A stretch of DNA of 64,000 bases from Nitrospinia bacterium. GTDB lineage: Bacteria; Nitrospinota; Nitrospinia; Nitrospinales; JAJDAT01. How positions within the stretch are numbered: the first letter of the stretch is position 1; each line of letters opens with the position of its first letter. Below the pieces are notes generated by a model. The model saw only the letters and a list, made by a program, of their open reading frames with translations, did not search any database and was not told where the DNA came from. The stretch spans positions 310,001 through 374,000 of the forward strand of contig JAJDAT010000014.1 in the NCBI GenBank assembly GCA_029261715.1, read 5' to 3'. Made by a program: the position numbers and the translations under genes. Positions 1 to 64,000 of this stretch are shown here, piece by piece.

Positions 1-464
1 GGTAAATGATCTTCTGGAACTCCTTCCATATATAAGGACTCTAAATCCAATCTAGTAGGGAAATGAGCAAACGAAACTAACTGCATTGCAATTTTTAACG
101 CAGTATACGCTTGCTTATAAATCGGAAATTGGAAAAACAACTCTTCCGATCGCAACACATTTTTAGCGCTTTCAACTTCAGATAGAACGTTTTCTAAATA
201 ATCCGTATCGGAAAGAATTTGGCGATAAACTTGTTTTACGTCTCTTTCGCCAGGAGTTTGAGCTGGGGCATCTAATCGGTATTTAATTTTATCAATGCAA
301 TATTCTAAATAAGGTCTGGATAGAAAAAAATCGTAGCTTTCTATATTTAAATCATATTGATCAACCTCCAACCCTTTACTTTCCAAATACCCTTTTAAAG
401 TGGGAGCCGCTAAATACGGTTGGCTTGGAAACCATTGAGGTGGAAATAAAAGAGCCGTCTTCAT
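1..464 (-). CDS. B12-binding radical SAM protein, N-terminal part (cut by window edge)
   Basis: An open frame runs from an ATG at 464 (AAGG eight bases upstream) to the window edge without a stop, giving 154 residues. It begins MKTALLFPPQWFPSQPYLAA and continues through a segment reading GYLESKGLEVDQYDLN. This is the usual opening of the B12-binding Rossmann domain of B12-dependent radical SAM enzymes: a hydrophobic strand, a PP turn, a list of target residues and a helix with strand 2. The same layout opens the 691-residue protein at 20101-22176. The radical SAM domain itself would lie beyond base 1, so the Cys cluster cannot be checked. The assignment rests on fold-pattern resemblance only. 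Confidence 0.6.
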   Translation of the reverse strand, partial: MKTALLFPPQWFPSQPYLAAPTLKGYLESKGLEVDQYDLNIESYDFFLSRPYLEYCIDKIKYRLDAPAQTPGERDVKQVYRQILSDTDYLENVLSEVESAKNVLRSEELFFQFPIYKQAYTALKIAMQLVSFAHFPTRLDLESLYMEGVPEDHL

Positions 465-705
465 ATCGAAACCTTATCAACAAAATAAAATATCGTTAGA
501 TAGTCGTAAAACTAATCGCGTCTTCTGAATTAATCTATTTTACAAATACTTATTGAATATAAGAAATATTAACAGCAAAACACGCTTATTTAAACACGGA
601 AATTTTTAATAAACTAGGTGGGAAACTTTTAAACGGACGAACTGATAAAGAAGGCGGTATTTCAACAAAACTCTAATACCCAAATATTAACTTTAAAGTA
701 TGCGT

Positions 706-1557
706 TTAATATTTAGCTTTTTTTACGCAGCGGAACCCAAAGGTGGGATTTTGCATTTTTGGGCTAACCCAATTGCGGGCAGAAATAATGGAAAATCCTT
801 GTTGAGTTCTCCATCCTCCTCCTTTCACAAGCTGTTGATTAAGAGGGCTTTTTGAATTTGTCGCAACCCATTCCCAAACATTCCCCGTCATATCTTGAGC
901 TCCACTAGGCGCGACACCTGAAGGATAAGAACCTACATTGGCAACACCGTCAATACCATCGGCACTTCCCATTAAATTAGCTTTTTTAGGATCAAATCGA
1001 TTACCCCAAGGCCAAATCCTTCTAACTGGACCTTGCGCGGCAGCCTCCCATTGAACCTCTGTCGGCAATATTTTTCCAGCCCAGAAACAATAATCTCGGG
1101 CCTGACTCCAGGTAACTCCTACAGCAGGACATTCTGGACAGGTATTAATGAAACGAGTTTCGTTGTATTTTGAATCAAATTTTTTAAATTGGGTGACGGT
1201 GATTTCAAAACGATCGATATAAAAAGCGGACAAATTGACTTGGACTCCAGATGAGGACGGTTTTCCCACCGGCGGAGTCACAAAGTATTTTCCAGAATCG
1301 ACTAAAACCATCGAGCTTTGGTCTTTGGAATTTACAATGGAGGGTAAAACTAAATTTTGACGTCTCTCCGCAGACCTAGATTTAGGGTTAGTTTTTTGCG
1401 AAGACTTTTGCGCAGTTTTCGAGGATGATTTTTTTCCGGCTCGTTTTTTTTGACTTTGACTGTGTTTACTTTTATAAGACCTTCGTTTTTTTTTCGGGCC
1501 AGTCGAGCAGGAAAAAACAAATAATGCGCAGACAATAATGGCAATTATTCTAATCAA
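706..1557 (-). CDS. Formylglycine-generating-enzyme-like (FGE/SUMF) lipoprotein
   Basis: 283 residues. A signal sequence ends in a lipobox-like VFSC at residue 17, followed by a very basic Lys/Ser-rich linker (about 20-70). The rest is an FGE-sulfatase domain: FYIDRFEITVTQFKKF, PAVGVTWSQARDYCFWAG, LPTEVQWEAAA, the DMTGNVWEW motif, KGGGW and a final FGFRC. Members are either true sulfatase-activating oxidases or non-catalytic ligand-binding relatives. No sulfatase gene is near, so I would not claim enzyme activity. The start overlaps the stop of the upstream TPR lipoprotein by four bases (ATGA), so the two are translationally coupled. The lipobox suggests the protein is tethered to a membrane facing the periplasm. 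Confidence 0.8.
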   Translation of the reverse strand: MIRIIAIIVCALFVFSCSTGPKKKRRSYKSKHSQSQKKRAGKKSSSKTAQKSSQKTNPKSRSAERRQNLVLPSIVNSKDQSSMVLVDSGKYFVTPPVGKPSSSGVQVNLSAFYIDRFEITVTQFKKFDSKYNETRFINTCPECPAVGVTWSQARDYCFWAGKILPTEVQWEAAAQGPVRRIWPWGNRFDPKKANLMGSADGIDGVANVGSYPSGVAPSGAQDMTGNVWEWVATNSKSPLNQQLVKGGGWRTQQGFSIISARNWVSPKMQNPTFGFRCVKKAKY

Positions 1558-1982
1558 TTCTTATTGCGTTCCTTTTCCATATATTTATCAAATTTTCCTT
1601 TTAAGTCGTGGTATCGATCGTAATTTATTTTAGCTTCATCTTTGTTACCCAACATTTCAAAGGAATAACCTAAACTGTAATACGCGTCCATGAATGTAGG
1701 ATCAAGTTGAACCGCCGTTTGGAACATTGCAACGGCCTGCGCATAAGATTCTTGAACATTATAAATTCCACCTAAGCCATAATATGCTTGAGTGTTTCTT
1801 TTATCTTTATCAATTGCATGAAGAAACGATTCTAAAGCTCGCCCATATTCTTCATTGCGAGTAAACTTCATACCCTCTTCTACGTATTGTGGACTAGTCT
1901 TTTCCGCGCATTGACTTAAAATCAACCCACATGCAATTAAAAACACAAGACGGGTTATTTTTTTTAAAAAAAATGATTTCAT
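1554..1982 (-). CDS. Small TPR lipoprotein
   Basis: 142 residues. A lipoprotein signal (ending LSQC) is followed by about three TPR units, for example YGRALESFLHAIDKDKRNTQ and YAQAVAMFQTAVQLDPTFMD. The pattern is that of PilF/NrfG-like periplasmic TPR scaffolds, which mediate protein-protein contacts. It is first in a two-gene operon and overlaps the FGE-like gene by four bases, so a shared envelope function is likely. The specific partner cannot be read from the sequence. Confidence 0.8.
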   Translation of the reverse strand: MKSFFLKKITRLVFLIACGLILSQCAEKTSPQYVEEGMKFTRNEEYGRALESFLHAIDKDKRNTQAYYGLGGIYNVQESYAQAVAMFQTAVQLDPTFMDAYYSLGYSFEMLGNKDEAKINYDRYHDLKGKFDKYMEKERNKN

Positions 1983-2188
1983 AATTTAAGGATATCTCTT
2001 AATTTCATCGCGAAAAAGAAAATTTATCAGGAAGCCAAACCAAAAACTCTCAATCAGTTTTCTATTTAAGAATTTGAAGATTTAGAAGCTTTTAAATTCA
2101 AAATAAAAACTTAAAATATCATAACACCAACCAGATCAAATTAAAACTGCTCTGGAATGGGCAAAACTAATAACGAACTAAAAATTTA

Positions 2189-3529
2189 ATGGCCCCCTCC
2201 ATATTTTTAATTATTCTAATTTCTTCAGTCTTATTGGCTTTGGGGTGTGCATTTTTCTTGTTTGATTGGTTTGGAATTTTAAAGCTTAGGCAATCTAACT
2301 CTCAACGTATTCAAAAATTTAAGCGCCTTGCAAACCCTTCCGAAAACTTCCCAAAAGAGAAACAAGCGAGTCAGATTATTTTTGATAAGGTCAACAATCT
2401 AGAATCATCTTGGTTCCTTGCTGACACAGAATGGAACGTTTACGAAAACGCTCATAATTTTCTTTTCGATATCGCCTCGTCGTATCACCCAAATTCCAAA
2501 AACCCTATTTTAGAAGTTAGAGTAGGAAAACTAATTTCAGGCCTTAAAGACTTAAACCAAAAAGTATTAGCTTTATTGAGCCGTAAAAGCTTTCGGAAAA
2601 TGGCCGATTTCCGTTTAAAACATGCTCTTTCCGTTCAAAAAGCGTGGAAAAAAAAGCAAGAATGGGAAAGCACATGGTGGGGAACATTTTTAAAACAAAC
2701 TCGATTTTACTTTTTAGCTAAGTGGGCCTATACCGCCTTTCGATTTTTCGACATTAGTTTTTGGGCTATTAAAACTTTTACAGGTTTAACCCATCACTTT
2801 GCTTTAAAAACATTACTCATAAATTTATACCTGGAACTTGGGGAATTCGCACTTTCGACTTATCGCGAAGACAATGAAAAACCATTCGATCTTGAAATGG
2901 AAGATATTGAAGAAAATTTGGATAGCAGTTCTGTGGACATAGATTGGACTCAAACGCAAACTCCCATTGACGTAAAGATCTGTCTGGAACCGCTACGCAA
3001 AGACATCTTGTATTCGAAAGCTTTAATGAATTGGGAAGCGATAAAGCTGATTTACTGGGAAGAATTTGAAACAGTCGCCAATTATTACTATCCCGAATCT
3101 GAGAATCCTATCTACGAAGTCAAACTTTATAATAGCTTAGCATTCGCTTCTCGATTATTGGAAATGGCATCTTCATTAGACAAACGACCGGAAATTCGAA
3201 GAATTCTGAATTTTAGAATTGCGCAAGCGGTGGAGCTAAAAGAACGCGCCGACTCAATTATGGAACTACCAATAATAGAGTGGTTGCGAAAATATAACTT
3301 GGGAAAAGCGGCTAAAGTCGCCAAGTTAGCCTTTCAAACTATTAAAAATAGACATCCAGGCTTTATCTTAAAAGATTTACTGACAACTCTTCTTATGGAA
3401 GGGGTTAAACGTTGGTTTTATATATTTTTGTTCGATAAAATCGCGGAGGAGTCTTGCAAGTTATACGATGAAATTCCAGAAGGGTCATCAAATAAAAAAG
3501 AAATTTCTTCCTCTATTTCACAGCAATAA
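2189..3529 (+). CDS. Membrane-anchored protein with an internal duplication, function unknown
   Basis: 446 residues; I do not recognise a family. An N-terminal membrane segment (residues 4-26) is followed by a helical, Trp/Tyr-rich body. Residues 93-155 and 293-355 align without gaps: FDIASSYHPNSKNPILEV matches FETVANYYYPESENPIYEV, and the repeats end in FRLKHALSVQKAW and FRIAQAVELKERA. An acidic linker (about 232-252) separates the halves. A second hydrophobic stretch follows each repeat (around 172-222 and 376-416), so the whole unit is duplicated. The gene is the only plus-strand gene in the first 15 kb. Its last 17 bases overlap the 3' end of cmoA tail to tail. No clear ribosome binding site precedes the ATG. 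Confidence 0.65.
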   Translation: MAPSIFLIILISSVLLALGCAFFLFDWFGILKLRQSNSQRIQKFKRLANPSENFPKEKQASQIIFDKVNNLESSWFLADTEWNVYENAHNFLFDIASSYHPNSKNPILEVRVGKLISGLKDLNQKVLALLSRKSFRKMADFRLKHALSVQKAWKKKQEWESTWWGTFLKQTRFYFLAKWAYTAFRFFDISFWAIKTFTGLTHHFALKTLLINLYLELGEFALSTYREDNEKPFDLEMEDIEENLDSSSVDIDWTQTQTPIDVKICLEPLRKDILYSKALMNWEAIKLIYWEEFETVANYYYPESENPIYEVKLYNSLAFASRLLEMASSLDKRPEIRRILNFRIAQAVELKERADSIMELPIIEWLRKYNLGKAAKVAKLAFQTIKNRHPGFILKDLLTTLLMEGVKRWFYIFLFDKIAEESCKLYDEIPEGSSNKKEISSSISQQ

Positions 3530-4238
3530 ATCCAGCGAAGTTATACCATTTAAAAAACAGATCTACCGTTTCAAATCCGCATCGATTTAAAAGGTCCGTA
3601 TTTTCGTCCAATCTATAAGGGACCAAAACATTTTCCAACGCTTCTCTTTTTTGGTTTATTTCTTTATCCGAGTAGCCTTGTGATTTTTTAAACTCGCTAT
3701 AAATCTCAACATAAAACCGGTTAAACATTGAATTATTGCCTAAAACCTTTTCGACTAAAATAAAACACCCGTTTTCGTTTAATCCTTCATAAATTCGCCG
3801 CACTAAGCTTTCTCTTTGAAGCGGTCGTACAAACTGCAAGGTGTAATTCATAAAAACGACAGAAGCGTTTTCAATCTCCAGGCTCTCTGAAATATCATTG
3901 AGACGTAATTCGATATTATGCTTCGACTCTTCTTTGATTTTATGTTTTGCTTTTTCTAACATCCATGGCGAGTTATCAATTCCGACCAATTCAACTGAAC
4001 TTTCATTCAATTTGTTCGATAAATCGATCAATAAGTTAGCTGTTGAACAACCTATATCGAAAACTCGCGTATTAGGCTTAATAAAGTTTAAAGCCAGTCG
4101 AACCGCCATTTGCCTAGTTTCTTTATACAAAGGCACGCTTCGATTCAACATGTCGTCGAATACTCCCGCGACTTTTTCGTCAAATTCGAATGCGCCATTT
4201 TCGACCGGCTCTTTAAATAATTCGTCTTTTTCAGACAT
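3513..4238 (-). CDS. cmoA: Carboxy-S-adenosyl-L-methionine synthase CmoA
   Basis: 241 residues, the usual CmoA length. CmoA makes carboxy-SAM from SAM and prephenate, the donor for 5-oxyacetyl modification of wobble uridine 34 in tRNAs (used by CmoB). Visible features are the family opening (FEFDEKVAGVFDDMLNRSVPLY), motif I RVFDIGCSTANLLIDL, VELVGIDNSPWML, and the conserved MNYTLQFVRP strand-4 segment. CmoB is not in this window. The gene converges on the duplicated membrane protein with a 17-base 3' overlap. Confidence 0.93.
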   Translation of the reverse strand: MSEKDELFKEPVENGAFEFDEKVAGVFDDMLNRSVPLYKETRQMAVRLALNFIKPNTRVFDIGCSTANLLIDLSNKLNESSVELVGIDNSPWMLEKAKHKIKEESKHNIELRLNDISESLEIENASVVFMNYTLQFVRPLQRESLVRRIYEGLNENGCFILVEKVLGNNSMFNRFYVEIYSEFKKSQGYSDKEINQKREALENVLVPYRLDENTDLLNRCGFETVDLFFKWYNFAGFIAVK

Positions 4239-4406
4239 TTTTAACCCTACACGAAAATAGATGACAACAGCATAGATACATCTTACGGAGAAAAGGCTTC
4301 AAATAAATATGCTTTGATCGCTCATTGTTGCTTATTTAGGTATCCCCGTATAATTAGAAAACCAAAAATTAGTTTTAAGAATTAACATCTTACTCTAACT
4401 TCATAT

Positions 4407-5738
4407 TTAAAGCGGATGGCGTAAAGCTCCTTTTCCGCCAAAAAGTTTTAAATATTCTTCAAAAGTATCTGCATCAGCGCCTGCATCTATATAGATATAG
4501 CTCTTCCTGGAAGAGGAATTTAAGGCAAAATTAACTCTCCATAACTGACTTCCATCCACAAACATCAAGGTCTCCCAGGGTTTAACAGCTACAAAATCAC
4601 GATTATTTCCCATAAACTCCATGAAGTTTTCAAACCCATTCACACACAGATTTGACGGAAGACCTCTTAAATCACAAACGGCTCGTAATCTCGTAAAATT
4701 ATTTTTTGTCCGCGCCTCTAATCTTTCAGCTAAGACATTATTTTGTTCTGTTTCTTTTATCGTCGATTTTTTTAAAAAAGCTTGAACTATTTCGTCAGGG
4801 CTTAAATCAAACTTAAAGTACGCATTCTGATCGCTTCGAAGCAACGTATTATGCCGAGTAATGGTAACTTGATCCCATGCTTTATCATTAAGTTGAGGAA
4901 CCGCTTTTGTGAGATTTTCCGCTCCTTGAAGACACTCGCTCTCTTTCAAATCAAGGGAACAAATTAAATTACCAACTTGGAGTCCTCTTTTTAATTGAAC
5001 TCCAAAGTTTTCATCGATCGCGTCGTATATCTTTTTCCGATCTGACCATTCTTTTTGCATATCCTTAAAAACCATTCGGTTTCTAAGTTCCTCTGTCCCA
5101 GCGTCAAACTTTAATGGCAACGTTTCAAATTCTTTCTCAGGCGAAAAAGATTCCGTTATTACGATTCGTTTCCAAGTTTTGGTTTTAGCTTCCATATTTC
5201 CTAAAACCTGAGCCAAGTTTCGATAACCCAGTAAACATTGATCGTTGGAAATTTTTTTCGAACAATATAATTCACTGACTTGTATCTTCTTTTTGATCTC
5301 ACTTTTAACTTCATTGATTTTATTCAAAAATGTCTTTTGTTCTTCCCACGACATTCCATCCTTCAAAAAGCGGTTAACTTCTTCCTTCGAAGCTCCCCAA
5401 GGAATTAAAATTGTATCGAAACCTCCGGTTCTCAAAAACCGATCTGAAATACCAACCACGCGCAATCCGGCATTTTTGACCTCTTTTAGAACTGAATGTA
5501 ATGTTTCGGCTCCCTGCAAACAGTTTTCTATCAATGAAGTCTCATCTTTAGAAAATCCAATTTTTTTAATAAAAGGAAAACATTCCAATTGCTCCAAACC
5601 AAAATCACGTTCCATTTCAGCTTTTATCGAAAGTAACCCATGAAAAACATTTTTCTTCGAAGTTTCGGCTTTAGAATTAAAAGGATTGAAAAAGATAAAA
5701 GACCAAACCAAAAATAAAATCAATTTTTTTGAACCCAT
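4407..5738 (-). CDS. Secreted protein with four Cys-pair repeats, function unknown
   Basis: 443 residues with a clear Sec signal peptide (about 1-24, ending SKA). I recognise no known domain. The mature part has four copies of a roughly 100-residue unit. Each opens with a Cys pair followed by a Gly/aromatic-Asn helix: C53/C73 (ENCLQGAETL), C159/C168 (DQCLLGYRNLAQV), C260/C269 (SECLQGAENLTKAV) and C355/C365 (NLCVNGFENFMEF). Later in each unit comes a beta pair around a W/I-x-x-(I/V)-x-(I/V/F) stretch, such as WKRIVITES, WDQVTITRH and WETLMFVDG. The cysteines probably form one disulphide per repeat in the periplasm. The gene stands alone, with a long structured leader upstream (5773-5816). Confidence 0.75.
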   Translation of the reverse strand: MGSKKLILFLVWSFIFFNPFNSKAETSKKNVFHGLLSIKAEMERDFGLEQLECFPFIKKIGFSKDETSLIENCLQGAETLHSVLKEVKNAGLRVVGISDRFLRTGGFDTILIPWGASKEEVNRFLKDGMSWEEQKTFLNKINEVKSEIKKKIQVSELYCSKKISNDQCLLGYRNLAQVLGNMEAKTKTWKRIVITESFSPEKEFETLPLKFDAGTEELRNRMVFKDMQKEWSDRKKIYDAIDENFGVQLKRGLQVGNLICSLDLKESECLQGAENLTKAVPQLNDKAWDQVTITRHNTLLRSDQNAYFKFDLSPDEIVQAFLKKSTIKETEQNNVLAERLEARTKNNFTRLRAVCDLRGLPSNLCVNGFENFMEFMGNNRDFVAVKPWETLMFVDGSQLWRVNFALNSSSRKSYIYIDAGADADTFEEYLKLFGGKGALRHPL

Positions 5739-5772
5739 CAGGTTCTCCTAAATATTACGGGGAAAATTAAAT

Positions 5773-5816
5773 GCCCGGCAAGAAGCGAACAAGTCACATC
5801 TATTTGACTTCCGGGC
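5773..5816 (-). promoter_or_regulatory. Two-part stem-loop in the leader of the Cys-repeat gene
   Basis: GCCCGG (5773-5778) pairs with CCGGGC (5811-5816), and AAGTCA (5791-5796) pairs with TGACTT (5805-5810) inside it. The inner stem stacks directly on one side of the outer stem. It lies 34 bases before the start at 5738 and about 220 bases after the end of the RND/OMP operon. There is no run of T after it on either strand, so it is not a normal intrinsic terminator. A structured 5' leader of the secreted gene is my preferred reading. Confidence 0.4.
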
Positions 5817-6035
5817 TAATTATAAAAAAATAATAAATCGTATATATAGTTAAGCTCACAAAACTCAAATTCGCCAAAAAATACAACAGCAAACCCGAAA
5901 AAATTAATGCACAGGGGGTACTACTAATTATTTAAGAAATCGAGGTGAGAAGGCAAGCTAAAAAAAACAGAAGCGTTTTTTACTAATTTGGGGAGAAACT
6001 TAGAAAAGCTAATAAACTCGGAGGGAATTGAAATA

Positions 6036-7274
6036 TTAAAAATAATACTCTAATTCAAATTGGAACAAATCGTCGTTACGTTGCTGGAAGAAGAGATCGG
6101 ATTCGTCTTGATTTATGAAGGTTCTAATTTCTAAAGTCGCTTTTATATTATCGCTAAACCGGCGGCTCGTTTCAATAAAAGCAACTGCTGCGGGGTCTCC
6201 AACATCTTGAATCCAGCCAGCTAAAAACTCTGTACTGTCCTCGTCGTTTAGAGCCAATCGTAAACCGCCCAATAAATCGTTTTCAAAAGCAGTGGTAGCA
6301 AAACTTCCGCGATCGTCGTATAACCACTCGCCAATCACTCCCAAGTCCATACGAGTTTTCCGAACACCGGTGAAGGTATACTCAAAACCTCCAGTCCAAG
6401 CAAAGAAGGGATCTCCTTGCCCTGTTCGATAAAAACCTTCGAATTTCCATAACCAATCGTCAACCACATAAGAAATGTCCGTCGCCGTTTGATTTATAAC
6501 TTGATAGAAAGGAATTAATATCGGAGAACCATTTTCATCTTGATCTGCCAACAAAGTGGGTTCTCTATTCGTTCCATAAAAATGATAAACGCCGAAATCG
6601 ATGTCCCCAAAAACTTGCGTGTATCTCAAAGCTAAATCAGAACGCCATTCTTTAGCTCCGCTTTCATATTGAGCTTGTCCTACGGCAATTATAGGTTCTC
6701 CTCTTAAACGACCGCCCTTACCTGGAAATGTTCTCTCTCGAAAATAGGGAAGGAGAAAAAAGTCCAAAGTTCCCCAGTCTTTATCCAACGATAAATTGAC
6801 CATGGGTTGTCCTAGAAAATCTTCGAAATCAATATTCTCAACTAAGTCTATCTGATTGATGATATTTACAAGATGAAAACCCTCCGTAACTCCCCAAAAC
6901 AATTTTCGAATTCCCACTCTCAATTCAAAATCGTCTTTAAGCCACAAATAAGTCAGTTCGCGAACATCAAAATGGGTACGCTCGGAATCTGCGCTATCTA
7001 ATCTAAAAAACGGCACAAAGGTAAAGCTGCTCCCATCCTCAAATTCCTTATAGTATTCTGGCTGGGCGACAACAGATACAGAATGATCGCTTTGGCCTTC
7101 GTACAAAGAATTATTTGGGAATAAACGGACTTGACCGCCTACATATCCAGAAATTTCGGCTTCTTCTGCGAAAACATACGGGCTATTAACTAAATTAAAT
7201 AGAGAGCAAATAGCAGCTAGTAAAAAGTAATTAATTAAATTAAATCGAATAGATTTTGTTTTAAGCATTTTCAT
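6036..7274 (-). CDS. Outer-membrane beta-barrel protein of the RND/MlaA operon
   Basis: 412 residues with a signal peptide (cleavage near YVFAEEA). The mature part is alternating amphipathic strands throughout and ends in ELEYYF with C-terminal Phe, the recognition signal for the BAM machinery. Segments such as FELRVGIRKLFWGVTEGFHLVNIINQIDLVE resemble porin-like barrels of the DUF1302/alginate-porin kind. Its first 14 bases overlap the end of the RND gene 7261-9570, so it is translationally coupled and almost certainly part of the same pathway, perhaps the outer-membrane exit or entry point. It is the last gene of the operon. Substrate unknown. Confidence 0.8.
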   Translation of the reverse strand: MKMLKTKSIRFNLINYFLLAAICSLFNLVNSPYVFAEEAEISGYVGGQVRLFPNNSLYEGQSDHSVSVVAQPEYYKEFEDGSSFTFVPFFRLDSADSERTHFDVRELTYLWLKDDFELRVGIRKLFWGVTEGFHLVNIINQIDLVENIDFEDFLGQPMVNLSLDKDWGTLDFFLLPYFRERTFPGKGGRLRGEPIIAVGQAQYESGAKEWRSDLALRYTQVFGDIDFGVYHFYGTNREPTLLADQDENGSPILIPFYQVINQTATDISYVVDDWLWKFEGFYRTGQGDPFFAWTGGFEYTFTGVRKTRMDLGVIGEWLYDDRGSFATTAFENDLLGGLRLALNDEDSTEFLAGWIQDVGDPAAVAFIETSRRFSDNIKATLEIRTFINQDESDLFFQQRNDDLFQFELEYYF

Positions 7275-9570
7275 AACTTAACTTCGCGGTTTCTCTGACA
7301 AGATGTTTGCTATCTAAGCGGATCAATAAAGACGGTAAGAATAAAAAGTCTACGATCAACGCAAAAACTATCGCTAATCCCGTTAGCAATCCCATTTGTG
7401 CATTGACTAAAAATCCAGAAAAATTCAGAACGAAAAATCCCGCGATCAAAATAATCGATGTTACCAACATTGCGGTGCCAACTTCATGAAAGACAATGGG
7501 AATAGCTTCTTCTGGAGTTAAACCTCTTTCTCTCCGAAATCGAATGTATTTGCTCAAAAAATGAACCGTATCGTCAACTACAATTCCAAGGCTAATAGCG
7601 GCGACAAGAGCTGCGGACATACCTATTTGCCCAACTAAAGCTCCCCATACTCCAAAGGCTAAAACTGGCGGAAATAAGTTTGCAAAAAGGCCGATCATAC
7701 CATACTTAAAACTCTTCAACGCTCCTATCAAAACCAGAGTTATTATTCCAATAGCCAACCCCGTTCCTCCAATCATGCTTTGAATATTGCGTAAAGCAAT
7801 ATGGGCAAACATCACTAATGGACTTGCTCCGATTGTCTCAATACCCGTATTTTCTTTAAGCCATAAACGCGCTCTATTATCCACTTCTAACAATTCTTTA
7901 CTTGATATACTCTTTAAAACTGCAAAAAGGCGTGTCGAAGATTTATCGATATTGATTTGATTATTTAAATCCAAACCAAACGGCAACGACATTTCATAAA
8001 GAAGCAAAAATTGAGCTCCTAATTCTCTAGATTCCGGTAACTTGTAATGACCTGAATCGTCGTTATGCATATTCTTATTCAACCGTTTGATTGTATCCGT
8101 TAGTGAACTAACGTATATAACTTCAGGTTGAGCGCGATACCAATTGGTAAACTTTTCTACCGATTTTAAAAAATCAGGATTTGCAATACCTCCAGATTCT
8201 CCGGCTTCGAGAGAATAATCGATAAACATAAATCCAGTTAAATTGTCTGCAAGGTAATCGCTATCGGTTCTAAAGGGAAACCGCTTATCAAAATATTCGT
8301 TAAAGTTATCGTCAACTTTGATTTTATAAATTGGGAAGGAAACTGCAACTCCAACAACTAACACCGTCCAAAATAAAATCGTTTGATTACGGACCACAAA
8401 CTTTCCAAATCTCTCCATGAAAGGAGAATGATCCTTTGCTTTAAGTTTCCTATTCAGCGGAGCAAAGGAAACAATTGCCGGTAGAAAAAACAGCGAATAG
8501 AAAAAGGCCGCCGCAACACCCATAGCAATTATATTTCCAAGATCTCGATAAGGCGGCGAATCACAAAAGTTCAAGCTTAAAAAACCAATCGCGGTTGTCA
8601 AACTTGTCAAAAATACCGGTTGAAGGTTTAAACGAACGGATTCATAAATCGAGTCTAATTTAGATTTGCCTTGTTCTCTCTGTTGAAAAATTGTCGTTAA
8701 AATATGAACATTGTCGGCAACAGCGATGGTGAGAATAACCGTTGGAGAGAACGAAGACACAGTGGTTAAATTAATACCTAACCATCCCGCCAACCCCAAA
8801 GCCGTCACATCTGCAAAAAATACAATCGTTAGAGTTGCAACCGTACCCGTGCCCGACCGCAGGGTTATAACTAGAAACAATATCACCGTCAAATACATCA
8901 ACGGGATGAGAGTTTTCATGTCGCCTTTGACAGCGCTGACGAACGTGTTGTTCATCATCACCACCCCAGAAACATATACATTTACTTCGGGATATTTCGA
9001 TCTAGTCCGCTCCGCTATTTCATGAACATATTCGGCTATATGAGGAACTTGATCTAATTTATCATCAGGAACATTTAAGGTTATGTTGATTCCCGCCATT
9101 TCGCCATTGGACGAAACCAACCGATTGACCAACGTCGGCTCGGATAAAGCAATATTGCGAATATACTTCAGATCATCAGAGTTTAATTTTTCTGGATGAG
9201 GAGCTAAAGACTCGACGATCAATTCGTCTTCCTCAGCGTGGGTGTGCTGATAGTTAGTGAGAGAATCAACGCGTAGCGAAAAAGGAGTTTGCCAGGACCA
9301 TTCCGTTAAATCGGCTATGGCTTTTAATGGTTTCTGCGAAAAAACATTGCCATCTTTGGATTCAATTCCGATAAATATATTATCGGATTTTGAATATTTA
9401 TTTTGAAGCGCTTCAAACGCTTTTAAATGAGGATTATCGGGACTAAAAAAAACTCGGTAGTCGGTTGTGAATTTCAAAAATCGCATTCCGCTTCCAGCCC
9501 ACGCGACAAAAATTAGTGTCGTTAAAATTATGGGCCAACGAAACCTAACAATCCATTTTCCTAATTCCAT
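7261..9570 (-). CDS. RND/MMPL-family transporter (second of two paralogues)
   Basis: 769 residues with the two-fold RND layout: TM1, a periplasmic domain (about 35-215), TM helices 2-6, a second TM/periplasmic half, then TM 8-12. Helix 10 carries SLGIVVDDTVHFLSKY, the sterol-sensing-like/MMPL signature with the paired Asp of a proton relay; the first half has IAVADNVHIL at the equivalent place. It belongs to the single-chain HpnN/MmpL-like branch that moves lipids or hopanoids, not to the AcrB drug-pump branch, and no membrane-fusion protein is nearby. It is clearly paralogous to the protein at 11457-13775, and an old duplication in the same operon explains both. Confidence 0.88.
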   Translation of the reverse strand: MELGKWIVRFRWPIILTTLIFVAWAGSGMRFLKFTTDYRVFFSPDNPHLKAFEALQNKYSKSDNIFIGIESKDGNVFSQKPLKAIADLTEWSWQTPFSLRVDSLTNYQHTHAEEDELIVESLAPHPEKLNSDDLKYIRNIALSEPTLVNRLVSSNGEMAGINITLNVPDDKLDQVPHIAEYVHEIAERTRSKYPEVNVYVSGVVMMNNTFVSAVKGDMKTLIPLMYLTVILFLVITLRSGTGTVATLTIVFFADVTALGLAGWLGINLTTVSSFSPTVILTIAVADNVHILTTIFQQREQGKSKLDSIYESVRLNLQPVFLTSLTTAIGFLSLNFCDSPPYRDLGNIIAMGVAAAFFYSLFFLPAIVSFAPLNRKLKAKDHSPFMERFGKFVVRNQTILFWTVLVVGVAVSFPIYKIKVDDNFNEYFDKRFPFRTDSDYLADNLTGFMFIDYSLEAGESGGIANPDFLKSVEKFTNWYRAQPEVIYVSSLTDTIKRLNKNMHNDDSGHYKLPESRELGAQFLLLYEMSLPFGLDLNNQINIDKSSTRLFAVLKSISSKELLEVDNRARLWLKENTGIETIGASPLVMFAHIALRNIQSMIGGTGLAIGIITLVLIGALKSFKYGMIGLFANLFPPVLAFGVWGALVGQIGMSAALVAAISLGIVVDDTVHFLSKYIRFRRERGLTPEEAIPIVFHEVGTAMLVTSIILIAGFFVLNFSGFLVNAQMGLLTGLAIVFALIVDFLFLPSLLIRLDSKHLVRETAKLSYENA

Positions 9571-9748
9571 ATCAATAAATAAAAACGTTCCAATAAATTA
9601 AAGGCATCTCTAATAATTAAGTATTTTTACTTGCGGCAACTCGCAGGCTCTTATTTCATAAGGCTCACTCGTAGCCAAAAACAGTTTTTAGAGGTTCTCT
9701 TAAATTTGCACTTACTCTCTTTAGATAATTTTTCTAGACTTTATAATT

Positions 9749-10585
9749 TTATTCACGGATTTTTTTCTGACGATTTTGGTAATAAAAATCCTGAATACTC
9801 TGATAGGGGTCGACAGCGTCCTGATCTAAAGCTTTTTTATCTTCAATGTAAAATGAGAACGAATTTACCTGCTCACCTAAAGCCAACCCTGCGTTACCTA
9901 GAAAAGGGAGAAAATAATTTATAGGATTCAAAACACCGTCCACTGTTTTTCCAATAGCATGCCGAGTAGAAACAGGCCCAAACACTGGCAATACTAAATA
10001 GGGACCATTGGGCGTTCCATAGCTTGCAAGAGCCTGGTCAAAATCCTCATCAACAGACTCTAACCCAACGTACTCTTCAGCAACATCAAATAAACCGCCG
10101 ATACCCGCCGTTGAGTTGATAAGAAATCTCCCTACCGTTCGTCCAGATTTATCAAAGTCTCCTTGCACTGCGCTACTAACCAATCGAGCGGGCATACCTA
10201 CGTTATCGAAAGCGTTTCGAAGAGCCAGTCGAACGGGTTCTGGAGCTAAAAATCTATAACCTTTAGTTAGAGGTTCAAAAAAATATCTTTCGATTTTTGA
10301 ATTAACTCCAAACATAGCTCGGTTAAAGGATTCAAAACGATCGTCAATTTTGGGTAAACTTGCAAACTCATCGTCAAAGGGGTCTTCCTCCTCTCCAAAA
10401 ACTAACGTTTTTTCTGATTTCAATTCAGGTTCAGCTTTAGTCTTCTCAATTTCCTTTTTTGGTTGAGCTTGTTTACCCGATTTTTTTTCTATGTCTATTT
10501 CGATTTCGTTTGCCGCAAATGTTATATCAACTGAAAAAAGCGTAAAAACAAGCGCAAAAAAAACATTAAGGAGTTTTGTATTCAT
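9749..10585 (-). CDS. mlaA: MlaA/VacJ-family phospholipid-trafficking protein
   Basis: 278 residues. A signal peptide ends near TFAANEIE, followed by a Lys/Glu-rich linker. The VacJ domain runs from about residue 80: FESFNRAMFGVNSKIERYFFEPL, GRFLINSTAGIGGLFDVA, DFDQALASYG and GPYLVLPVFGPVSTRHAIG are the family's standard motifs. MlaA removes misplaced phospholipid from the outer leaflet of the outer membrane. E. coli MlaA is a lipoprotein, whereas this one has no Cys near the signal cleavage site and so should be soluble or held by its amphipathic helices. It lies within an RND/LolA-like operon rather than beside mlaBCDEF, which suggests lipid transport through an RND route. Confidence 0.88.
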   Translation of the reverse strand: MNTKLLNVFFALVFTLFSVDITFAANEIEIDIEKKSGKQAQPKKEIEKTKAEPELKSEKTLVFGEEEDPFDDEFASLPKIDDRFESFNRAMFGVNSKIERYFFEPLTKGYRFLAPEPVRLALRNAFDNVGMPARLVSSAVQGDFDKSGRTVGRFLINSTAGIGGLFDVAEEYVGLESVDEDFDQALASYGTPNGPYLVLPVFGPVSTRHAIGKTVDGVLNPINYFLPFLGNAGLALGEQVNSFSFYIEDKKALDQDAVDPYQSIQDFYYQNRQKKIRE

Positions 10586-10636
10586 GATGATTAAAACTAA
10601 ATCTTATCCGGTGAATAAAGAGAACTTAATAAAAAA

Positions 10637-11425
10637 TTATCTAGCTCGTTTCAAACTATTTTTTCGAAAATCTTTTTCTGTAAGACCCACTTGGAATTTA
10701 TAATCCTTCCATTCAAGTCGAGTGCTTTTGCCTGTTTGGTGGTTCACAACTCGAAACTCGTCGGCGTACCAATAGCGATCCAAATATTTGTTATAACCAT
10801 GGAACGTTTGCGTTTTTAGTAACGAATTTTTTCGATCGTAATACTCGATTTTCCAAATGCGATATTCTTTTTGATCGGACCATACAATTTGTCGCGTATA
10901 ACCAGAATTCTCATATGTAGGGAATCTTTCAACCACAAAACATGGCATTCCTTCGCATTCTTCGTCTCTTAACCATTTATATGTGTATTTTTCAACTTCC
11001 TGACTCGTAATATCTTCGTAAGCAAATTCACTCCCCATAAAAGGGCCAGACTTATTAGACGAACTAATTCGTTTAACACGCTTTAACGCCGGTAGAAAAA
11101 GCCATTGATCATCATTGCCTTCCCGATGAGTAAAATTAAGCAACGCTGTTCCCTTTACGTCTCTGGGCCGATTAAAAATAACCAAACTCTTATCGCCGTC
11201 GTCCTTTACTTCAAAAGTTTTATTTTTCAAATAACGAACGCTGGTTTCACCCTGCTTATTCTTTAAAGTCATGATGGTTTCAGCCGTGAAGTCATGGAAG
11301 TCGTCGTATCGCCTATCTCCTTCTCGGGCGATAGCGATACCTTTTTCTTCTGGCGTTTCCGCAAAAGCCTGTGGTCCCCAAGAAAGAATGAAACCAACCG
11401 CTATAATATATTTTAAAAAATTCAT
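10637..11425 (-). CDS. Periplasmic LolA-like lipoprotein-sorting-family protein
   Basis: 262 residues. A signal peptide ends in QAFAETPEE. The remainder matches the outer-membrane lipoprotein-sorting-like family (LolA fold): repeated beta strands with DFTAETIMTLKNKQGE, GTALLNFTHREGNDDQWLFL, PALKRVKRISSSNKSGPFMG and SEFAYEDI. The last two segments are highly characteristic of RND-linked members. Such proteins hold a hydrophobic ligand in an open barrel. It lies 31 bases after the RND gene at 11457-13775 and 51 bases before mlaA, all in the same direction. The expected role is a periplasmic carrier between the RND permease and the outer membrane (inference). Confidence 0.85.
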   Translation of the reverse strand: MNFLKYIIAVGFILSWGPQAFAETPEEKGIAIAREGDRRYDDFHDFTAETIMTLKNKQGETSVRYLKNKTFEVKDDGDKSLVIFNRPRDVKGTALLNFTHREGNDDQWLFLPALKRVKRISSSNKSGPFMGSEFAYEDITSQEVEKYTYKWLRDEECEGMPCFVVERFPTYENSGYTRQIVWSDQKEYRIWKIEYYDRKNSLLKTQTFHGYNKYLDRYWYADEFRVVNHQTGKSTRLEWKDYKFQVGLTEKDFRKNSLKRAR

Positions 11426-11456
11426 TTTTTATTCTCCTGATTCAATGACTATTCTT

Positions 11457-13775
11457 TTAAGCGCTTACAGCCGGAACAGCTGCTTTTGAAAATTTTTCTT
11501 CGAACTTAAGCAGTACGGGCGGCAAAAAGAAAAAGTCGGCTAATAAAGCAAAACCAACAGCAAATACAGTCAAAAGCCCCATGTGAGAATTAATAACAAA
11601 TCCCGATTGGGATATAACTGAAAATCCAGCCACCAAAACTACCGAGGTAGACCATAAAGCCGATCCAACCGTTTTAAACGAATACCGGATAGCCTCCTCT
11701 GGTGATTTCCCTAATTCTCGCCGCGCGCGTAAATACTTACTGAGAAAATGTACTGTATCATCCACGATAATCCCCAGAGAAAGAGCGACAACAACAGATA
11801 TTGCTAAGCCGATTTCGCCAAAAAATATTGCCCAAACACCGAAGGCCATAAAAGCGGGAACTAAATTTGGGATTAGACTTATCAATCCAAATTTCAAGCT
11901 CCTAAGCGCGAATATTAAAATTCCAGAAATCAATGCCAACGCTAAAACAGTCCCCGCAACCATGCTCTTTACGTTACGCAACGCAATATTAGAAAACATG
12001 ATTAGCGGACTTGCTCCATTTGAGACCATTGACGGCAAACCATGATCTTTTAACCACTGTTGGGCTCGTACTTCTAAACCCAATGCGTACTTTGAGGTGG
12101 CGTCTCTAAATATCGCGGTGAATCTTGTCGCCGATTTATCAACATTGATTTGGTTGTTCAAATCCAAACCGTATGGTAAAGACATCTCGTAAAGCAACAA
12201 ATACTGCGCGGCAAGCTCTCGATTTTCTGGCAGCTTGTAGAAATCGTCGTTGTCTCCGTGCATGTTTCGATTCAGCCTTTTCATAACGTCTGTTAATGTG
12301 CCTACGTACATAATTTCTGGCTGCTTTAGGTACCATTGTTTAAATTCCTCCAACTTCACAAGATATTCCGGGTTGGAAATCCCTCCAGATTCGCCTGCAG
12401 GTAGCGAATATTCAATCGCTTCAAAACCCGTTAAATTTTTGATAATAAAATCATTGTCATTGCGGAACTGATATCGCTTGTCAAAATACTTAGTAAACAA
12501 ATCGTTGATTTCTATCCGTGGAATTTGCGAAGCCAAACCAACTATCATAATAAGCATGACCCAAAACAGTTGTTGACGACGATTGAGAACAAATTCCGCC
12601 AACCCTTCCATGAATCCCGTACCAGCAACCTTGTTTACTCTTTTCTTTAATGGCATTACCGACATCAAAGCTGGAAGAAAAAATACCGAATAAATCAAGG
12701 CCGCCATCACGCCAACCGCCACGATATTCCCCAAATCTCGATACGGAGGAGAATCGCTAAAATTCAAACTCAAAAAACCAATCGCGGTGGTAACGCTAGT
12801 TATCATGACAGGCGCTAAATTAATGCGAAGAGATTCAACAATCGATTCCTCTTTCGATTTGCCGCCACGCGCCTCTTGAAAAAGCGTTATCAAAACATGA
12901 ATACTATCGGCAATCGCCATAGTCAGTATGTATGTCGGCGCGTTAGCAGAAACCGGCGTTAACTCAATACCAGCCCAACCGGCTAATCCCATAGCCGTTA
13001 CGGTGGAAAACGTAATAACAACTAAGCCTGAAATGGTTCCCGAAATAGATCGTAGAACAACCCACATCAGAATAATTATTACTAGGTACATTCCTGGAAC
13101 TAAGCTCGCCATATCTTGTTGGCTCGCTTCAGAAAACTGGTTGTCCATAAAAACGATCCCAGACAAATAAACATTTATGTCTGGATATTTTTGCCTAAAC
13201 TCGCTTGCCATGTTGCGAACAAAACCAACCACTTCCGGCACTTCATCCAAGTTTTTACCAGGCAAAGTAACAGTCACATTAATTCCCGTTACTTTAGTCG
13301 ATGGAGAAATGAGTCTATTCAGCAATATCGGTTCACTCAGAGCAACATTGCGGATTTTTTCTATCTGCTCGTCCGTAAGGTTTTTAGCATTTTTAACAAG
13401 ATCCTCAACAATGAGATCGTCTTCTTGCGACCACGTATTTTGGAAACTTGCAATGGATTCAACGCGAGTCGAATATGGAATTTGCCAAGATTGCTTCGTT
13501 AACTCTTCGACCGCCGCTAGAGTCTCCCTAGTAAAAACTTTTCCATCGACAGGTTCCAAAGCAATCAAGACGTTATCGTTTTTGTTATACGTATTCTGAA
13601 GCGTATCAAAAGCTTTTAATTGTGGATTTTCTTCGCTAAAAAACACGCGGTAATCGCTAGAAAACCTTAAATGCTTGCCGCCACTTCCTGCGGCCATAAC
13701 AACCAAAATGGTCGCGATAATTATTAGCCATCGCTTCTGGACCACCCAAACACCAAACCCATTATCTAGTTTCAT
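11457..13775 (-). CDS. RND/MMPL-family transporter (first of two paralogues)
   Basis: 772 residues from the ATG at 13775; the frame is open four codons further to a TTG at 13787, which is less likely. It has the same layout as the 7261-9570 protein: periplasmic loop after TM1, IAMAIADSIHVLITLF in the first half and SLGIIVDDTVHFLSKYLRAR in the second. Long shared blocks such as TAIGFLSLNFSDSPPYRDLG, YDLNNQIN-like DLNNQINVDKSATRF and SPLIMFSNIALRNVKSM mark the pair as paralogues. It is first in the transport operon, and a copy of the 34-bp element (13789-13822) covers its promoter region. Probably exports or inserts a hydrophobic compound or lipid across the inner membrane. Confidence 0.88.
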   Translation of the reverse strand: MKLDNGFGVWVVQKRWLIIIATILVVMAAGSGGKHLRFSSDYRVFFSEENPQLKAFDTLQNTYNKNDNVLIALEPVDGKVFTRETLAAVEELTKQSWQIPYSTRVESIASFQNTWSQEDDLIVEDLVKNAKNLTDEQIEKIRNVALSEPILLNRLISPSTKVTGINVTVTLPGKNLDEVPEVVGFVRNMASEFRQKYPDINVYLSGIVFMDNQFSEASQQDMASLVPGMYLVIIILMWVVLRSISGTISGLVVITFSTVTAMGLAGWAGIELTPVSANAPTYILTMAIADSIHVLITLFQEARGGKSKEESIVESLRINLAPVMITSVTTAIGFLSLNFSDSPPYRDLGNIVAVGVMAALIYSVFFLPALMSVMPLKKRVNKVAGTGFMEGLAEFVLNRRQQLFWVMLIMIVGLASQIPRIEINDLFTKYFDKRYQFRNDNDFIIKNLTGFEAIEYSLPAGESGGISNPEYLVKLEEFKQWYLKQPEIMYVGTLTDVMKRLNRNMHGDNDDFYKLPENRELAAQYLLLYEMSLPYGLDLNNQINVDKSATRFTAIFRDATSKYALGLEVRAQQWLKDHGLPSMVSNGASPLIMFSNIALRNVKSMVAGTVLALALISGILIFALRSLKFGLISLIPNLVPAFMAFGVWAIFFGEIGLAISVVVALSLGIIVDDTVHFLSKYLRARRELGKSPEEAIRYSFKTVGSALWSTSVVLVAGFSVISQSGFVINSHMGLLTVFAVGFALLADFFFLPPVLLKFEEKFSKAAVPAVSA

Positions 13776-13788
13776 ATTAGCCGCCAAA

Positions 13789-13822
13789 TAAAAAATAATA
13801 AATTTTTTGTAAAATATTTACT
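13789..13822 (-). promoter_or_regulatory. Putative TetR operator, copy before the RND operon
   Basis: Read on the minus strand, this 34-base element matches the one at 14462-14495 at 30 of 34 positions. The common core is AATATTTTACAAAA followed by ATTTATTATTT. It contains a near-palindrome (GTAAATATTTTAC) of the size TetR dimers bind. It occupies the gap between the tetR stop and the RND start, where the promoter of the transport operon must lie. The AT richness lowers the certainty. Confidence 0.55.
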
Positions 13823-13838
13823 CAAAACCCAAAAAAAA

Positions 13839-14441
13839 TCAGTTTCTCTTCTTCAATCCACAAACCAACAAATCCACAACTCCCTTGGCATCTTTTTCTA
13901 ATTTATCAAAGGAATACGAATTAATAAAATGAGGGGCGTTGAACACAGTAACCGCCGACTGAATCAAACTAGCTGTCTCTAAAACGTCTGGTACGTCAAA
14001 CTCTCCAGATCGGTTGCCTTCAGCTAAAATTTCAGCCAAAAGAGACTGCTGCCCCTTCATTAGGGTTTGAATCATGTCAAACTTCTCTTGTTGAATGTAC
14101 ATCACCAACTCATAAAGCTTGGGTTGTTCTGAAAACTGCTCATGAATATGGTAAAACTTCTCTAAAACAAAGGTCTTTAACCTTTCAGACGCTGTTAAAT
14201 CAGGTCGTTTCATTATTTCCCGTAACAAAGCTTCCATCTCATTAAAGCATCGCATAGCGCAACCAGCGCCAATATCAGCTTTATTAGGGTAATAACGATA
14301 CAAGTTACCGGCAGACATGTCACAATCTTTGGCGATCTCGGCCATAGTTGTTTTTCCAAGGCCATATTGGCCAAACCGGGTAAACGCGGCGTCCAAAATT
14401 TGATTTTTAATCTCGTCTACTGTCTTTTCTAGTGTTTTCAT
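13839..14441 (-). CDS. TetR-family transcriptional regulator
   Basis: 200 residues. The N-terminal helix-turn-helix reads ILDAAFTRFGQYGLGKTTMA then EIAKDCDMSAGNLYRYYPNK, the canonical TetR DNA-binding domain. The C-terminal ligand/dimer domain includes a helix-rich segment from about 60 to 195. It is the first gene upstream of the RND/LolA-like/MlaA/OMP operon in the same direction. Matching 34-bp elements lie both before its own start and before the RND gene, so it probably represses itself and the operon and responds to the transported compound or a lipid signal. Confidence 0.93.
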   Translation of the reverse strand: MKTLEKTVDEIKNQILDAAFTRFGQYGLGKTTMAEIAKDCDMSAGNLYRYYPNKADIGAGCAMRCFNEMEALLREIMKRPDLTASERLKTFVLEKFYHIHEQFSEQPKLYELVMYIQQEKFDMIQTLMKGQQSLLAEILAEGNRSGEFDVPDVLETASLIQSAVTVFNAPHFINSYSFDKLEKDAKGVVDLLVCGLKKRN

Positions 14442-14461
14442 AAAACAAAGCGTAACACATT

Positions 14462-14495
14462 AGTGAATATTTTACAAAATATTTATTATTTATTC
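14462..14495 (+). promoter_or_regulatory. Putative TetR operator, copy before tetR
   Basis: Starts 21 bases upstream of the tetR start codon. It contains the perfect inverted repeat AATATTTT-AC-AAAATATT (14466-14483), and the whole element is repeated at 13789-13822 in opposite orientation. The position is right for autorepression of tetR. Confidence 0.58.
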
Positions 14496-14616
14496 TTTAA
14501 TCTCAAGTATTGATAATTTCAAAACTGCATATTCAAATCATAACAGAGGTATAGATCTTTCAATATTTCAATCGTAACCTATAGACAACTTCAATTTCCA
14601 TATTTTCATCCTTACT

Positions 14617-14970
14617 CTAATCTTTAACTCTCCTTCTTATTTCTCTTTCCGTCTCTTCTATTTTATCTTCGACTTTCTTGTCTGCCTTTCTAATAGTAGT
14701 CATAAAACCAGAGACATTGAAAACTCTGTGGAATGTGTAAGTTTGGCCGCTTTTATCAGTAACAATGACGTTCCCAATATTAAAAACTGAATTCAAAACG
14801 TCCTGAACAAAGCCAGGCTCTTTTTCTAGGGAGCGGATGGGTAACGCAATGCTCATAAAAGCATCGCCAAACAGGTTTCCCCGTAATTCTTCATCATCAA
14901 CTTCGTAGCTTTTAAAAACATTTGGGATTACCGGCAAAAATTGAAAATAAGGTCTAGTTTTATAAACCAT
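14617..14970 (-). CDS. Small cytoplasmic protein, function unknown
   Basis: 117 residues, not recognised. GGAG lies eight bases before the ATG, so the gene is probably translated. There is no signal peptide or membrane segment. The middle is mixed alpha/beta (GNVIVTDKSGQTYTFHRVFN) and the C-terminal 30 residues are a highly charged amphipathic helix (KKVEDKIEETEREIRRRVKD), a likely coiled coil. It stands alone, between tetR and a long non-coding stretch. Confidence 0.55.
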   Translation of the reverse strand: MVYKTRPYFQFLPVIPNVFKSYEVDDEELRGNLFGDAFMSIALPIRSLEKEPGFVQDVLNSVFNIGNVIVTDKSGQTYTFHRVFNVSGFMTTIRKADKKVEDKIEETEREIRRRVKD

Positions 14971-15677
14971 GTTTTTTCTCCATCACATTTTCCTAGTAAT
15001 ATTACTATTTAGGCAAAAGTTAAAATACAATTCAGCAGACACCTAGAAATAGTTCTTGCGCTCTGGCGCGCTCTTTCAAATGTTGAAATTCGATTCGGCT
15101 ATACCAAATCGATCGATTAAGTGGTGGAGATTATACGAATTGCTTTTTCGCGCCAATCGGCAATGGGGTTTATTCCTTTCTTGATTTTTATTGCAAGCCA
15201 ATCAAGCTTCTAAGCGATCACAGTTTTTATTTCACTATTGAAGAAAACTTTTTGAAATTTTTCAAAAACAGATCAACCAATCAATGGTTGCTCCTAATCC
15301 TACACATCAGCAGGTTATTACTGAAAAATTGAAATCACCGTGGTTGAGGTAACCAGAGATTTCAACTTATTGACTGACTAGATTTGGGGAATGAGTGGAA
15401 ACAAAGACGCATACGTCAATCATTACTTTTAGCTTACACCTCAACGGCTAGTAAGTCACATCCCATTTAAAGCCGTAAATTCTCGAATTTTATGAAAAAA
15501 TAACCAAGGTCGTTATTTATCAGTAAAACCTAGCTCCTGAGAAGCATTTGCTAAAATAACTGCTATGATGCCTGATAGTTATGTTAAGAGTCGGGTTATT
15601 AATTCTGAGCTGCCTATAAAACAACCTGTTATGGTTAAGACATTAATAGACAGCAACTAATCACAAGGGGAAAAACC
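14971..15677. other. Non-coding stretch, 707 bases
   Basis: I find no open frame with coding character on either strand and no recognisable RNA gene. A small inverted repeat (AATAAC ... GTTATT) lies near 15506-15524. The last part must carry the promoter of the YCII-like gene at 15678, but no clear -35/-10 pair stands out. Confidence 0.4.
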
Positions 15678-15989
15678 ATGGCAAGTTTTATGATGGCATA
15701 TTACGGAGGAAACCAGCCGAGCTCAAAAGAAGAAGGTCTGGCTCAGATGGGTAAGTGGAAAGCTTGGGTAGAAGGTCTTGGCGACGCTGTAGTAAACCCA
15801 GGAACACCGTTGCCAGTTTCAAAAATTGTAACATCAACCAGTGTTGAAGATGATAATGACCCAAATTCTATGAAAGGATTTGCAGTAATTAAAGCTGAAA
15901 ACATTGATGCTGCCATTGAAATTGCTAAATCAGATCCATTTTTAGAAAATGGTGGAACAATACGAGTCTCTCAAATGATGGAGATGTGA
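15678..15989 (+). CDS. YCII-related domain protein
   Basis: 103 residues with an AAGGGG ribosome binding site eight bases upstream. The sequence follows the YciI-like (dimeric alpha/beta barrel) plan: MASFMMAYYGG, MGKWKAWVEGLGDAVVNPGTPL, then GFAVIKAENIDAAIEIAKSDPFLENGGTIRVSQMMEM. The strand-helix-strand with AAIEIAKSDPF...GGTIRV is diagnostic of the DGPFxxAKE/YCII group. These proteins are small enzymes or ligand-binding folds of mostly unknown substrate. Single-gene unit; the next gene downstream on the same strand is the GFA-type protein. Confidence 0.85.
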   Translation: MASFMMAYYGGNQPSSKEEGLAQMGKWKAWVEGLGDAVVNPGTPLPVSKIVTSTSVEDDNDPNSMKGFAVIKAENIDAAIEIAKSDPFLENGGTIRVSQMMEM

Positions 15990-16130
15990 TTGCTAAAATT
16001 CAGGTTTATATTTTTAGCCTGTTTACTTGCAAAGTAAAACTCCCCTTAACCCCATGATTAAAACATCCACCCGAAGTCGATGCTTTTTGAAATTAGAGTT
16101 AATATAGAATATTAATTTTAGGAGCTTTTT

Positions 16131-16544
16131 ATGACTGCAAAAAAAACAGGTTCATGTCTCTGCGGAAAAAATAAATTTGAAATTGAAGGAGACTTGGAAA
16201 GCTTTTATCTTTGCCATTGTAGTAGGTGCCGGAAGGATAGCGGATCAGCGCATGCAGCTAATTTATTCTCAACTACAGCAAAGTTAAAATGGATTTCCGG
16301 ATCAGAAAATGTAAAAACTTTTAACCTCCCATCGACAAGACATATTAAAAGCTTTTGTTCAATCTGTGGTTCAGCTATGCCCAACATTCAAATGGAAGGA
16401 AAGCTTCTGATGGTTCCGGCTGGAAGTCTTGATGGCGCTTTCTCAATGGAACCGACGGCTCATATTTTTTTATCAGACAAAGCTGAATGGGATGAAAGTT
16501 TAGAAAAATTTCCAAAATTTGAGGAGCTACCGAGTTCCCTTTAG
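16131..16544 (+). CDS. GFA-family (glutathione-dependent formaldehyde-activating-like) zinc protein
   Basis: 137 residues. It carries the zinc ligands of the GFA/CENP-V fold: GSCLCGKNKFEIEG near the N-terminus, FYLCHCSRCRKDSGSAHAAN, and FCSICGSAMP. The family is named for bacterial S-hydroxymethylglutathione synthase, but most members have no proven reaction, so only the fold is assigned. A TAGGAG ribosome binding site precedes the ATG. It lies 141 bases after the YCII-like gene and may or may not be co-transcribed. Confidence 0.88.
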   Translation: MTAKKTGSCLCGKNKFEIEGDLESFYLCHCSRCRKDSGSAHAANLFSTTAKLKWISGSENVKTFNLPSTRHIKSFCSICGSAMPNIQMEGKLLMVPAGSLDGAFSMEPTAHIFLSDKAEWDESLEKFPKFEELPSSL

Positions 16545-16613
16545 ATAATATTATATGTGGATAGCAACTTAGAAATTCACACACTAACTTCACAAACTCC
16601 GCCGTTTCTATTT

Positions 16614-17069
16614 TTATTTTTCTTCTCGCATTTCGTTTCTTTCTTTTCTCGAAGATTTGCCCTCTTTCCACCCACGTTTCTCATTTCTCCATTTCCTTCT
16701 CATTTGTTTCATAACAACAACTAACTCATCAAATTTTTCTTTCTGCTCGTCGTTTAATTTCTCTTTAATTAAAACGTTTCTTTCTTTAAATATTTCTTTG
16801 ATTTCTGGTCTGTGTTTTCTTTTCAATTGAAAAATCTTCTCAAACGACTCTTCCATGATTTTCTCAATCTCTTGCTTTTGCGTGTCGGACAAATTTAATT
16901 TCTGAGAAAGTTCTTCAATTAAAAATCCTCTTTTCCCAAAAAATTTTCCTTTTTTCCAAGATCTAAATTCTTTTTTGGAATAGATATTTGTTACCAGAGA
17001 ACCTGTTGCGGCTCCCAAAAGGAAAACTAATAAAATCCCCGCAAATATTTTGAGTTTATCTTTATTCAT
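16614..17069 (-). CDS. Spy/CpxP-like membrane-anchored periplasmic protein
   Basis: 151 residues: one N-terminal membrane segment (LKIFAGILLVFLLGAATGSLV), then a helical, strongly charged domain with the heavy-metal-sensor/Spy pattern KLNLSDTQKQEIEKIMEESF and LKRKHRPEIKEIFKERN, followed by LNDEQKEKFDELV, a form of the LTxxQ motif. The Arg/Lys-rich tail is unusual. Family members sense or buffer misfolded envelope proteins or metals. Its start overlaps the end of 17066-17395 by four bases, placing it last in the ECF sigma operon. Confidence 0.78.
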   Translation of the reverse strand: MNKDKLKIFAGILLVFLLGAATGSLVTNIYSKKEFRSWKKGKFFGKRGFLIEELSQKLNLSDTQKQEIEKIMEESFEKIFQLKRKHRPEIKEIFKERNVLIKEKLNDEQKEKFDELVVVMKQMRRKWRNEKRGWKEGKSSRKERNEMREEK

Positions 17070-17395
17070 CTATTGATTTTTAAAGGTTCGTCTAAAAACT
17101 CGTCAAATGGATCTTCGTAAAAAACTTGAGAAACTTCGTATTCTCTTTGCGTTTCCATTTCTAAATTAAAACTAAAAGTAATCGCTAAAACTAAGGATGC
17201 GGCAAAAGCGAAGCGCCAACACATTTCTTCAAAGATCACGAAAAGGCGTTGATTAGAACTTAATGGCTTCAAGTTCCTAATTTTTTTCATCGTCCCTTTT
17301 TGCCAGCTTTCGCCAACTTCAAAGTTTTCTTTTTCTCTAAAAGACGAAGAAAAAATTTTTCTTATTTTTTTATGGTTATCGTTAAAGTCTTCCAT
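17066..17395 (-). CDS. Single-pass membrane protein, candidate anti-sigma factor
   Basis: 109 residues. A charged cytoplasmic N-terminal half (about 1-65) leads to one membrane helix (MCWRFAFAASLVLAITFSF) and a short acidic periplasmic tail (VFYEDPFDEFLDEP). No zinc-binding anti-sigma motif (HxxxCxxC) is visible. Its place, 11 bases after the ECF sigma gene and overlapping a Spy/CpxP-like gene, is where anti-sigma factors of envelope-stress ECF systems are found. The role is inferred from position and topology only. Confidence 0.6.
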   Translation of the reverse strand: MEDFNDNHKKIRKIFSSSFREKENFEVGESWQKGTMKKIRNLKPLSSNQRLFVIFEEMCWRFAFAASLVLAITFSFNLEMETQREYEVSQVFYEDPFDEFLDEPLKINR

Positions 17396-17406
17396 TGCGA
17401 TTCACT

Positions 17407-17991
17407 TTATTTTTGATAAACATCCTTCAAGATTTTCTCCAGTTTTCTACGCGAACGAAAAGAGCGGACCTTAACGTTGGCAACACTCCATCCCAACAAA
17501 TTGGAAGCTTCTTTATTAGAGAAACCTTCCAAATAAACAAGCTCTAAAACCATTTTATCTTCCAGCGACAACTTATTTAAAGCCCAATCCAATATCTCTT
17601 TCGCTTCTACTTCTTTTCCTTTCTCCAACAAAACTTCATTGGATTGATCAGAAAGAGCTTGCTCTAACCACTCTTCATGTTTCTCGGATAGGGAACTCAT
17701 GGGTAGTTCTCTATTTCTATAATGCTTTCTCCAAAAGTCATAACAAGTTTTAACGGCTATAGAAGACAGCCAGTTTTTAAACTCACTTGTCCCTTTATAA
17801 GTCGATAAAGACTGATAAGCTTTGATGAATACCACTTGAGCCGTTTCCTCTACTTGCTCAAAAGGCAAACGCTTCTTCAAAATATTTAAGACGATAGATT
17901 TATATTTATTCAGTAACCATTCATAGGCGTCAACATCTCCCTCTAAAACTCGGCTAATGATCTGATTATCATCGATTCCGTCTCTATCCAT
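17407..17991 (-). CDS. ECF-type RNA polymerase sigma factor
   Basis: 194 residues. Region 2 is visible as DAYEWLLNKYKSIVLNILKK, EETAQVVFIKAYQSLSTY and FKNWLSSIAVKTCYDFWRKH; region 4 as LSLEDKMVLELVYLEGFSNK EASNLLGWSVANVKVRSFRS RRKL. There is no region 3, as expected of the extracytoplasmic-function group. The flanking genes encode a single-pass protein and Spy/CpxP-like proteins, so it likely responds to envelope or metal stress. The start at 17991 is close to the upstream lipoprotein gene (59-base gap). Confidence 0.93.
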   Translation of the reverse strand: MDRDGIDDNQIISRVLEGDVDAYEWLLNKYKSIVLNILKKRLPFEQVEETAQVVFIKAYQSLSTYKGTSEFKNWLSSIAVKTCYDFWRKHYRNRELPMSSLSEKHEEWLEQALSDQSNEVLLEKGKEVEAKEILDWALNKLSLEDKMVLELVYLEGFSNKEASNLLGWSVANVKVRSFRSRRKLEKILKDVYQK

Positions 17992-18050
17992 AGTTAGAAG
18001 AAAAAGTTCTCATCGTTATTTTTTTTAAAACGTTCAACCATGATAGACAA

Positions 18051-18584
18051 TTAAAAACCACCACCCCAACTACCGCCTCTTCTTCCTCTGCCACCGCTAC
18101 GTCCTATACCGCCTCCCCTTTTACTGCCTCCATTTTCTTTCTGCATAGACTCCATTCTCTTTTGGTTTTCAGATTCTTGGTAATGTTTATAGAGCGCCAT
18201 TTGAGTAGACGTAAAAAACTTAGCCAAAATCAAATCCGTTTCATGATCGAGACGGGTCAACTCTCGATACATATTCATTTTATTGCGATTATCTGAACTG
18301 GAACTGTCTTTAACAATGGTTCGCTTTTGTTTCAAATAATTAGCGATAATAGGTCTAATTTTCTCTTCTTTCTCTTTCGTTAAATTAAGACGTCTCCTTA
18401 AATCAAGCATCGTCTGGTCGGTAGATTTTATTTTTATTGGTGGAGACTTTCTTTTAGGACTGCTGGAAGCGCAGGCGGAACACAAAAACACTGCCATAAG
18501 AACAATAATTAAATAGCGCAAATTCATATGAAAAATAGTGTCCTTACTCAAGTAAAACAATCGGTGCGATCTATTTTCAATCAT
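18051..18584 (-). CDS. Lipoprotein with Spy-like helix and Arg/Gly-rich tail
   Basis: 177 residues from the ATG at 18584 (AAGG six bases upstream). An internal ATG at 18527 would give a more typical lipoprotein signal (LRYLIIVLMAVFLCSAC). The mature part has a Spy-type pair of helices (LRRRLNLTKEKEEKIRPIIA; LTRLDHETDLILAKFFTSTQ). It ends in a glycine/arginine tail of about 25 residues (KRGGGIGRSGGRGRRGG then SWGGGF). Such a tail is uncommon in a lipoprotein of this kind. The gene lies between a Spy-like gene and the ECF sigma gene, all in one direction. Confidence 0.72.
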   Translation of the reverse strand: MIENRSHRLFYLSKDTIFHMNLRYLIIVLMAVFLCSACASSSPKRKSPPIKIKSTDQTMLDLRRRLNLTKEKEEKIRPIIANYLKQKRTIVKDSSSSDNRNKMNMYRELTRLDHETDLILAKFFTSTQMALYKHYQESENQKRMESMQKENGGSKRGGGIGRSGGRGRRGGSWGGGF

Positions 18585-18608
18585 AATAAACCTTTTTATA
18601 TAATATAA

Positions 18609-18654
18609 CCCTCAAAAGGAGGGCGGGTCGAAACAATCATAATTGTTTCGACCC
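18609..18654 (-). promoter_or_regulatory. Pair of hairpins between two stress genes
   Basis: A perfect 13-base inverted repeat with a 4-base loop (GGGTCGAAACAAT at 18625-18637, complement at 18642-18654) lies directly beside a 5-base stem (CCCTC/GAGGG, 18609-18623). It falls after the Spy-like gene 18694-19161 and before the lipoprotein gene. No T-run follows, so it may be an attenuating or processing structure, or a protein-binding palindrome, as easily as a terminator. Confidence 0.55.
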
Positions 18655-18693
18655 TATGAGACGTGGGGTTAACGCTTAACTAATCTTCATACA

Positions 18694-19161
18694 CTAATAT
18701 CTCGCCATTTTGTTTCCGTGACGACGCGACCATTTTTCCTTCATTTTTTCTTTAAATTTCTCCATCGCTTCCGGCGGTAATATCGATTTAACCTCTCTAA
18801 AAACTTTTGCCCTTAACATAATCATCTCTTTTTTAGCGTCGACTGTTTTTTGAATCGCCTTCTGTAAACTCTCTTCTGAAGACCCGGAAAATATCTCTTC
18901 CATTAAATTTTTCTTGGCGTTAATTAGGTGGCTTCGCAGTTCCTTTTTTTGCCCCTTATGCTGTAAAAATATTTTAAATACTTCGACTTTTTGACTGTCC
19001 GTTAAACTATCGTCAAAATAAAATGGTTTAAAACCCTCCATCGTTTTTCCATAAGAGCCTTCTTGCTTATGCTTCCAACCAGCCCAAGCGTTAATTGGAA
19101 AAATGAAAGAGATCAAAAATAAACCAACAAAAATCTTCTTAAACATATCGTTTCGCAACAT
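18694..19161 (-). CDS. Spy/CpxP-like periplasmic stress protein
   Basis: 155 residues with a signal peptide (cleavage near NAWAGWKH) and GGAGG eight bases before the ATG. The mature part is all helical: SLTDSQKVEVFKIFLQHKGQ (an LTxxQ-like motif), then an intermediate helix, then LRAKVFREVKSILPPEAMEK (the second such motif) and a basic tail. This matches Spy/CpxP/ZraP proteins, small periplasmic chaperones or metal binders. It is the first gene of the stress cluster that continues with the lipoprotein and ECF sigma genes. Confidence 0.8.
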   Translation of the reverse strand: MLRNDMFKKIFVGLFLISFIFPINAWAGWKHKQEGSYGKTMEGFKPFYFDDSLTDSQKVEVFKIFLQHKGQKKELRSHLINAKKNLMEEIFSGSSEESLQKAIQKTVDAKKEMIMLRAKVFREVKSILPPEAMEKFKEKMKEKWSRRHGNKMARY

Positions 19162-19240
19162 TTGTAATTCCTCCGGTTAAGAGAATAAAATCTTTACCAA
19201 CTTTTCATTTTTTATAAATATTCGCTTCATAACTTTAAAA

Positions 19241-19266
19241 GTCGCGAATCATTTAGAAAAAGTTAC
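19241..19266 (-). promoter_or_regulatory. Possible ECF sigma promoter of the stress cluster
   Basis: On the minus strand GTAAC and GCGAC are separated by 16 bases, with a T-run after the first element. This resembles the AAC-type -35 and CG-type -10 boxes of ECF sigma factors. It lies about 80 bases before the Spy-like start at 19161. One occurrence, matched by eye. Confidence 0.25.
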
Positions 19267-19360
19267 AAAAATTTTATAACGAGGAAAAAAAGACGTATTT
19301 TCAGAGATTTAATCTAAAGAAAGGAAAAGGAAAACTAACAGAGAGGGATTAAAACCTAAA

Positions 19361-20047
19361 TTAATGCTGGGTCAATTTTCCGTCTCGGATTTCAAGCTTG
19401 AGATTTCCAAAACGAGCCGCTTCAGGGTTGTGGGTGACCATTACAAAGGTGGCTTTAAAGTCTTGAGAAATATTGCGCATCAAGCTCAATATTTTTTCGC
19501 CGTTTTCGGAATCCAAGTTTCCTGTGGGCTCATCGGCTAAAATCAAGGATGGTTTATGAACCAACGCACGAGCCATTGCCACACGCTGCATTTCGCCTCC
19601 CGACAACTCGGCTGGGAACGATTCGCCCCGATGCAACAAGCCAACATAATCTAAAAGTTTAACAACATTTTCGGAGCCGGCCTTTGAATTGCCATTCAGC
19701 AATAACGGCAGTTCAACATTTTCGCGGACTGTCATGGTGGGCATTAAATTAAAAAACTGGAAAACAAAACCGATATCTTCGCGCCGCAATTGAGTTAATT
19801 CTTTATCTTGCAACTCAGAGATTTTTTTATCAGAGACATAAACTTCTCCTGAGTCGGGCTTATCCAACCCTCCTAAAACATTTAGTAAGGTTGTTTTTCC
19901 GCCGCCACTAGGCCCCATAACGGTTGTAAAATCTCCTCGGCGTATTTCAAAACTCACGTCGTCTAACGCGACTGATCGAACGCTTCCAGAGTTATACTTT
20001 TTTGAAACGTTTACAAAACGCGCAGCTATTGGTTCTTCTTTTTCCAT
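19361..20047 (-). CDS. ABC transporter ATP-binding protein, LolD/MacB type
   Basis: 228 residues. Walker [11 protein letters not shown]-loop [21 protein letters not shown], signature [15 protein letters not shown], Walker [16 protein letters not shown] and switch VTHN are all present, so the enzyme should be active. The short form and the ENVELPL and GNLDS segments place it in the LolD/MacB/FtsE group, which works with four-TM permeases in lipoprotein release, toxin export or peptide efflux. No permease lies beside it: the neighbours are a radical SAM gene 53 bases upstream and a Spy-like gene downstream. The partner must be encoded elsewhere. Confidence 0.9.
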
Positions 20048-20100
20048 TATTCCGCTGATTTTCGAAAATTAACCAAACGATAAAAGGGATATCGCAAAAT

Positions 20101-22176
20101 CTAAACGTCGGCGGTAGCGGCCTCAAGAACTTGGCTATTCTCGTAACAAACCGAACCCGATAACACTTTCAAAAAGCCTCTATTGTTCAATTTAAAAAGA
20201 ATATTATCAAGTTCATTTTTATCGAGACCAACCTTTTGTTGCAGCTCTTTTATGGAAATAGGATCTTCAATCGCTTCTAAAACCTTCATCTCTTTACCTA
20301 GAAGACGAAAATAAAATCCAGTTGTGGAGTGATAAGTCAATTTAGCCGGCGTGGGGGGTAACGAAAAGTCCTTGATGGGATCTCTGCCAATGGCTAGCGT
20401 ATGCGTTTCGGGCGTTCTTTGGACTACAGCTTCATCCGTATCATCAACGTTACGGAGTAACGGCCCCATACGTTTAGACCCAGTAATATATTTCAAACCA
20501 TCGGGATTGTGGAGCGCGTAAGGCAAATAAGCGCCATGAATAATCATCTCTGCGTCTCCGCGAGAAAGAAACGCTTCGTTCAATTCAGTTCGATCATAGG
20601 GAACACTACCGTCCTTATAATTATATTCGTAAAACCCGTCTCCTCGGCGCGATATTTCAATTCCATAACGATCCGCTTCGTGGAATATAGGTTGATCTGG
20701 TAGTAAATCGTATGTCCCCGTATAAGAAGACAACGCGATACGGTCTCTGCGATCTTGAATAAAATCAAACGTCTTGTAAGCTTCTTCTTCCGTTTCAGTC
20801 GGAAAACCAATAAACCAAAAAACGCTGGCGCCAATTCCTGAAGCTTCCAAGTTTTCAAGCATACCGTCGACTTCGTCGATATGATTCCCTTTTGCCGTCA
20901 GATCCAAAATGCGTTGCGTAGAGGACTCAAATCCAAACTGCAAAAATCGACATCCACCTTCCCACAAAGTTTGAGTGAACTCTGGTTTTAGAAAAACTTT
21001 TTCAAACTTTGTTTCCGCAAACCAGTGAAAGTCTAATCCTCTTTTTTTAATTTCTTTTGCCAAGTATTTCAACGTTTTTGGAGGCGACAACGAATCCCAC
21101 AATAGAAATAAATTAACCCCGGTGGCTTCGTTGATCTTTATCATATCTTCCAAAACATTTTCTGGGCTTCGCATTCGGAAGTTATCGCGATACGACAACG
21201 AACAAAAGCTGCATTTGCCGTAATAGCATCCGCGCGATGTTTGAAAGCTCGCTGTCACCCAAGGAGTGAGATATTGATCCATCGGCATGTCTGTAAACTC
21301 TGGAGCGGGTAAGGCGTTTAAATCGTCAACTTGTCGCGCCGCCGTATTTTTTACGGCTCCATTGGAGTCGCGATAATACAAATTCGAAACGGTGTCTAAA
21401 CTATCTCCGTTTTCTAAAGCGGTCGCTAATTCGCCAATAGATTTATCCCCTTCGCCAACTATGGCGTAGTCGAATAAATCGTATAACTTTGCGTCCGTAG
21501 CCATGGGGTCCAAACAATTAAAAATTGTCACTCCACCTATCACGATGGGAATATCTGGAGCTTGCTTACGAATATGCTTAATAAGCTTCATCGCTTGATA
21601 ATATGAAATCATGAAGGGAATGCTAATGCCGATCAAATCCGGCTTTTCTTCCAATATAGTGGCTACAGTGGACCGGTCGTATAGATCGCCTATAGGATCT
21701 ATCCAGTCGCGTTTTAAAGCGCTAAATAAATTATCAACCAGATTGGGATTGACTCCATATGGCAGAGGGTTGAGACCAAAATAAAAACGAACGCCGCCAA
21801 ATAAGTTATCGAGAGCGCGATTGAACTTTTCCGGGTTGTAAAAATCGCTGGAATTGCGCATTACATCGATATCTTTAGTCACCCTACCCAAACCGCTTGG
21901 AGGAACGCAAAGAGATAAATGTGCGTCTTGCAGTTCTTCCGCTTCCTCAGGGTTAAGCGCCGACTTCTGTTCCAGCTCTATGCGTCGTTTATCCTTCGCA
22001 TCGTAATAACTGAGTAGAGTTTCCTCGTTCATCAAGTCGTAAAAAACTTCCAAGTTGACGTCTCGAAGAACCACTTCGTGCCCCGCTTCTTTCAAACAAG
22101 GAGCCAATGTTGGCAAACTTGCGTATGGGGCCGATGGAATACCGCCATCAGGCGGATATATTAAAAGAACTTTCAT
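20101..22176 (-). CDS. B12-binding-domain radical SAM protein
   Basis: 691 residues. Residues about 1-60 are the opening of a B12-binding domain (MKVLLIYPPDGGIPSAPYAS), which continues to about 280 with IPIVIGGVTIF and YAIVGEGDKSIGEL. The radical SAM core begins at TSRGCYYGKCSFCSLSYRDN. Its Cys cluster is C-x4-C-x2-C, one residue longer than the common C-x3-C-x2-C; an inserted Gly causes this and it is known in some B12-binding groups. Then come LLWDSLSPP, FGFESSTQRIL and WFIGFPTETEEEA. The C-terminal 70 residues look like a winged helix (ISIKELQQKVGLDKNELDNI). Such enzymes methylate or rearrange unreactive carbons; the substrate is unknown. The ABC ATPase follows 53 bases downstream. Confidence 0.88.
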   Translation of the reverse strand: MKVLLIYPPDGGIPSAPYASLPTLAPCLKEAGHEVVLRDVNLEVFYDLMNEETLLSYYDAKDKRRIELEQKSALNPEEAEELQDAHLSLCVPPSGLGRVTKDIDVMRNSSDFYNPEKFNRALDNLFGGVRFYFGLNPLPYGVNPNLVDNLFSALKRDWIDPIGDLYDRSTVATILEEKPDLIGISIPFMISYYQAMKLIKHIRKQAPDIPIVIGGVTIFNCLDPMATDAKLYDLFDYAIVGEGDKSIGELATALENGDSLDTVSNLYYRDSNGAVKNTAARQVDDLNALPAPEFTDMPMDQYLTPWVTASFQTSRGCYYGKCSFCSLSYRDNFRMRSPENVLEDMIKINEATGVNLFLLWDSLSPPKTLKYLAKEIKKRGLDFHWFAETKFEKVFLKPEFTQTLWEGGCRFLQFGFESSTQRILDLTAKGNHIDEVDGMLENLEASGIGASVFWFIGFPTETEEEAYKTFDFIQDRRDRIALSSYTGTYDLLPDQPIFHEADRYGIEISRRGDGFYEYNYKDGSVPYDRTELNEAFLSRGDAEMIIHGAYLPYALHNPDGLKYITGSKRMGPLLRNVDDTDEAVVQRTPETHTLAIGRDPIKDFSLPPTPAKLTYHSTTGFYFRLLGKEMKVLEAIEDPISIKELQQKVGLDKNELDNILFKLNNRGFLKVLSGSVCYENSQVLEAATADV

Positions 22177-22233
22177 TCTCTAACTCCTAATTCGTTCAAT
22201 CAAAAGGAAAACGCTCTAGACAGATAATATTAA

Positions 22234-22803
22234 TTACTTTGTGTTGCGAACGGCTCGAACGCCCCCATTTTCACAACTTGTAAAGCGGCGAACATGAGGA
22301 AAACCGTTAACAAAATAAAACGTGCGAGCGCAACACTCGTCTAACTCAGTTTTATCAATGTCTAAGCTCCAATACCAATAAGCCGCGCCATCGGCAAATC
22401 GCTCGTCCAAAGCTAAAGGTTTTTCAGGATTATGATCCCAACTCATGACGCTTTCTTTAGTATTATCGTAGATCATCGCTAACTCTCCTAAACCCGGCAA
22501 CCGCCAATCGTCGTATCCTCCCGCCGTCAGTTTTTCAACATAATCCATCGCTTCGTACAAGTTTAAGCAACGACCTAAGTCGGCGTAACTATCTTTCTTC
22601 GCCCACATTCGATTATATTTGGGGGTAGATAAAGTACCGTCGCCATGATCGACTAAAAAAACTGTCGACTTAGGAGGTGGAGGAGGCACATAGGGCGGAG
22701 CCACGTAAACTTCGCGCTCCCCATAAACAGGTTGAACCCCTGTCCACAACAAACATAAAACCGCTAGAACTTTAGAAATAACGTTTAAAGAATTAGGTTT
22801 CAT
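22234..22803 (-). CDS. Exported DUF1566 (Lcl C-terminal domain) protein
   Basis: 189 residues with a signal peptide (cleavage near VYGERE) and a Pro-rich segment (YVPPPPPKS). The DUF1566 domain follows: DHGDGTLSTPKYNRMWAKKD, LYEAMDYVEKLTAGGYDDWR LPGLGELAMIYD, AAYWYWSLDID, and NGGVRAVRN. The domain occurs in surface and periplasmic proteins with a C-type-lectin-like fold and, as with FGE-like proteins, often binds rather than catalyses. It is upstream of, and 57 bases from, the radical SAM gene in the same direction, so it may be co-transcribed. Confidence 0.82.
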   Translation of the reverse strand: MKPNSLNVISKVLAVLCLLWTGVQPVYGEREVYVAPPYVPPPPPKSTVFLVDHGDGTLSTPKYNRMWAKKDSYADLGRCLNLYEAMDYVEKLTAGGYDDWRLPGLGELAMIYDNTKESVMSWDHNPEKPLALDERFADGAAYWYWSLDIDKTELDECCARTFYFVNGFPHVRRFTSCENGGVRAVRNTK

Positions 22804-22933
22804 CTCAGTTCCTGAAATATATTTTGAAAATCTCTAAGAATTCGAATTTTTACTGTTTTGCTATTACCAAGTAATTAAAATAAGGGCTTGGCTCTTGGCA
22901 AATCTGAATTTTTAGAAATTCCCTCTTGTAAAA

Positions 22934-23104
22934 TTAATTAGATCTTTTAAAAGCAAAGACATAGTTTCTTGATCCAGCACACAGAAACTCACTGCCATCA
23001 CTATAATATGTTTCCTGCCTAATATCGATTTTTTTGGACTCAAACAATAAATGGTCCTCTACGCTTGTAAATCCTGCCGTTTCTAATAAAATATGCTTTT
23101 TGCT
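22934..23104 (-). pseudogene. Remnant: C-terminal end of a SAM methyltransferase-like protein
   Basis: The minus-strand frame reads HILLETAGFTSVEDHLLFES and continues to GSEFLCAGSRNYVFAFKRSN before a TAA at 22934-22936. The LLETAGF helix and the final beta hairpin with CAGSRNYVFAFKR are typical of the end of class I SAM methyltransferases. Upstream the frame closes at a TAA (23105-23107) and no start codon or SAM-binding motifs exist, so this is a 5'-truncated fragment. Another frame immediately upstream (DFYQASLYLATINLWKVAKA) may be a frameshifted continuation. Confidence 0.5.
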
Positions 23105-23162
23105 TTAGCGACTTTCCATAAGTTTATTGTCGCTAAATAAAGAGAAGCTTGATAAAAATCAA

Positions 23163-23267
23163 TCAAGCTCTCTCAATTTGAGAGATTATTGACTCAAATA
23201 CTCTATCGGCATTTTTTTCAAAAAAAGTTAGAGTTAGATTAGCCCCTAATAAACATTCAAACTCTCT
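23163..23267 (-). pseudogene. Short coding-like remnant
   Basis: A 34-residue stop-to-stop frame (GANLTLTFFEKNADRVFESI then ISQIERA) has the look of a protein end but no start codon. A hairpin (GCTTGAT...ATCAAGC, within 23147-23168) overlaps and follows its stop on the minus strand. One frame away upstream, an ATG at 23302 opens MFFKKVLTGLNRESLNVY before a stop, so a frameshifted small gene is possible. I cannot name it. From 23303 to 23596 I see no features. Confidence 0.3.
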
Positions 23268-23596
23268 CTATTTAAACCGGTTAAAACTTTTTTGAAAAAC
23301 ATTCTCCACAAGCTTTGTTAATAAACTGTGGAAAACCACATATTTGAATTTTTAAGTTAGTATTTTTATGGCAGTTAGTGAAATTGACTACTTTTTGAGC
23401 GATACTTAAACCATTGAATATTGTAGAGTTGAAAAAGTCTCAACTTAGAATATCGGAAATAAAAAATGGAAAAAGAAGTATAATTTTTTGCGTTTTTGTA
23501 AAACTAAGCTTACTAACTGCTAACAAAATATAAGATTGGTCAAAAAATTATTCTCATTTTAGCTACTGATTCATATTTTTTAACTAACAGTTTTCT

Positions 23597-25225
23597 ATGT
23601 CCAGTTTGATTCATACATTTAGCGTTATTTTCATTTTTTTATTTCTAACAGGAGCCAAAAACGCTCCCACGGAAAAACCGCTTACTATTTTCGAGCTCTC
23701 CGAATTCGGCAAGTTGACAGAACTCAAAAAACAAGTTCAAAACTTGAGCCAGGTAAACGCAAGAGATAAAATTTATGGCAGAACGCTTCTTCATTGGGCA
23801 GCGCGAGATAATCAATTAGAAACTGTTAAGTTTTTGGTTTCTAAAGGAGCAATAGTAAACACCAAAGACTTAAACGGGTTCTCTCCTTTTTATTGGGCAA
23901 CGCAGGGCGGCCATATTTCAACCATGGATTTTTTGTTGAAAAAAGGAGCCAATATCGATTCTCGTAACGAACATGGGTTCTCTCCCCTTTTTGCGGCGGT
24001 GCAGGAAAATAAAATTGAAGCGGTTCGATGGTTGATCAAAAACCAAGCCAAAACAAACCTCCAGGGAAACTTGGGGGCAACTCCGCTGCACTGGGCAATC
24101 GCTAAAAATCATAAAGATATCGCTACCGCGCTTTTGGAAGCGGGCGCCGACGTCAATATCCAAAACGCTCGTGGCGAATCTCCTTTGTATTGGGCTGCCC
24201 GCATGGGCAACAAAGAATTGGCCAAGCTCTTAATAAACAAAGAAGCCAATGTTCAACTGAGCAATTTGGAAGGTTTAACTGTTCTCCATATTGCGGCAAA
24301 AAACAATCGAGAGCAGATTGCAGAAATACTTGCCGTTAAAGATAGCGATTTAAACGCTCAGGATATTTCTGGGAAAACTCCATTACACATTGCCGTACAG
24401 CAAAATCATCTTGATACCGCGCGTTGGCTTCTTGAGCATGGCGCCGATCCCAATATCCAGACTAAAAAAGGGACCACTGCGCTTCATATAACTGCCGTTA
24501 AAGACACCAAACCTATGACAGATTTATTGATCAAGCATAGCGCAGACTTTAACATTGAAGATAAACGCGGTAGGACTCCACTCGATCTCACCATCCTTGA
24601 AAGCGACAGAGCGGTTCCAAAAGCTCTCATAGCGGCGGGAGCCAAGGTAGACAAAACAAATGAAGAAGGCAAAACACGAGTGCACCTGGCGGCTCAAGAC
24701 GGCGATTTAGAACAACTCACTCGATATATTTCTTTAGGAGCTTCGGTAAACTTTCGCGACAAAAAAGGGAGAGTGCCATTCCATTACGCCGCCAAAAGTT
24801 CAGAGATCGCAAAACTATTGCTCAACTCAGGAGCGATGATCAGCGCCAAAGATAATCAGGGAGAAACGCCGTTAATCTATGCCGTGCGATCTCGGAGTTT
24901 TGAACAAGCCAAATTATTTATAAAACTTGGCGCCGACGTTAACATGAAGGATAAAAATGGAAAAGCGGCACTGCACTTGGTGGGTAACGATCTCTTAATA
25001 GCGCGTTTGTTGCTTGGGAAAGACGCAGACCCCAATGGTCGCGACAAAGCCGGACAAACACCTCTGCATATAGCGGCAAAAGGCAATAACACAGCCCTGA
25101 TCAAACTCCTCCTCAGAAACGGAGCCAATCCTAAAACTAAGGACAACGAAGGTTTAACTCCCCTTAACCTCGCCGAACAATCAGGAAATAATGAAGTTGC
25201 TTCTTTGTTGAAGCCTAGGAAATAA
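23597..25225 (+). CDS. Exported ankyrin-repeat protein
   Basis: 542 residues. A signal sequence (about 1-20) is followed by some fifteen ankyrin repeats from residue 55 to the end, with the canonical G-x-TPLHxAA pattern, for example GRTLLHWAARDNQLETVKFL, GATPLHWAIAKNHKDIATAL and GQTPLHIAAKGNNTALIKLL. Some units read PLYWAA or PFYWAT in place of PLHWAA. Ankyrin arrays are protein-binding scaffolds; with a signal peptide and no enzymatic domain this one is likely periplasmic. It is transcribed towards the CHAT/NB-ARC locus and ends 119 bases from it. The 5' side is a long decayed stretch with no obvious promoter. Confidence 0.9.
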   Translation: MSSLIHTFSVIFIFLFLTGAKNAPTEKPLTIFELSEFGKLTELKKQVQNLSQVNARDKIYGRTLLHWAARDNQLETVKFLVSKGAIVNTKDLNGFSPFYWATQGGHISTMDFLLKKGANIDSRNEHGFSPLFAAVQENKIEAVRWLIKNQAKTNLQGNLGATPLHWAIAKNHKDIATALLEAGADVNIQNARGESPLYWAARMGNKELAKLLINKEANVQLSNLEGLTVLHIAAKNNREQIAEILAVKDSDLNAQDISGKTPLHIAVQQNHLDTARWLLEHGADPNIQTKKGTTALHITAVKDTKPMTDLLIKHSADFNIEDKRGRTPLDLTILESDRAVPKALIAAGAKVDKTNEEGKTRVHLAAQDGDLEQLTRYISLGASVNFRDKKGRVPFHYAAKSSEIAKLLLNSGAMISAKDNQGETPLIYAVRSRSFEQAKLFIKLGADVNMKDKNGKAALHLVGNDLLIARLLLGKDADPNGRDKAGQTPLHIAAKGNNTALIKLLLRNGANPKTKDNEGLTPLNLAEQSGNNEVASLLKPRK

Positions 25226-25280
25226 ATTGGGAAATGGTTTATCCAGAAAAATTCCTATTCCAAATCAAAGAACAAAATAG

Positions 25281-25325
25281 ACGTCATTCTAGAGGAGCCC
25301 TGAAAGGGTGACGAAGAATCTAGGT
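25281..25325. repeat. Dispersed REP-like element
   Basis: GTCATTCTAGAGGAGCCCTG and GACGAAGAATCT form the kind of short imperfect palindrome that is scattered between genes in many environmental bacteria. It lies between two convergent genes, a typical position. Confidence 0.5.
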
Positions 25326-25344
25326 GTTAATCCTTCCACTCCCC

Positions 25345-27720
25345 TCAAGAACCCGTCCCCAGTTTATCCATCAATTGTTTAATTATTTCTGCACCAGGAA
25401 AACCCGCCTGTTGGCCAATATCATAAGCCCTTTGCAAAATCGTCATACCTTCCTCTTTATTTCCATTAACAGCCAAGATCTGTCCCAAATATTTTCCTAC
25501 ATGAAAAAGTCCCATAGCGTCATTGGTTTCTTGAGCTAATTGATAGGCTTCCATCTCATACTCCACGGCTTGTTCTAAGTTTTGATTGGTAACTTCAATT
25601 AGAGTCATATTGTGGAGAGTTGGAATGAGTCCCGCTTTATCTCCTATTTCTCTCATGATTTTCAACGATTGCTTCAGATACTCAAGGGCTGTCGTGGTAT
25701 CTCCCTGGGATTGATAGATCTCGCCAATATTGTTCAGAGTCATACCTTCGCCACTCTTATCGCCTATTTCTCTCATGATTTTCAACGATTGTTTCCTGCA
25801 CTCAAGAGCCATGGAGATATCTCCTAGGGCTCGATATATCGAGCCAATATTGCCCAGAGCCACTCCTTCGACGCTTTTATCGCCTATTTCTCTCACGATT
25901 TTCAACGATTGTTCCAAATACTCACGGGCAGTGGCGTAATCTCCCTGTAATTGGTGGACCTGTCCAATATTACCCAGGGTCGCAGCTTCGCCGCTCTTAT
26001 CGCCTATTTCTCTCATGATTTTCAACGATTGTTCCAAATACTCAAGGGCCATGGCGGTATCTCCTTGGGATCGACAGATCTGACCAACATTACTCAGAGT
26101 CACGCCTTCGCCGCTCTTATCGCCTACTTCCCTCATGATTTTCAACGATTGTTCGAAATACTCCAGAGCCGTGGTGGTATCTCCCCGGGCTTGATATACC
26201 TGGCCGATATTACTCAGAGTCACGCCTTCACCGCTCTTATCGCTTATTCCTCGGCGGATTTTCAACGATTGTTCCAAATACTCCAGGGCCTTTGTATAAT
26301 TTCCTTGGGCTTGATATATCTGGCTAATATTATTTAAGGCAATACCTTTATCGCCCATTTCGGCTTTGGAAAGTGCAAATTGAAAGGAGAATAAAGCTTC
26401 TTCATATTTTCCAAAGCGTAACAAATTCATTCCAATTCGATTGCCACACCAAAAAGGGGCCGCATCCCCAAAAACGTCAAACGCTGTTTGAGCAATTTCG
26501 AGAGAATTGCGAAAAAGCGCTCGGTCATAATAAAATCCTGATAATTTATCCCCAATTTCATTTATACGAGCGCTATTGGCCGATCTGCAAAAATGATGGT
26601 ACGCCGCTTCATAATCGCTTATGTTACCGGCATGAATTCCATGAAACATATAGTAATGATATCGACCGGCTTTTTCGTGAAAATCTTCGGACGTATTTTC
26701 AATGTCTGTTTGGCGTTCTAAAAGGTTTTTCACCAAAGGCGGCATGAAATAATAGATCAAATCCGTTTCTCGATCCCAGTAAACCTGAATCAACGTCAAT
26801 TCTTTGAGCCTTTGTAATTTTGTCTTAGTGGCTTCGGCAAATCCTTGTAACTCAAAAGCGATGTCGATTACTGGAAGCGAAAAATGATATAAAATCTGCG
26901 CAATTTCTTGTTCATCAGAATCTAATTTTTGCCAGAGTTTTTCGAAAATAAATTTTTTAAAACTATCCATTTCAGGAAGAGCTTGATCTTTTGCCTTTTC
27001 GATTTCTTTCGCAAAAGACTCGAAATTTGCGAAATCGGTTTTCAAATTGTTCCCGTCATCTACAAACGCTTTCACAAAAAACTCTACAAATCGAAAGTTC
27101 CCGCCAACCGATTTGTAGAGAAACTCCATACGCTCTTCATTAAGGATAAACAACTTCAAGTCATAGCATTTGCGCGTGAAATCGTTGCGATCAATATCTT
27201 TTAAGTCAAACTCTTTAAACAATCCATCAAGCTCTTGAATGAGGTAACGTCCGGTTACAATCGTATGGATTTTAGGATGGCGGGCCGAATAATTGATAAT
27301 GGCAAGTGCCGCTTCATGATCAGTTAAAAACTCTTCAGTTTCCAGATTTTGAAACGACTCGACATTGTCGAATAAAATAAAAAGAAAAAAATGATCGCCT
27401 AGTTTTTTAAGCAACGATTGAATTTTTAGAACAACACTATCTCCCAAGTGTTCTAATTCTTTGATCCACTCGCTTTTGCCTTTATCCACGCTGAGGCTTT
27501 TTAATTGTTCCAACACTTTGTCTACAGAAAACTCTTTTCCCTCTTCGTTAAAAACAAAACAAACAGTGTCGGGATTCTTGGCACGTAATCGCTGAGCCAG
27601 CTTACGCGCAAACGTGGTTTTACCGATTCCTCCCTGACCTTTGAGTAAGATAGGTTGATTGTCAAAAAAAGCGGGAAGGATTTCCGCTAAATCTTCTCTA
27701 CGACCTACAAAGTCTTCCAC
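25345..27720 (-). CDS. NB-ARC-type STAND NTPase with TPR array (C-terminal part of a split CHAT-NB-ARC-TPR protein)
   Basis: 791 residues from a GTG at 27720, but the same frame stays open upstream to the TAA that ends the CHAT gene. The opening EDFVGRREDLAEILPAFFD is the usual lead into an NB-ARC domain. Walker A is GQGGIGKTT (28-36), Walker B FFLFILFDN, and IHTIVTGRYL is the sensor strand. A winged-helix region and helical linker (about 280-400) follow. Then at least eight 40-residue TPR (TPR_12/Kinesin-light-chain-like) units run to about 740, with the consensus YLEQSLKIMREIGDKSGEG. STAND ATPases hold an effector inactive until the repeat domain detects a ligand. Here the effector is the CHAT domain encoded just upstream. 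No convincing ribosome binding site precedes the GTG. Confidence 0.85.
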   Translation of the reverse strand: MEDFVGRREDLAEILPAFFDNQPILLKGQGGIGKTTFARKLAQRLRAKNPDTVCFVFNEEGKEFSVDKVLEQLKSLSVDKGKSEWIKELEHLGDSVVLKIQSLLKKLGDHFFLFILFDNVESFQNLETEEFLTDHEAALAIINYSARHPKIHTIVTGRYLIQELDGLFKEFDLKDIDRNDFTRKCYDLKLFILNEERMEFLYKSVGGNFRFVEFFVKAFVDDGNNLKTDFANFESFAKEIEKAKDQALPEMDSFKKFIFEKLWQKLDSDEQEIAQILYHFSLPVIDIAFELQGFAEATKTKLQRLKELTLIQVYWDRETDLIYYFMPPLVKNLLERQTDIENTSEDFHEKAGRYHYYMFHGIHAGNISDYEAAYHHFCRSANSARINEIGDKLSGFYYDRALFRNSLEIAQTAFDVFGDAAPFWCGNRIGMNLLRFGKYEEALFSFQFALSKAEMGDKGIALNNISQIYQAQGNYTKALEYLEQSLKIRRGISDKSGEGVTLSNIGQVYQARGDTTTALEYFEQSLKIMREVGDKSGEGVTLSNVGQICRSQGDTAMALEYLEQSLKIMREIGDKSGEAATLGNIGQVHQLQGDYATAREYLEQSLKIVREIGDKSVEGVALGNIGSIYRALGDISMALECRKQSLKIMREIGDKSGEGMTLNNIGEIYQSQGDTTTALEYLKQSLKIMREIGDKAGLIPTLHNMTLIEVTNQNLEQAVEYEMEAYQLAQETNDAMGLFHVGKYLGQILAVNGNKEEGMTILQRAYDIGQQAGFPGAEIIKQLMDKLGTGS
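25610..26340 (-). repeat. Tandem 120-bp repeats encoding near-identical TPR units
   Basis: About six copies of a 120-base unit with strong DNA identity; the plus-strand text ATTTTCAACGATTGTTCC or a close variant recurs every 120 bases (near 25658, 25778, 25898, 26018, 26138 and 26258). Each unit encodes one 40-residue TPR. The level of identity implies recent duplication or gene conversion, and the unit number may vary between strains. Confidence 0.9.
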
Positions 27721-27849
27721 TCCAGATTGTTGTAAGGTTGAGTTGACAAAAAGTCCACCGGCAATTTCTGGAGCTAGTTTTTTAAATTCTTGTTTCCAAT
27801 CTACAACTTCAGTTTTCCCGAAAAGATATAGATTGGGGATAACCCATTA
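27721..27849 (-). other. In-frame linker with a single stop codon joining CHAT and NB-ARC frames
   Basis: The stop of the CHAT gene is TAA at 27847-27849. The next 42 codons are open in exactly the same frame (WVIPNLYLFGKTEVVDWKQE, then FKKLAPEIAGGLFVNSTLQQ) and lead straight into EDFVGRRED of the NB-ARC protein. This segment reads as real protein, so the two genes are one gene interrupted by one nonsense codon. A CAA (Gln) to TAA transition would explain it. Confidence 0.85.
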
Positions 27850-28848
27850 CATGGGAACACCGCCAAGATTGGCTTTGTGAAGGTTTTTCGCTTCTTCTTC
27901 CTTCACCGTATTACAAGCTTTTTTGAAAGCTTCTTGGATGGTTGTTTTTTGAGAAATACCGTCATAAAAAGTTGCAGCAAACGAAGTGGCATAATCATCT
28001 AAAATACTCAAACCCATAGAAACGACGGAAGGAACTCCCTTTTGCAAAAGTGCGATGGTCACTCCGGCCATGCCTTTTTCTAAATTGGCCTGCGCCGTTT
28101 TACAGGAACATAAAACCACTAAAGGAATCGTATGACTTGGTTTTAAAACCGCTTCGGCAAAAACGTTAGCGCCAATCGATTCTGAATTAAGACTCAAGTC
28201 ATTTTCTAAAAGTAAACGCCCTTCGCCCTTTTCTTCGTCAAAATTACCGTGCCCCGTGAAGTGGAGTATATGATAATTATTTTGACTGATTTTACGTTTC
28301 AACGCAGCTAGCGAACCGTTGTCGGTGAAATCGATTTGGACTTCGCCGCTTCTATAAAGAGGTTTGAACGATTTTAAAATTTGCCGTTCTTCCTTTTCAT
28401 AATTCAAACGGCCTTTTACCTGAACATCCTTTGGCGATGAGATCATCACCAAAACTTTGAGCGGTCCGCCTTTTAAATTTTGTTCTTTGCTTGGAGTTTC
28501 CAGACAATTTTTGCTTATAAATAATCGATCAATTTCATTCAGCGGCTTTTTGGAAGCAGGATCGATTGCGATTTCCCAGGGAAGATTGAGAATTTCTGTG
28601 TCTGGGTGGAATAAATTGACGTGGTAAAAATCGCCGCTACTTTTTATTTGGCTTAGAACTGCGATTAACTCAGGATTATTCGCAACGGCTTGCGTTAGTT
28701 TTTCTTTTAGTTCTTCAAAAATAGTTGGCGACAATCGCGCCTTCTCTTCCAAAAACTCTACCGCTTTTTTGAAGCTGGCTTTTAGGTCTTGCTCCGTTTC
28801 TGAGGGGAGATTTAGTGTGATTTTTTCGAAGATCATAAAGAAAACCAT
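27847..28848 (-). CDS. CHAT-domain (caspase-like) protein, N-terminal part of a split protein
   Basis: 333 residues. After a helical N-terminal domain (about 1-75) comes the CHAT fold: LPWEIAID, a strand VLVMISSPKD, ILHFTGHGNF with the catalytic His200, and VVLCSCKTAQANLEKGMAGV with the catalytic Cys249, then GVPSVVSMGLSILDDYATSF and FYDGI. Both residues of the His-Cys dyad are present, so proteolytic activity is possible. CHAT proteases are effectors in bacterial immunity and cell-death modules, usually fused to or next to TPR or STAND sensors. Here the frame continues after one TAA into an NB-ARC-TPR sensor. An ATG five codons in (28836) is an alternative start; no good ribosome binding site supports either. 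Confidence 0.88.
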   Translation of the reverse strand: MVFFMIFEKITLNLPSETEQDLKASFKKAVEFLEEKARLSPTIFEELKEKLTQAVANNPELIAVLSQIKSSGDFYHVNLFHPDTEILNLPWEIAIDPASKKPLNEIDRLFISKNCLETPSKEQNLKGGPLKVLVMISSPKDVQVKGRLNYEKEERQILKSFKPLYRSGEVQIDFTDNGSLAALKRKISQNNYHILHFTGHGNFDEEKGEGRLLLENDLSLNSESIGANVFAEAVLKPSHTIPLVVLCSCKTAQANLEKGMAGVTIALLQKGVPSVVSMGLSILDDYATSFAATFYDGISQKTTIQEAFKKACNTVKEEEAKNLHKANLGGVPM

Positions 28849-28852
28849 TTTT

Positions 28853-28880
28853 ACCGCAAAGGCGCAAAGAACGCGAAGGA
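28853..28880. repeat. Short dispersed repeat
   Basis: CCGCAAAGGCGCAAAGAACG and the following CGAAGG match a short intergenic repeat common in unrelated bacterial genomes. It lies between the CHAT and zinc-ribbon genes. Confidence 0.45.
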
Positions 28881-28924
28881 TTCTTTAAAACCTTTCGAAG
28901 GTAACTGCCTTACATCAGCATTAA

Positions 28925-29128
28925 TTATTCATCAAAGCCGAAGCGTCTGAAAACTTCCGTATCTTTCATTAACTTGCCTTCAATCTTTACCTTCACAACT
29001 CTATCGCAATGAGGACAATAAACATCAGCATTGCTTTTCGTTTCGCTCGAACCTTCTTCAACTTCCACAACTAAAGGAAATTTTTTTTCACAATGTGGAC
29101 ACTTCACGTTGTAAGTAATTTTTGGCAT
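28925..29128 (-). CDS. Small zinc-ribbon protein
   Basis: 67 residues with two CPHC knuckles (KCPHCEKKFPL at 9-12 and YCPHCDRVVKV at 38-41), a complete four-Cys zinc ribbon. GAGG lies five bases before the ATG. There is no other domain. It follows the membrane-protein gene by seven bases and precedes the CHAT gene by 76, so it belongs to the same operon. It may bind nucleic acid or act as an adaptor; neither can be shown. Confidence 0.78.
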   Translation of the reverse strand: MPKITYNVKCPHCEKKFPLVVEVEEGSSETKSNADVYCPHCDRVVKVKIEGKLMKDTEVFRRFGFDE

Positions 29129-29135
29129 TTCATCC

Positions 29136-29558
29136 TCAAAAATAAAACCAGAAAAGAGATATTATACAAAGAAGATACAAAGAAACAGCACTCATTAAAA
29201 TAGCCCATTTTTTTTCTGCACTTTTTTGATTTTCTTTTTTAATATCATCAACTGATATAGAACTAAATTTGTATCTCATAGGAAACATTACAAAAAAAGC
29301 GCATATTAAAGAAATTACTAACCCACATAACAAAAGCACTAGTTTTACTTTTGTAACCCCCTCCATCGTAAGTCGATGTAGAGAAGTGAAAATAATAGTA
29401 ATAGACAACGATATAATGGTCGCTAAAAATTTAGCGGCTTCTTCAAATCGTTCCGGAGCTTCCTGTTGCATTTTTACGGAATACTCTAGCCAGCTTTTCG
29501 CATCCCGGTCTGGGAATTCTCCCTGGACATCTTTGATCTCTGGATCGTTATCCGCCAT
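29136..29558 (-). CDS. Three-helix membrane protein of the CHAT locus
   Basis: 140 residues. A hydrophilic, acidic N-terminus of about 40 residues is followed by three hydrophobic segments: LATIISLSITIIFTSLHRL, KVKLVLLLCGLVISLICAFF and WAILMSAVSLYLLCIISLFW. A cytoplasmic loop with DDIKKENQKSAEKKW separates the last two. I recognise no family. It is the first gene of the operon leading to the zinc ribbon and CHAT/NB-ARC-TPR genes. The shape would suit a membrane effector or anchor controlled by the CHAT protease, which is an inference from position. Confidence 0.7.
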   Translation of the reverse strand: MADNDPEIKDVQGEFPDRDAKSWLEYSVKMQQEAPERFEEAAKFLATIISLSITIIFTSLHRLTMEGVTKVKLVLLLCGLVISLICAFFVMFPMRYKFSSISVDDIKKENQKSAEKKWAILMSAVSLYLLCIISLFWFYF

Positions 29559-29734
29559 AACTCCTTCGCTCGCGACAGTTGTTTAACTTGTGGCTGTTTT
29601 TTGTTTGATACGGAAAGACTATATTATTTTTAAATTATTGTAAACAAAAATAATTTTGTACTCAGAAAGAGCGTTAAAGGGTTGGTTCGAGGGTTTTTAC
29701 AAAAATAAAGTAAGGAACATGCTTCTTTGAAGCA

Positions 29735-30090
29735 TAGATTCCTCCGCGATGGTCGGAATGACATTTAATCGGGGCGAGATCCTTCACCTATACTCCGTAT
29801 AGCTTCAGGAGGACACGCGGTGGGGGTGGCACAAAATAAAACTAATTGTTAAACCAAAGACGTGATCCCTTGACGGAGTTTATCCTGAGCTTGCCGAAGG
29901 GTTCGGAATGACTTTCAGAGGAGGCTAGCGTATACCAAGTAAGTTTTTTGTTTGGCATTTATTTTTCCAAGCCTAAAAGCAAAGAGGTGGTCGCAGTTCG
30001 GCCTTCGAGAGCCTCAGGCTGACATAGCTCAATGTGACATTTTATTTTGCGTTTTAAAAGCGAGATTCCTCCACTTCGGTCGGAATGACG
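29735..30090. repeat. Cluster of dispersed REP-like elements
   Basis: Between the NHL gene and the CHAT operon I count several short elements. GATTCCTCCGCGATGGTCGG at 29738-29757 is related to GATTCCTCCACTTCGGTCGG at 30064-30083, and both run into AATGAC. TTTATCCTGAGCTTGCCGAA lies at 29879-29898 and a further degenerate one at 29776-29815. These are recurrent intergenic repeats in environmental genomes. No gene lies in 29559-30138. The promoter of the CHAT operon must be near its start, in the first bases above 29558. Confidence 0.6.
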
Positions 30091-30138
30091 TTCGGAGGGG
30101 ACTAAGCCAGTTTGACGCTCACTGTGATATTTTTTAGT

Positions 30139-33100
30139 TTATTGGATATTGAAGACTTGGATGCGGTGATGGTCACTATCGACTGCGAAGAGTTGATTGC
30201 CGAAAGTTGAAACAGCGGTGATTTTTCCTGACTCGCCTAGCCTTCTACCAGGGCAATCGTAAACATAAATGGGTTTTAACATTTCATCTAATAACAAAAT
30301 TCTTTTGTTCAAATAGTCGGAAGCAAATAACCCAAAACGTTGATCATGATGCAGGTAATACAATAATCCTACATCCATTCCTGCTTTGTCCAATACCGCT
30401 ATGGTTTCGCCTTGGGCGTTGCATCGTCTTAAAATAGACTCCGACTTATCCGCAACAAAATAGTCTCCACCTTCAATACAACAAACGGCTATTGGTTCGC
30501 CCCAGGTATCTTGTTCTGATTGTGGTTCAATCGCTTTAACCCAAACGCCATCCGTATCAAATATGATAATTCTTTTGTGTTGATGGTCGGCTACCCAGGC
30601 GTTTCCACTTTCGTCCAACGACATGGAGTAAACATCGCATAAACGATTTTCTTCTGGTCCTTGATCGCCGAATGAAAGCAAAAAATTTCCATCGGAATCA
30701 AACTTCTGAATTCGTTTATTCAATGTATCCACAACGTAAAGGTTATCCGTTTTATCAAAGTCTAGACTTAACGCTGAATTCAAAGAACCTGGCGCGTTGC
30801 CTTGCCTTCCTATCGTCCGTCGTAAAACCCCTTTAGGTGAATAAACAAAAATCTGATTTTTTTCATGATCGATAACAAATGTTTCGCCTTTAGAGTTTTG
30901 AGCCATTCCCGTTGGATACAAGAGCTGTCCTAAATTCACGCCTGTTCGACCAAAAGAAAATTCAATCTCCATTGAAAACTTTTTAGATTCGACTTTCGAT
31001 TCTTTAATCGCGTCGATCTTATTCAGCAGTTTTAAAGCTTTGACATAACGACTGTAATTAAAATTCAAACGATCCAGATTTAAATCAATGCGAGTTTTTT
31101 CTTCTTTAAGTTGTCCGGCTCTATCAATCTCTCCAGTTTCTCCTTGAAAAATAGCCGTAGACAGTTCACTATCAATTTTTCCACGTTCTAATGTTTTGCT
31201 TTTAATTTGATCGTTTGTTTCCGAAATTTGTTTACTCAAAGAAGTTTTATAATTTTCCACCGATTCAATAAACGTTTGAACGCCTTTCAAATCTTTCACA
31301 CCAGATTCAAAACTTAAAAGAGCTGTTCCGCGAACTAACCGAATCAGGTTGTGAGTTTCGTTTATTTCAAGCGTTTTGATCATTCGTTTTATCAAAGAGG
31401 TTTGAAATTCCAAAGCCATCAAATTATTCTGGATTGGTATGGGCTCTTTTTTGTTTCTTGGATCGGTTTTGGATAAGCTTGCTTCAAATTTAATTTTATT
31501 CAAAACCAAGTTTTCCATGTTTGTCATCAACTCGTCGCTTGTCTTTTCAAATGTTGCTGTATTCGTCAGAGTTTGTTGTAGCTTTTCCGTAATTTCTTCG
31601 GCAAGAGTTTCTAAAGAATCAACGGTCAAAATTTCGTTTGCGCAAAGCGCCCCTTGCTCCACCTTTTCTATGGGGGCAACTTCAAATATCACATTACGCA
31701 ATGTCTCTACAGGAATGGTTTCCTCATAATTGTGAGGGATGGGCGATAACTCTTCTATCTCTAAAGTACGTGTCGTAAAATTTTTGTTGTTGGCGTCGAA
31801 TAAAATAACGCCATCCAAAATATCGAAATAATCATTTTCGATAAAGCTCAATAGAGACCAATCTTCTTGTATTCCCAAAAAGATCCTATGAATCTGCAAT
31901 ATGTGATCTGAGTTTTTGAATAGATCGGCGATAAACTGCCTTAATAAAGATTCGCTATTCCTTAACCAAATACTTTTATAAGCCGCAAATAAGGCTCGAA
32001 TTTCGAAAATAAAATTTTGCGTCACCCCAAAAAGCCTTTGGTTCGTTTGAAGTTTTGATCTAAAACTTTTCCATTTTTCTTCGCTGTCATTCATTCCGGA
32101 AAAGTCGCCAAACATACTTTCTTCTCGCTTTTCCTTTTCCGTTAACAAACCGATCATATGACCGCAAACTTTAAACCAACGAGTCGTTTGCATTTTTAAA
32201 CATTCCTGAATCGTTTCGACAGACGAATCGCCACATAATACTTCGTTCAAAAAAGTCCATCTTCTATTAACGATTCTCCGATATTCAAAAGACAGTTCTC
32301 GAACTTTGTGGAATCCTTCTTTTTCTTCTTTATCCGCTAAATACAATTCTTTATTAAAAATTAAGGGATCTTCTTGCTGGGCGAGAATCAGTATTTCTTC
32401 TTCTAATATTTTATCTAAAGCGATGTCTGCAATTTTTTGCCAACTGGACAAATGGCTTATCAGCTTTTGAGAGGCTTGTTCGATTTGAAGATCATAGAAT
32501 TTGAGGCCTTCGATTATTAAGTGAGCGCTGGTTTTTTCGGCCCCTAATTTATTCCCTAACCGGGCAAAAGCGCTAGGAATTTCAAGCGCATCGCGGAAAC
32601 CCTTTTCCTCTCTCAACTCGAAACTATTTTGGCTGGTTGTTAGATCGGTCAGCGCTTGCGCATACAACTCAAACGCCGCTTCATATTGGCCTGCGGCCTC
32701 TAAATTCTGTCCATTTTGAAATGCCGTTTCAATATCGTCTTCATATAACTGCTGCAAAACTTTCGCAAGGTCTTCATTTTTTAAAGGATCGACGCTATAA
32801 ACTGAAATATGCGGTTCGAAGGTTATACCGACAAAAATTTTATTATCTGGTCCAGCTGTAACCAGACAAGGGGTATTTAGCGATTCGCCTCCTGTGCCTT
32901 CTCCAAACGCAAACAAAAACTTTCCAGAAGACGCAAAAACTTGAACTCGGTTATTGTTGAGATCTGTAACGTAAACATAATCCTGAGAACCCACTGTTAC
33001 GCAAAGTGGATATTCAAATTGACAGGCTTCCGCTCCTTGCACTCCCAAATACCCTACGATATTCCATTGCGGATCGAACTTGATAACGCGGTGATTGCCG

Positions 33101-33855
33101 CTGTCGGTTAAGTAAAAATAACCATAACTGTCTCGCGCTAAAGATGTCGGAAACTCAAAAACCGGTCGTGGAAATAATACAGGTTCTGTATCGTAAACCT
33201 GCGCTAAGCGGTCTTCTAATTCGGTGCCGCGAGTTCCTATCCAGCCTTGCGAAACAAGATTGGCGTCAAAAAACTGAATACGGTGGTTGTAACGTTCCAC
33301 CACGATGATGCCACCATCGGGTTGGATTAATATACCGTAGGGTTCGTTGAACTCCCCCTTACCATCGCCATAGCCGCCAATGGTTTTTAAATGACCGCCT
33401 TCGGAATCAAACTTTTGAATTCTGTGATTCCAGCTATCGGCAACATATATTGAACCTTCTGGGTCAACAGCTAATCCTCTAGGATAGGTTAGCTCTCCAT
33501 CGCTTTTACCTTTGCCGCCAAAAGCGGTGACTAAATTAAAATCTTTATCATAAATTTGAACGCGATGATTAAAATCATCGGCTATCACTAAACGTCCATC
33601 TGGACCAAATGCCATTCCCGATGGGGGCGATAGTTGTTTGGATTTTGAATCTGCTTTTCTAAATTTTTCTTGGAATCGAATCGAAAATAACGACTGAAGG
33701 GCTTGCAGCTTTGACGCTTCTTTGTCTGATATATCGGAGGTTGCGGACAACTTATCTAAAAACTTTTTTGCCGATTTAGATAGAACATTCGCCGAATGTT
33801 CAGTTAAAAACTCTTGTATTGAGGATTCTTCAGAACCAGAGGGAGGACTTGTCAT
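30139..33855 (-). CDS. Giant NHL-TPR-coiled coil-NHL protein
   Basis: 1238 residues without a signal peptide, hence cytoplasmic. Residues about 80-355 are six NHL repeats forming a beta propeller (for example GLAVDPEGSIYVADSWNHRI QKFDSEG). A TPR pair (QNGQNLEAAGQYEAAFELYA) follows, then about 500 residues of helix including long coiled coils (QISETNDQIKSKTLERGKID). From about 975 to the end there is a second NHL propeller (DKTDNLYVVDTLNKRIQKFD). Propellers at both ends of a coiled coil suggest a large binding scaffold. It is upstream of the CHAT/NB-ARC operon in the same direction but separated by 580 bases of repeats. Confidence 0.85.
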   Translation of the reverse strand: MTSPPSGSEESSIQEFLTEHSANVLSKSAKKFLDKLSATSDISDKEASKLQALQSLFSIRFQEKFRKADSKSKQLSPPSGMAFGPDGRLVIADDFNHRVQIYDKDFNLVTAFGGKGKSDGELTYPRGLAVDPEGSIYVADSWNHRIQKFDSEGGHLKTIGGYGDGKGEFNEPYGILIQPDGGIIVVERYNHRIQFFDANLVSQGWIGTRGTELEDRLAQVYDTEPVLFPRPVFEFPTSLARDSYGYFYLTDSGNHRVIKFDPQWNIVGYLGVQGAEACQFEYPLCVTVGSQDYVYVTDLNNNRVQVFASSGKFLFAFGEGTGGESLNTPCLVTAGPDNKIFVGITFEPHISVYSVDPLKNEDLAKVLQQLYEDDIETAFQNGQNLEAAGQYEAAFELYAQALTDLTTSQNSFELREEKGFRDALEIPSAFARLGNKLGAEKTSAHLIIEGLKFYDLQIEQASQKLISHLSSWQKIADIALDKILEEEILILAQQEDPLIFNKELYLADKEEKEGFHKVRELSFEYRRIVNRRWTFLNEVLCGDSSVETIQECLKMQTTRWFKVCGHMIGLLTEKEKREESMFGDFSGMNDSEEKWKSFRSKLQTNQRLFGVTQNFIFEIRALFAAYKSIWLRNSESLLRQFIADLFKNSDHILQIHRIFLGIQEDWSLLSFIENDYFDILDGVILFDANNKNFTTRTLEIEELSPIPHNYEETIPVETLRNVIFEVAPIEKVEQGALCANEILTVDSLETLAEEITEKLQQTLTNTATFEKTSDELMTNMENLVLNKIKFEASLSKTDPRNKKEPIPIQNNLMALEFQTSLIKRMIKTLEINETHNLIRLVRGTALLSFESGVKDLKGVQTFIESVENYKTSLSKQISETNDQIKSKTLERGKIDSELSTAIFQGETGEIDRAGQLKEEKTRIDLNLDRLNFNYSRYVKALKLLNKIDAIKESKVESKKFSMEIEFSFGRTGVNLGQLLYPTGMAQNSKGETFVIDHEKNQIFVYSPKGVLRRTIGRQGNAPGSLNSALSLDFDKTDNLYVVDTLNKRIQKFDSDGNFLLSFGDQGPEENRLCDVYSMSLDESGNAWVADHQHKRIIIFDTDGVWVKAIEPQSEQDTWGEPIAVCCIEGGDYFVADKSESILRRCNAQGETIAVLDKAGMDVGLLYYLHHDQRFGLFASDYLNKRILLLDEMLKPIYVYDCPGRRLGESGKITAVSTFGNQLFAVDSDHHRIQVFNIQ

Positions 33856-34055
33856 GAGGGAAAAAACGGCTCGACGAAAGGGTTATCGGTTGCTTTTTTC
33901 CTGGTCATTTAACCATAAAGATTTATGCAATACAATTTAGAATATTTTTGAGAATCTTTAATATTTTTTTAGTTTACCATGTTCTAGGTTGATAATTCGG
34001 GCTTTGGCTTATCTTTATACTAACCGTTTTTCAATTTAGGCTAAGTTGAAGATTA

Positions 34056-34775
34056 TTAATTTTTTCGCGCCATTCCAAAACCATCGCCGTCTATTATAAT
34101 TGTCCACAGTTTTGAGTCGACAACGTCCTCACTCCAAACTTTCGAGCATCCTGGATGTTCCGGTCTGTTAACATCGTGCATTATTAAATAGCCTCCAGGA
34201 ACTACATTACCGGCCCAGGCATCATAATCTAACTTAGCGCCGCGAGGAAAAATGGGTGCGTAGTCTTCAAGCGGCACTTCTCTTCCAGCAATTTGCCAAC
34301 CTGTCATTCCATATTCTTTCTTCCACTCATCTGGAAATCGCAGTGGACTGGTTTCTAAATAGCTATGTAGTCCATCTATGAAAAGAAATCCAATGGAATG
34401 ACGCTTGAAGTTCCAGCCGCTAGCTATCTCATGAGATAAACCGCGTAAGGGAATGACAAACTTCTCTAAATCCCAATCGTTAACGGTTTGATTCCAACTT
34501 TTCCAAATATCCATGTCGGTTTGAACAATTCCACCCGCTATTTTATTCCAATGGTCTATAGAATATAAGCGACCTCCTGAATTCCTGACAGCGCTTCCTA
34601 TTAACGCTGTGCTTCGTCCCATCCAAGAACCAATTTCCACACAGTTTCCAGGAGCCCGTTGTGAAATTTCGAATAATACTTTGCCATGCTCCTTAGGCAA
34701 ATGTGGCGATTCTATTTCTTGCGCACGTTCCCATACAGATTCGAACGGAACAACATCCGTGGCTATTCCAAGCAT
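34056..34775 (-). CDS. Class I SAM-dependent methyltransferase, CmcI/Methyltransf_24-like
   Basis: 239 residues from the ATG at 34775, preceded by AAAGGAGG at the right distance; the frame opens earlier at a GTG (34808), which would put the ribosome binding site inside the gene. Motif I is CVEIGSWMGRSTALIG, motif II RLYSIDHW, and the metal/acid site FLFIDGLHSYL is like the cephalosporin-hydroxylase/Methyltransf_24 branch. A later NVVPGGYLIMHDVN completes the fold. It acts on a small molecule or glycan of unknown identity. It stands alone. Confidence 0.82.
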   Translation of the reverse strand: MLGIATDVVPFESVWERAQEIESPHLPKEHGKVLFEISQRAPGNCVEIGSWMGRSTALIGSAVRNSGGRLYSIDHWNKIAGGIVQTDMDIWKSWNQTVNDWDLEKFVIPLRGLSHEIASGWNFKRHSIGFLFIDGLHSYLETSPLRFPDEWKKEYGMTGWQIAGREVPLEDYAPIFPRGAKLDYDAWAGNVVPGGYLIMHDVNRPEHPGCSKVWSEDVVDSKLWTIIIDGDGFGMARKN

Positions 34776-34808
34776 ACAAATTCCTCCTTTTTTGCCAATC
34801 TTCACCAC

Positions 34809-35113
34809 AAATTGATTGAATCAAAGGCATAAAACGCAATCGACCCAATCCCAGGGATTTGTGATTAACACACTTATCGGCAGAAAGTTTAAAAATGAAT
34901 GACGCGCTTGAAAAAATATTATTTTTTTTGGTTTTTTTCAGACTTTACTCACGTCAATAAACTTTTGGCGATTACTTTGGAAGAAAGTTAAGAATAACGA
35001 CTCGGAAACTCGTAACTTATATAACTCTTTGGACTAGAAGAAAAAATTATATAAAAAGCTTATTGTATAAATTGGGGGGAACTAGATATAGGAGATATTG
35101 GTAAATTTTATAA
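34809..35113. other. Non-coding stretch between the methyltransferase and phzF genes
   Basis: 305 AT-rich bases. I see no open frame with coding character, no hairpin with a T-run and no RNA gene. The first bases must carry the promoter of the methyltransferase gene. Confidence 0.4.
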
Positions 35114-35908
35114 TCAAGGTATCGCTAATTCACCATTAAAAATGGTAACCGCTTTTCCGGCAAGAACGACTCTATTTTTCTTGATGTTCATCCGAACAAC
35201 GCCTCCTCTTGAAGATAATTGACGCGCGATCAATTCCTTTTTCTTTAGCCGGTTTCCCCAAAACGGTCCGAGGCAACAATGGGCCGACCCGGTTACAGGA
35301 TCTTCTTCGATTCCAAATCGAGGGGCAAAAAAACGCGACACAAAATCATAGTCTTTAGATGATGAAGGAGCGGTCACAATAATACCTCGGACTTCGATTT
35401 TATTTAAAGTTTCAAAATCTGGTCGTAAATTTAAAACCTCTTCTTCCGACTTCAGCAATACTAAACCGTCCATTCTATTTTTACCGTAGTATTCTGGCGA
35501 GGTTTTTAAAGCTTGGGATAATTCTGGCGGTATTTCGGCAGGTTGCTCAAGTTCTGCTGGAAAGTCTAACTCTATCCAGTCTCCTTTTTTTTCCGCTTTC
35601 AGAGTTCCGCTCAATGTCGAAAATTCGGCCAACTCATTGATATCTATGCACCCGGTTTCCCATAAAATATGGGCTGAAGCCAATGTGGCGTGACCGCAAA
35701 GATCCACTTCTGTCGTAGGAGTGAACCACCGTAATCGATATCCATTTTCTAATTTCCAAAGGTAAGCAGTTTCGGATAAATTCATTTCGGCGGCCATCTT
35801 ACGCAACCAATTATCATCCTTCTCTTCTTCTAACAAACAAACTGCCGCAGGGTTGCCTGAAAAAGGCTTTTCAGAAAATGCGTCTACTTGAAAAATCGGG
35901 ATTTTCAT
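35114..35908 (-). CDS. PhzF-family isomerase
   Basis: 264 residues from the ATG at 35908. A TTG five codons earlier lies in the T-run of the glnA terminator and is rejected. PhzF proteins are two-domain diaminopimelate-epimerase-like folds. Visible signatures: IPIFQVDAFSEKPFSGNPAA VCLL, AAEMNLSETAYLW with the catalytic Glu, LRWFTPTTEVDLCGHATLAS AHIL, and FAPRFGIEEDPVTGSAHCCL. Most members, this one included, act on unknown substrates; there is no phenazine cluster here. It follows glnA, but a terminator separates them. Confidence 0.92.
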   Translation of the reverse strand: MKIPIFQVDAFSEKPFSGNPAAVCLLEEEKDDNWLRKMAAEMNLSETAYLWKLENGYRLRWFTPTTEVDLCGHATLASAHILWETGCIDINELAEFSTLSGTLKAEKKGDWIELDFPAELEQPAEIPPELSQALKTSPEYYGKNRMDGLVLLKSEEEVLNLRPDFETLNKIEVRGIIVTAPSSSKDYDFVSRFFAPRFGIEEDPVTGSAHCCLGPFWGNRLKKKELIARQLSSRGGVVRMNIKKNRVVLAGKAVTIFNGELAIP

Positions 35909-35921
35909 CTTAATCCAATAC

Positions 35922-35958
35922 AAAAAAGGAAAGCCCCCGCGCGGACGCAGAGGCTTTT
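35922..35958 (-). terminator. Intrinsic terminator after glnA
   Basis: On the minus strand AAAGCCTCTGCG pairs, with G-T wobbles, with GCGGGGGCTTT, then CCTTTTTTG follows. It lies about 55 bases after the glnA stop. A second small hairpin (AAGGGG/CCCCTT) lies just before it near 35970. Confidence 0.75.
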
Positions 35959-36010
35959 AGGACAACACAAGGGGGAGGCCCCTTAGTGAATGTATACTGA
36001 ATCAGTTCCT

Positions 36011-37423
36011 TTATACGTCATAATACATGGTAAATTCCATCGGATGAGGCCTTAAACGCAACGGAGCGATTTCATTTTCTCTCTTATAATCGATCCATGT
36101 ATCAACTACATCCTGAGTGAATACATCACCTTTTAACAAGAAATCGTGATCATCCTCTAACGCTTGTAACGCATCGTCTAATGAATGAGGCAAGGTGTTA
36201 ATATTCGCTAATTCTTCAGGCCCTAACGCGTAAATATCTTTATCCAATGGATCGCCTGGGTCGATTTTATTTTCGATACCATCCAAGCCAGCCATCAACA
36301 TTGCGCTAAACGCTAAATATCCATTACACGATGGATCAGGGAATCTACATTCCAATCGCTTAGCTTTTGGGCTAGGAGAATACATTGGAATACGAACTGC
36401 CGCGCTTCTGTTTCGACTAGAGTAAGCTAAATTCACTGGGGCTTCGAAACCTGGAACCAATCGTTTATATGAATTGGTGGTTGGAGCCGTAAACGCGCAG
36501 ATTGCTCTAGCATGTTTTAAAATTCCACCGATATAATGCAGACCCATTTCGCTAAATCCTGCGTAGCCATTCCCTGCGAAAAGTGGATTTCCATTTTTCC
36601 AAATACTTTGATGAACATGCATGCCAGTGCCGTTATCACCATAAATAGGCTTTGGCATAAATGTGGCGCTTTTTCCATGACGCTTGGCAACATTTTTTAC
36701 AATGTATTTGTACCACATCAAATTGTCAGCGCATTTGACCATGCTTTCGTATTTCATGTCGATTTCACATTGACCAGCCGTTGCCACTTCATGATGATGA
36801 CATTCCATTACAATGCCAACATCTTGCATCAGCATAACCATTTCTGACCTAATATCTTGCAAGCTATCTGCAGGGGAAACCGGGAAATAACCTTCTTTAT
36901 GTCTTAATTTATGAGCAAGGTTAGGACCTTCATCTCTATTAGAATTCCAAGCAGCTTCTACCGAGTCAACAAAATAGCTTGACGAATTCGCAGACGAACC
37001 ATAACGAACATCGTCAAATATGAAGAACTCCGCCTCTGGGCCGAAATAAGCAACATCGCCAAGGCCGGTTGAATTTAAGTACGCTTCAGCTTTTTGAGCA
37101 ATATTTCTTGGATCTCGGCTATATTTTTCTTTAGTAATCGGATCTACGATAGTACAAAGTATGCTCAAAGTAGGAATTTGAGTGAATGGATCCATTCGTG
37201 CGGTTGTTGGATCTGGAATTACAAGCATGTCGCTGGCGTCAATTGCTTGCCAACCACGAACACTGGAACCGTCAAACCCTAAACCATCTTCAAAGAGGCT
37301 CTCCTCTAAAACGCCTTCTGGAACACTAAAATGTTGCCAAGTTCCCAACAAGTCCATAAATTTAATATCGACCATATCGACGTCATTTTTTTTTGCAAAA
37401 TCTATTACTTCTTTGGGCGTCAT
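36011..37423 (-). CDS. glnA: Glutamine synthetase type I
   Basis: 470 residues, the length of GSI-beta enzymes. It makes glutamine from glutamate, ammonia and ATP as a dodecamer. Motifs: [22 protein letters not shown], the ATP-binding [45 protein letters not shown], and [32 protein letters not shown] carries the Tyr equivalent to the adenylylation site of E. coli GS, so GlnE control is possible. GGAGG precedes the ATG. It lies 139 bases downstream of glnB and is most likely co-transcribed with it; a terminator ends the unit. Confidence 0.97.
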
Positions 37424-37562
37424 CAGGGCACTTCCTCCTTTTTATAAAAATGAAAAAAATTATTTGGCAAACTTACTCACTCTTTTTAATCTCTGGAACA
37501 CCAAAGGACGGCCACACTTCGTTTTGACCGTAAACCAGAAATTAAAACATAAAGTGCGGAGT

Positions 37563-38424
<862 letters not shown>

Positions 38425-39105
38425 TCATGGAGATATTGGGAAACAACTTTTAGTCATGGAGATTAATTTTGATTCTAGATCCTTCTGCGCTTTTTGAAGT
38501 TCCTCTTCTTTTATATCGCTTGGAAGAAATACTGGATCCCCTAAACTTAAAACACATTTTGCAAAAGGCCATGGGATCATAAATCGATCCCAACTATTAA
38601 GCTCCGTCTTCCAATTTGCGTCAAAAGTCATGGGAATCAAACAACTTTCAGTCCGGGAAGCTATGAGGAGAGAACCAGGCTGGAATTTATGCCTTGGGCC
38701 TCTCGACCCATCTCCCACAATAACGACTCCTTCTTTTCTACGTAACGCTTTAAATATTGACCGAGTCGCTGGAACAGTTCTCTTAAAAGAAGAACCTCGA
38801 ATTATAATATAACCTAACAACTTTCCTAAATTTGCCAAGAAATTTCCGTCAGAACTTGGACTGACTAATATATTAAGTTTTGGGAGATTTCTTAAATAAT
38901 ATAGCAATCCAAAAATATGGCCATGCCAGAGCGCTAAAATATAATTTTCTTTTAAAAATTCAAAATTTTTTTTACTTTCATCGCTTACCACGATTCTAAG
39001 AGTTTTACACCAAACCATAAAAATTCCATACAGTATTGGCGGCAATATTTTTTCTAAAAAAAAACGCTTCAACCTATTCAAACTGGTAGACCCAATTCTT
39101 TGCAA
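38425..39105 (-). CDS. DUF374 lysophospholipid acyltransferase-family protein
   Basis: 226 residues. After a hydrophobic N-terminal helix come LALWHGHIFGLLY (an acyltransferase H-box of the HGHxF form), VSPSSDGNFLANLGKLLGYI IIRGSS, and VVIVGDGSRGPRHKFQPGSL LIASRTESCLIPM. This is the DUF374 family, usually encoded next to lipid A genes and probably an acyltransferase for lipid A or its Kdo-linked form. Its start overlaps the 3' end of lpxB by 28 bases, consistent with one operon. Confidence 0.85.
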   Translation of the reverse strand: MQRIGSTSLNRLKRFFLEKILPPILYGIFMVWCKTLRIVVSDESKKNFEFLKENYILALWHGHIFGLLYYLRNLPKLNILVSPSSDGNFLANLGKLLGYIIIRGSSFKRTVPATRSIFKALRRKEGVVIVGDGSRGPRHKFQPGSLLIASRTESCLIPMTFDANWKTELNSWDRFMIPWPFAKCVLSLGDPVFLPSDIKEEELQKAQKDLESKLISMTKSCFPISP

Positions 39106-40220
39106 ATGCTTTGCGCAGTTTTAATAGCAAACCCCGGTTCTCCAAGCGAATCTCGAATTTTGGACAATTTTTTTTGAATTTCTTCTCTATACGAGGTTTC
39201 TCGATAAAAACGTAGAACCTCCTCAGAAATATTTTCCGGCGTTACTTCATGCTGAAGTAATTCAGGGACAACCGTTTCTCCTGCGACAATATTAACTAAC
39301 CCAAAGTTCTTTATTTTAACTAATTGTTTAGCTGCCCAATAGGTCAAAGGCTTTAATTTATAAATTATGACCATAGGACGATTTAATAACCCCGCTTCTA
39401 ATGTTGCCGACCCCGAAGCAATCATTAAGCAGTCGCTGCAATTCATCGCGTTATAATTATTATTTTGAACGGCTTTAATTTCTAAAGAATACTTTGAGAT
39501 TCTTTTTTTAATATCTTCTGGATCGATAGAATCCGCTATCGGAAGAACAAATTGACAGTCTTTAATTTCCTCTTGAATTTTTTTGGCGGCCTGAAGCATT
39601 GGATCAAGTAAAAATTCGATTTCACTTTTTCTGCTTCCCGGCAATATGCCCACAGTATATTTTTCTGGAGCCAGTCCAAATTGTTTCTTTGCTTCTTCTG
39701 ACGTCAAAGTTGGTTTAACTATTTCAACAAAAGGGTGACCCACAAACTCGACAGGTACATTAGCTTTTTTATATATAGGTTCTTCAAAAGGAAGCACAAC
39801 GTACATCTTTTTTATAATACGACGAATTTTTTTTATTCGTCCCGAACGCCAAGCCCAAATTTGTGGGCTAATGAAAAAAAAAGCCGGACAATTAATCCGA
39901 CTGCATAATTTGGCAAACATCATATTCAATGTGGGGTAATCTATAAAAATAGCCGCATCAAATTGTTTTTTAGCGATTTCTGCGGAGATTACACGATACA
40001 CATTGATATAAAAAAACAGACTGCCGAATATTTCCGCCAGCCCGACCGTTCCCATATTTTCAATTCCGAAAATTGTTTCTACGCCAGCCCGACGCATTTT
40101 TTCGCCGCCAATACCTTTAAAACTAATGTCTGGATGAATTTCCTTCAAAGCCTTTACTAGGTTTCCTCCGTGAAGGTCGCCCGACTCTTCGCCCGCTATA
40201 ATCAAAATATTTAAAGACAT
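39078..40220 (-). CDS. lpxB: Lipid-A-disaccharide synthase
   Basis: 380 residues, normal LpxB length. It joins UDP-2,3-diacylglucosamine and lipid X to give the lipid A disaccharide. Family motifs: LIIAGEESGDLHGGNLVKAL, FKGIGGEKMRRAGVE, FIDYPTLNMMFAK, FFISPQIWAWRSGRIKKI, VYVVLPFEE-like segment, FVGHPFVE, ILPGSRKSEI, and SGSATLEAGLLNRPMVIIYK. It lies 18 bases after lpxI and overlaps the DUF374 gene. Confidence 0.96.
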   Translation of the reverse strand: MSLNILIIAGEESGDLHGGNLVKALKEIHPDISFKGIGGEKMRRAGVETIFGIENMGTVGLAEIFGSLFFYINVYRVISAEIAKKQFDAAIFIDYPTLNMMFAKLCSRINCPAFFFISPQIWAWRSGRIKKIRRIIKKMYVVLPFEEPIYKKANVPVEFVGHPFVEIVKPTLTSEEAKKQFGLAPEKYTVGILPGSRKSEIEFLLDPMLQAAKKIQEEIKDCQFVLPIADSIDPEDIKKRISKYSLEIKAVQNNNYNAMNCSDCLMIASGSATLEAGLLNRPMVIIYKLKPLTYWAAKQLVKIKNFGLVNIVAGETVVPELLQHEVTPENISEEVLRFYRETSYREEIQKKLSKIRDSLGEPGFAIKTAQSICKELGLPV

Positions 40221-40238
40221 TAGTTTGTATTGATTCAG

Positions 40239-41063
40239 TTAAATCGCAATAATTGGAAAGTTGGCCGAGTCTGCCGCGCTAATTACGTCTTCCATTTCGG
40301 CGATAATAACTCGTTCCGCTTCTATGGCTAACGCTGAAGCTTTGCCCTTTATGAGGGCTTGAATTGTTTTCTCTCCCACTCCAGGAGCGTCATAACGATA
40401 ATCTTGCCCAGTTCGGCTGACTTTAACGGCAACACATCCTTCTTTTGCTATGGAACAACCTCTCTCAAGGGTTCTATCTGTTCCTTCTAAGGCTTCAACT
40501 GCAACCACTGTTTTATTTTTTACAACTATGGTTTGGCCAATTTCCATATCGGCTAATTGTTTAGCAATGGGAAACCCATATTCAATATCCCTCATTGCGT
40601 CTTCACCGGGTTTATTTTTAGTCAAAACTCCTTTTTGAGGGAATAATTCGCTCAAATATTCTTTTTGGTCTAAAACTGCAAATCCCTCATTTTCTAATTC
40701 TTTGATTACGCCAACTAACACGGATTTATCTTCATGCGTTGCCACTCTTTTTAAAAGCTTTAAGGATCTTGAGTCAAATAATTGGAGTTGGAATAAAACA
40801 CTTTTATCCACTTTCCCCAGCATGATCAGCCCTTGCACATTTTCGTTTTTCAAAACCTGGATTATTTTTTCGCCTTTACCTATACCTATAGAGTAATTTT
40901 TTTCTACATAGGGTTTTAGCGCCTTATCTATAGAATTCGATAACCCAATAGAAATTACTTGAAGCCCCATTGCTGCGGCTTTTTTTGCAAAAAAAAGCGG
41001 AACACCGCCCGCGCCTGCAATGAGGCCTATAACTTTTTTATCGTTCGATTCCTGGGTACTCAT
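40239..41063 (-). CDS. lpxI: UDP-2,3-diacylglucosamine diphosphatase LpxI
   Basis: 274 residues of the DUF1009 family. LpxI hydrolyses UDP-2,3-diacylglucosamine to lipid X and replaces LpxH in many non-gammaproteobacteria. Seen: VIGLIAGAGGVPLFFAKKAA, MLGKVDKSVLFQLQLFDSRS, the C-terminal domain IGQTIVVKNKTVVAVEALEG TDRTLERG, and KVSRTGQDYRYDAPGVGEKT. It lies between the Gfo/Idh gene (23 bases) and lpxB (18 bases), the usual context. Confidence 0.95.
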   Translation of the reverse strand: MSTQESNDKKVIGLIAGAGGVPLFFAKKAAAMGLQVISIGLSNSIDKALKPYVEKNYSIGIGKGEKIIQVLKNENVQGLIMLGKVDKSVLFQLQLFDSRSLKLLKRVATHEDKSVLVGVIKELENEGFAVLDQKEYLSELFPQKGVLTKNKPGEDAMRDIEYGFPIAKQLADMEIGQTIVVKNKTVVAVEALEGTDRTLERGCSIAKEGCVAVKVSRTGQDYRYDAPGVGEKTIQALIKGKASALAIEAERVIIAEMEDVISAADSANFPIIAI

Positions 41064-41086
41064 AGGTTTATCAAACCCAATTGGAA

Positions 41087-42055
41087 TCAGTTTTTATTTT
41101 GTAGATTAAACTGATTGAGGATTTTTAAGGCGATTTCAAGAGAATACAATTCATTATCTACAGCTACGTTGCGGGGACTTCCATTAGCGACGCAATCTAA
41201 GAAATGTTTGATTTCTAATTTTAGTGGGTTGTCCTTATGAACAAAAATTCTTTCCACGTGGGATTCTTGTTTGTAACGAAGAGCATCTTTGGTAATGACA
41301 TGTTCCGAAGAAGATTTTCTGTGAACGTATATTTCCTGATCGGTGTAATCTAATAGGACATAAGAATCTTCCAGCGTTATTTCTAGAGTACGCACTTTAT
41401 TTTGAGAAGCGCGACTTGCGACAATATTTGCGATACAATTATTTTCAAATTTTAATTGAGCGCTAACAATATCGTCTTTTTTCGAAAAAACAGAGGATCC
41501 AGTAACATTGATATGAGCGACTTTGGATTTAATTAGATTCAACACTATGTCAATATCATGAATCATAATATCTAAAACAACGCCATCATCTTTTATCCGA
41601 TTAGAGAATGGGCCCATACGTCTACATTCAACAAAAATCGGATCGGACACTATTTTATTTATCTCTTGCACGGCCCCATTGAACCGTTCTACATGACCTA
41701 TATGAAGCGTCACATTATTTTTGGCCGCCGTATCAAAAAGATCACGAGCATGATCTAAATTATTCGCGCATGGCTTTTCTAGCAACACATTAATCCCAGA
41801 TTTCAATAAATCCTTTGCAATGGGGTAATGATAAGACGTCGGAACTGAAACCACAGCAACGTCAACTTTACCCACAAGATCTTCATGGCGAGTATAGTAA
41901 TTGGGGATATTGTATTGGTCTGAAATAAACGAAGCTCTTTCCTCGCTTACATCGACTATTCCTATTAACTCAACATTGGGAATCTCGGATAAAATACCAA
42001 CATGGTATTGGCCCATTTTACCTACGCCAACTACGCCCGCTCGAACCGTTTTCAC
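41087..42055 (-). CDS. Gfo/Idh/MocA-family oxidoreductase in the lpx cluster
   Basis: 322 residues. N-terminal Rossmann fold with AGVVGVGKMGQYHVGILSEI, VAVVSVPTSYHYPIAKDLLK and the EKPCANN motif with catalytic Lys; the C-terminal half is the alpha/beta dimer domain. The start codon overlaps the lpxA stop by one base. GnnA of Acidithiobacillus, which oxidises UDP-GlcNAc for 3-amino lipid A, has the same family and a similar position near lpxA. The matching aminotransferase GnnB is absent here, so GnnA function is only a hypothesis. LpxI-linked Gfo/Idh genes of unknown role are also widespread. Confidence 0.88.
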   Translation of the reverse strand: MKTVRAGVVGVGKMGQYHVGILSEIPNVELIGIVDVSEERASFISDQYNIPNYYTRHEDLVGKVDVAVVSVPTSYHYPIAKDLLKSGINVLLEKPCANNLDHARDLFDTAAKNNVTLHIGHVERFNGAVQEINKIVSDPIFVECRRMGPFSNRIKDDGVVLDIMIHDIDIVLNLIKSKVAHINVTGSSVFSKKDDIVSAQLKFENNCIANIVASRASQNKVRTLEITLEDSYVLLDYTDQEIYVHRKSSSEHVITKDALRYKQESHVERIFVHKDNPLKLEIKHFLDCVANGSPRNVAVDNELYSLEIALKILNQFNLQNKN

Positions 42056-42828
42056 TATTTTGTTATTCCTCTGGAAGAAGCATTTATAAAGTCAACAAGA
42101 TAACGAATTTCTGGAATCATTTCAATTTCACTTTCAATTTTTTCTACAGCTTGAGAAGTGTTTAAATCTGGATCTTTTATCATTTTTATCGCTGATTTAA
42201 TAGACGTCCTTATTTTAGGGGGAAAATCGTTTCTTCTCAACCCCACAGAATTTAGACCCACCAATCTAGCCGGATAACCTTCTACTAAAGAGAAAGGAAT
42301 CACATCTTTTCTTACCGCGGCCATTCCTCCTACCATTGCATATTTTCCAATCCTAGCAAACTGATGTATTCCAACAAGACCTGAAATAAACGCCCTATCT
42401 TCGACAACAATATGACCTGGAAGCCCGGTGTAATTAACCATGACAACATGATTGCCAATGAGGCAGTCGTGCGCAACATGAGTGTAAGCCATTAATAAAC
42501 AATCTTCACCGACTTGTGTAACGCCATCTTCAAAACCGGAGCGATGAATCGTAACATATTCACGAATTTGAGTTCGATCCCCAATCTTTATTGAAGAAGT
42601 GGTATCGGCATCAAACCCTAGAATCTGAGGGTTCCCTCCTAAAGAAGCTCCTTGATAAATTTCACAGTTTTTACCAATTAACGATTTCCCCTCAATTTGA
42701 ACATGAGATCCAATTGTAGAATTTTCTCCTATTTGAACTTCGGGGCCGATAATAGAAAATGGACCAATGGAAACACCTTTTCCTATTTGAGCTTTGGGAT
42801 CGATAATCGCGGTATGATGTATTGGCAT
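42055..42828 (-). CDS. lpxA: UDP-N-acetylglucosamine acyltransferase
   Basis: 257 residues. Left-handed beta-helix with hexapeptide repeats (HTAIIDPKAQIGKGVSIGPF through IGKNCEIYQGASLGG), the motif YVTIHRSGFEDG, LMAYTHVAHDCLIGNHVVMV NYTGLPGHI with the catalytic His, and IGKYAMVGGMAAVRKDVIPF. The C-terminal helical domain is complete. LpxA adds the first R-3-hydroxyacyl chain in lipid A synthesis. It sits 99 bases after fabZ and overlaps the next gene by one base. Confidence 0.97.
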   Translation of the reverse strand: MPIHHTAIIDPKAQIGKGVSIGPFSIIGPEVQIGENSTIGSHVQIEGKSLIGKNCEIYQGASLGGNPQILGFDADTTSSIKIGDRTQIREYVTIHRSGFEDGVTQVGEDCLLMAYTHVAHDCLIGNHVVMVNYTGLPGHIVVEDRAFISGLVGIHQFARIGKYAMVGGMAAVRKDVIPFSLVEGYPARLVGLNSVGLRRNDFPPKIRTSIKSAIKMIKDPDLNTSQAVEKIESEIEMIPEIRYLVDFINASSRGITK

Positions 42829-42927
42829 TGGGGACAGCCCGGAAAAGTTGCCGGGTTATTTTTTCGTCTTTTTAGAGATTGAAGATTCTAAAAAAAAACG
42901 AATATTTTCTTTTGGTAGACGAGTCAG

Positions 42928-43356
42928 TTATTTGCCTAATACCGCTTGTAACTCACATTGCGCGGCCAAGGCATCTTCTACGAAGGCTTTTCCTTCAAAC
43001 CGAAATAACTCTCCACGTTGTTTGGTTTTAGTTAATTCCATTCTTAAGGTATCGCCCGGCGTAACAGGCTTTCGAAATTTAGCCTTATCAATCCCGGTAA
43101 ATAGTACAGAAGGATGACCTTCTTTCTTCATAATCTTCAAAGCAAGAATACATGCCACCTGTGCCATCGCTTCAATTATTAAAACGCCTGGCATAACTGG
43201 GTAGTCGGGGAAATGCCCTTGAAAAAAAGGCTCGTTCAAAGTAACGTTTTTAACTCCAACAATTTTAGCGTCATTGTCGCACTCCACGATTTTATCCACT
43301 AACAACATAGGATATCTATGTGGAATAATTTTTTTTATTTCATTTATATCTATCAC
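42928..43356 (-). CDS. fabZ: 3-hydroxyacyl-ACP dehydratase FabZ
   Basis: 142 residues. Hot-dog fold with the signature IIPHRYPMLLVDKIVE, FFQGHFPDYPVMPGVLIIEA MAQVA containing the catalytic His and Glu, and a final strand AFVEDALAAQCELQAVLGK. It competes with LpxA/LpxD for hydroxyacyl-ACP, which is why it is commonly encoded beside them. Here it follows the OmpH gene directly; the lpxD gene that normally lies between them is missing. Confidence 0.97.
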   Translation of the reverse strand: MIDINEIKKIIPHRYPMLLVDKIVECDNDAKIVGVKNVTLNEPFFQGHFPDYPVMPGVLIIEAMAQVACILALKIMKKEGHPSVLFTGIDKAKFRKPVTPGDTLRMELTKTKQRGELFRFEGKAFVEDALAAQCELQAVLGK

Positions 43357-43426
43357 TTAATCTCTAAAAATTATCGAAGATTAATAAAAATACAAGGAGC
43401 ATTCATCAGACTTAATTTGGATGCGC

Positions 43427-43963
43427 TTATTTATAAATTCGGTCATAGGTTTTAACGGCTATATCGGTAATATCTAAGCCAGAATCACTATAAATTAATG
43501 TCTTTTCATCCATTATTAAGGATATTTTTTTCTCCGCTCCAATCTTTCTCACAACTTTTATCATTTTTGCAATAATCTTTTCAGTAATTTCTTTTTCTTT
43601 TCGACCAAACTCTTCATTCTTGTCTTGAACAAATCTCTCAAACTCTACTTTCTCTTTTCTAAAACGCTCTTCTTTAGATTTTTTTAGAGCTGGATCTAAA
43701 ACAAAACTTTGCTTAGTTATTTCCTCATACATAGACTTAATCTTTTTTTCTCTGGCTGCGATGAGGGTTTGAGCTTGTTTAAATTGTTGCTTGAAACCCG
43801 AAAGTTGTTTTTTCCATTCTTTTGTATTAGCAACTGCCTTTTGTAAATTGATAAAGCCAATACGACCGCTTGCCGCAAAAGCAGAAGAAGTTAAACAAAA
43901 GAAGATCAAGAAAACCAAAAAAGCTTGAAAGAAAATGTTCTTAAAGAAAAAACTTTGTTTCAT
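43427..43963 (-). CDS. skp: OmpH/Skp periplasmic chaperone
   Basis: 178 residues from the ATG at 43963, preceded by GGAAGG. The frame is open up to 44083, but that extension overlaps bamA and has no signal peptide at its start, so the inner ATG is chosen. Signal peptide ends at SAFAASGRIG, then the OmpH pattern GRIGFINLQKAVANTKEWKK, a long coiled-coil tentacle region (about 60-140), and the final strand VIDITDIAVKTYDRIYK-like segment. It holds unfolded outer-membrane proteins for BamA, whose gene lies just upstream. Confidence 0.92.
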   Translation of the reverse strand: MKQSFFFKNIFFQAFLVFLIFFCLTSSAFAASGRIGFINLQKAVANTKEWKKQLSGFKQQFKQAQTLIAAREKKIKSMYEEITKQSFVLDPALKKSKEERFRKEKVEFERFVQDKNEEFGRKEKEITEKIIAKMIKVVRKIGAEKKISLIMDEKTLIYSDSGLDITDIAVKTYDRIYK

Positions 43964-43997
43964 TGTTTCCCTTCCTAAATCAGTTAAATTAAAATTT

Positions 43998-46280
43998 TTA
44001 GAATCCGCTTCCAGCAGTGAAATGAAACTCGCCAACTTTGTTTTGATCTTGCTCATCTCTGTCAAGTTTATACCCATAAGCAAAACCTATTGGGCCAAAT
44101 GGACTGATGAAACGAATTCCGGCGCCTATACTAGATCTCATATCCGCCAAATTCATATCTTCTCGAGTTGTTGTGATATTTGTTCCATCGCCAAAGACAT
44201 TACCTCGATCATAAAAAGTAAAGGCCCTAAAGGATTTTGTAATTGGGTATTGTAATTCAAAATTAAATAACAAAGATTGTTTACCGCCGACTGGATCTCC
44301 AGTGCCGTTTTTAGGTCCAATATCTCGAATCGTGTAACCTCTCAGACTATTTGGTCCACCCATAAAGTATCGCTCAAAGATAGGCAACACATCATCGCTA
44401 TAACCATCAGCGTAATTTATTTCTCCATGAACAGCGCCTACCAGTTTCCCAACTAGAGACCGGTAATAAGTCACTTCATAGTTTGCTCGATAGAATTTCA
44501 GCCCGCCCAATCCGCCCAACTCAAGCTTGGCGACATGTCTCCAGCCCTTGCTAGGATTTAAAAAATTATCACGTGTGTCTCTTATATATGTTGGTCCAAT
44601 TCTACTTGTGGTTCTTTCGCCATTAAATAAAAACGACGTTTCCTCTTCTGGCTGAATATCCGAAGTACGGACATTTTCATATCGATAATTCAAACCGAGC
44701 CAATCGTACTCCCCAATGGCCTTACCAAACCGAACGCCACCACCTCTATTACGAGATTCAAAACTAAAAAAATCTGATTTCCGATTAAATAGATCAATGC
44801 CCGCAGTCACGTCGGAATCTAATAAACGAGGGTCGGTAAAGGAAACATTAAAGTTGTTCCTACGTGAAGATAGTTCGGTGGAAAAAGCTAGTTTTTGCCC
44901 TCTTCCAAAAATATTATCTTGAGATACAGAAGCGGAGAAAATTAGGTTTTCAACCGAGCTGAAACCAGCTCCAATCGTAAACGAACCAGTAGGTTTCTCA
45001 GTAACCGTCGTTTCAACATCTAACTTATCCGGTTCTTTTCCTGGCTTGGTGTCAATTTTTACGTCTTCAAAGAAACCTAAATTATTAATTCTTTGTTTTG
45101 TTCTCTTTAATTTCTTGCCATTAAACAATTCGCCTTCTTTCAGACGAAACTCACGGCGAATAACATTATCTAAAGTTTTTGTATTACCGGCTATATCAAT
45201 TTGTCCAACATATACTTTACGACCTTTATCCGCTTTGAACTCTAAATCAACTCTCTTCTTAGTATCGTCGATTTTTGTCAATGGCGAGACATCTGCATAA
45301 GCAAAACCTTTTTCAGAGTATAATTCCGTAATGGCAATTACATCTTCTCTAATTTGAGAAAGGTTATATATTTCACCTTCCTTCGAATTTATAGCTTTCC
45401 TTAGATCTTTGCTGGTGAAGGTATCGTCCCCTTCAAGAATTATCTTCCCTATGCTGTATCGATTTCCTTCTTCTACTGGAATGGTAATAAATATTTTCTT
45501 TGCTTTCTTACTAATATCTATTTCCGGTTCCATTACCCGGATCTTAACAAACCCTTCGTCATGATAAAAAGATTCTATACGTAGTAAATCAATCTTTAGA
45601 ACATCTTTTTTATATATCCCGGAATCATCTAACCACGCAAACCAACTCTTGGCCTTGGTTTCCATTTTATCGATTAGTTCTTTATCGGGTACATTTTTAT
45701 TTCCAGAAAACCTTATCTTTTCAATGCTTACTACTTCACCTTCAGAAAGCTTTATTACAGCATCAATCTGACTGTCATCATTTAAACGCGTTTTAACATC
45801 AACTTTGACGAAAAAATAACCTTTATCGTGGTACATTTTGGTTATCTCATCTACACTCTCCTGAACCAGATTGGCTTTAAACGGAGCTCCTCTGCGAATC
45901 CCAATAGCTTCTAAAATTTCGTCCGTTTCAATCTGGTCATTTCCAATCAAACGAACGCTTCCTATTGAAGCGATTTCTTCAACAACAAATATTACTTTAA
46001 GCCCACCCGGTCCCTCTTCTGTTTGAACCTGGATATCTTTAAATTGCCCTAAGCTGTATATTTGTTCTATATCAGAACGAATTTGACTCCGTGAGAGAGA
46101 CTTTCCAACTTCTGTATTTATGTAATAGAGAATGGTGGAGTCGCTAACGCGACTATTACCGCGAATTTCAACTGATTTAACAATATCTCCGGTTTGAGCC
46201 CAAGCAACATTGAGCTCATATTTGACGAATATTGCCAAAAACAAAAGAATGAATAAAAAAAACCGGGGGTTTCTTGTCAT
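43998..46280 (-). CDS. bamA: Outer-membrane assembly factor BamA
   Basis: 760 residues from the ATG at 46280. The open frame extends to a TTG at 46346, but that lies in the clpC terminator. Signal peptide ends at NVAWAQTGD. Five POTRA domains (about 30-400) such as DIVKSVEIRGNSRVSDSTIL and KVYVGQIDIAGNTKTLDNVI are followed by the Omp85 barrel with RGYTIRDIGP in the conserved loop-6 region and a C-terminal Phe (HFTAGSGF). BamA inserts beta-barrel proteins such as the one at 6036-7274. It is the first gene of the bamA-skp-fabZ-lpxA operon. Confidence 0.96.
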   Translation of the reverse strand: MTRNPRFFLFILLFLAIFVKYELNVAWAQTGDIVKSVEIRGNSRVSDSTILYYINTEVGKSLSRSQIRSDIEQIYSLGQFKDIQVQTEEGPGGLKVIFVVEEIASIGSVRLIGNDQIETDEILEAIGIRRGAPFKANLVQESVDEITKMYHDKGYFFVKVDVKTRLNDDSQIDAVIKLSEGEVVSIEKIRFSGNKNVPDKELIDKMETKAKSWFAWLDDSGIYKKDVLKIDLLRIESFYHDEGFVKIRVMEPEIDISKKAKKIFITIPVEEGNRYSIGKIILEGDDTFTSKDLRKAINSKEGEIYNLSQIREDVIAITELYSEKGFAYADVSPLTKIDDTKKRVDLEFKADKGRKVYVGQIDIAGNTKTLDNVIRREFRLKEGELFNGKKLKRTKQRINNLGFFEDVKIDTKPGKEPDKLDVETTVTEKPTGSFTIGAGFSSVENLIFSASVSQDNIFGRGQKLAFSTELSSRRNNFNVSFTDPRLLDSDVTAGIDLFNRKSDFFSFESRNRGGGVRFGKAIGEYDWLGLNYRYENVRTSDIQPEEETSFLFNGERTTSRIGPTYIRDTRDNFLNPSKGWRHVAKLELGGLGGLKFYRANYEVTYYRSLVGKLVGAVHGEINYADGYSDDVLPIFERYFMGGPNSLRGYTIRDIGPKNGTGDPVGGKQSLLFNFELQYPITKSFRAFTFYDRGNVFGDGTNITTTREDMNLADMRSSIGAGIRFISPFGPIGFAYGYKLDRDEQDQNKVGEFHFTAGSGF

Positions 46281-46343
46281 TTTGCCGCAACTAACTGTTA
46301 TCAAATAACTTATAAGGAAATTTTTGGGAGCCGATTTTAAGCC

Positions 46344-46392
46344 CAAAAAAAAGTATTAAATCTGCCGCATTTACGCGGCAGACTTAATACTT
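46344..46392 (-). terminator. Strong intrinsic terminator after clpC
   Basis: On the minus strand AAGTATTAA and TCTGCCGC form a 17-base-pair stem with one mismatch, closed by a 6-base loop, followed by TTTTTT. It lies 59 bases after the clpC stop. It isolates clpC from bamA, so bamA must have its own promoter in the short gap above 46280. Confidence 0.92.
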
Positions 46393-46450
46393 ATCGTCTT
46401 GTTTTTATTAACCTTAAGAACTAATCGAACTTAACAAATTAAAACTTTGT

Positions 46451-48886
46451 TCAGGAGCATGCAGTATCCAACGCTCCCGCTTTTTCGTTAAAAACTAATT
46501 CATCATTCTGCAAAGTAACTTCAATTACGCCTCCATTTTTGAACTTACCTTCAAGCATTTGATCGGAAATGATATCCTCAACATGCTTTTGAAGGGCGCG
46601 TTTCAAAGGCCTTGCTCCAAAGTTTTTATCGTAACCTTTTTCAGCAATCCATTTTTTTGCTTCCTCAGAAACATCAATAGTCAATCCTTGCTGAATAAGT
46701 TGCTCATTCAATTGATCCAGCTGGATATCTAAAATCTTTACGATTTCATCCAATTGCAATGGATTAAAAACCACAATTTCACTTATTCTATTAAGAAATT
46801 CTGGGTTAAAAGTCTTTTTAAGGTCTTGTTTGAGATCCTTTGTCATCTTATCGTGCTGAAGATCAAGATCATCCTTATGAAACCCTAAACTCTTTCCTTT
46901 TTCCAACATACCTGCCGAAAGATTGGAAGTCATTATGATAACAGTATTTTTAAAATCAATAGCGCGACCATAACTATCCGTCAACCGCCCATCATCCATA
47001 ATCTGCAACAAAAGATGAAAAACTTCAGGGTTTGCTTTCTCAATCTCATCAAATAAAATCACTGAATAAGGCTTCCTTCTAACCTTTTCGGTTAACTGGC
47101 CGCCATCCTCAAACCCAACATAACCCGGAGGAGCGCCGGTCAACCTAGAGACATTAAACTTCTCCATATATTCAGACATATCCAAACGAATCAAGGAATT
47201 CCTATCACCAAACAAGAACTCAGCTAAACTAGCGCACAATTCGGTTTTACCAACACCTGTCGGCCCCATAAACATAAAAGTACCAATTGGGCGGCGAGCG
47301 TCTTTCAAACCTGAACGCGACCTACGAATAGCTTTTGAAATAACTTTCACAGCTTCTGGTTGCCCAACCACCTTGGAAGTTAACTCAGATTCCATATTCT
47401 TGAGTCGAATAGATTCCTTCTCTTCAATTCTGGAAAGTGGGATTCCCGTCATACTAGAAACAACAGCGCAAATATCCTCTTCAGTAATATTTGGCTCGCT
47501 TTGTTCTTGCTGTTCATCCCATTCTTTTTTCTCAGTCTCTAACTTTTCTCTAAGCTCTTCCTCTTTATCTCTAAGGTCCACCGCTCGCTCAAACTCCTGA
47601 CTTTCAATACAAGTTTTCTTCTCGCGAACTATCTTATCGATTTCTTTCTGTATAACCTTCATCTCAGGAGATTGAGTCATTTTCCTCAACCTTACCCTTG
47701 ACCCAGCCTCATCGATAACATCAATGGCCTTATCAGGTAAAAAGCGATCACTTATATAGCGATCAGAATAACGCACCGCCGTAACAATAGCCTCATCAGT
47801 TATCTTAGCCTTGTGATGCACTTCATACGGCACCTTCAAACCTTTGATAATTTCAATAGTCTCATCGACTGTTGGCGGATTAACCGTAATCGGCTGAAAA
47901 CGCCTTTCTAAAGCGCCATTCTTCTCAATATACTTACGATATTCCTCTATAGTTGTAGCGCCAATGCATTGAATCTCACCTCTAGAAAGAGCTGGTTTCA
48001 GCATATTGGAAGCGTCGACGGATCCCTCGGCCGCCCCAGCGCCAACTAAGGTATGAAGCTCATCGATGAACAAAATGATATTCTCATTTTGCAGGATTTC
48101 TTTCATGATTCCTTTTAAGCGAGCTTCAAATTGCCCTCTATACTTGGTACCAGCTATTAATGACCCAAGATCTAGAGCAACAACCCTCTTGCCAAATAAA
48201 GTCTCAGGCACTTCACGCTCAATAACCAACTGAGCCAGCCCTTCGACAATAGCCGTTTTCCCAACTCCAGGTTCGCCTATTAGAACAGGGTTATTTTTCG
48301 TCCTGCGACTTAAAATTTGGATTACTCTTTCAATTTCCGTACTCCTGCCGATAATTGGATCTAACTTGCCATTTACCGCCATCTGAGTTAAATCACGGCT
48401 AAACTCATCTAAGGTTGGAGTTTTACCAGCCTCTTTAGCCTGATGCGTAGGCTCTTTTAACATTTCGAGAATCTTTTCTTTTACATCTTCAAAATACATC
48501 CCGAAACTATTTAATACTCGACAAGCTACGCCTTCTTTTTCTTTTAATAAGCCAAGGAGTAAATGCTCAGTGCCTATATAGTTGTGATTCACAGAGCGAG
48601 CTTCTTCCACCGCAAACTCTAAAACCTTTTTAGCTCGCGAAGTAAATGGAATATCTCCAACAATCAACGAATTAGAACTTTTGGGGAAATTCTTCTCAAG
48701 CTCTTGTTTTATTTGTGAAATATCAATCCCTGCTTTTTGAACAATGGCAATCGCAATTCCACCACCATCTTTTAAAATCCCTTGAAGAACATGCTCTGTA
48801 CCTAAATACTCATGCCGGTAAAGCTCTGCTTCTTCTCTAGCTAGGATAATGACCCTTCTTGCTCTTTCTGTAAATCTTTTAAACAT
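46451..48886 (-). CDS. clpC: ATP-dependent Clp protease ATP-binding subunit ClpC
   Basis: 811 residues. Two Clp-N repeats ([20 protein letters not shown]; the second near 78-140), AAA-1 with [15 protein letters not shown], a UVR domain ([20 protein letters not shown]), and AAA-2 with [19 protein letters not shown], then [15 protein letters not shown]. The UVR/middle domain distinguishes ClpC from ClpA and ClpB. ClpC unfolds substrates for ClpP. There are no mcsA, mcsB or ctsR neighbours, so the Gram-positive style control is not seen here. It is a single gene ended by a strong terminator. Confidence 0.96.
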
Positions 48887-49115
48887 AATAAAACCCTTTG
48901 TTTGAAAAGGTATTGCTCAATTTCAAAACGCTAAAAAATCCAAATTTAAGCGGTTTTCTTTTAAAGCTTTTCGACTATATTTTAGCAAATGCCGTTGATA
49001 ATACAAGGATTTATTTTCGCAGGGAAAAGGGTTGGCGTTTAAGAATATTTTCAAATCCTTATATATCTTATCGGCATCCACCCCTATGGGCTTTAAAATA
49101 TAACCTTTAAATAAA

Positions 49116-52100
49116 CTACGAGTACCCAGCTTCCTTATGAAAACAAACTATGCAACCCGTGGTACTTGGAGGATCAAACTCATTGGCATCGGTAAGAGTA
49201 ACACCTATATCTTTGCCGTTAAGAATTTTATAAATAACCTTATTATTTAACATATCCTCTAAAGCGGGATAACCTGGGCTGTAACGTTGACCCGCTTTCT
49301 CTTTCTTTACCCCTAACCTTTGCCTCATTAAGTTATGGGTATACTCCATCAAATCTTCAGCAACCCTATCGCTTAGCCCTTGTAAATACAATGCCGATTC
49401 AGAATCATTTTCCTTTTTAAAGTTTGCTATCACCCTATCTGTTTCATTTCCAGCGGTAGAGATAGCAAGACCCGCAACATCCATTATCCCTGATTCTTTA
49501 GAACGAAAATATTGAGCTACCGAAAACTTGTCTTTTCGCCCCTTTCCAATGCATTGAGTAAACGAAATCCTTCCTAACTCTGAGTCTAAGTTATCCGGAT
49601 CGTATAAGACCAGCTCATCACCCTCCGACTGAGCGGGAAGCAGTCCAAAACGAACACGGGGAATTATCCAACCGTTTCCTTCAGCTTTTTGGACCCATTC
49701 ATCTTTTAGATGTTCTAAATGCTCTTTGGTTACACCTTTTTTTTCCCAATGAGACTGTTTCCCAAATTTCCAGTTCAATGAGTACAGGCTTTTAGAGTCC
49801 AGGCGAAGATTTCCTATTTTAAATTCAACTAGATGGATACCAAATTCGTTGTTTTGCGGACTATGGTTTTTGAAGCTGACTTTTCTTGGCTTTAATGCCT
49901 CTAATAATCGCTCATGCTCCGCCTTCATTCCCTTGGCTTTACAGTATTCGCTTGCCAATAGTTTTTTATTTTTTTCGATATAACTTTTGGATTTCTTTTT
50001 ATCAACTAACTCATTCATCACGTTGACCCCATCCATCGCGCTTTCGCAATAGAACACATTGGGCCTTAACTGATCTAAATCATCTTGCCCCCACATAGAT
50101 ACGTATCCAGCATGGCGCCAGTTGACCGGAGCTCCTCCAACAAGTATGGGAAAATCAAAATTTCCATCCTTGAGCATTTTTGACACAGTAATCATGTGGT
50201 TAGATGTCTGAACAAGCAATGCGCTCATTCCTATAGCATCTGCATTTTCCTGACGGGCAGTTTCTAAAAACTTTTCTAGGGGAACTTGAACGCCTAAATC
50301 AATCGCTCGGTAGCCATAATTTTCTAATAACGTTTTCGCCAAATCCTTACCAATACTATGGACGTCCTGGTATACAGTTCCGATTACAATTGTTCCTTTA
50401 TATCGAATCGCATCTCCAGGTTTGACGCCAGACTTAAACTGCATATACGCTTCTAAAAAGCCCATCACATTTCTCATCACATCGGCGCTTTTGAGCAAAT
50501 GCGGTAAACTAACTTCCCCTCTCCCAAACCGATCCCCTAACTCACGCATGGTTTTCATCAAATAATTAGAAATAAAATCTAACGGCTCATGTCTATCAAT
50601 CGCTTCTGCCGCTTCAACCGCTATCTGATCTTTATAGGGAAATTGTTCGCCATCTTTTTCTATCACGCCACTAGCTTTTTGCTTAAACCCATCCATGATT
50701 TTTTGGCAAATTCTGTCTTCCAATCCCAGAGAAGAATATTCCGTTTTCTTTACTACGTTTCCTGTTTTTTTAGTTAAGGCAATACTCTCTAACTCCTCAA
50801 AAGCCTCCATGTTTCTTTCCAAAATAACTTTACGCGCTAAAGCTACATCTTCTTTTGGGAGATTTTCGATTGGGACATAATGATTCGGATTCAATATTGC
50901 GCAATCCAACCCTACATTTCGAGCCTCATCTAAAAAAACGCTTGTTAAAACTTTCCTCATATATGGCTTTTGGGCTAACCCGTTTGTTAAGTTCCCCACG
51001 CCAATACTTGTTTTCAACTCTGGATGAATACCTTTAATCTTTGGTAAGCAGTTTAAAGTTTCCAAACAGAAATTCATCCCCTCCACCGACTCACTTCCTA
51101 TCGGATAGGCATTAACGTCTATCAATAACTGGCTGGGCTTAACTCCATGTTTCTCTTTGCATTGATTAACAATTTCCAAAGCTAAATTATATTTTTCGTC
51201 TGCCGTAATGCCTGGACCTTCCGGACCATTAACAAGAGCAATGTATATCGGACCGTGCTGTTTAGTTACCGAAAGCACAGCATCTAATTTATTTTCACCA
51301 TCTCGATATTCTTCCAAACTAATAGAATTGATGATTGGTTTTCCAGGGTAAACGTCTATTGCTTTTTCTAGGGCCTCTACCGAAAAAGAGTCTAAACACA
51401 TTGATCCTTTGAAATCGCTCGTTAAGTTATGAATAATCTCTGGCAAGATTTTTTCAGTTTCAACGATATTACTGTCCATGCAAACATCAATAATATCTAA
51501 GCCTAAATCTACTACTTGTTCGCGCACCACTTCTTCCAACACATCCGAATGAATTTTATCTTCCAGCTCGACAGCGTCTCTAACTTTTTTGCTCCCTCGA
51601 ACATTTAAACGCTCACCAATTCTTACTAATCCTTTTGAACCATCCAAAACAAAAGCATTTTGGGGCCCAGAAAGATAAACATTATGATCTTTTTCTCTTT
51701 CCCTTGGAGTTACATTTTTTATGCGTTCGGCTAGCTTGCGAATGTGCTCAGGAGTCGTTCCACAGCATCCACCAACAATTGAAGCCCCCCATCGTTCAAC
51801 AAATGGGCTTACCGCTTCCGCCATATCTTCCGGTTCCAATTTATAGCAAGTTTTTCCATCTATAGAAATCGGTTGCCCTGCATTTGGAACAACCGAAAAT
51901 GGTAAATTTGAGAACTTACTCATTTTCTCTACGGCATTATTCATCTCATCCGGACCACAAGTACAATTAATTCCAAACACGTCAATTCCCATTTCACTTA
52001 CCGTCACATATGCGGCTTGAATATCGCAATTAAATATCTGCATTTTTGAGAATTGATCAACTGTAACCTGGGCCATTATCGGTACTTTTTTATCTTTTTC

Positions 52101-52727
52101 CGCCATAGCCTTTTTTGCGCCTATCAGCTCAGCCTTTAACTCTAATATGTCTTGCTGGGTTTCATAAAGCAAAACATCCGCTCCCCCATCAATTAGTCCT
52201 ACCGCTTGACGGTAAGCATTCTCGACAATTTCTGCAAAAGTCGCTTGATTTAATTCTGCCTGGGTACTGGACACAACATAATTAGAGGGGCCAATTGAAC
52301 CTGCCACAAACAAAGGACTTCCATCATATTCTGGTGATTTCTTGTATCTTTCAATTGCCCTATGAGCAATTCGGCAAGCTTCTAAATTGAGAAAGTAAGT
52401 TATTTTATTTAGATCTGCTTCTTCTATCTTCAGGCCTTCTGGAATAGCTTCTAAATCAGAAGTATTTATCTTTGTAAAATCAAATTCCTTAAGTCTCAGC
52501 GGCGAAGCCCCAAAGGTATCCGTTTCAATAATGTTTGCACCTGCGCTTAAGTATTTAAAATGAATTTCTTCTAGTTCTTTAGGTCGTGAAAAAACTAAAA
52601 GATCAGTTAACATTTTAAAATCTGGTCCACCAAAAGCTTCGTCTTTCAACTCAAGGTTTTGGACCATCGTACCCATAGCGCCATCCAATATTAGGACATG
52701 ACGCTTTAAAGCTTCTAAAAATTCCAT
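49116..52727 (-). CDS. metH: Cobalamin-dependent methionine synthase
   Basis: 1203 residues with all four modules. Homocysteine module (about 1-330): LILDGAMGTMVQ, GINCTCGPDEM and GGCCGTTPEHI, the zinc cysteines. Pterin module (about 350-610): IGERLNVRGSKK, and VNAYPIGSESVEGMN. B12 module (about 650-890): DVHSIGKDL with the cobalt-ligand His, and VGGAPVNWRHAGY. SAM reactivation module at the C-terminus: RYSPGYPALED and TGCIVCFH. It remethylates homocysteine with methyltetrahydrofolate. No cobalamin riboswitch is evident upstream. Confidence 0.97.
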   Translation of the reverse strand: MEFLEALKRHVLILDGAMGTMVQNLELKDEAFGGPDFKMLTDLLVFSRPKELEEIHFKYLSAGANIIETDTFGASPLRLKEFDFTKINTSDLEAIPEGLKIEEADLNKITYFLNLEACRIAHRAIERYKKSPEYDGSPLFVAGSIGPSNYVVSSTQAELNQATFAEIVENAYRQAVGLIDGGADVLLYETQQDILELKAELIGAKKAMAEKDKKVPIMAQVTVDQFSKMQIFNCDIQAAYVTVSEMGIDVFGINCTCGPDEMNNAVEKMSKFSNLPFSVVPNAGQPISIDGKTCYKLEPEDMAEAVSPFVERWGASIVGGCCGTTPEHIRKLAERIKNVTPREREKDHNVYLSGPQNAFVLDGSKGLVRIGERLNVRGSKKVRDAVELEDKIHSDVLEEVVREQVVDLGLDIIDVCMDSNIVETEKILPEIIHNLTSDFKGSMCLDSFSVEALEKAIDVYPGKPIINSISLEEYRDGENKLDAVLSVTKQHGPIYIALVNGPEGPGITADEKYNLALEIVNQCKEKHGVKPSQLLIDVNAYPIGSESVEGMNFCLETLNCLPKIKGIHPELKTSIGVGNLTNGLAQKPYMRKVLTSVFLDEARNVGLDCAILNPNHYVPIENLPKEDVALARKVILERNMEAFEELESIALTKKTGNVVKKTEYSSLGLEDRICQKIMDGFKQKASGVIEKDGEQFPYKDQIAVEAAEAIDRHEPLDFISNYLMKTMRELGDRFGRGEVSLPHLLKSADVMRNVMGFLEAYMQFKSGVKPGDAIRYKGTIVIGTVYQDVHSIGKDLAKTLLENYGYRAIDLGVQVPLEKFLETARQENADAIGMSALLVQTSNHMITVSKMLKDGNFDFPILVGGAPVNWRHAGYVSMWGQDDLDQLRPNVFYCESAMDGVNVMNELVDKKKSKSYIEKNKKLLASEYCKAKGMKAEHERLLEALKPRKVSFKNHSPQNNEFGIHLVEFKIGNLRLDSKSLYSLNWKFGKQSHWEKKGVTKEHLEHLKDEWVQKAEGNGWIIPRVRFGLLPAQSEGDELVLYDPDNLDSELGRISFTQCIGKGRKDKFSVAQYFRSKESGIMDVAGLAISTAGNETDRVIANFKKENDSESALYLQGLSDRVAEDLMEYTHNLMRQRLGVKKEKAGQRYSPGYPALEDMLNNKVIYKILNGKDIGVTLTDANEFDPPSTTGCIVCFHKEAGYS

Positions 52728-52759
52728 ATAAATTGACCGGTGAAACGTTTGATTAATTC

Positions 52760-52933
52760 ATGACGGGAAAAGTGAAATATCGTCGCGCCAAAGGTAAGAA
52801 ACTAACTTTAAAAGGTAAAGTAAAAAAGCTGGAAGCTAGTAATATAAATTTTATACTAACCTCTGTCAACCAATGTAGGCACTTTGAAGAAATTAAAAAT
52901 ATTCTAAAAAGAATATCTTCTTTCACTCTTTAG
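52760..52933 (+). CDS. Possible small basic protein divergent from metH
   Basis: A 57-codon frame (MTGKVKYRRAKGKKLTLKGK, then VKKLEASNINFILTSVNQCR, to SSFTL) between ATG 52760 and TAG 52931-52933. The N-terminal half is strongly basic with plausible helix content. No ribosome binding site is seen and the family is unknown, so this may be chance. The rest of 52728-53028 holds only a weak hairpin. Confidence 0.25.
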   Translation: MTGKVKYRRAKGKKLTLKGKVKKLEASNINFILTSVNQCRHFEEIKNILKRISSFTL

Positions 52934-52966
52934 CTAAAGTTCGACTGAAATAATCGATTGGCTCAA

Positions 52967-53007
52967 AAGATGTGGGATTTACGCCTTAAAAATGGCGAAA
53001 ACATCTT
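52967..53007 (-). terminator. Possible terminator after the TPR lipoprotein gene
   Basis: AAGATGT/ACATCTT (7 pairs) encloses an inner CGCC/GGCG stem. It begins 22 bases after the TPR gene's stop. Only four T follow, so it is a weak terminator. Confidence 0.35.
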
Positions 53008-53028
53008 ATACCGAGGCAGGAGTTTAGG

Positions 53029-53886
53029 TTATGCAGTAATCTTATTCAATAAATCTTTAAATTTCGGCTCGTCCGCGCCTTGCTCTATCGCTTTCTTAAG
53101 CTGAGCCACCGCTGAGCCCTTATCATTCTTCTTAAGATAAATTTGGGCAGACTCATAATAAGGCTCTAAAAACTGTGGGTTCACCGTTAAAGATTGCTCA
53201 AAAGCCTTTAAGGCTTGGTCTAATTTATTTTGCTCACCATAAACTTTCGCTAGGTTAAAATGAGCCAAAAGACCTTTTGGGTTTTCTTTGATCGAGGCTA
53301 AAAGTATCTTTTCCGCTTTATCGATTTGACCTATCCCTCTATATGCTTCGGCCAGGTTATTCAAATACAAATTAGACTTTTCATGTCCAGCGGCTTTCTC
53401 ATAATACTCAATCGCCTTCTTCAAATCTCCTTTTTCTTTGAACAAATTCCCAATATTATTGAGAGCTTTACCATCATTATCATTTGGGTTCAGACTTACA
53501 CTTTTTTCCCAATAACCTAAAGCGCCGTCCTTATTCCCTTCCATATAATCCACCATCCCTAAATTAACAAGAATTTGCGGATTTTTGGAATTCAAAGTAC
53601 CTGCCTTTGTGAACATTTGTTTCGCCTGTGAATAGTTCTTAGTCCCAAAATAAATCAAACCCTTTTTATTATATGGCTTCCAATCCTCAGGATCATACTT
53701 AATAGCCAAATCAAACTCATCCAACGAGTTCTGAAACAAAGAGTATTGGGCAAATTCAATCCCCAACATATAATGCTCCTTAGATTTTTCAGGATCCACC
53801 TTTCCCTCAACAGATGTATCTGAGGAACAAGCCGAAACTAAAAAAGCTAAAAATAAAAGCGGGAAAAAAGAAAAAGATCGTGTCAT
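53029..53886 (-). CDS. TPR lipoprotein
   Basis: 285 residues from the ATG at 53886. The frame runs on to a TTG at 53958 inside the upstream terminator, which I reject. A lipoprotein signal (FLAFLVSACSS) precedes seven or so TPR units, such as YSQAKQMFTKAGTLNSKNPQ and LKKAIEYYEKAAGHEKSNLY. Like other outer-membrane TPR lipoproteins (BamD/PilF types) it is a protein-binding scaffold; which complex it serves cannot be told. No strong Shine-Dalgarno sequence precedes the chosen ATG. Confidence 0.85.
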   Translation of the reverse strand: MTRSFSFFPLLFLAFLVSACSSDTSVEGKVDPEKSKEHYMLGIEFAQYSLFQNSLDEFDLAIKYDPEDWKPYNKKGLIYFGTKNYSQAKQMFTKAGTLNSKNPQILVNLGMVDYMEGNKDGALGYWEKSVSLNPNDNDGKALNNIGNLFKEKGDLKKAIEYYEKAAGHEKSNLYLNNLAEAYRGIGQIDKAEKILLASIKENPKGLLAHFNLAKVYGEQNKLDQALKAFEQSLTVNPQFLEPYYESAQIYLKKNDKGSAVAQLKKAIEQGADEPKFKDLLNKITA

Positions 53887-53936
53887 TTTAAAGTCACTAA
53901 GGGAAAAAAGTAAAAAGGCAAGAAATAAAAACGGAG

Positions 53937-53971
53937 AAAAAAAAACAAGAGGAGGCAAGAACTGCCTCCTC
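53937..53971 (-). terminator. Intrinsic terminator after the paired secreted genes
   Basis: GAGGAGGCAGTTCTTGCCTC-type hairpin: nine paired bases with a 5-base loop (53949-53957 with 53963-53971), followed on the minus strand by a run of nine T. It lies 20 bases after the stop of 53992-54567. Confidence 0.92.
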
Positions 53972-53991
53972 CCATCTAAATCAAACTAGAA

Positions 53992-54567
53992 CTAATTAAT
54001 ACCTCTACCATGTGACAAGGCAACTGTAGTTTGAAGCGCTGCAGAATCATGCGCATCACCTACAAATTCCATAGCAAATCCCGTACTACTTGAAGGAATT
54101 ACTATAGCTCCCCACATAGAGATCTGATTCAAATTGTTAAGTTTGAGACCGTTAGTTACAGCAACCGTAGGGTTGGTAGCATTTAGGCTCATTCTTAACT
54201 GACCGCTCTGACCAGAACCACTGGTAGCAGCGACAAACAATACATTTGTATCAGTAATGGTACTACTATTAATCGTACTATGATTTGTCGAAACAACAAA
54301 TATTCTGTAAGTCTCGCCAGCTCCAATAGTAAAAGAAGTCGATGTGACAGTATCGCTAAAACCGACTGCCGCCATCGTCAAACCGATTTGAGTAACAGCC
54401 GTATTCAAAGATGGATGGGTAATACCAACGAAAGAATACGTTGAATTAGCATCCGTTTGAACATACGGTGAAACAGCGGTTCTATTCTTTGGAACTGCAT
54501 AAGCACTTTGGACAGAAACCAAAAATGCCAGCAAGATTATAAGCACAAAAAAGTGTGTCTTTCTCAT
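53992..54567 (-). CDS. Small secreted protein, tandem paralogue 1, function unknown
   Basis: 191 residues from the ATG at 54567, preceded by GGAGAG; an earlier in-frame start at 54597 is rejected. Signal peptide ends at QSAYAVPKN. The mature part is Ser/Thr/Asn-rich and beta-strand-like: AVSPYVQTDANSTYSFVGIT, FRIFVVSTNHSTINSSTIT-type and GAIVIPSSSTGFAMEFVGDA HDSA. The same blocks appear in the neighbouring gene, so they form a family I cannot name. Two genes in a row, close together and ended by a strong terminator, suggest an abundantly made surface or extracellular product. Confidence 0.75.
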   Translation of the reverse strand: MRKTHFFVLIILLAFLVSVQSAYAVPKNRTAVSPYVQTDANSTYSFVGITHPSLNTAVTQIGLTMAAVGFSDTVTSTSFTIGAGETYRIFVVSTNHSTINSSTITDTNVLFVAATSGSGQSGQLRMSLNATNPTVAVTNGLKLNNLNQISMWGAIVIPSSSTGFAMEFVGDAHDSAALQTTVALSHGRGIN

Positions 54568-54615
54568 TAGCCTCTCTCCTTTAACACAAATTACCAAATT
54601 TATAAGCTAGATAGT

Positions 54616-55200
54616 TTAGTTTAAACCCACAGGCAACTCACTCAATATAGCAGAAGTGAGAACGCTAAACACCGAATCGTGAGTATCACCAATGAACTCC
54701 ATAGCAAAACCGGAACTTGCGCTGGAAACAACTATAGCACCCCAGTAGTTCAATGCCGTAGCATCCGTCAACCGATTAATCGGAATAAGCGGGCTAGTAG
54801 CGCGAGGGGTGAATACTAGAGAACCAGACGAAGAGGTAGTCGTTCCTGATATAAACACAACATCACTTGCCGTTATGGTCGAAGTGTTGATCGTTGAGTG
54901 ATTTGTCGCAACGACAAAAATCCTGGTAGTACTATTCTCAGATACAGTAAAAGCGGTCGTGCCAAAAGTACTAGTGCCATCGTTACTAACTGCTTGCATA
55001 ATAACGCCAATTTGGGAACTCATAAGATCCAAGGAGCCGTGAGAGATAGACACGAATGTATATGCATCTCCATCGGATTGCCAATAAGGCGAAACCACCG
55101 ATGTACTATTTGTAATTGCAAACGCGTTTGCCGCGCTGAATATAAGCAAGGCCATGGCTGCGATAAAAACAGAGAATCGCGTAATGATCTTGTTTTTCAT
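54616..55200 (-). CDS. Small secreted protein, tandem paralogue 2, function unknown
   Basis: 194 residues with a signal peptide ending at ANAFAITNS and AGGAG upstream of the ATG. It matches the next gene along its length: VVSPYWQSDGDAYTFVSISH for AVSPYVQTDANSTYSFVGIT, IFVVATNHSTINTSTITASD VVF, and GAIVVSSASSGFAMEFIGDT HDS. No Cys or catalytic pattern is seen. An AT-rich region of 370 bases upstream must hold the promoter. Confidence 0.75.
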   Translation of the reverse strand: MKNKIITRFSVFIAAMALLIFSAANAFAITNSTSVVSPYWQSDGDAYTFVSISHGSLDLMSSQIGVIMQAVSNDGTSTFGTTAFTVSENSTTRIFVVATNHSTINTSTITASDVVFISGTTTSSSGSLVFTPRATSPLIPINRLTDATALNYWGAIVVSSASSGFAMEFIGDTHDSVFSVLTSAILSELPVGLN

Positions 55201-55569
55201 TCTCTTATTCTCCTATTTTGTAATTAAATCCAAAAAGAATTTATTTATCCATTAAAAGTTTATTTGTTTTTCTTGCACCTCCTCTCTCTTTTTATAATTA
55301 TTAGGCCCTATTCTATTGATTTTTTTTTATTTGTCAATAACCAATAAGACAAAAACACAAAAACTTTTCAATAGCTTTTGCTCAATAAGGCAATTTATAC
55401 ACTTCAAGTCCTAATAAATAAAAATTGATTCTTTATTAATTTCGGCAAAATCTGCAATTTCTTTACTATTATAAAAATTGTTTTTCAAACTCTAAAACTA
55501 CATGAAAAATTCGTGCCAAAACAAAAAAAATAACAGTTAATTCTATTTTAACACCTTTCTTCTTATTTT
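55201..55569. other. AT-rich non-coding stretch
   Basis: 369 bases. On the minus strand it carries the leader of the secreted paralogues, including a second purine-rich AGAGAGGAGGTGC far from any start (55270-55290). I see no gene. No clear -35/-10 pair can be defended. Confidence 0.35.
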
Positions 55570-56097
55570 TCAATAAGTTATCAAAGAAAACACATCGGTG
55601 TCACCTAATTTTTCTTTACCATTTAAAAAGCAAAGCTCTATTAAAAAAACCGTTTCTACTATATCAACCTGAAAATTATTCCTAACTAGTTTAACCGCAG
55701 CTGAAGCTGTGCCTCCAGTTGCCAAAACATCGTCAATTATTAAAATTCTTTGACCTTCAAGAATGGCATCTTTATGGATTTCAATACTATCAACGCCATA
55801 CTCTAATTCATAACTTTCCTGAAATGTTTGATAAGGAAGCTTACCTGGCTTTCGAACAATAGCAAGCCCGGCTCCAAGTGCATAAGCTAAACTCGCTCCA
55901 AAAATAAAACCTCGCGCCTCAATCCCCAACACAACATCAATTTTTTTATCTTGGTAACGGTCTCTTAATCGATCCGTCAACTTTTTGAACACTTTTCCAT
56001 TGCTCAGCACTGGGGTTATATCTTTAAAAATTATTCCTGGCTTTGGAAAATCGGGAATATCCCTTATTAACGCTTTAACTTCTTCCATAAAATCCAC
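55570..56097 (-). CDS. apt: Adenine phosphoribosyltransferase
   Basis: 175 residues. It salvages adenine to AMP with PRPP. Visible motifs: IRDIPDFPKPGIIFKDITPV, VVLGIEARGFIFGASLAYAL, RKPGKLPY, and the PRPP-binding RILIIDDVLATGGTASAAVK. Normal length. It follows the LysM-M23 gene by 96 bases on the same strand. Confidence 0.96.
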   Translation of the reverse strand: MDFMEEVKALIRDIPDFPKPGIIFKDITPVLSNGKVFKKLTDRLRDRYQDKKIDVVLGIEARGFIFGASLAYALGAGLAIVRKPGKLPYQTFQESYELEYGVDSIEIHKDAILEGQRILIIDDVLATGGTASAAVKLVRNNFQVDIVETVFLIELCFLNGKEKLGDTDVFSLITY

Positions 56098-56193
56098 TCC
56101 AAACCATTATTAACAAATAGATTGACCAACATAAATTGATTCAACTTAATTTACAAAATTACTTTTGAAAAAATCGCATTTTAAATAAAATTA

Positions 56194-56949
56194 CTATTTA
56201 ATTTTCCTTTTTGGAAGGTATTTCAATGGATTTACCGCTTGAGCGTTACTACGGATTTCAAAATGTAAATGCGGACCAGTGGAACGACCTGTACTTCCCA
56301 TTGAAGCAATTTTTTGTCCTTGCTTAACTTTTAACCCTCTACCTACATGATTTGAGGAATTATGAGCATATACAGACATTAAACCATTTTCATGCTTTAT
56401 TATCACCATCAGCCCATAACCTGTTGGTCCCGTTCCGCTAAATACTATCTTACCCGAAGCCGACGCATAGATGGGAGTGCCTTTTCTATTAGCGATATCA
56501 AGTCCATCGTGATGCCTTTTACCTCTAATTCCATACTTGGAAGTTATAGTTCCTTTTTCTACAGGCCATACAAAAAAGTTTTTCGAGGGTTTAGGGAAAG
56601 AAACTTTTTTAACTTTGGGTTTTGGCTTAACAGTTTTCTGTTTTTTAGCAGAACGGGTTTTAGAAGTTGGTAAAACCTCTAAAACTCTTAAGGCGCCAGG
56701 TATCCATAAACGACGACCAACCCGCAACTTAGTGGGATCGGAAATACCATTAACTCGCTTAAGGCTATTTAGGTCTACCCCATATACCGTAGCTATACGA
56801 TAAAGCGTTTGCCCTGGTTTAACCGCATGGTAAACACCAATGGATCGTTTGTCTAAAAGCCCTCCGAAACACCCAGAAAAAAGAAAAGCGCTTAACCCAA
56901 TCCAAGGTAATGCCGTAATTAGAGATGTAAAGAATCGCTTTAATTTAAT
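56194..56949 (-). CDS. LysM and M23-peptidase (NlpD-like) lipoprotein with no standard start codon
   Basis: The frame opens after a TAG at 56965-56967 and runs to the stop at 56194. Within it are a basic N-terminus and membrane segment (ITALPWIGLSAFLFSGC, lipobox Cys), a LysM domain (YHAVKPGQTLYRIATVYGVD LNSLKRVNG), and an M23 domain (ITSKYGIRGKRHHDGLDIAN to GPHLHFEIR). M23 metal ligands H-x3-D and HxH are both present. No in-frame ATG, GTG or TTG precedes the signal segment; the first is a TTG at 56727 inside LysM, which would remove the lipobox and half of LysM. An ATT at 56949, ten bases after GGAG, gives 251 residues and is the best candidate. Expected role: cell-wall hydrolase or activator in division. 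Confidence 0.78.
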   Translation of the reverse strand: MKLKRFFTSLITALPWIGLSAFLFSGCFGGLLDKRSIGVYHAVKPGQTLYRIATVYGVDLNSLKRVNGISDPTKLRVGRRLWIPGALRVLEVLPTSKTRSAKKQKTVKPKPKVKKVSFPKPSKNFFVWPVEKGTITSKYGIRGKRHHDGLDIANRKGTPIYASASGKIVFSGTGPTGYGLMVIIKHENGLMSVYAHNSSNHVGRGLKVKQGQKIASMGSTGRSTGPHLHFEIRSNAQAVNPLKYLPKRKIK

Positions 56950-57057
56950 TTTCCGATTTCTCCACTATATTTTTTATTTTGAAGGGATTTTAAAATAAAA
57001 AAACCTTAATAATCGTTCTCTTTACAAAGCAAACAAATTATTGTATAAAAAGGAATT

Positions 57058-57267
57058 ATGATAAAAAAGATATTTTTTTCAATACTCCTCGCCCTTATAA
57101 TTATTTCTTTCGGCTGTAATGTCTATGATGAAATTATAGACGCGGCCATTGTCGATCAAGCAGACGAAACCTCTACTTCTGTATCACCATCACCCTCACC
57201 TGTAGCAAGCGATACAACCTCCACGACTTCAGCTTCTGCAACATCATCGCTTATTTTCCCCCCTTAA
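57058..57267 (+). CDS. Small Ser/Thr-rich lipoprotein
   Basis: 69 residues with AAGGAATT just before the ATG. A lipoprotein signal (SILLALIIISFGCN) is followed by a short acidic segment and a Ser/Thr/Pro-rich tail (SPSPSPVASDTTSTTSASAT). The tail is low complexity, like the linker of a surface protein. It lies upstream of the FG-GAP lipoprotein in the same direction (80-base gap), so the two may form an operon. It is divergent from the LysM-M23 gene. Confidence 0.65.
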   Translation: MIKKIFFSILLALIIISFGCNVYDEIIDAAIVDQADETSTSVSPSPSPVASDTTSTTSASATSSLIFPP

Positions 57268-57347
57268 GCTTTCAAGATTCATAGCAATCGTTTCCATGAA
57301 TCTACTTCATTAAATAGTTTTTCAAATTAAAACTAATTAGGCCTCAA

Positions 57348-58487
57348 ATGCTGTTTAAAGTTCGCCATTTTTTTTATTTTTTCGCGCTTTTCTTAATATT
57401 GTCATGTTCACCCGGCGAAAACAATAAACCAAGTCCTTTTGGACTACCTGTCACCTATCCTGTTGGAGAAAAACCCGTTGGCTTAGTTGCAGAGGACATG
57501 AATAAAGACGGCTATCCTGATTTACTAATCCCGAACACTGGGAATAATACTCTTTATTTTTATGAAGGTAATGGCGACGGAACTTTTAAAAAAGCCGTCG
57601 TTATGAAAACAGGTAGAGAACCAATGGCTTTGACCGTAGCTGATTTTGACGGCGATGGACTTCCAGATATTGCCCTCTGTAATTATGGAGACAATAACAT
57701 TTCCATTATTTTGGGTCAAAAAGACGGCTTATTTAAAGTTAGTAATAAAGTCAAAACAGGTAGACTTCCCATTGCTATCGAAACCTCTGATTTTAATGGC
57801 GATGGCTCTATCGATCTTGCCGTCACTTTGAGATTTAATAAATTAATGATTTTTTTAGGAGTGGGGGATGGCACATTCAAAACTGGAGAAGCTTATAAAG
57901 CAACTGGAACCCCTGCGGACTTAGTCGCCGGAGACTTTAATAACGATAAACATCCAGATATCGCTATTGCTTCAAACGCTATTAAAGCAAATTATATCAA
58001 ATTATTTTACGGCAATGGCGACGGCACATTCAAAAACCCAAAAAAAATCCTTGGCGCCAAGCAATCTAACTATATCGCACAATACGATTTAAATAATGAC
58101 GCTATTCAGGATCTGATTCTTACTAATCCTCTAGCAGATAGCATTACATTATTTATTGGGAACAAAGAAGGCGATTTTATAGTTCAGCCCGATGTTGCTG
58201 GAGAAAAAGGACCTCAGTATGTTGTTGCAGGAGAATTTACTGGAGATAATGCGATCGACTTAGTTGTAACAAATCGCCGAGACAATTCAATTTCTATATT
58301 GGAAGGAAGAGGAAATGGAAGCTTTATATTCCCGCATTATAATTATCCAGTTGGCCCAGATCCCCGGGCAATGGCGGCAGCAGATTTCAATAATGACGGT
58401 TTGACTGATATTGCATTAATTTTACATCAAAGAAAACTAGTTGAAATTTTAATGAGGAGTCATGGAACTCCCGATCCAATCGATTAA
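57348..58487 (+). CDS. FG-GAP/VCBS-repeat lipoprotein
   Basis: 379 residues. A lipoprotein signal (ALFLILSCSPG) is followed by about seven FG-GAP (VCBS) repeats with calcium-binding loops such as DMNKDGYPDLLIPN, DFDGDGLPDIALCN, DFNGDGSIDLAVT and DFNNDGLTDIALI. They build a beta propeller of the integrin alpha type that binds ligands with bound calcium. No enzymatic domain is present. It likely sits on the cell surface or in the periplasm. Confidence 0.9.
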   Translation: MLFKVRHFFYFFALFLILSCSPGENNKPSPFGLPVTYPVGEKPVGLVAEDMNKDGYPDLLIPNTGNNTLYFYEGNGDGTFKKAVVMKTGREPMALTVADFDGDGLPDIALCNYGDNNISIILGQKDGLFKVSNKVKTGRLPIAIETSDFNGDGSIDLAVTLRFNKLMIFLGVGDGTFKTGEAYKATGTPADLVAGDFNNDKHPDIAIASNAIKANYIKLFYGNGDGTFKNPKKILGAKQSNYIAQYDLNNDAIQDLILTNPLADSITLFIGNKEGDFIVQPDVAGEKGPQYVVAGEFTGDNAIDLVVTNRRDNSISILEGRGNGSFIFPHYNYPVGPDPRAMAAADFNNDGLTDIALILHQRKLVEILMRSHGTPDPID

Positions 58488-58519
58488 TATCAAGAGAAAC
58501 TATTTAATATTAGATTGCA

Positions 58520-58708
58520 CTAATTTTCTTCCAACTCATCAAAGTCTAAACCTGGCTTATTTGGAATTTTATAATCGCCCCCTAGCCAAGCCCCTAAATC
58601 TATCAATTTACATCTTTCAGAACAAAACGGAAAATTAGGATTAGAATCTTTTTGGGTTTTTGCCTTACAAATAGGACAAGGATTTGTCTTACTTTTTTTG
58701 GAAGACAT
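58520..58708 (-). CDS. yacG: DNA gyrase inhibitor YacG
   Basis: 62 residues with the YacG zinc site: CPICKAKTQK and FPFCSERCKLIDLGAWLGGD YKIP. YacG proteins are small zinc-ribbon proteins that bind GyrB. Normal length. It stands alone between the FG-GAP gene (convergent) and the kinase gene. Confidence 0.92.
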   Translation of the reverse strand: MSSKKSKTNPCPICKAKTQKDSNPNFPFCSERCKLIDLGAWLGGDYKIPNKPGLDFDELEEN

Positions 58709-58759
58709 ATAAAAGAGACATTGTATATAGATTAGAAAACTGAAAGATTAGATTAGATT

Positions 58760-59923
58760 TTATTTTGCGGGTAATTTTATCGTAAAAGTTGAACCATCTC
58801 CTAAAGCGCTTTCTACGCTAATAGCTCCTCCCATCATATAACAAAATGATTGGCTAATCGCCAACCCCAAACCTGTGCCGCCATAATATTTAGCTACCGA
58901 TGGGTCTGCCTGTGCATAACTCTTAAACAGATTATTTATCTGTTCGGGATTAATTCCAACGCCAGTATCTTTAACTCTAAAAATCATCCAATCATTTTCT
59001 TCGCACTTATCGCGAAAGACCTTTAATAATACCTCACCTTTTTGGGTAAATTTTGCCGCATTGCTCAATATATTCATCAAAACTTGTCTGAGCCGGGTAG
59101 TATCAACTTTTATAGAACCTAAATTTTCTTCAGAATCTATTTTAAACTGATTACCATTTTTCCCCATCATCGGACTAACTGTTGTGCTTACTTCTTCAAT
59201 CAAATTATCGACTTCGCAGTCTTCAGGAAAAAGTTGCATTTTGCCCGCTTCAATTTTCGACAAATCTAAAATATCGTTGATCAAATTTAAAAGATGCTCA
59301 CCTGCCCCATTTATTTTTTTTAAATCTGGAACAAAATCTTCTTCTACCTCCACGTCTTCAGCGACATCTTGCAAAAGCTCGCTATATCCTATAATTGCAT
59401 TGAGAGGAGTTCTTAATTCATGACTCATATTCGCCAAAAAAATACTTTTAGTTTGATTGGACTCTTCCGCTTCTTTTTTCGCAGCAATTGATTCTTTATT
59501 TATTTTTTCTAAGTCCGTTACTCTTTTTAAACTTTCTATGTTTCTATCGTTTATCTTTTTTAATAGCAAAGCGTTATTTAAACGTACGAACAACTCTTCT
59601 GCATCAATCGGATAATGGATAAAATCATGCGTTCCCATTGATAGAAGCTGAGATTTCTCTTCGCTAGTTAAAGCGTTATTCAAAGATAATATTGGAATTT
59701 TTCTTAACGCTTCAATTTCCTGTAACATAGCAAGAGTATTTGAAAGAGAGATTATATCTCCTCCAATCACCGCTATAGACAAGTTTTTCAAATGCGGATC
59801 ATCAATATTAGTAATTTCCGCTAAAAAATCTTGATCCCAGCGAAACCTTTGTCCTTCAAGCAACCCCTCAAAAAAACCTCTTATTTGAGGAGTGGGCTCA
59901 ATAAAAAGTAAACGTGGCTTCAT
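58760..59923 (-). CDS. Sensor histidine kinase with degenerate N-terminal receiver domain
   Basis: 387 residues. Residues about 1-120 have the size and strand order of a receiver domain, with FIEPTP in place of the acidic pair and HYPID in place of the K-P motif; D56 could be the only acceptor. A coiled coil (about 125-160) leads to HisKA with [18 protein letters not shown] (His168), and the HATPase domain has [11 protein letters not shown] (N box), [11 protein letters not shown] and [11 protein letters not shown]. The kinase should be active; the receiver is likely a regulatory pseudo-receiver. There is no partner regulator gene nearby and no membrane segment, so the protein is cytoplasmic. 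Confidence 0.9.
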
Positions 59924-60035
59924 AAATAAAACTTTAAGTTTAAAAAAATAATCGAAAATGAGAAATTAATAACAAATTGAATCTAGACTCTCTTAAATCT
60001 AAGTCGGTAGAAATTAAAGTAACTTACTTTAATGA

Positions 60036-61019
60036 TCAATACTTTCCTCTTATATTAGTTTTTACATCATTTTTATAAAAATTAGACAATTTGTTATGTA
60101 AAGTTTCTGTTAAATTTGTGATATCACTGACAAGAGAATTTTCCATTACTTGCTGGGTATTTTTACCTCCAGGTATAACAACTGTAACAGCATCAAAGTC
60201 TAAAATCCATCTTAGAGCCATTTGAGTCATAGTCATTTCTTGGGGGACTAAACCTTTCAGCTTTTCAGATAATTCAACACCCTTTTCAAATGGTAAACCT
60301 GAAAAAGTTTCTCCAACATTAAAACACTGACCATCTCTATTAAAATTTCGGTGATCGTTTTCTGGAAATATTCTATCTGTAGAAATCTTTCCGGATAATA
60401 AACCTGAAGCTAAAGGCAACCGAATAATCAAAGCTACTTTTTTTTCTTTTGCTTTTTCAAACAATGTTTCAATGGCTTTTTGGCGAAAAACATTAAAAAT
60501 GATTTGCAGGGAAAACAATCCTTCTTGCTCTAGACATATTAGAGCTTCATCCATTGATTCAACACTAGCTCCAAACCTCCTAATTTTTCCTTCTTTTTGA
60601 AGAGTTCGTAACCAATCAAAAACTTCTCCACTTGTCATCAATTCAGTTGGGATGCAATGGAGTTGGGTTAAATCTAAGCGCTCTAAACCCAACCGATTTA
60701 AAGAAGCTTCCGTATGGCTTCGAAATGTTTCTAAAGAAAAATTTTCCAGACCTCCAGGTTCGGGGAATCGCCCCAGTTTTGTGGCAATTATGATGTCATC
60801 TGATAATGGCTTTAAATATTTCTTAATTAAAGATTCTGATCGACCTGCACCGTAAACATCCGCTGTATCAAAAAAATTAATTCCATATTCAACGGCGGTC
60901 TCTAACACTTCTTGAGCCGTTGACTCTTCAACGTTTCCCCAGTCCGCGCCCAGTTGCCAGGTTCCTAGTCCAATTTCAGAAACATTAAAACTTTCGGATC
61001 CAAAATTCCGGTAGCGCAT
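60036..61019 (-). CDS. Aldo/keto reductase
   Basis: 327 residues. (beta/alpha)8 barrel with EIGLGTWQLG, INFFDTADVYGAGRSESLIK (catalytic Asp and Tyr), ATKLGRFPEP with the catalytic Lys, LTQLHCIP in place of the common DLxQxH, and the NADPH region IPGGKNTQQVMENS. Substrate unknown. The gene stands alone, 55 bases after the symporter gene. Confidence 0.92.
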   Translation of the reverse strand: MRYRNFGSESFNVSEIGLGTWQLGADWGNVEESTAQEVLETAVEYGINFFDTADVYGAGRSESLIKKYLKPLSDDIIIATKLGRFPEPGGLENFSLETFRSHTEASLNRLGLERLDLTQLHCIPTELMTSGEVFDWLRTLQKEGKIRRFGASVESMDEALICLEQEGLFSLQIIFNVFRQKAIETLFEKAKEKKVALIIRLPLASGLLSGKISTDRIFPENDHRNFNRDGQCFNVGETFSGLPFEKGVELSEKLKGLVPQEMTMTQMALRWILDFDAVTVVIPGGKNTQQVMENSLVSDITNLTETLHNKLSNFYKNDVKTNIRGKY

Positions 61020-61073
61020 ATTGTTATTCCTTTCTAATACTCAACTATATGTTTAAACAATAACCTCAGACGA

Positions 61074-62312
61074 TTATAGTTTACTTGATTCTGCGTTTAA
61101 ATTTTCTCCTTCAGAACTAGCAACAACAACCGCTCCAACCGAATCGCTAAATATATTTACAATCCCTCGATACATATCCAATGGACGATCTGCAGCTAGC
61201 ATAGCTCCTACGATTATAGAAACCATTTCACCTTTCAGACCAACTGTTTCCAAAATAATAAAAATTGTTACTAAACCAGCAGATGGGATAGCGGCAGTCC
61301 CGATAGAAGCCAATAAAGCGGTAAAAACGATTAACGCTTGTTGAGAAATCGAAAGGTCAACCCCCATCACCTGCGCTATAAAAATTACTCCTACACATTC
61401 GAACAACGCAGTTCCATCCATGTTAACGGTCGCTCCCATCGGTAAAACAAACCCCGAAACAGTCTTTGAAACCCCTAAATTTTTTCTAACGCACTCCATT
61501 GTCACCGGTAACGTAGCCAATGATGAACTCGTTGCAAAGACAGTCGCTAGAGCGTTTGCCATTCCTACAAACTGTCGAATAGGGTTTTTTCGGGTAAAAA
61601 CATAATAAATGAAAGGAAGGACAATAAACAAATGAACCGTCAGGCCGGTAGCGATGGTAGTCATATACCACCCAACCGCTTTAAAAAAATCTCCTCCCAT
61701 ATTCTGGTTTCCCAGCTTAACTGCCAAACCAAAAACTCCAATCGGAGCTATTAGGATTACTAAACGCGTCATTTCCATCATAGCTTGAAAAGCGTCTTCC
61801 AATATTCCCGCTAACCGGTTTTTTTTCTCGCCTCCAACCCGACTCACACATATTCCCAATATAAGAGAAAAAAATATGATCGCTAACATATCTCCGTTAA
61901 CCGCAGCCTTGAGAGGATTGGTTGGAACAATACGTAAAATTAAATCTAATGGAGGAACAGGGTCAGGTAATTCTAATGGAGAAACCAAATCTTTATTAGT
62001 CAAGTCAACCGACAACCCGGGACGAATCCAGTTGACCAAAAATAATCCGATCAAAATTGCTAAAAAACTAGTCGATAAATAGTAGCCAACAGTCTTAATG
62101 CCAAGCCACCCTAATTTTCCAGTAGCTCCTATGTTTGAAACTCCTGTAATCATCGACAAAATGACTAATGGCACCGTTACCATTTTCAACAAACGAATAA
62201 ACAAATCCCCCAAAGGTTCAGCAAACGAAGAATACGAACCCAAGGCTTTAGAAAAAATGATGCCTAGGAATAAAGAAATGATTATTTGCCAATGCAGTTT
62301 TAATTTATTCAT
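61074..62312 (-). CDS. Dicarboxylate/amino acid:cation (DAACS) symporter
   Basis: 412 residues. Eight transmembrane helices and two re-entrant loops of the GltP/DctA family, with MVTVPLVILSMITGVSN, the serine-rich hairpin FATSSSLATLPVTMEC, GATVNMDGTALFECV and a C-terminal domain ILADRPLDMYRGIVNIFSD. It couples sodium or proton entry to uptake of glutamate, aspartate or C4-dicarboxylates. Substrate choice cannot be read. It lies downstream of gdhA but is separated from it by a strong terminator. Confidence 0.93.
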   Translation of the reverse strand: MNKLKLHWQIIISLFLGIIFSKALGSYSSFAEPLGDLFIRLLKMVTVPLVILSMITGVSNIGATGKLGWLGIKTVGYYLSTSFLAILIGLFLVNWIRPGLSVDLTNKDLVSPLELPDPVPPLDLILRIVPTNPLKAAVNGDMLAIIFFSLILGICVSRVGGEKKNRLAGILEDAFQAMMEMTRLVILIAPIGVFGLAVKLGNQNMGGDFFKAVGWYMTTIATGLTVHLFIVLPFIYYVFTRKNPIRQFVGMANALATVFATSSSLATLPVTMECVRKNLGVSKTVSGFVLPMGATVNMDGTALFECVGVIFIAQVMGVDLSISQQALIVFTALLASIGTAAIPSAGLVTIFIILETVGLKGEMVSIIVGAMLAADRPLDMYRGIVNIFSDSVGAVVVASSEGENLNAESSKL

Positions 62313-62362
62313 TGGGAATCAAAAGCATTGGAGGGAAAATGAGGAAGGTAAAAAAGCAGATA

Positions 62363-62398
62363 AGCCAAGCCAACGTTTTTGAAGACGTTGGCTTGGCT
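62363..62398 (-). terminator. Intrinsic terminator after gdhA
   Basis: AGCCAAGCCAACG (13 bases) pairs perfectly with its complement across a 10-base loop. On the minus strand a T-run follows after seven bases. It lies 37 bases after the gdhA stop. Confidence 0.88.
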
Positions 62399-62434
62399 AA
62401 AACAAACAATTTAACATCGGTAAGCAAAAATCGC

Positions 62435-63796
<1,362 letters not shown>

Positions 63797-64000
63797 CTAG
63801 ATAAAGGGTTTCAATTCTATCAATTATAAAAATGCTTGATCGCGTTAATACAAGAAGCGTTAACTTTTTTTGTTTACCTATTTATCATAATTTAAACACT
63901 AAATGTAAAAAACTTTTTTTCAGCGCTCAGTTAATAGAGGTCATATATTTTCAAAAATTTCGCATAGTGTCTCAGTAAAGTTTTTCAAGAAAAATGAATA

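Follow-up and report, generated by a model that had tools for sequence, protein, structure and literature searches.

How is translation of a conserved lipoprotein gene initiated when its reading frame contains no canonical start codon ahead of the signal peptide? The question is raised by a minus-strand frame (56964-56194) in the 64,000-nucleotide stretch of DNA analysed here, called the window below. After an in-frame TAG (56967-56965), the frame reads TGG AGA AAT CGG AAA ATT(56949) AAA TTA AAG CGA TTC TTT and stays open down to a TAA at 56194. The original prediction stated that ATG, GTG and TTG are missing before the signal segment, which was confirmed: none occurs before codon 79, a TTG at 56727 at the end of the LysM domain. 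This first canonical start codon falls inside the mature protein, and the coding signal (hexamer coding score) reaches far 5' of it. The gene and its start region comprise the following features:

56965..56967, minus strand: in-frame TAG, the 5' limit of the frame (sequence)
56960..56963, minus strand: GGAG, Shine-Dalgarno-like, 10 nt before the ATT (aligned spacing 9; sequence)
56947..56949, minus strand: proposed ATT initiation codon, the sole near-cognate codon with GGAG on its 5' side and a charged signal n-region on its 3' side
56194..56949, minus strand: LysM-M23 lipoprotein gene (ActS/NlpD-like) with putative ATT start at 56949, TAA stop, 251 aa (sequence, domains, 44 orthologues in the order)
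56927..56965, minus strand: predicted hairpin, marginal, pairing the GGAG region with bases 3' of the start and placing the ATT in a 16-nt loop (-9.2 kcal/mol, z -2.5)

Five codons that differ from ATG by one change precede the lipobox cysteine, namely ATT 56949, AAG 56940, ATT 56919, ACG 56916 and ATT 56901. Among them, ATT 56949 alone has GGAG upstream and keeps the signal peptide's K-L-K-R n-region, in agreement with its earlier designation as the only plausible start near a GGAG. The GGAG is a 4-base Shine-Dalgarno match at an aligned spacing of 9, a degree of match also shown by approximately 13% of control positions. When folded in a 151-nt context, the start-region hairpin was not significant. 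An Rfam search of the leader returned no known RNA element, and a promoter scan found no more sites than in shuffled sequences. In the assembly, the exact match to the anti-Shine-Dalgarno sequence GGATCACCTCCTTT falls outside any Rfam-recognised 16S gene, and no 16S 3' end was confirmed.

Read from ATT 56949, the N-terminus would be M-KLKR-FFTSLITALPWIGLSAFLFSGC, the positively charged start of a signal peptide, and the signal segment, lipobox, LysM and M23 domains of the original prediction were all recovered:

56869..56949, minus strand: lipoprotein signal peptide and lipobox (MKLKRFF...LFSGC; sequence, compared with orthologue signal peptides)
56698..56829, minus strand: LysM domain, residues 41-84 (Pfam PF01476, 5.7e-13)
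56227..56514, minus strand: M23 peptidase domain, residues 146-241, with intact HxxxD, YAH and HxH motifs (Pfam PF01551, 7.7e-36)

The order of lipoprotein signal, LysM and M23 fits the ActS/NlpD-like LysM-M23 lipoproteins, and relatives with solved structures include DipM and EnvC. Among curated families, the amidase activator ActS (YgeR; NF040883) comes nearest; it is matched over nearly the full length (2.2e-49) at 167.9 bits against a curated cut-off of 375, so that the protein is a relative of ActS and is not filed as ActS. It shares the architecture of ActS and NlpD and scores below the cut-off (168 vs 375 bits). In the NlpD/EnvC-type activators of E. coli the zinc motifs are degenerate, whereas the LysM-M23 protein retains the HxxxD and HxH zinc motifs. 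Because the M23 motifs HDGLD, YAH and HLH are present, the protein may be an active enzyme. No second full-length copy of the gene was found in the same genome.

Orthologues were sought in 64 genomes of the order at a threshold of E<=1e-40, and matches were obtained in 53 of them, the window genome included; the named relatives in the first search were Nitrospina and Nitrospinaceae MAGs, suggesting membership of this order for the window. An in-frame ATG 5' of LysM was present in all 44 orthologous loci examined (identities of approximately 45-60% at the level of the order), mostly 20-23 codons ahead of the lipobox cysteine. The ATT is thus shared by no relative among these 44 order-level orthologues and is private to the lineage of the window genome. 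As this genome is the sole member of its family in the compared set, the comparison operates at the level of the order and gives no date within the family for the change from ATG to ATT. The genes on either side are:

55570..56088, minus strand: apt-like phosphoribosyltransferase, downstream, same order in relatives
57348..58487, plus strand: FG-GAP repeat lipoprotein, divergent, upstream, same order in relatives

The order FG-GAP, LysM-M23, apt recurs in the relatives inspected, indicating that the LysM-M23 gene is an orthologue that has kept its ancestral position; with gene order conserved, loss of an upstream coupled gene was rejected as the cause of the ATT. The original prediction had named in advance an ATG at this position in a homologue as refuting an ATT start. 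Such an ATG was found in 44 of 44 loci. This establishes the change as lineage-specific; it does not tell a genuine substitution from an error, nor an AUU-initiated gene from one that has lost its function. Elsewhere in this part of the window (53992-55200, minus strand) lie two adjoining similar secreted proteins of approximately 195-200 aa without Pfam match, which are paralogues by eye (THPSLNT / SHGSLDL, NHSTINSSTIT / NHSTINTSTIT).

In the window genome alone, a survey sought genes in which the coding signal is already present a good way 5' of the earliest canonical start codon, initially over 1.66 Mb (1,472 genes) and then over 2.40 Mb (2,099 genes). Genes such as infC, in which a canonical codon follows closely on the true start, escape this approach. 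The survey recovered the LysM-M23 gene and a FetB-like permease gene at C16:96002, and the further 740 kb yielded no new ATT case. In the 1.66 Mb, the frequency of ATT codons behind strong Shine-Dalgarno sites was 3.8% compared to 2.6% in the background; since this is no clear enrichment, ATT starts are rare in this genome. Wholesale ATT initiation was rejected on the same ground and because the additional 740 kb gave nothing new. Outside the window, two genes deserve description:

G000:C16:95301-96002 (L193:15301-16002), minus strand: FetB-like (UPF0014) permease with ATT start, AAGGAG upstream, ATG in relatives
G000:C14:273193-273540 (L162:13193-13540), plus strand: HigB/Gp49-like toxin gene with possible ATT start, no canonical start before the conserved N-terminus

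The FetB-like gene begins AAGGAGAAATGAA-ATT, with the arrangement AAGGAG-AAATGAA-ATT, and four relatives (51-52% identity) carry ATG at exactly the ATT codon in a gapless N-terminal alignment. The HigB/Gp49-like gene (C14:273193) reads GAGGGTAGGAAA-ATT; its ATT was kept as a possible start and not counted as a third new case because the start codons of its relatives lie several codons farther 5'. Neither relatives nor start evidence supported C14:601, C49:315037 and other candidates, which were likewise not counted.

The original prediction had drawn a parallel to the ATT starts of infC and pcnB, of which the infC half holds in this genome. Its infC (L131) reads TTAGGAGGACGATCG-ATT-AAA-AAA, an ATT start preceded by AGGAGG with the spacing AGGAGG-N7-ATT, which makes the comparison apt. 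The infC genes of the 21 examined genomes of the order (L126-L146) all start with ATT, ATC or ATA; in two of them a TTG also lies in frame, two to four codons ahead of this start. Non-AUG infC across the order is consistent with a working IF3 loop and is no test of the LysM-M23 gene. The pcnB half was rejected as a parallel within the genome, since neither of the two pcnB-like genes starts with ATT: one most likely uses GTG (its frame opens ATC ATT GTG) and the other ATG.

A true ATT start at 56949 is the most likely reading of the LysM-M23 gene, with a probability of approximately 0.78 as judged from sequence; it is best supported because the gene is conserved and intact, other ATT starts exist in the genome and the error rate is low. 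That the true codon is ATG, hidden by an assembly substitution error or a minor strain variant, would agree with ATG in 44 of 44 orthologues and with the draft state of the assembly (52 contigs), but we consider it unlikely. Among the 2,099 genes, five candidates for a gene split by an in-frame stop were flagged, and a CHAT/ATPase-TPR pair of the window brings the number to six; several could be genuine mutations or simply adjacent genes. Counting all stop-splits as errors gives a ceiling of <=~6.7e-5 per base, from which 0.04-0.05 ATG-to-ATT errors are expected in 2,099 genes (P ~0.001 for the two seen), on the round figures of 2.0 Mb coding length and 4.5% stop-making substitutions and with indels counted less rigorously. 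Moreover, errors should scatter over seven non-canonical codons, whereas the second independent case, the FetB-like gene, and infC are also ATT. The FetB-like case and the small number of disrupted genes therefore weigh against assembly error.

In the CHAT/ATPase-TPR pair (25345-28884, minus strand), an AAA/NACHT-like ATPase-TPR ORF (25345-27846) follows a CHAT-domain ORF (27847-28884) in the same frame, the two being divided by a single TAA (27849-27847); the ATPase-TPR ORF has no ATG, GTG or TTG for 42 codons. The pair looks like one CHAT-ATPase-TPR protein interrupted by a stop codon, or like a case of readthrough.

Other readings of the LysM-M23 start involve an off-frame GTG at 56965, which the loss of a single A from the AAAA run at 56952-56949 would place in frame. 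Such a homopolymer indel would let this GTG open the frame (M-E-K-S-E-I-K-L-K-R...), and the GTG frame does run six codons to a TAA just beyond the A run; inspection of the sequence before GTG 56965 revealed no Shine-Dalgarno-like element, the few disrupted genes in the sample give no sign of pervasive indel errors, and the FetB-like ATT aligns residue for residue with the ATG of its relatives, all of which make an indel very improbable. The same six codons, ending AAT TAA and adjoining the LysM-M23 frame, might be taken as the entry to a programmed +1 frameshift. This is hardly credible, given that GTG 56965 lacks a Shine-Dalgarno sequence, the P-site codon AAT would be expected to re-pair poorly on ATT, and the orthologues use ATG with nothing comparable. 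Finally, the missing canonical start and the ATG in relatives could mark a young pseudogene that has lost its start, but the 251 intact codons with intact catalytic motifs, a best order-level identity of approximately 58-60% and the lack of another full-length copy in the genome render this most implausible.

If the ATT is the true start, the gene would be functional and an ancestral ATG would have changed to ATT in the lineage of the window genome. The GGAG would position ribosomes for AUU initiation with initiator tRNA, and therefore the protein would still begin with methionine. Initiation at this AUU would be weak and output low; IF3 would repress it, and enzyme output would rise when IF3 is scarce. 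Expression of the LysM-M23 gene is thus probably low and IF3-repressed. Retention of a non-canonical start in relatives, a supporting mark of IF3-repressed genes, was not seen, ATG being present in 44 of 44 orthologues. The occurrence of ATT in the LysM-M23, infC and FetB-like genes hints at a small gene set kept low by IF3. A set of IF3-controlled AUU genes comprising infC, the LysM-M23 enzyme, the FetB-like iron-efflux permease and possibly the HigB-like toxin, arisen from ATG-to-ATT changes and making the supply of initiation factor bear on envelope and metal functions, is a speculative extension that we regard as doubtful.

AUU starts under IF3 control are already known, and the LysM-M23 gene adds one putative example. 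IF3 repression of non-canonical starts is established for E. coli infC, where IF3 is autoregulated through the AUU start, and for Streptomyces sigR (PMC5472188). In E. coli infC the AUU stands behind a Shine-Dalgarno sequence, an arrangement shared by infC of the window genome; the non-AUG start of infC is conserved, whereas the ATT of the LysM-M23 gene is lineage-private and the gene encodes a cell-wall lipoprotein. The GTC start of sigR, experimentally shown to be repressed by IF3 and conserved among streptomycetes (PMC5472188), likewise lies outside the translation machinery, but differs in its codon and in being experimentally supported and conserved. The AUU start of S. aureus cvfC1, mapped by ribosome profiling and associated with reduced yield (PMC13009471), is also outside infC, as proposed here; it is conserved and has a long extended Shine-Dalgarno sequence in addition to the profiling support, in contrast to the weak Shine-Dalgarno match of the LysM-M23 gene. 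E. coli pcnB has the second AUU start on that chromosome (work of Binns and Masters 2002, as cited in PMC13009471). It resembles the LysM-M23 gene, with its presumably low output, as an ordinary gene kept low by inefficient AUU initiation, and differs in function and in that the pcnB-like genes of the window genome are not ATT-started.

Two lineage-specific ATG-to-ATT changes together with an ATT-started infC in one genome provide a testable case for the origin of such starts, and the same genome bears on whether the IF3 level then controls unrelated genes. To our knowledge, few bacterial genes beyond infC have an AUU start. Common gene finders accept only ATG, GTG and TTG, and AUU starts escape them; here, a gene finder would call a truncated protein from 56727 with no signal, no lipobox and little of LysM. 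Separately, several Rhs-type C-terminal fragments (YYRARYYDPEVGRFLTEDP) without starts of their own lie at G000:C25:596895-600872, resembling Rhs cassette arrays.
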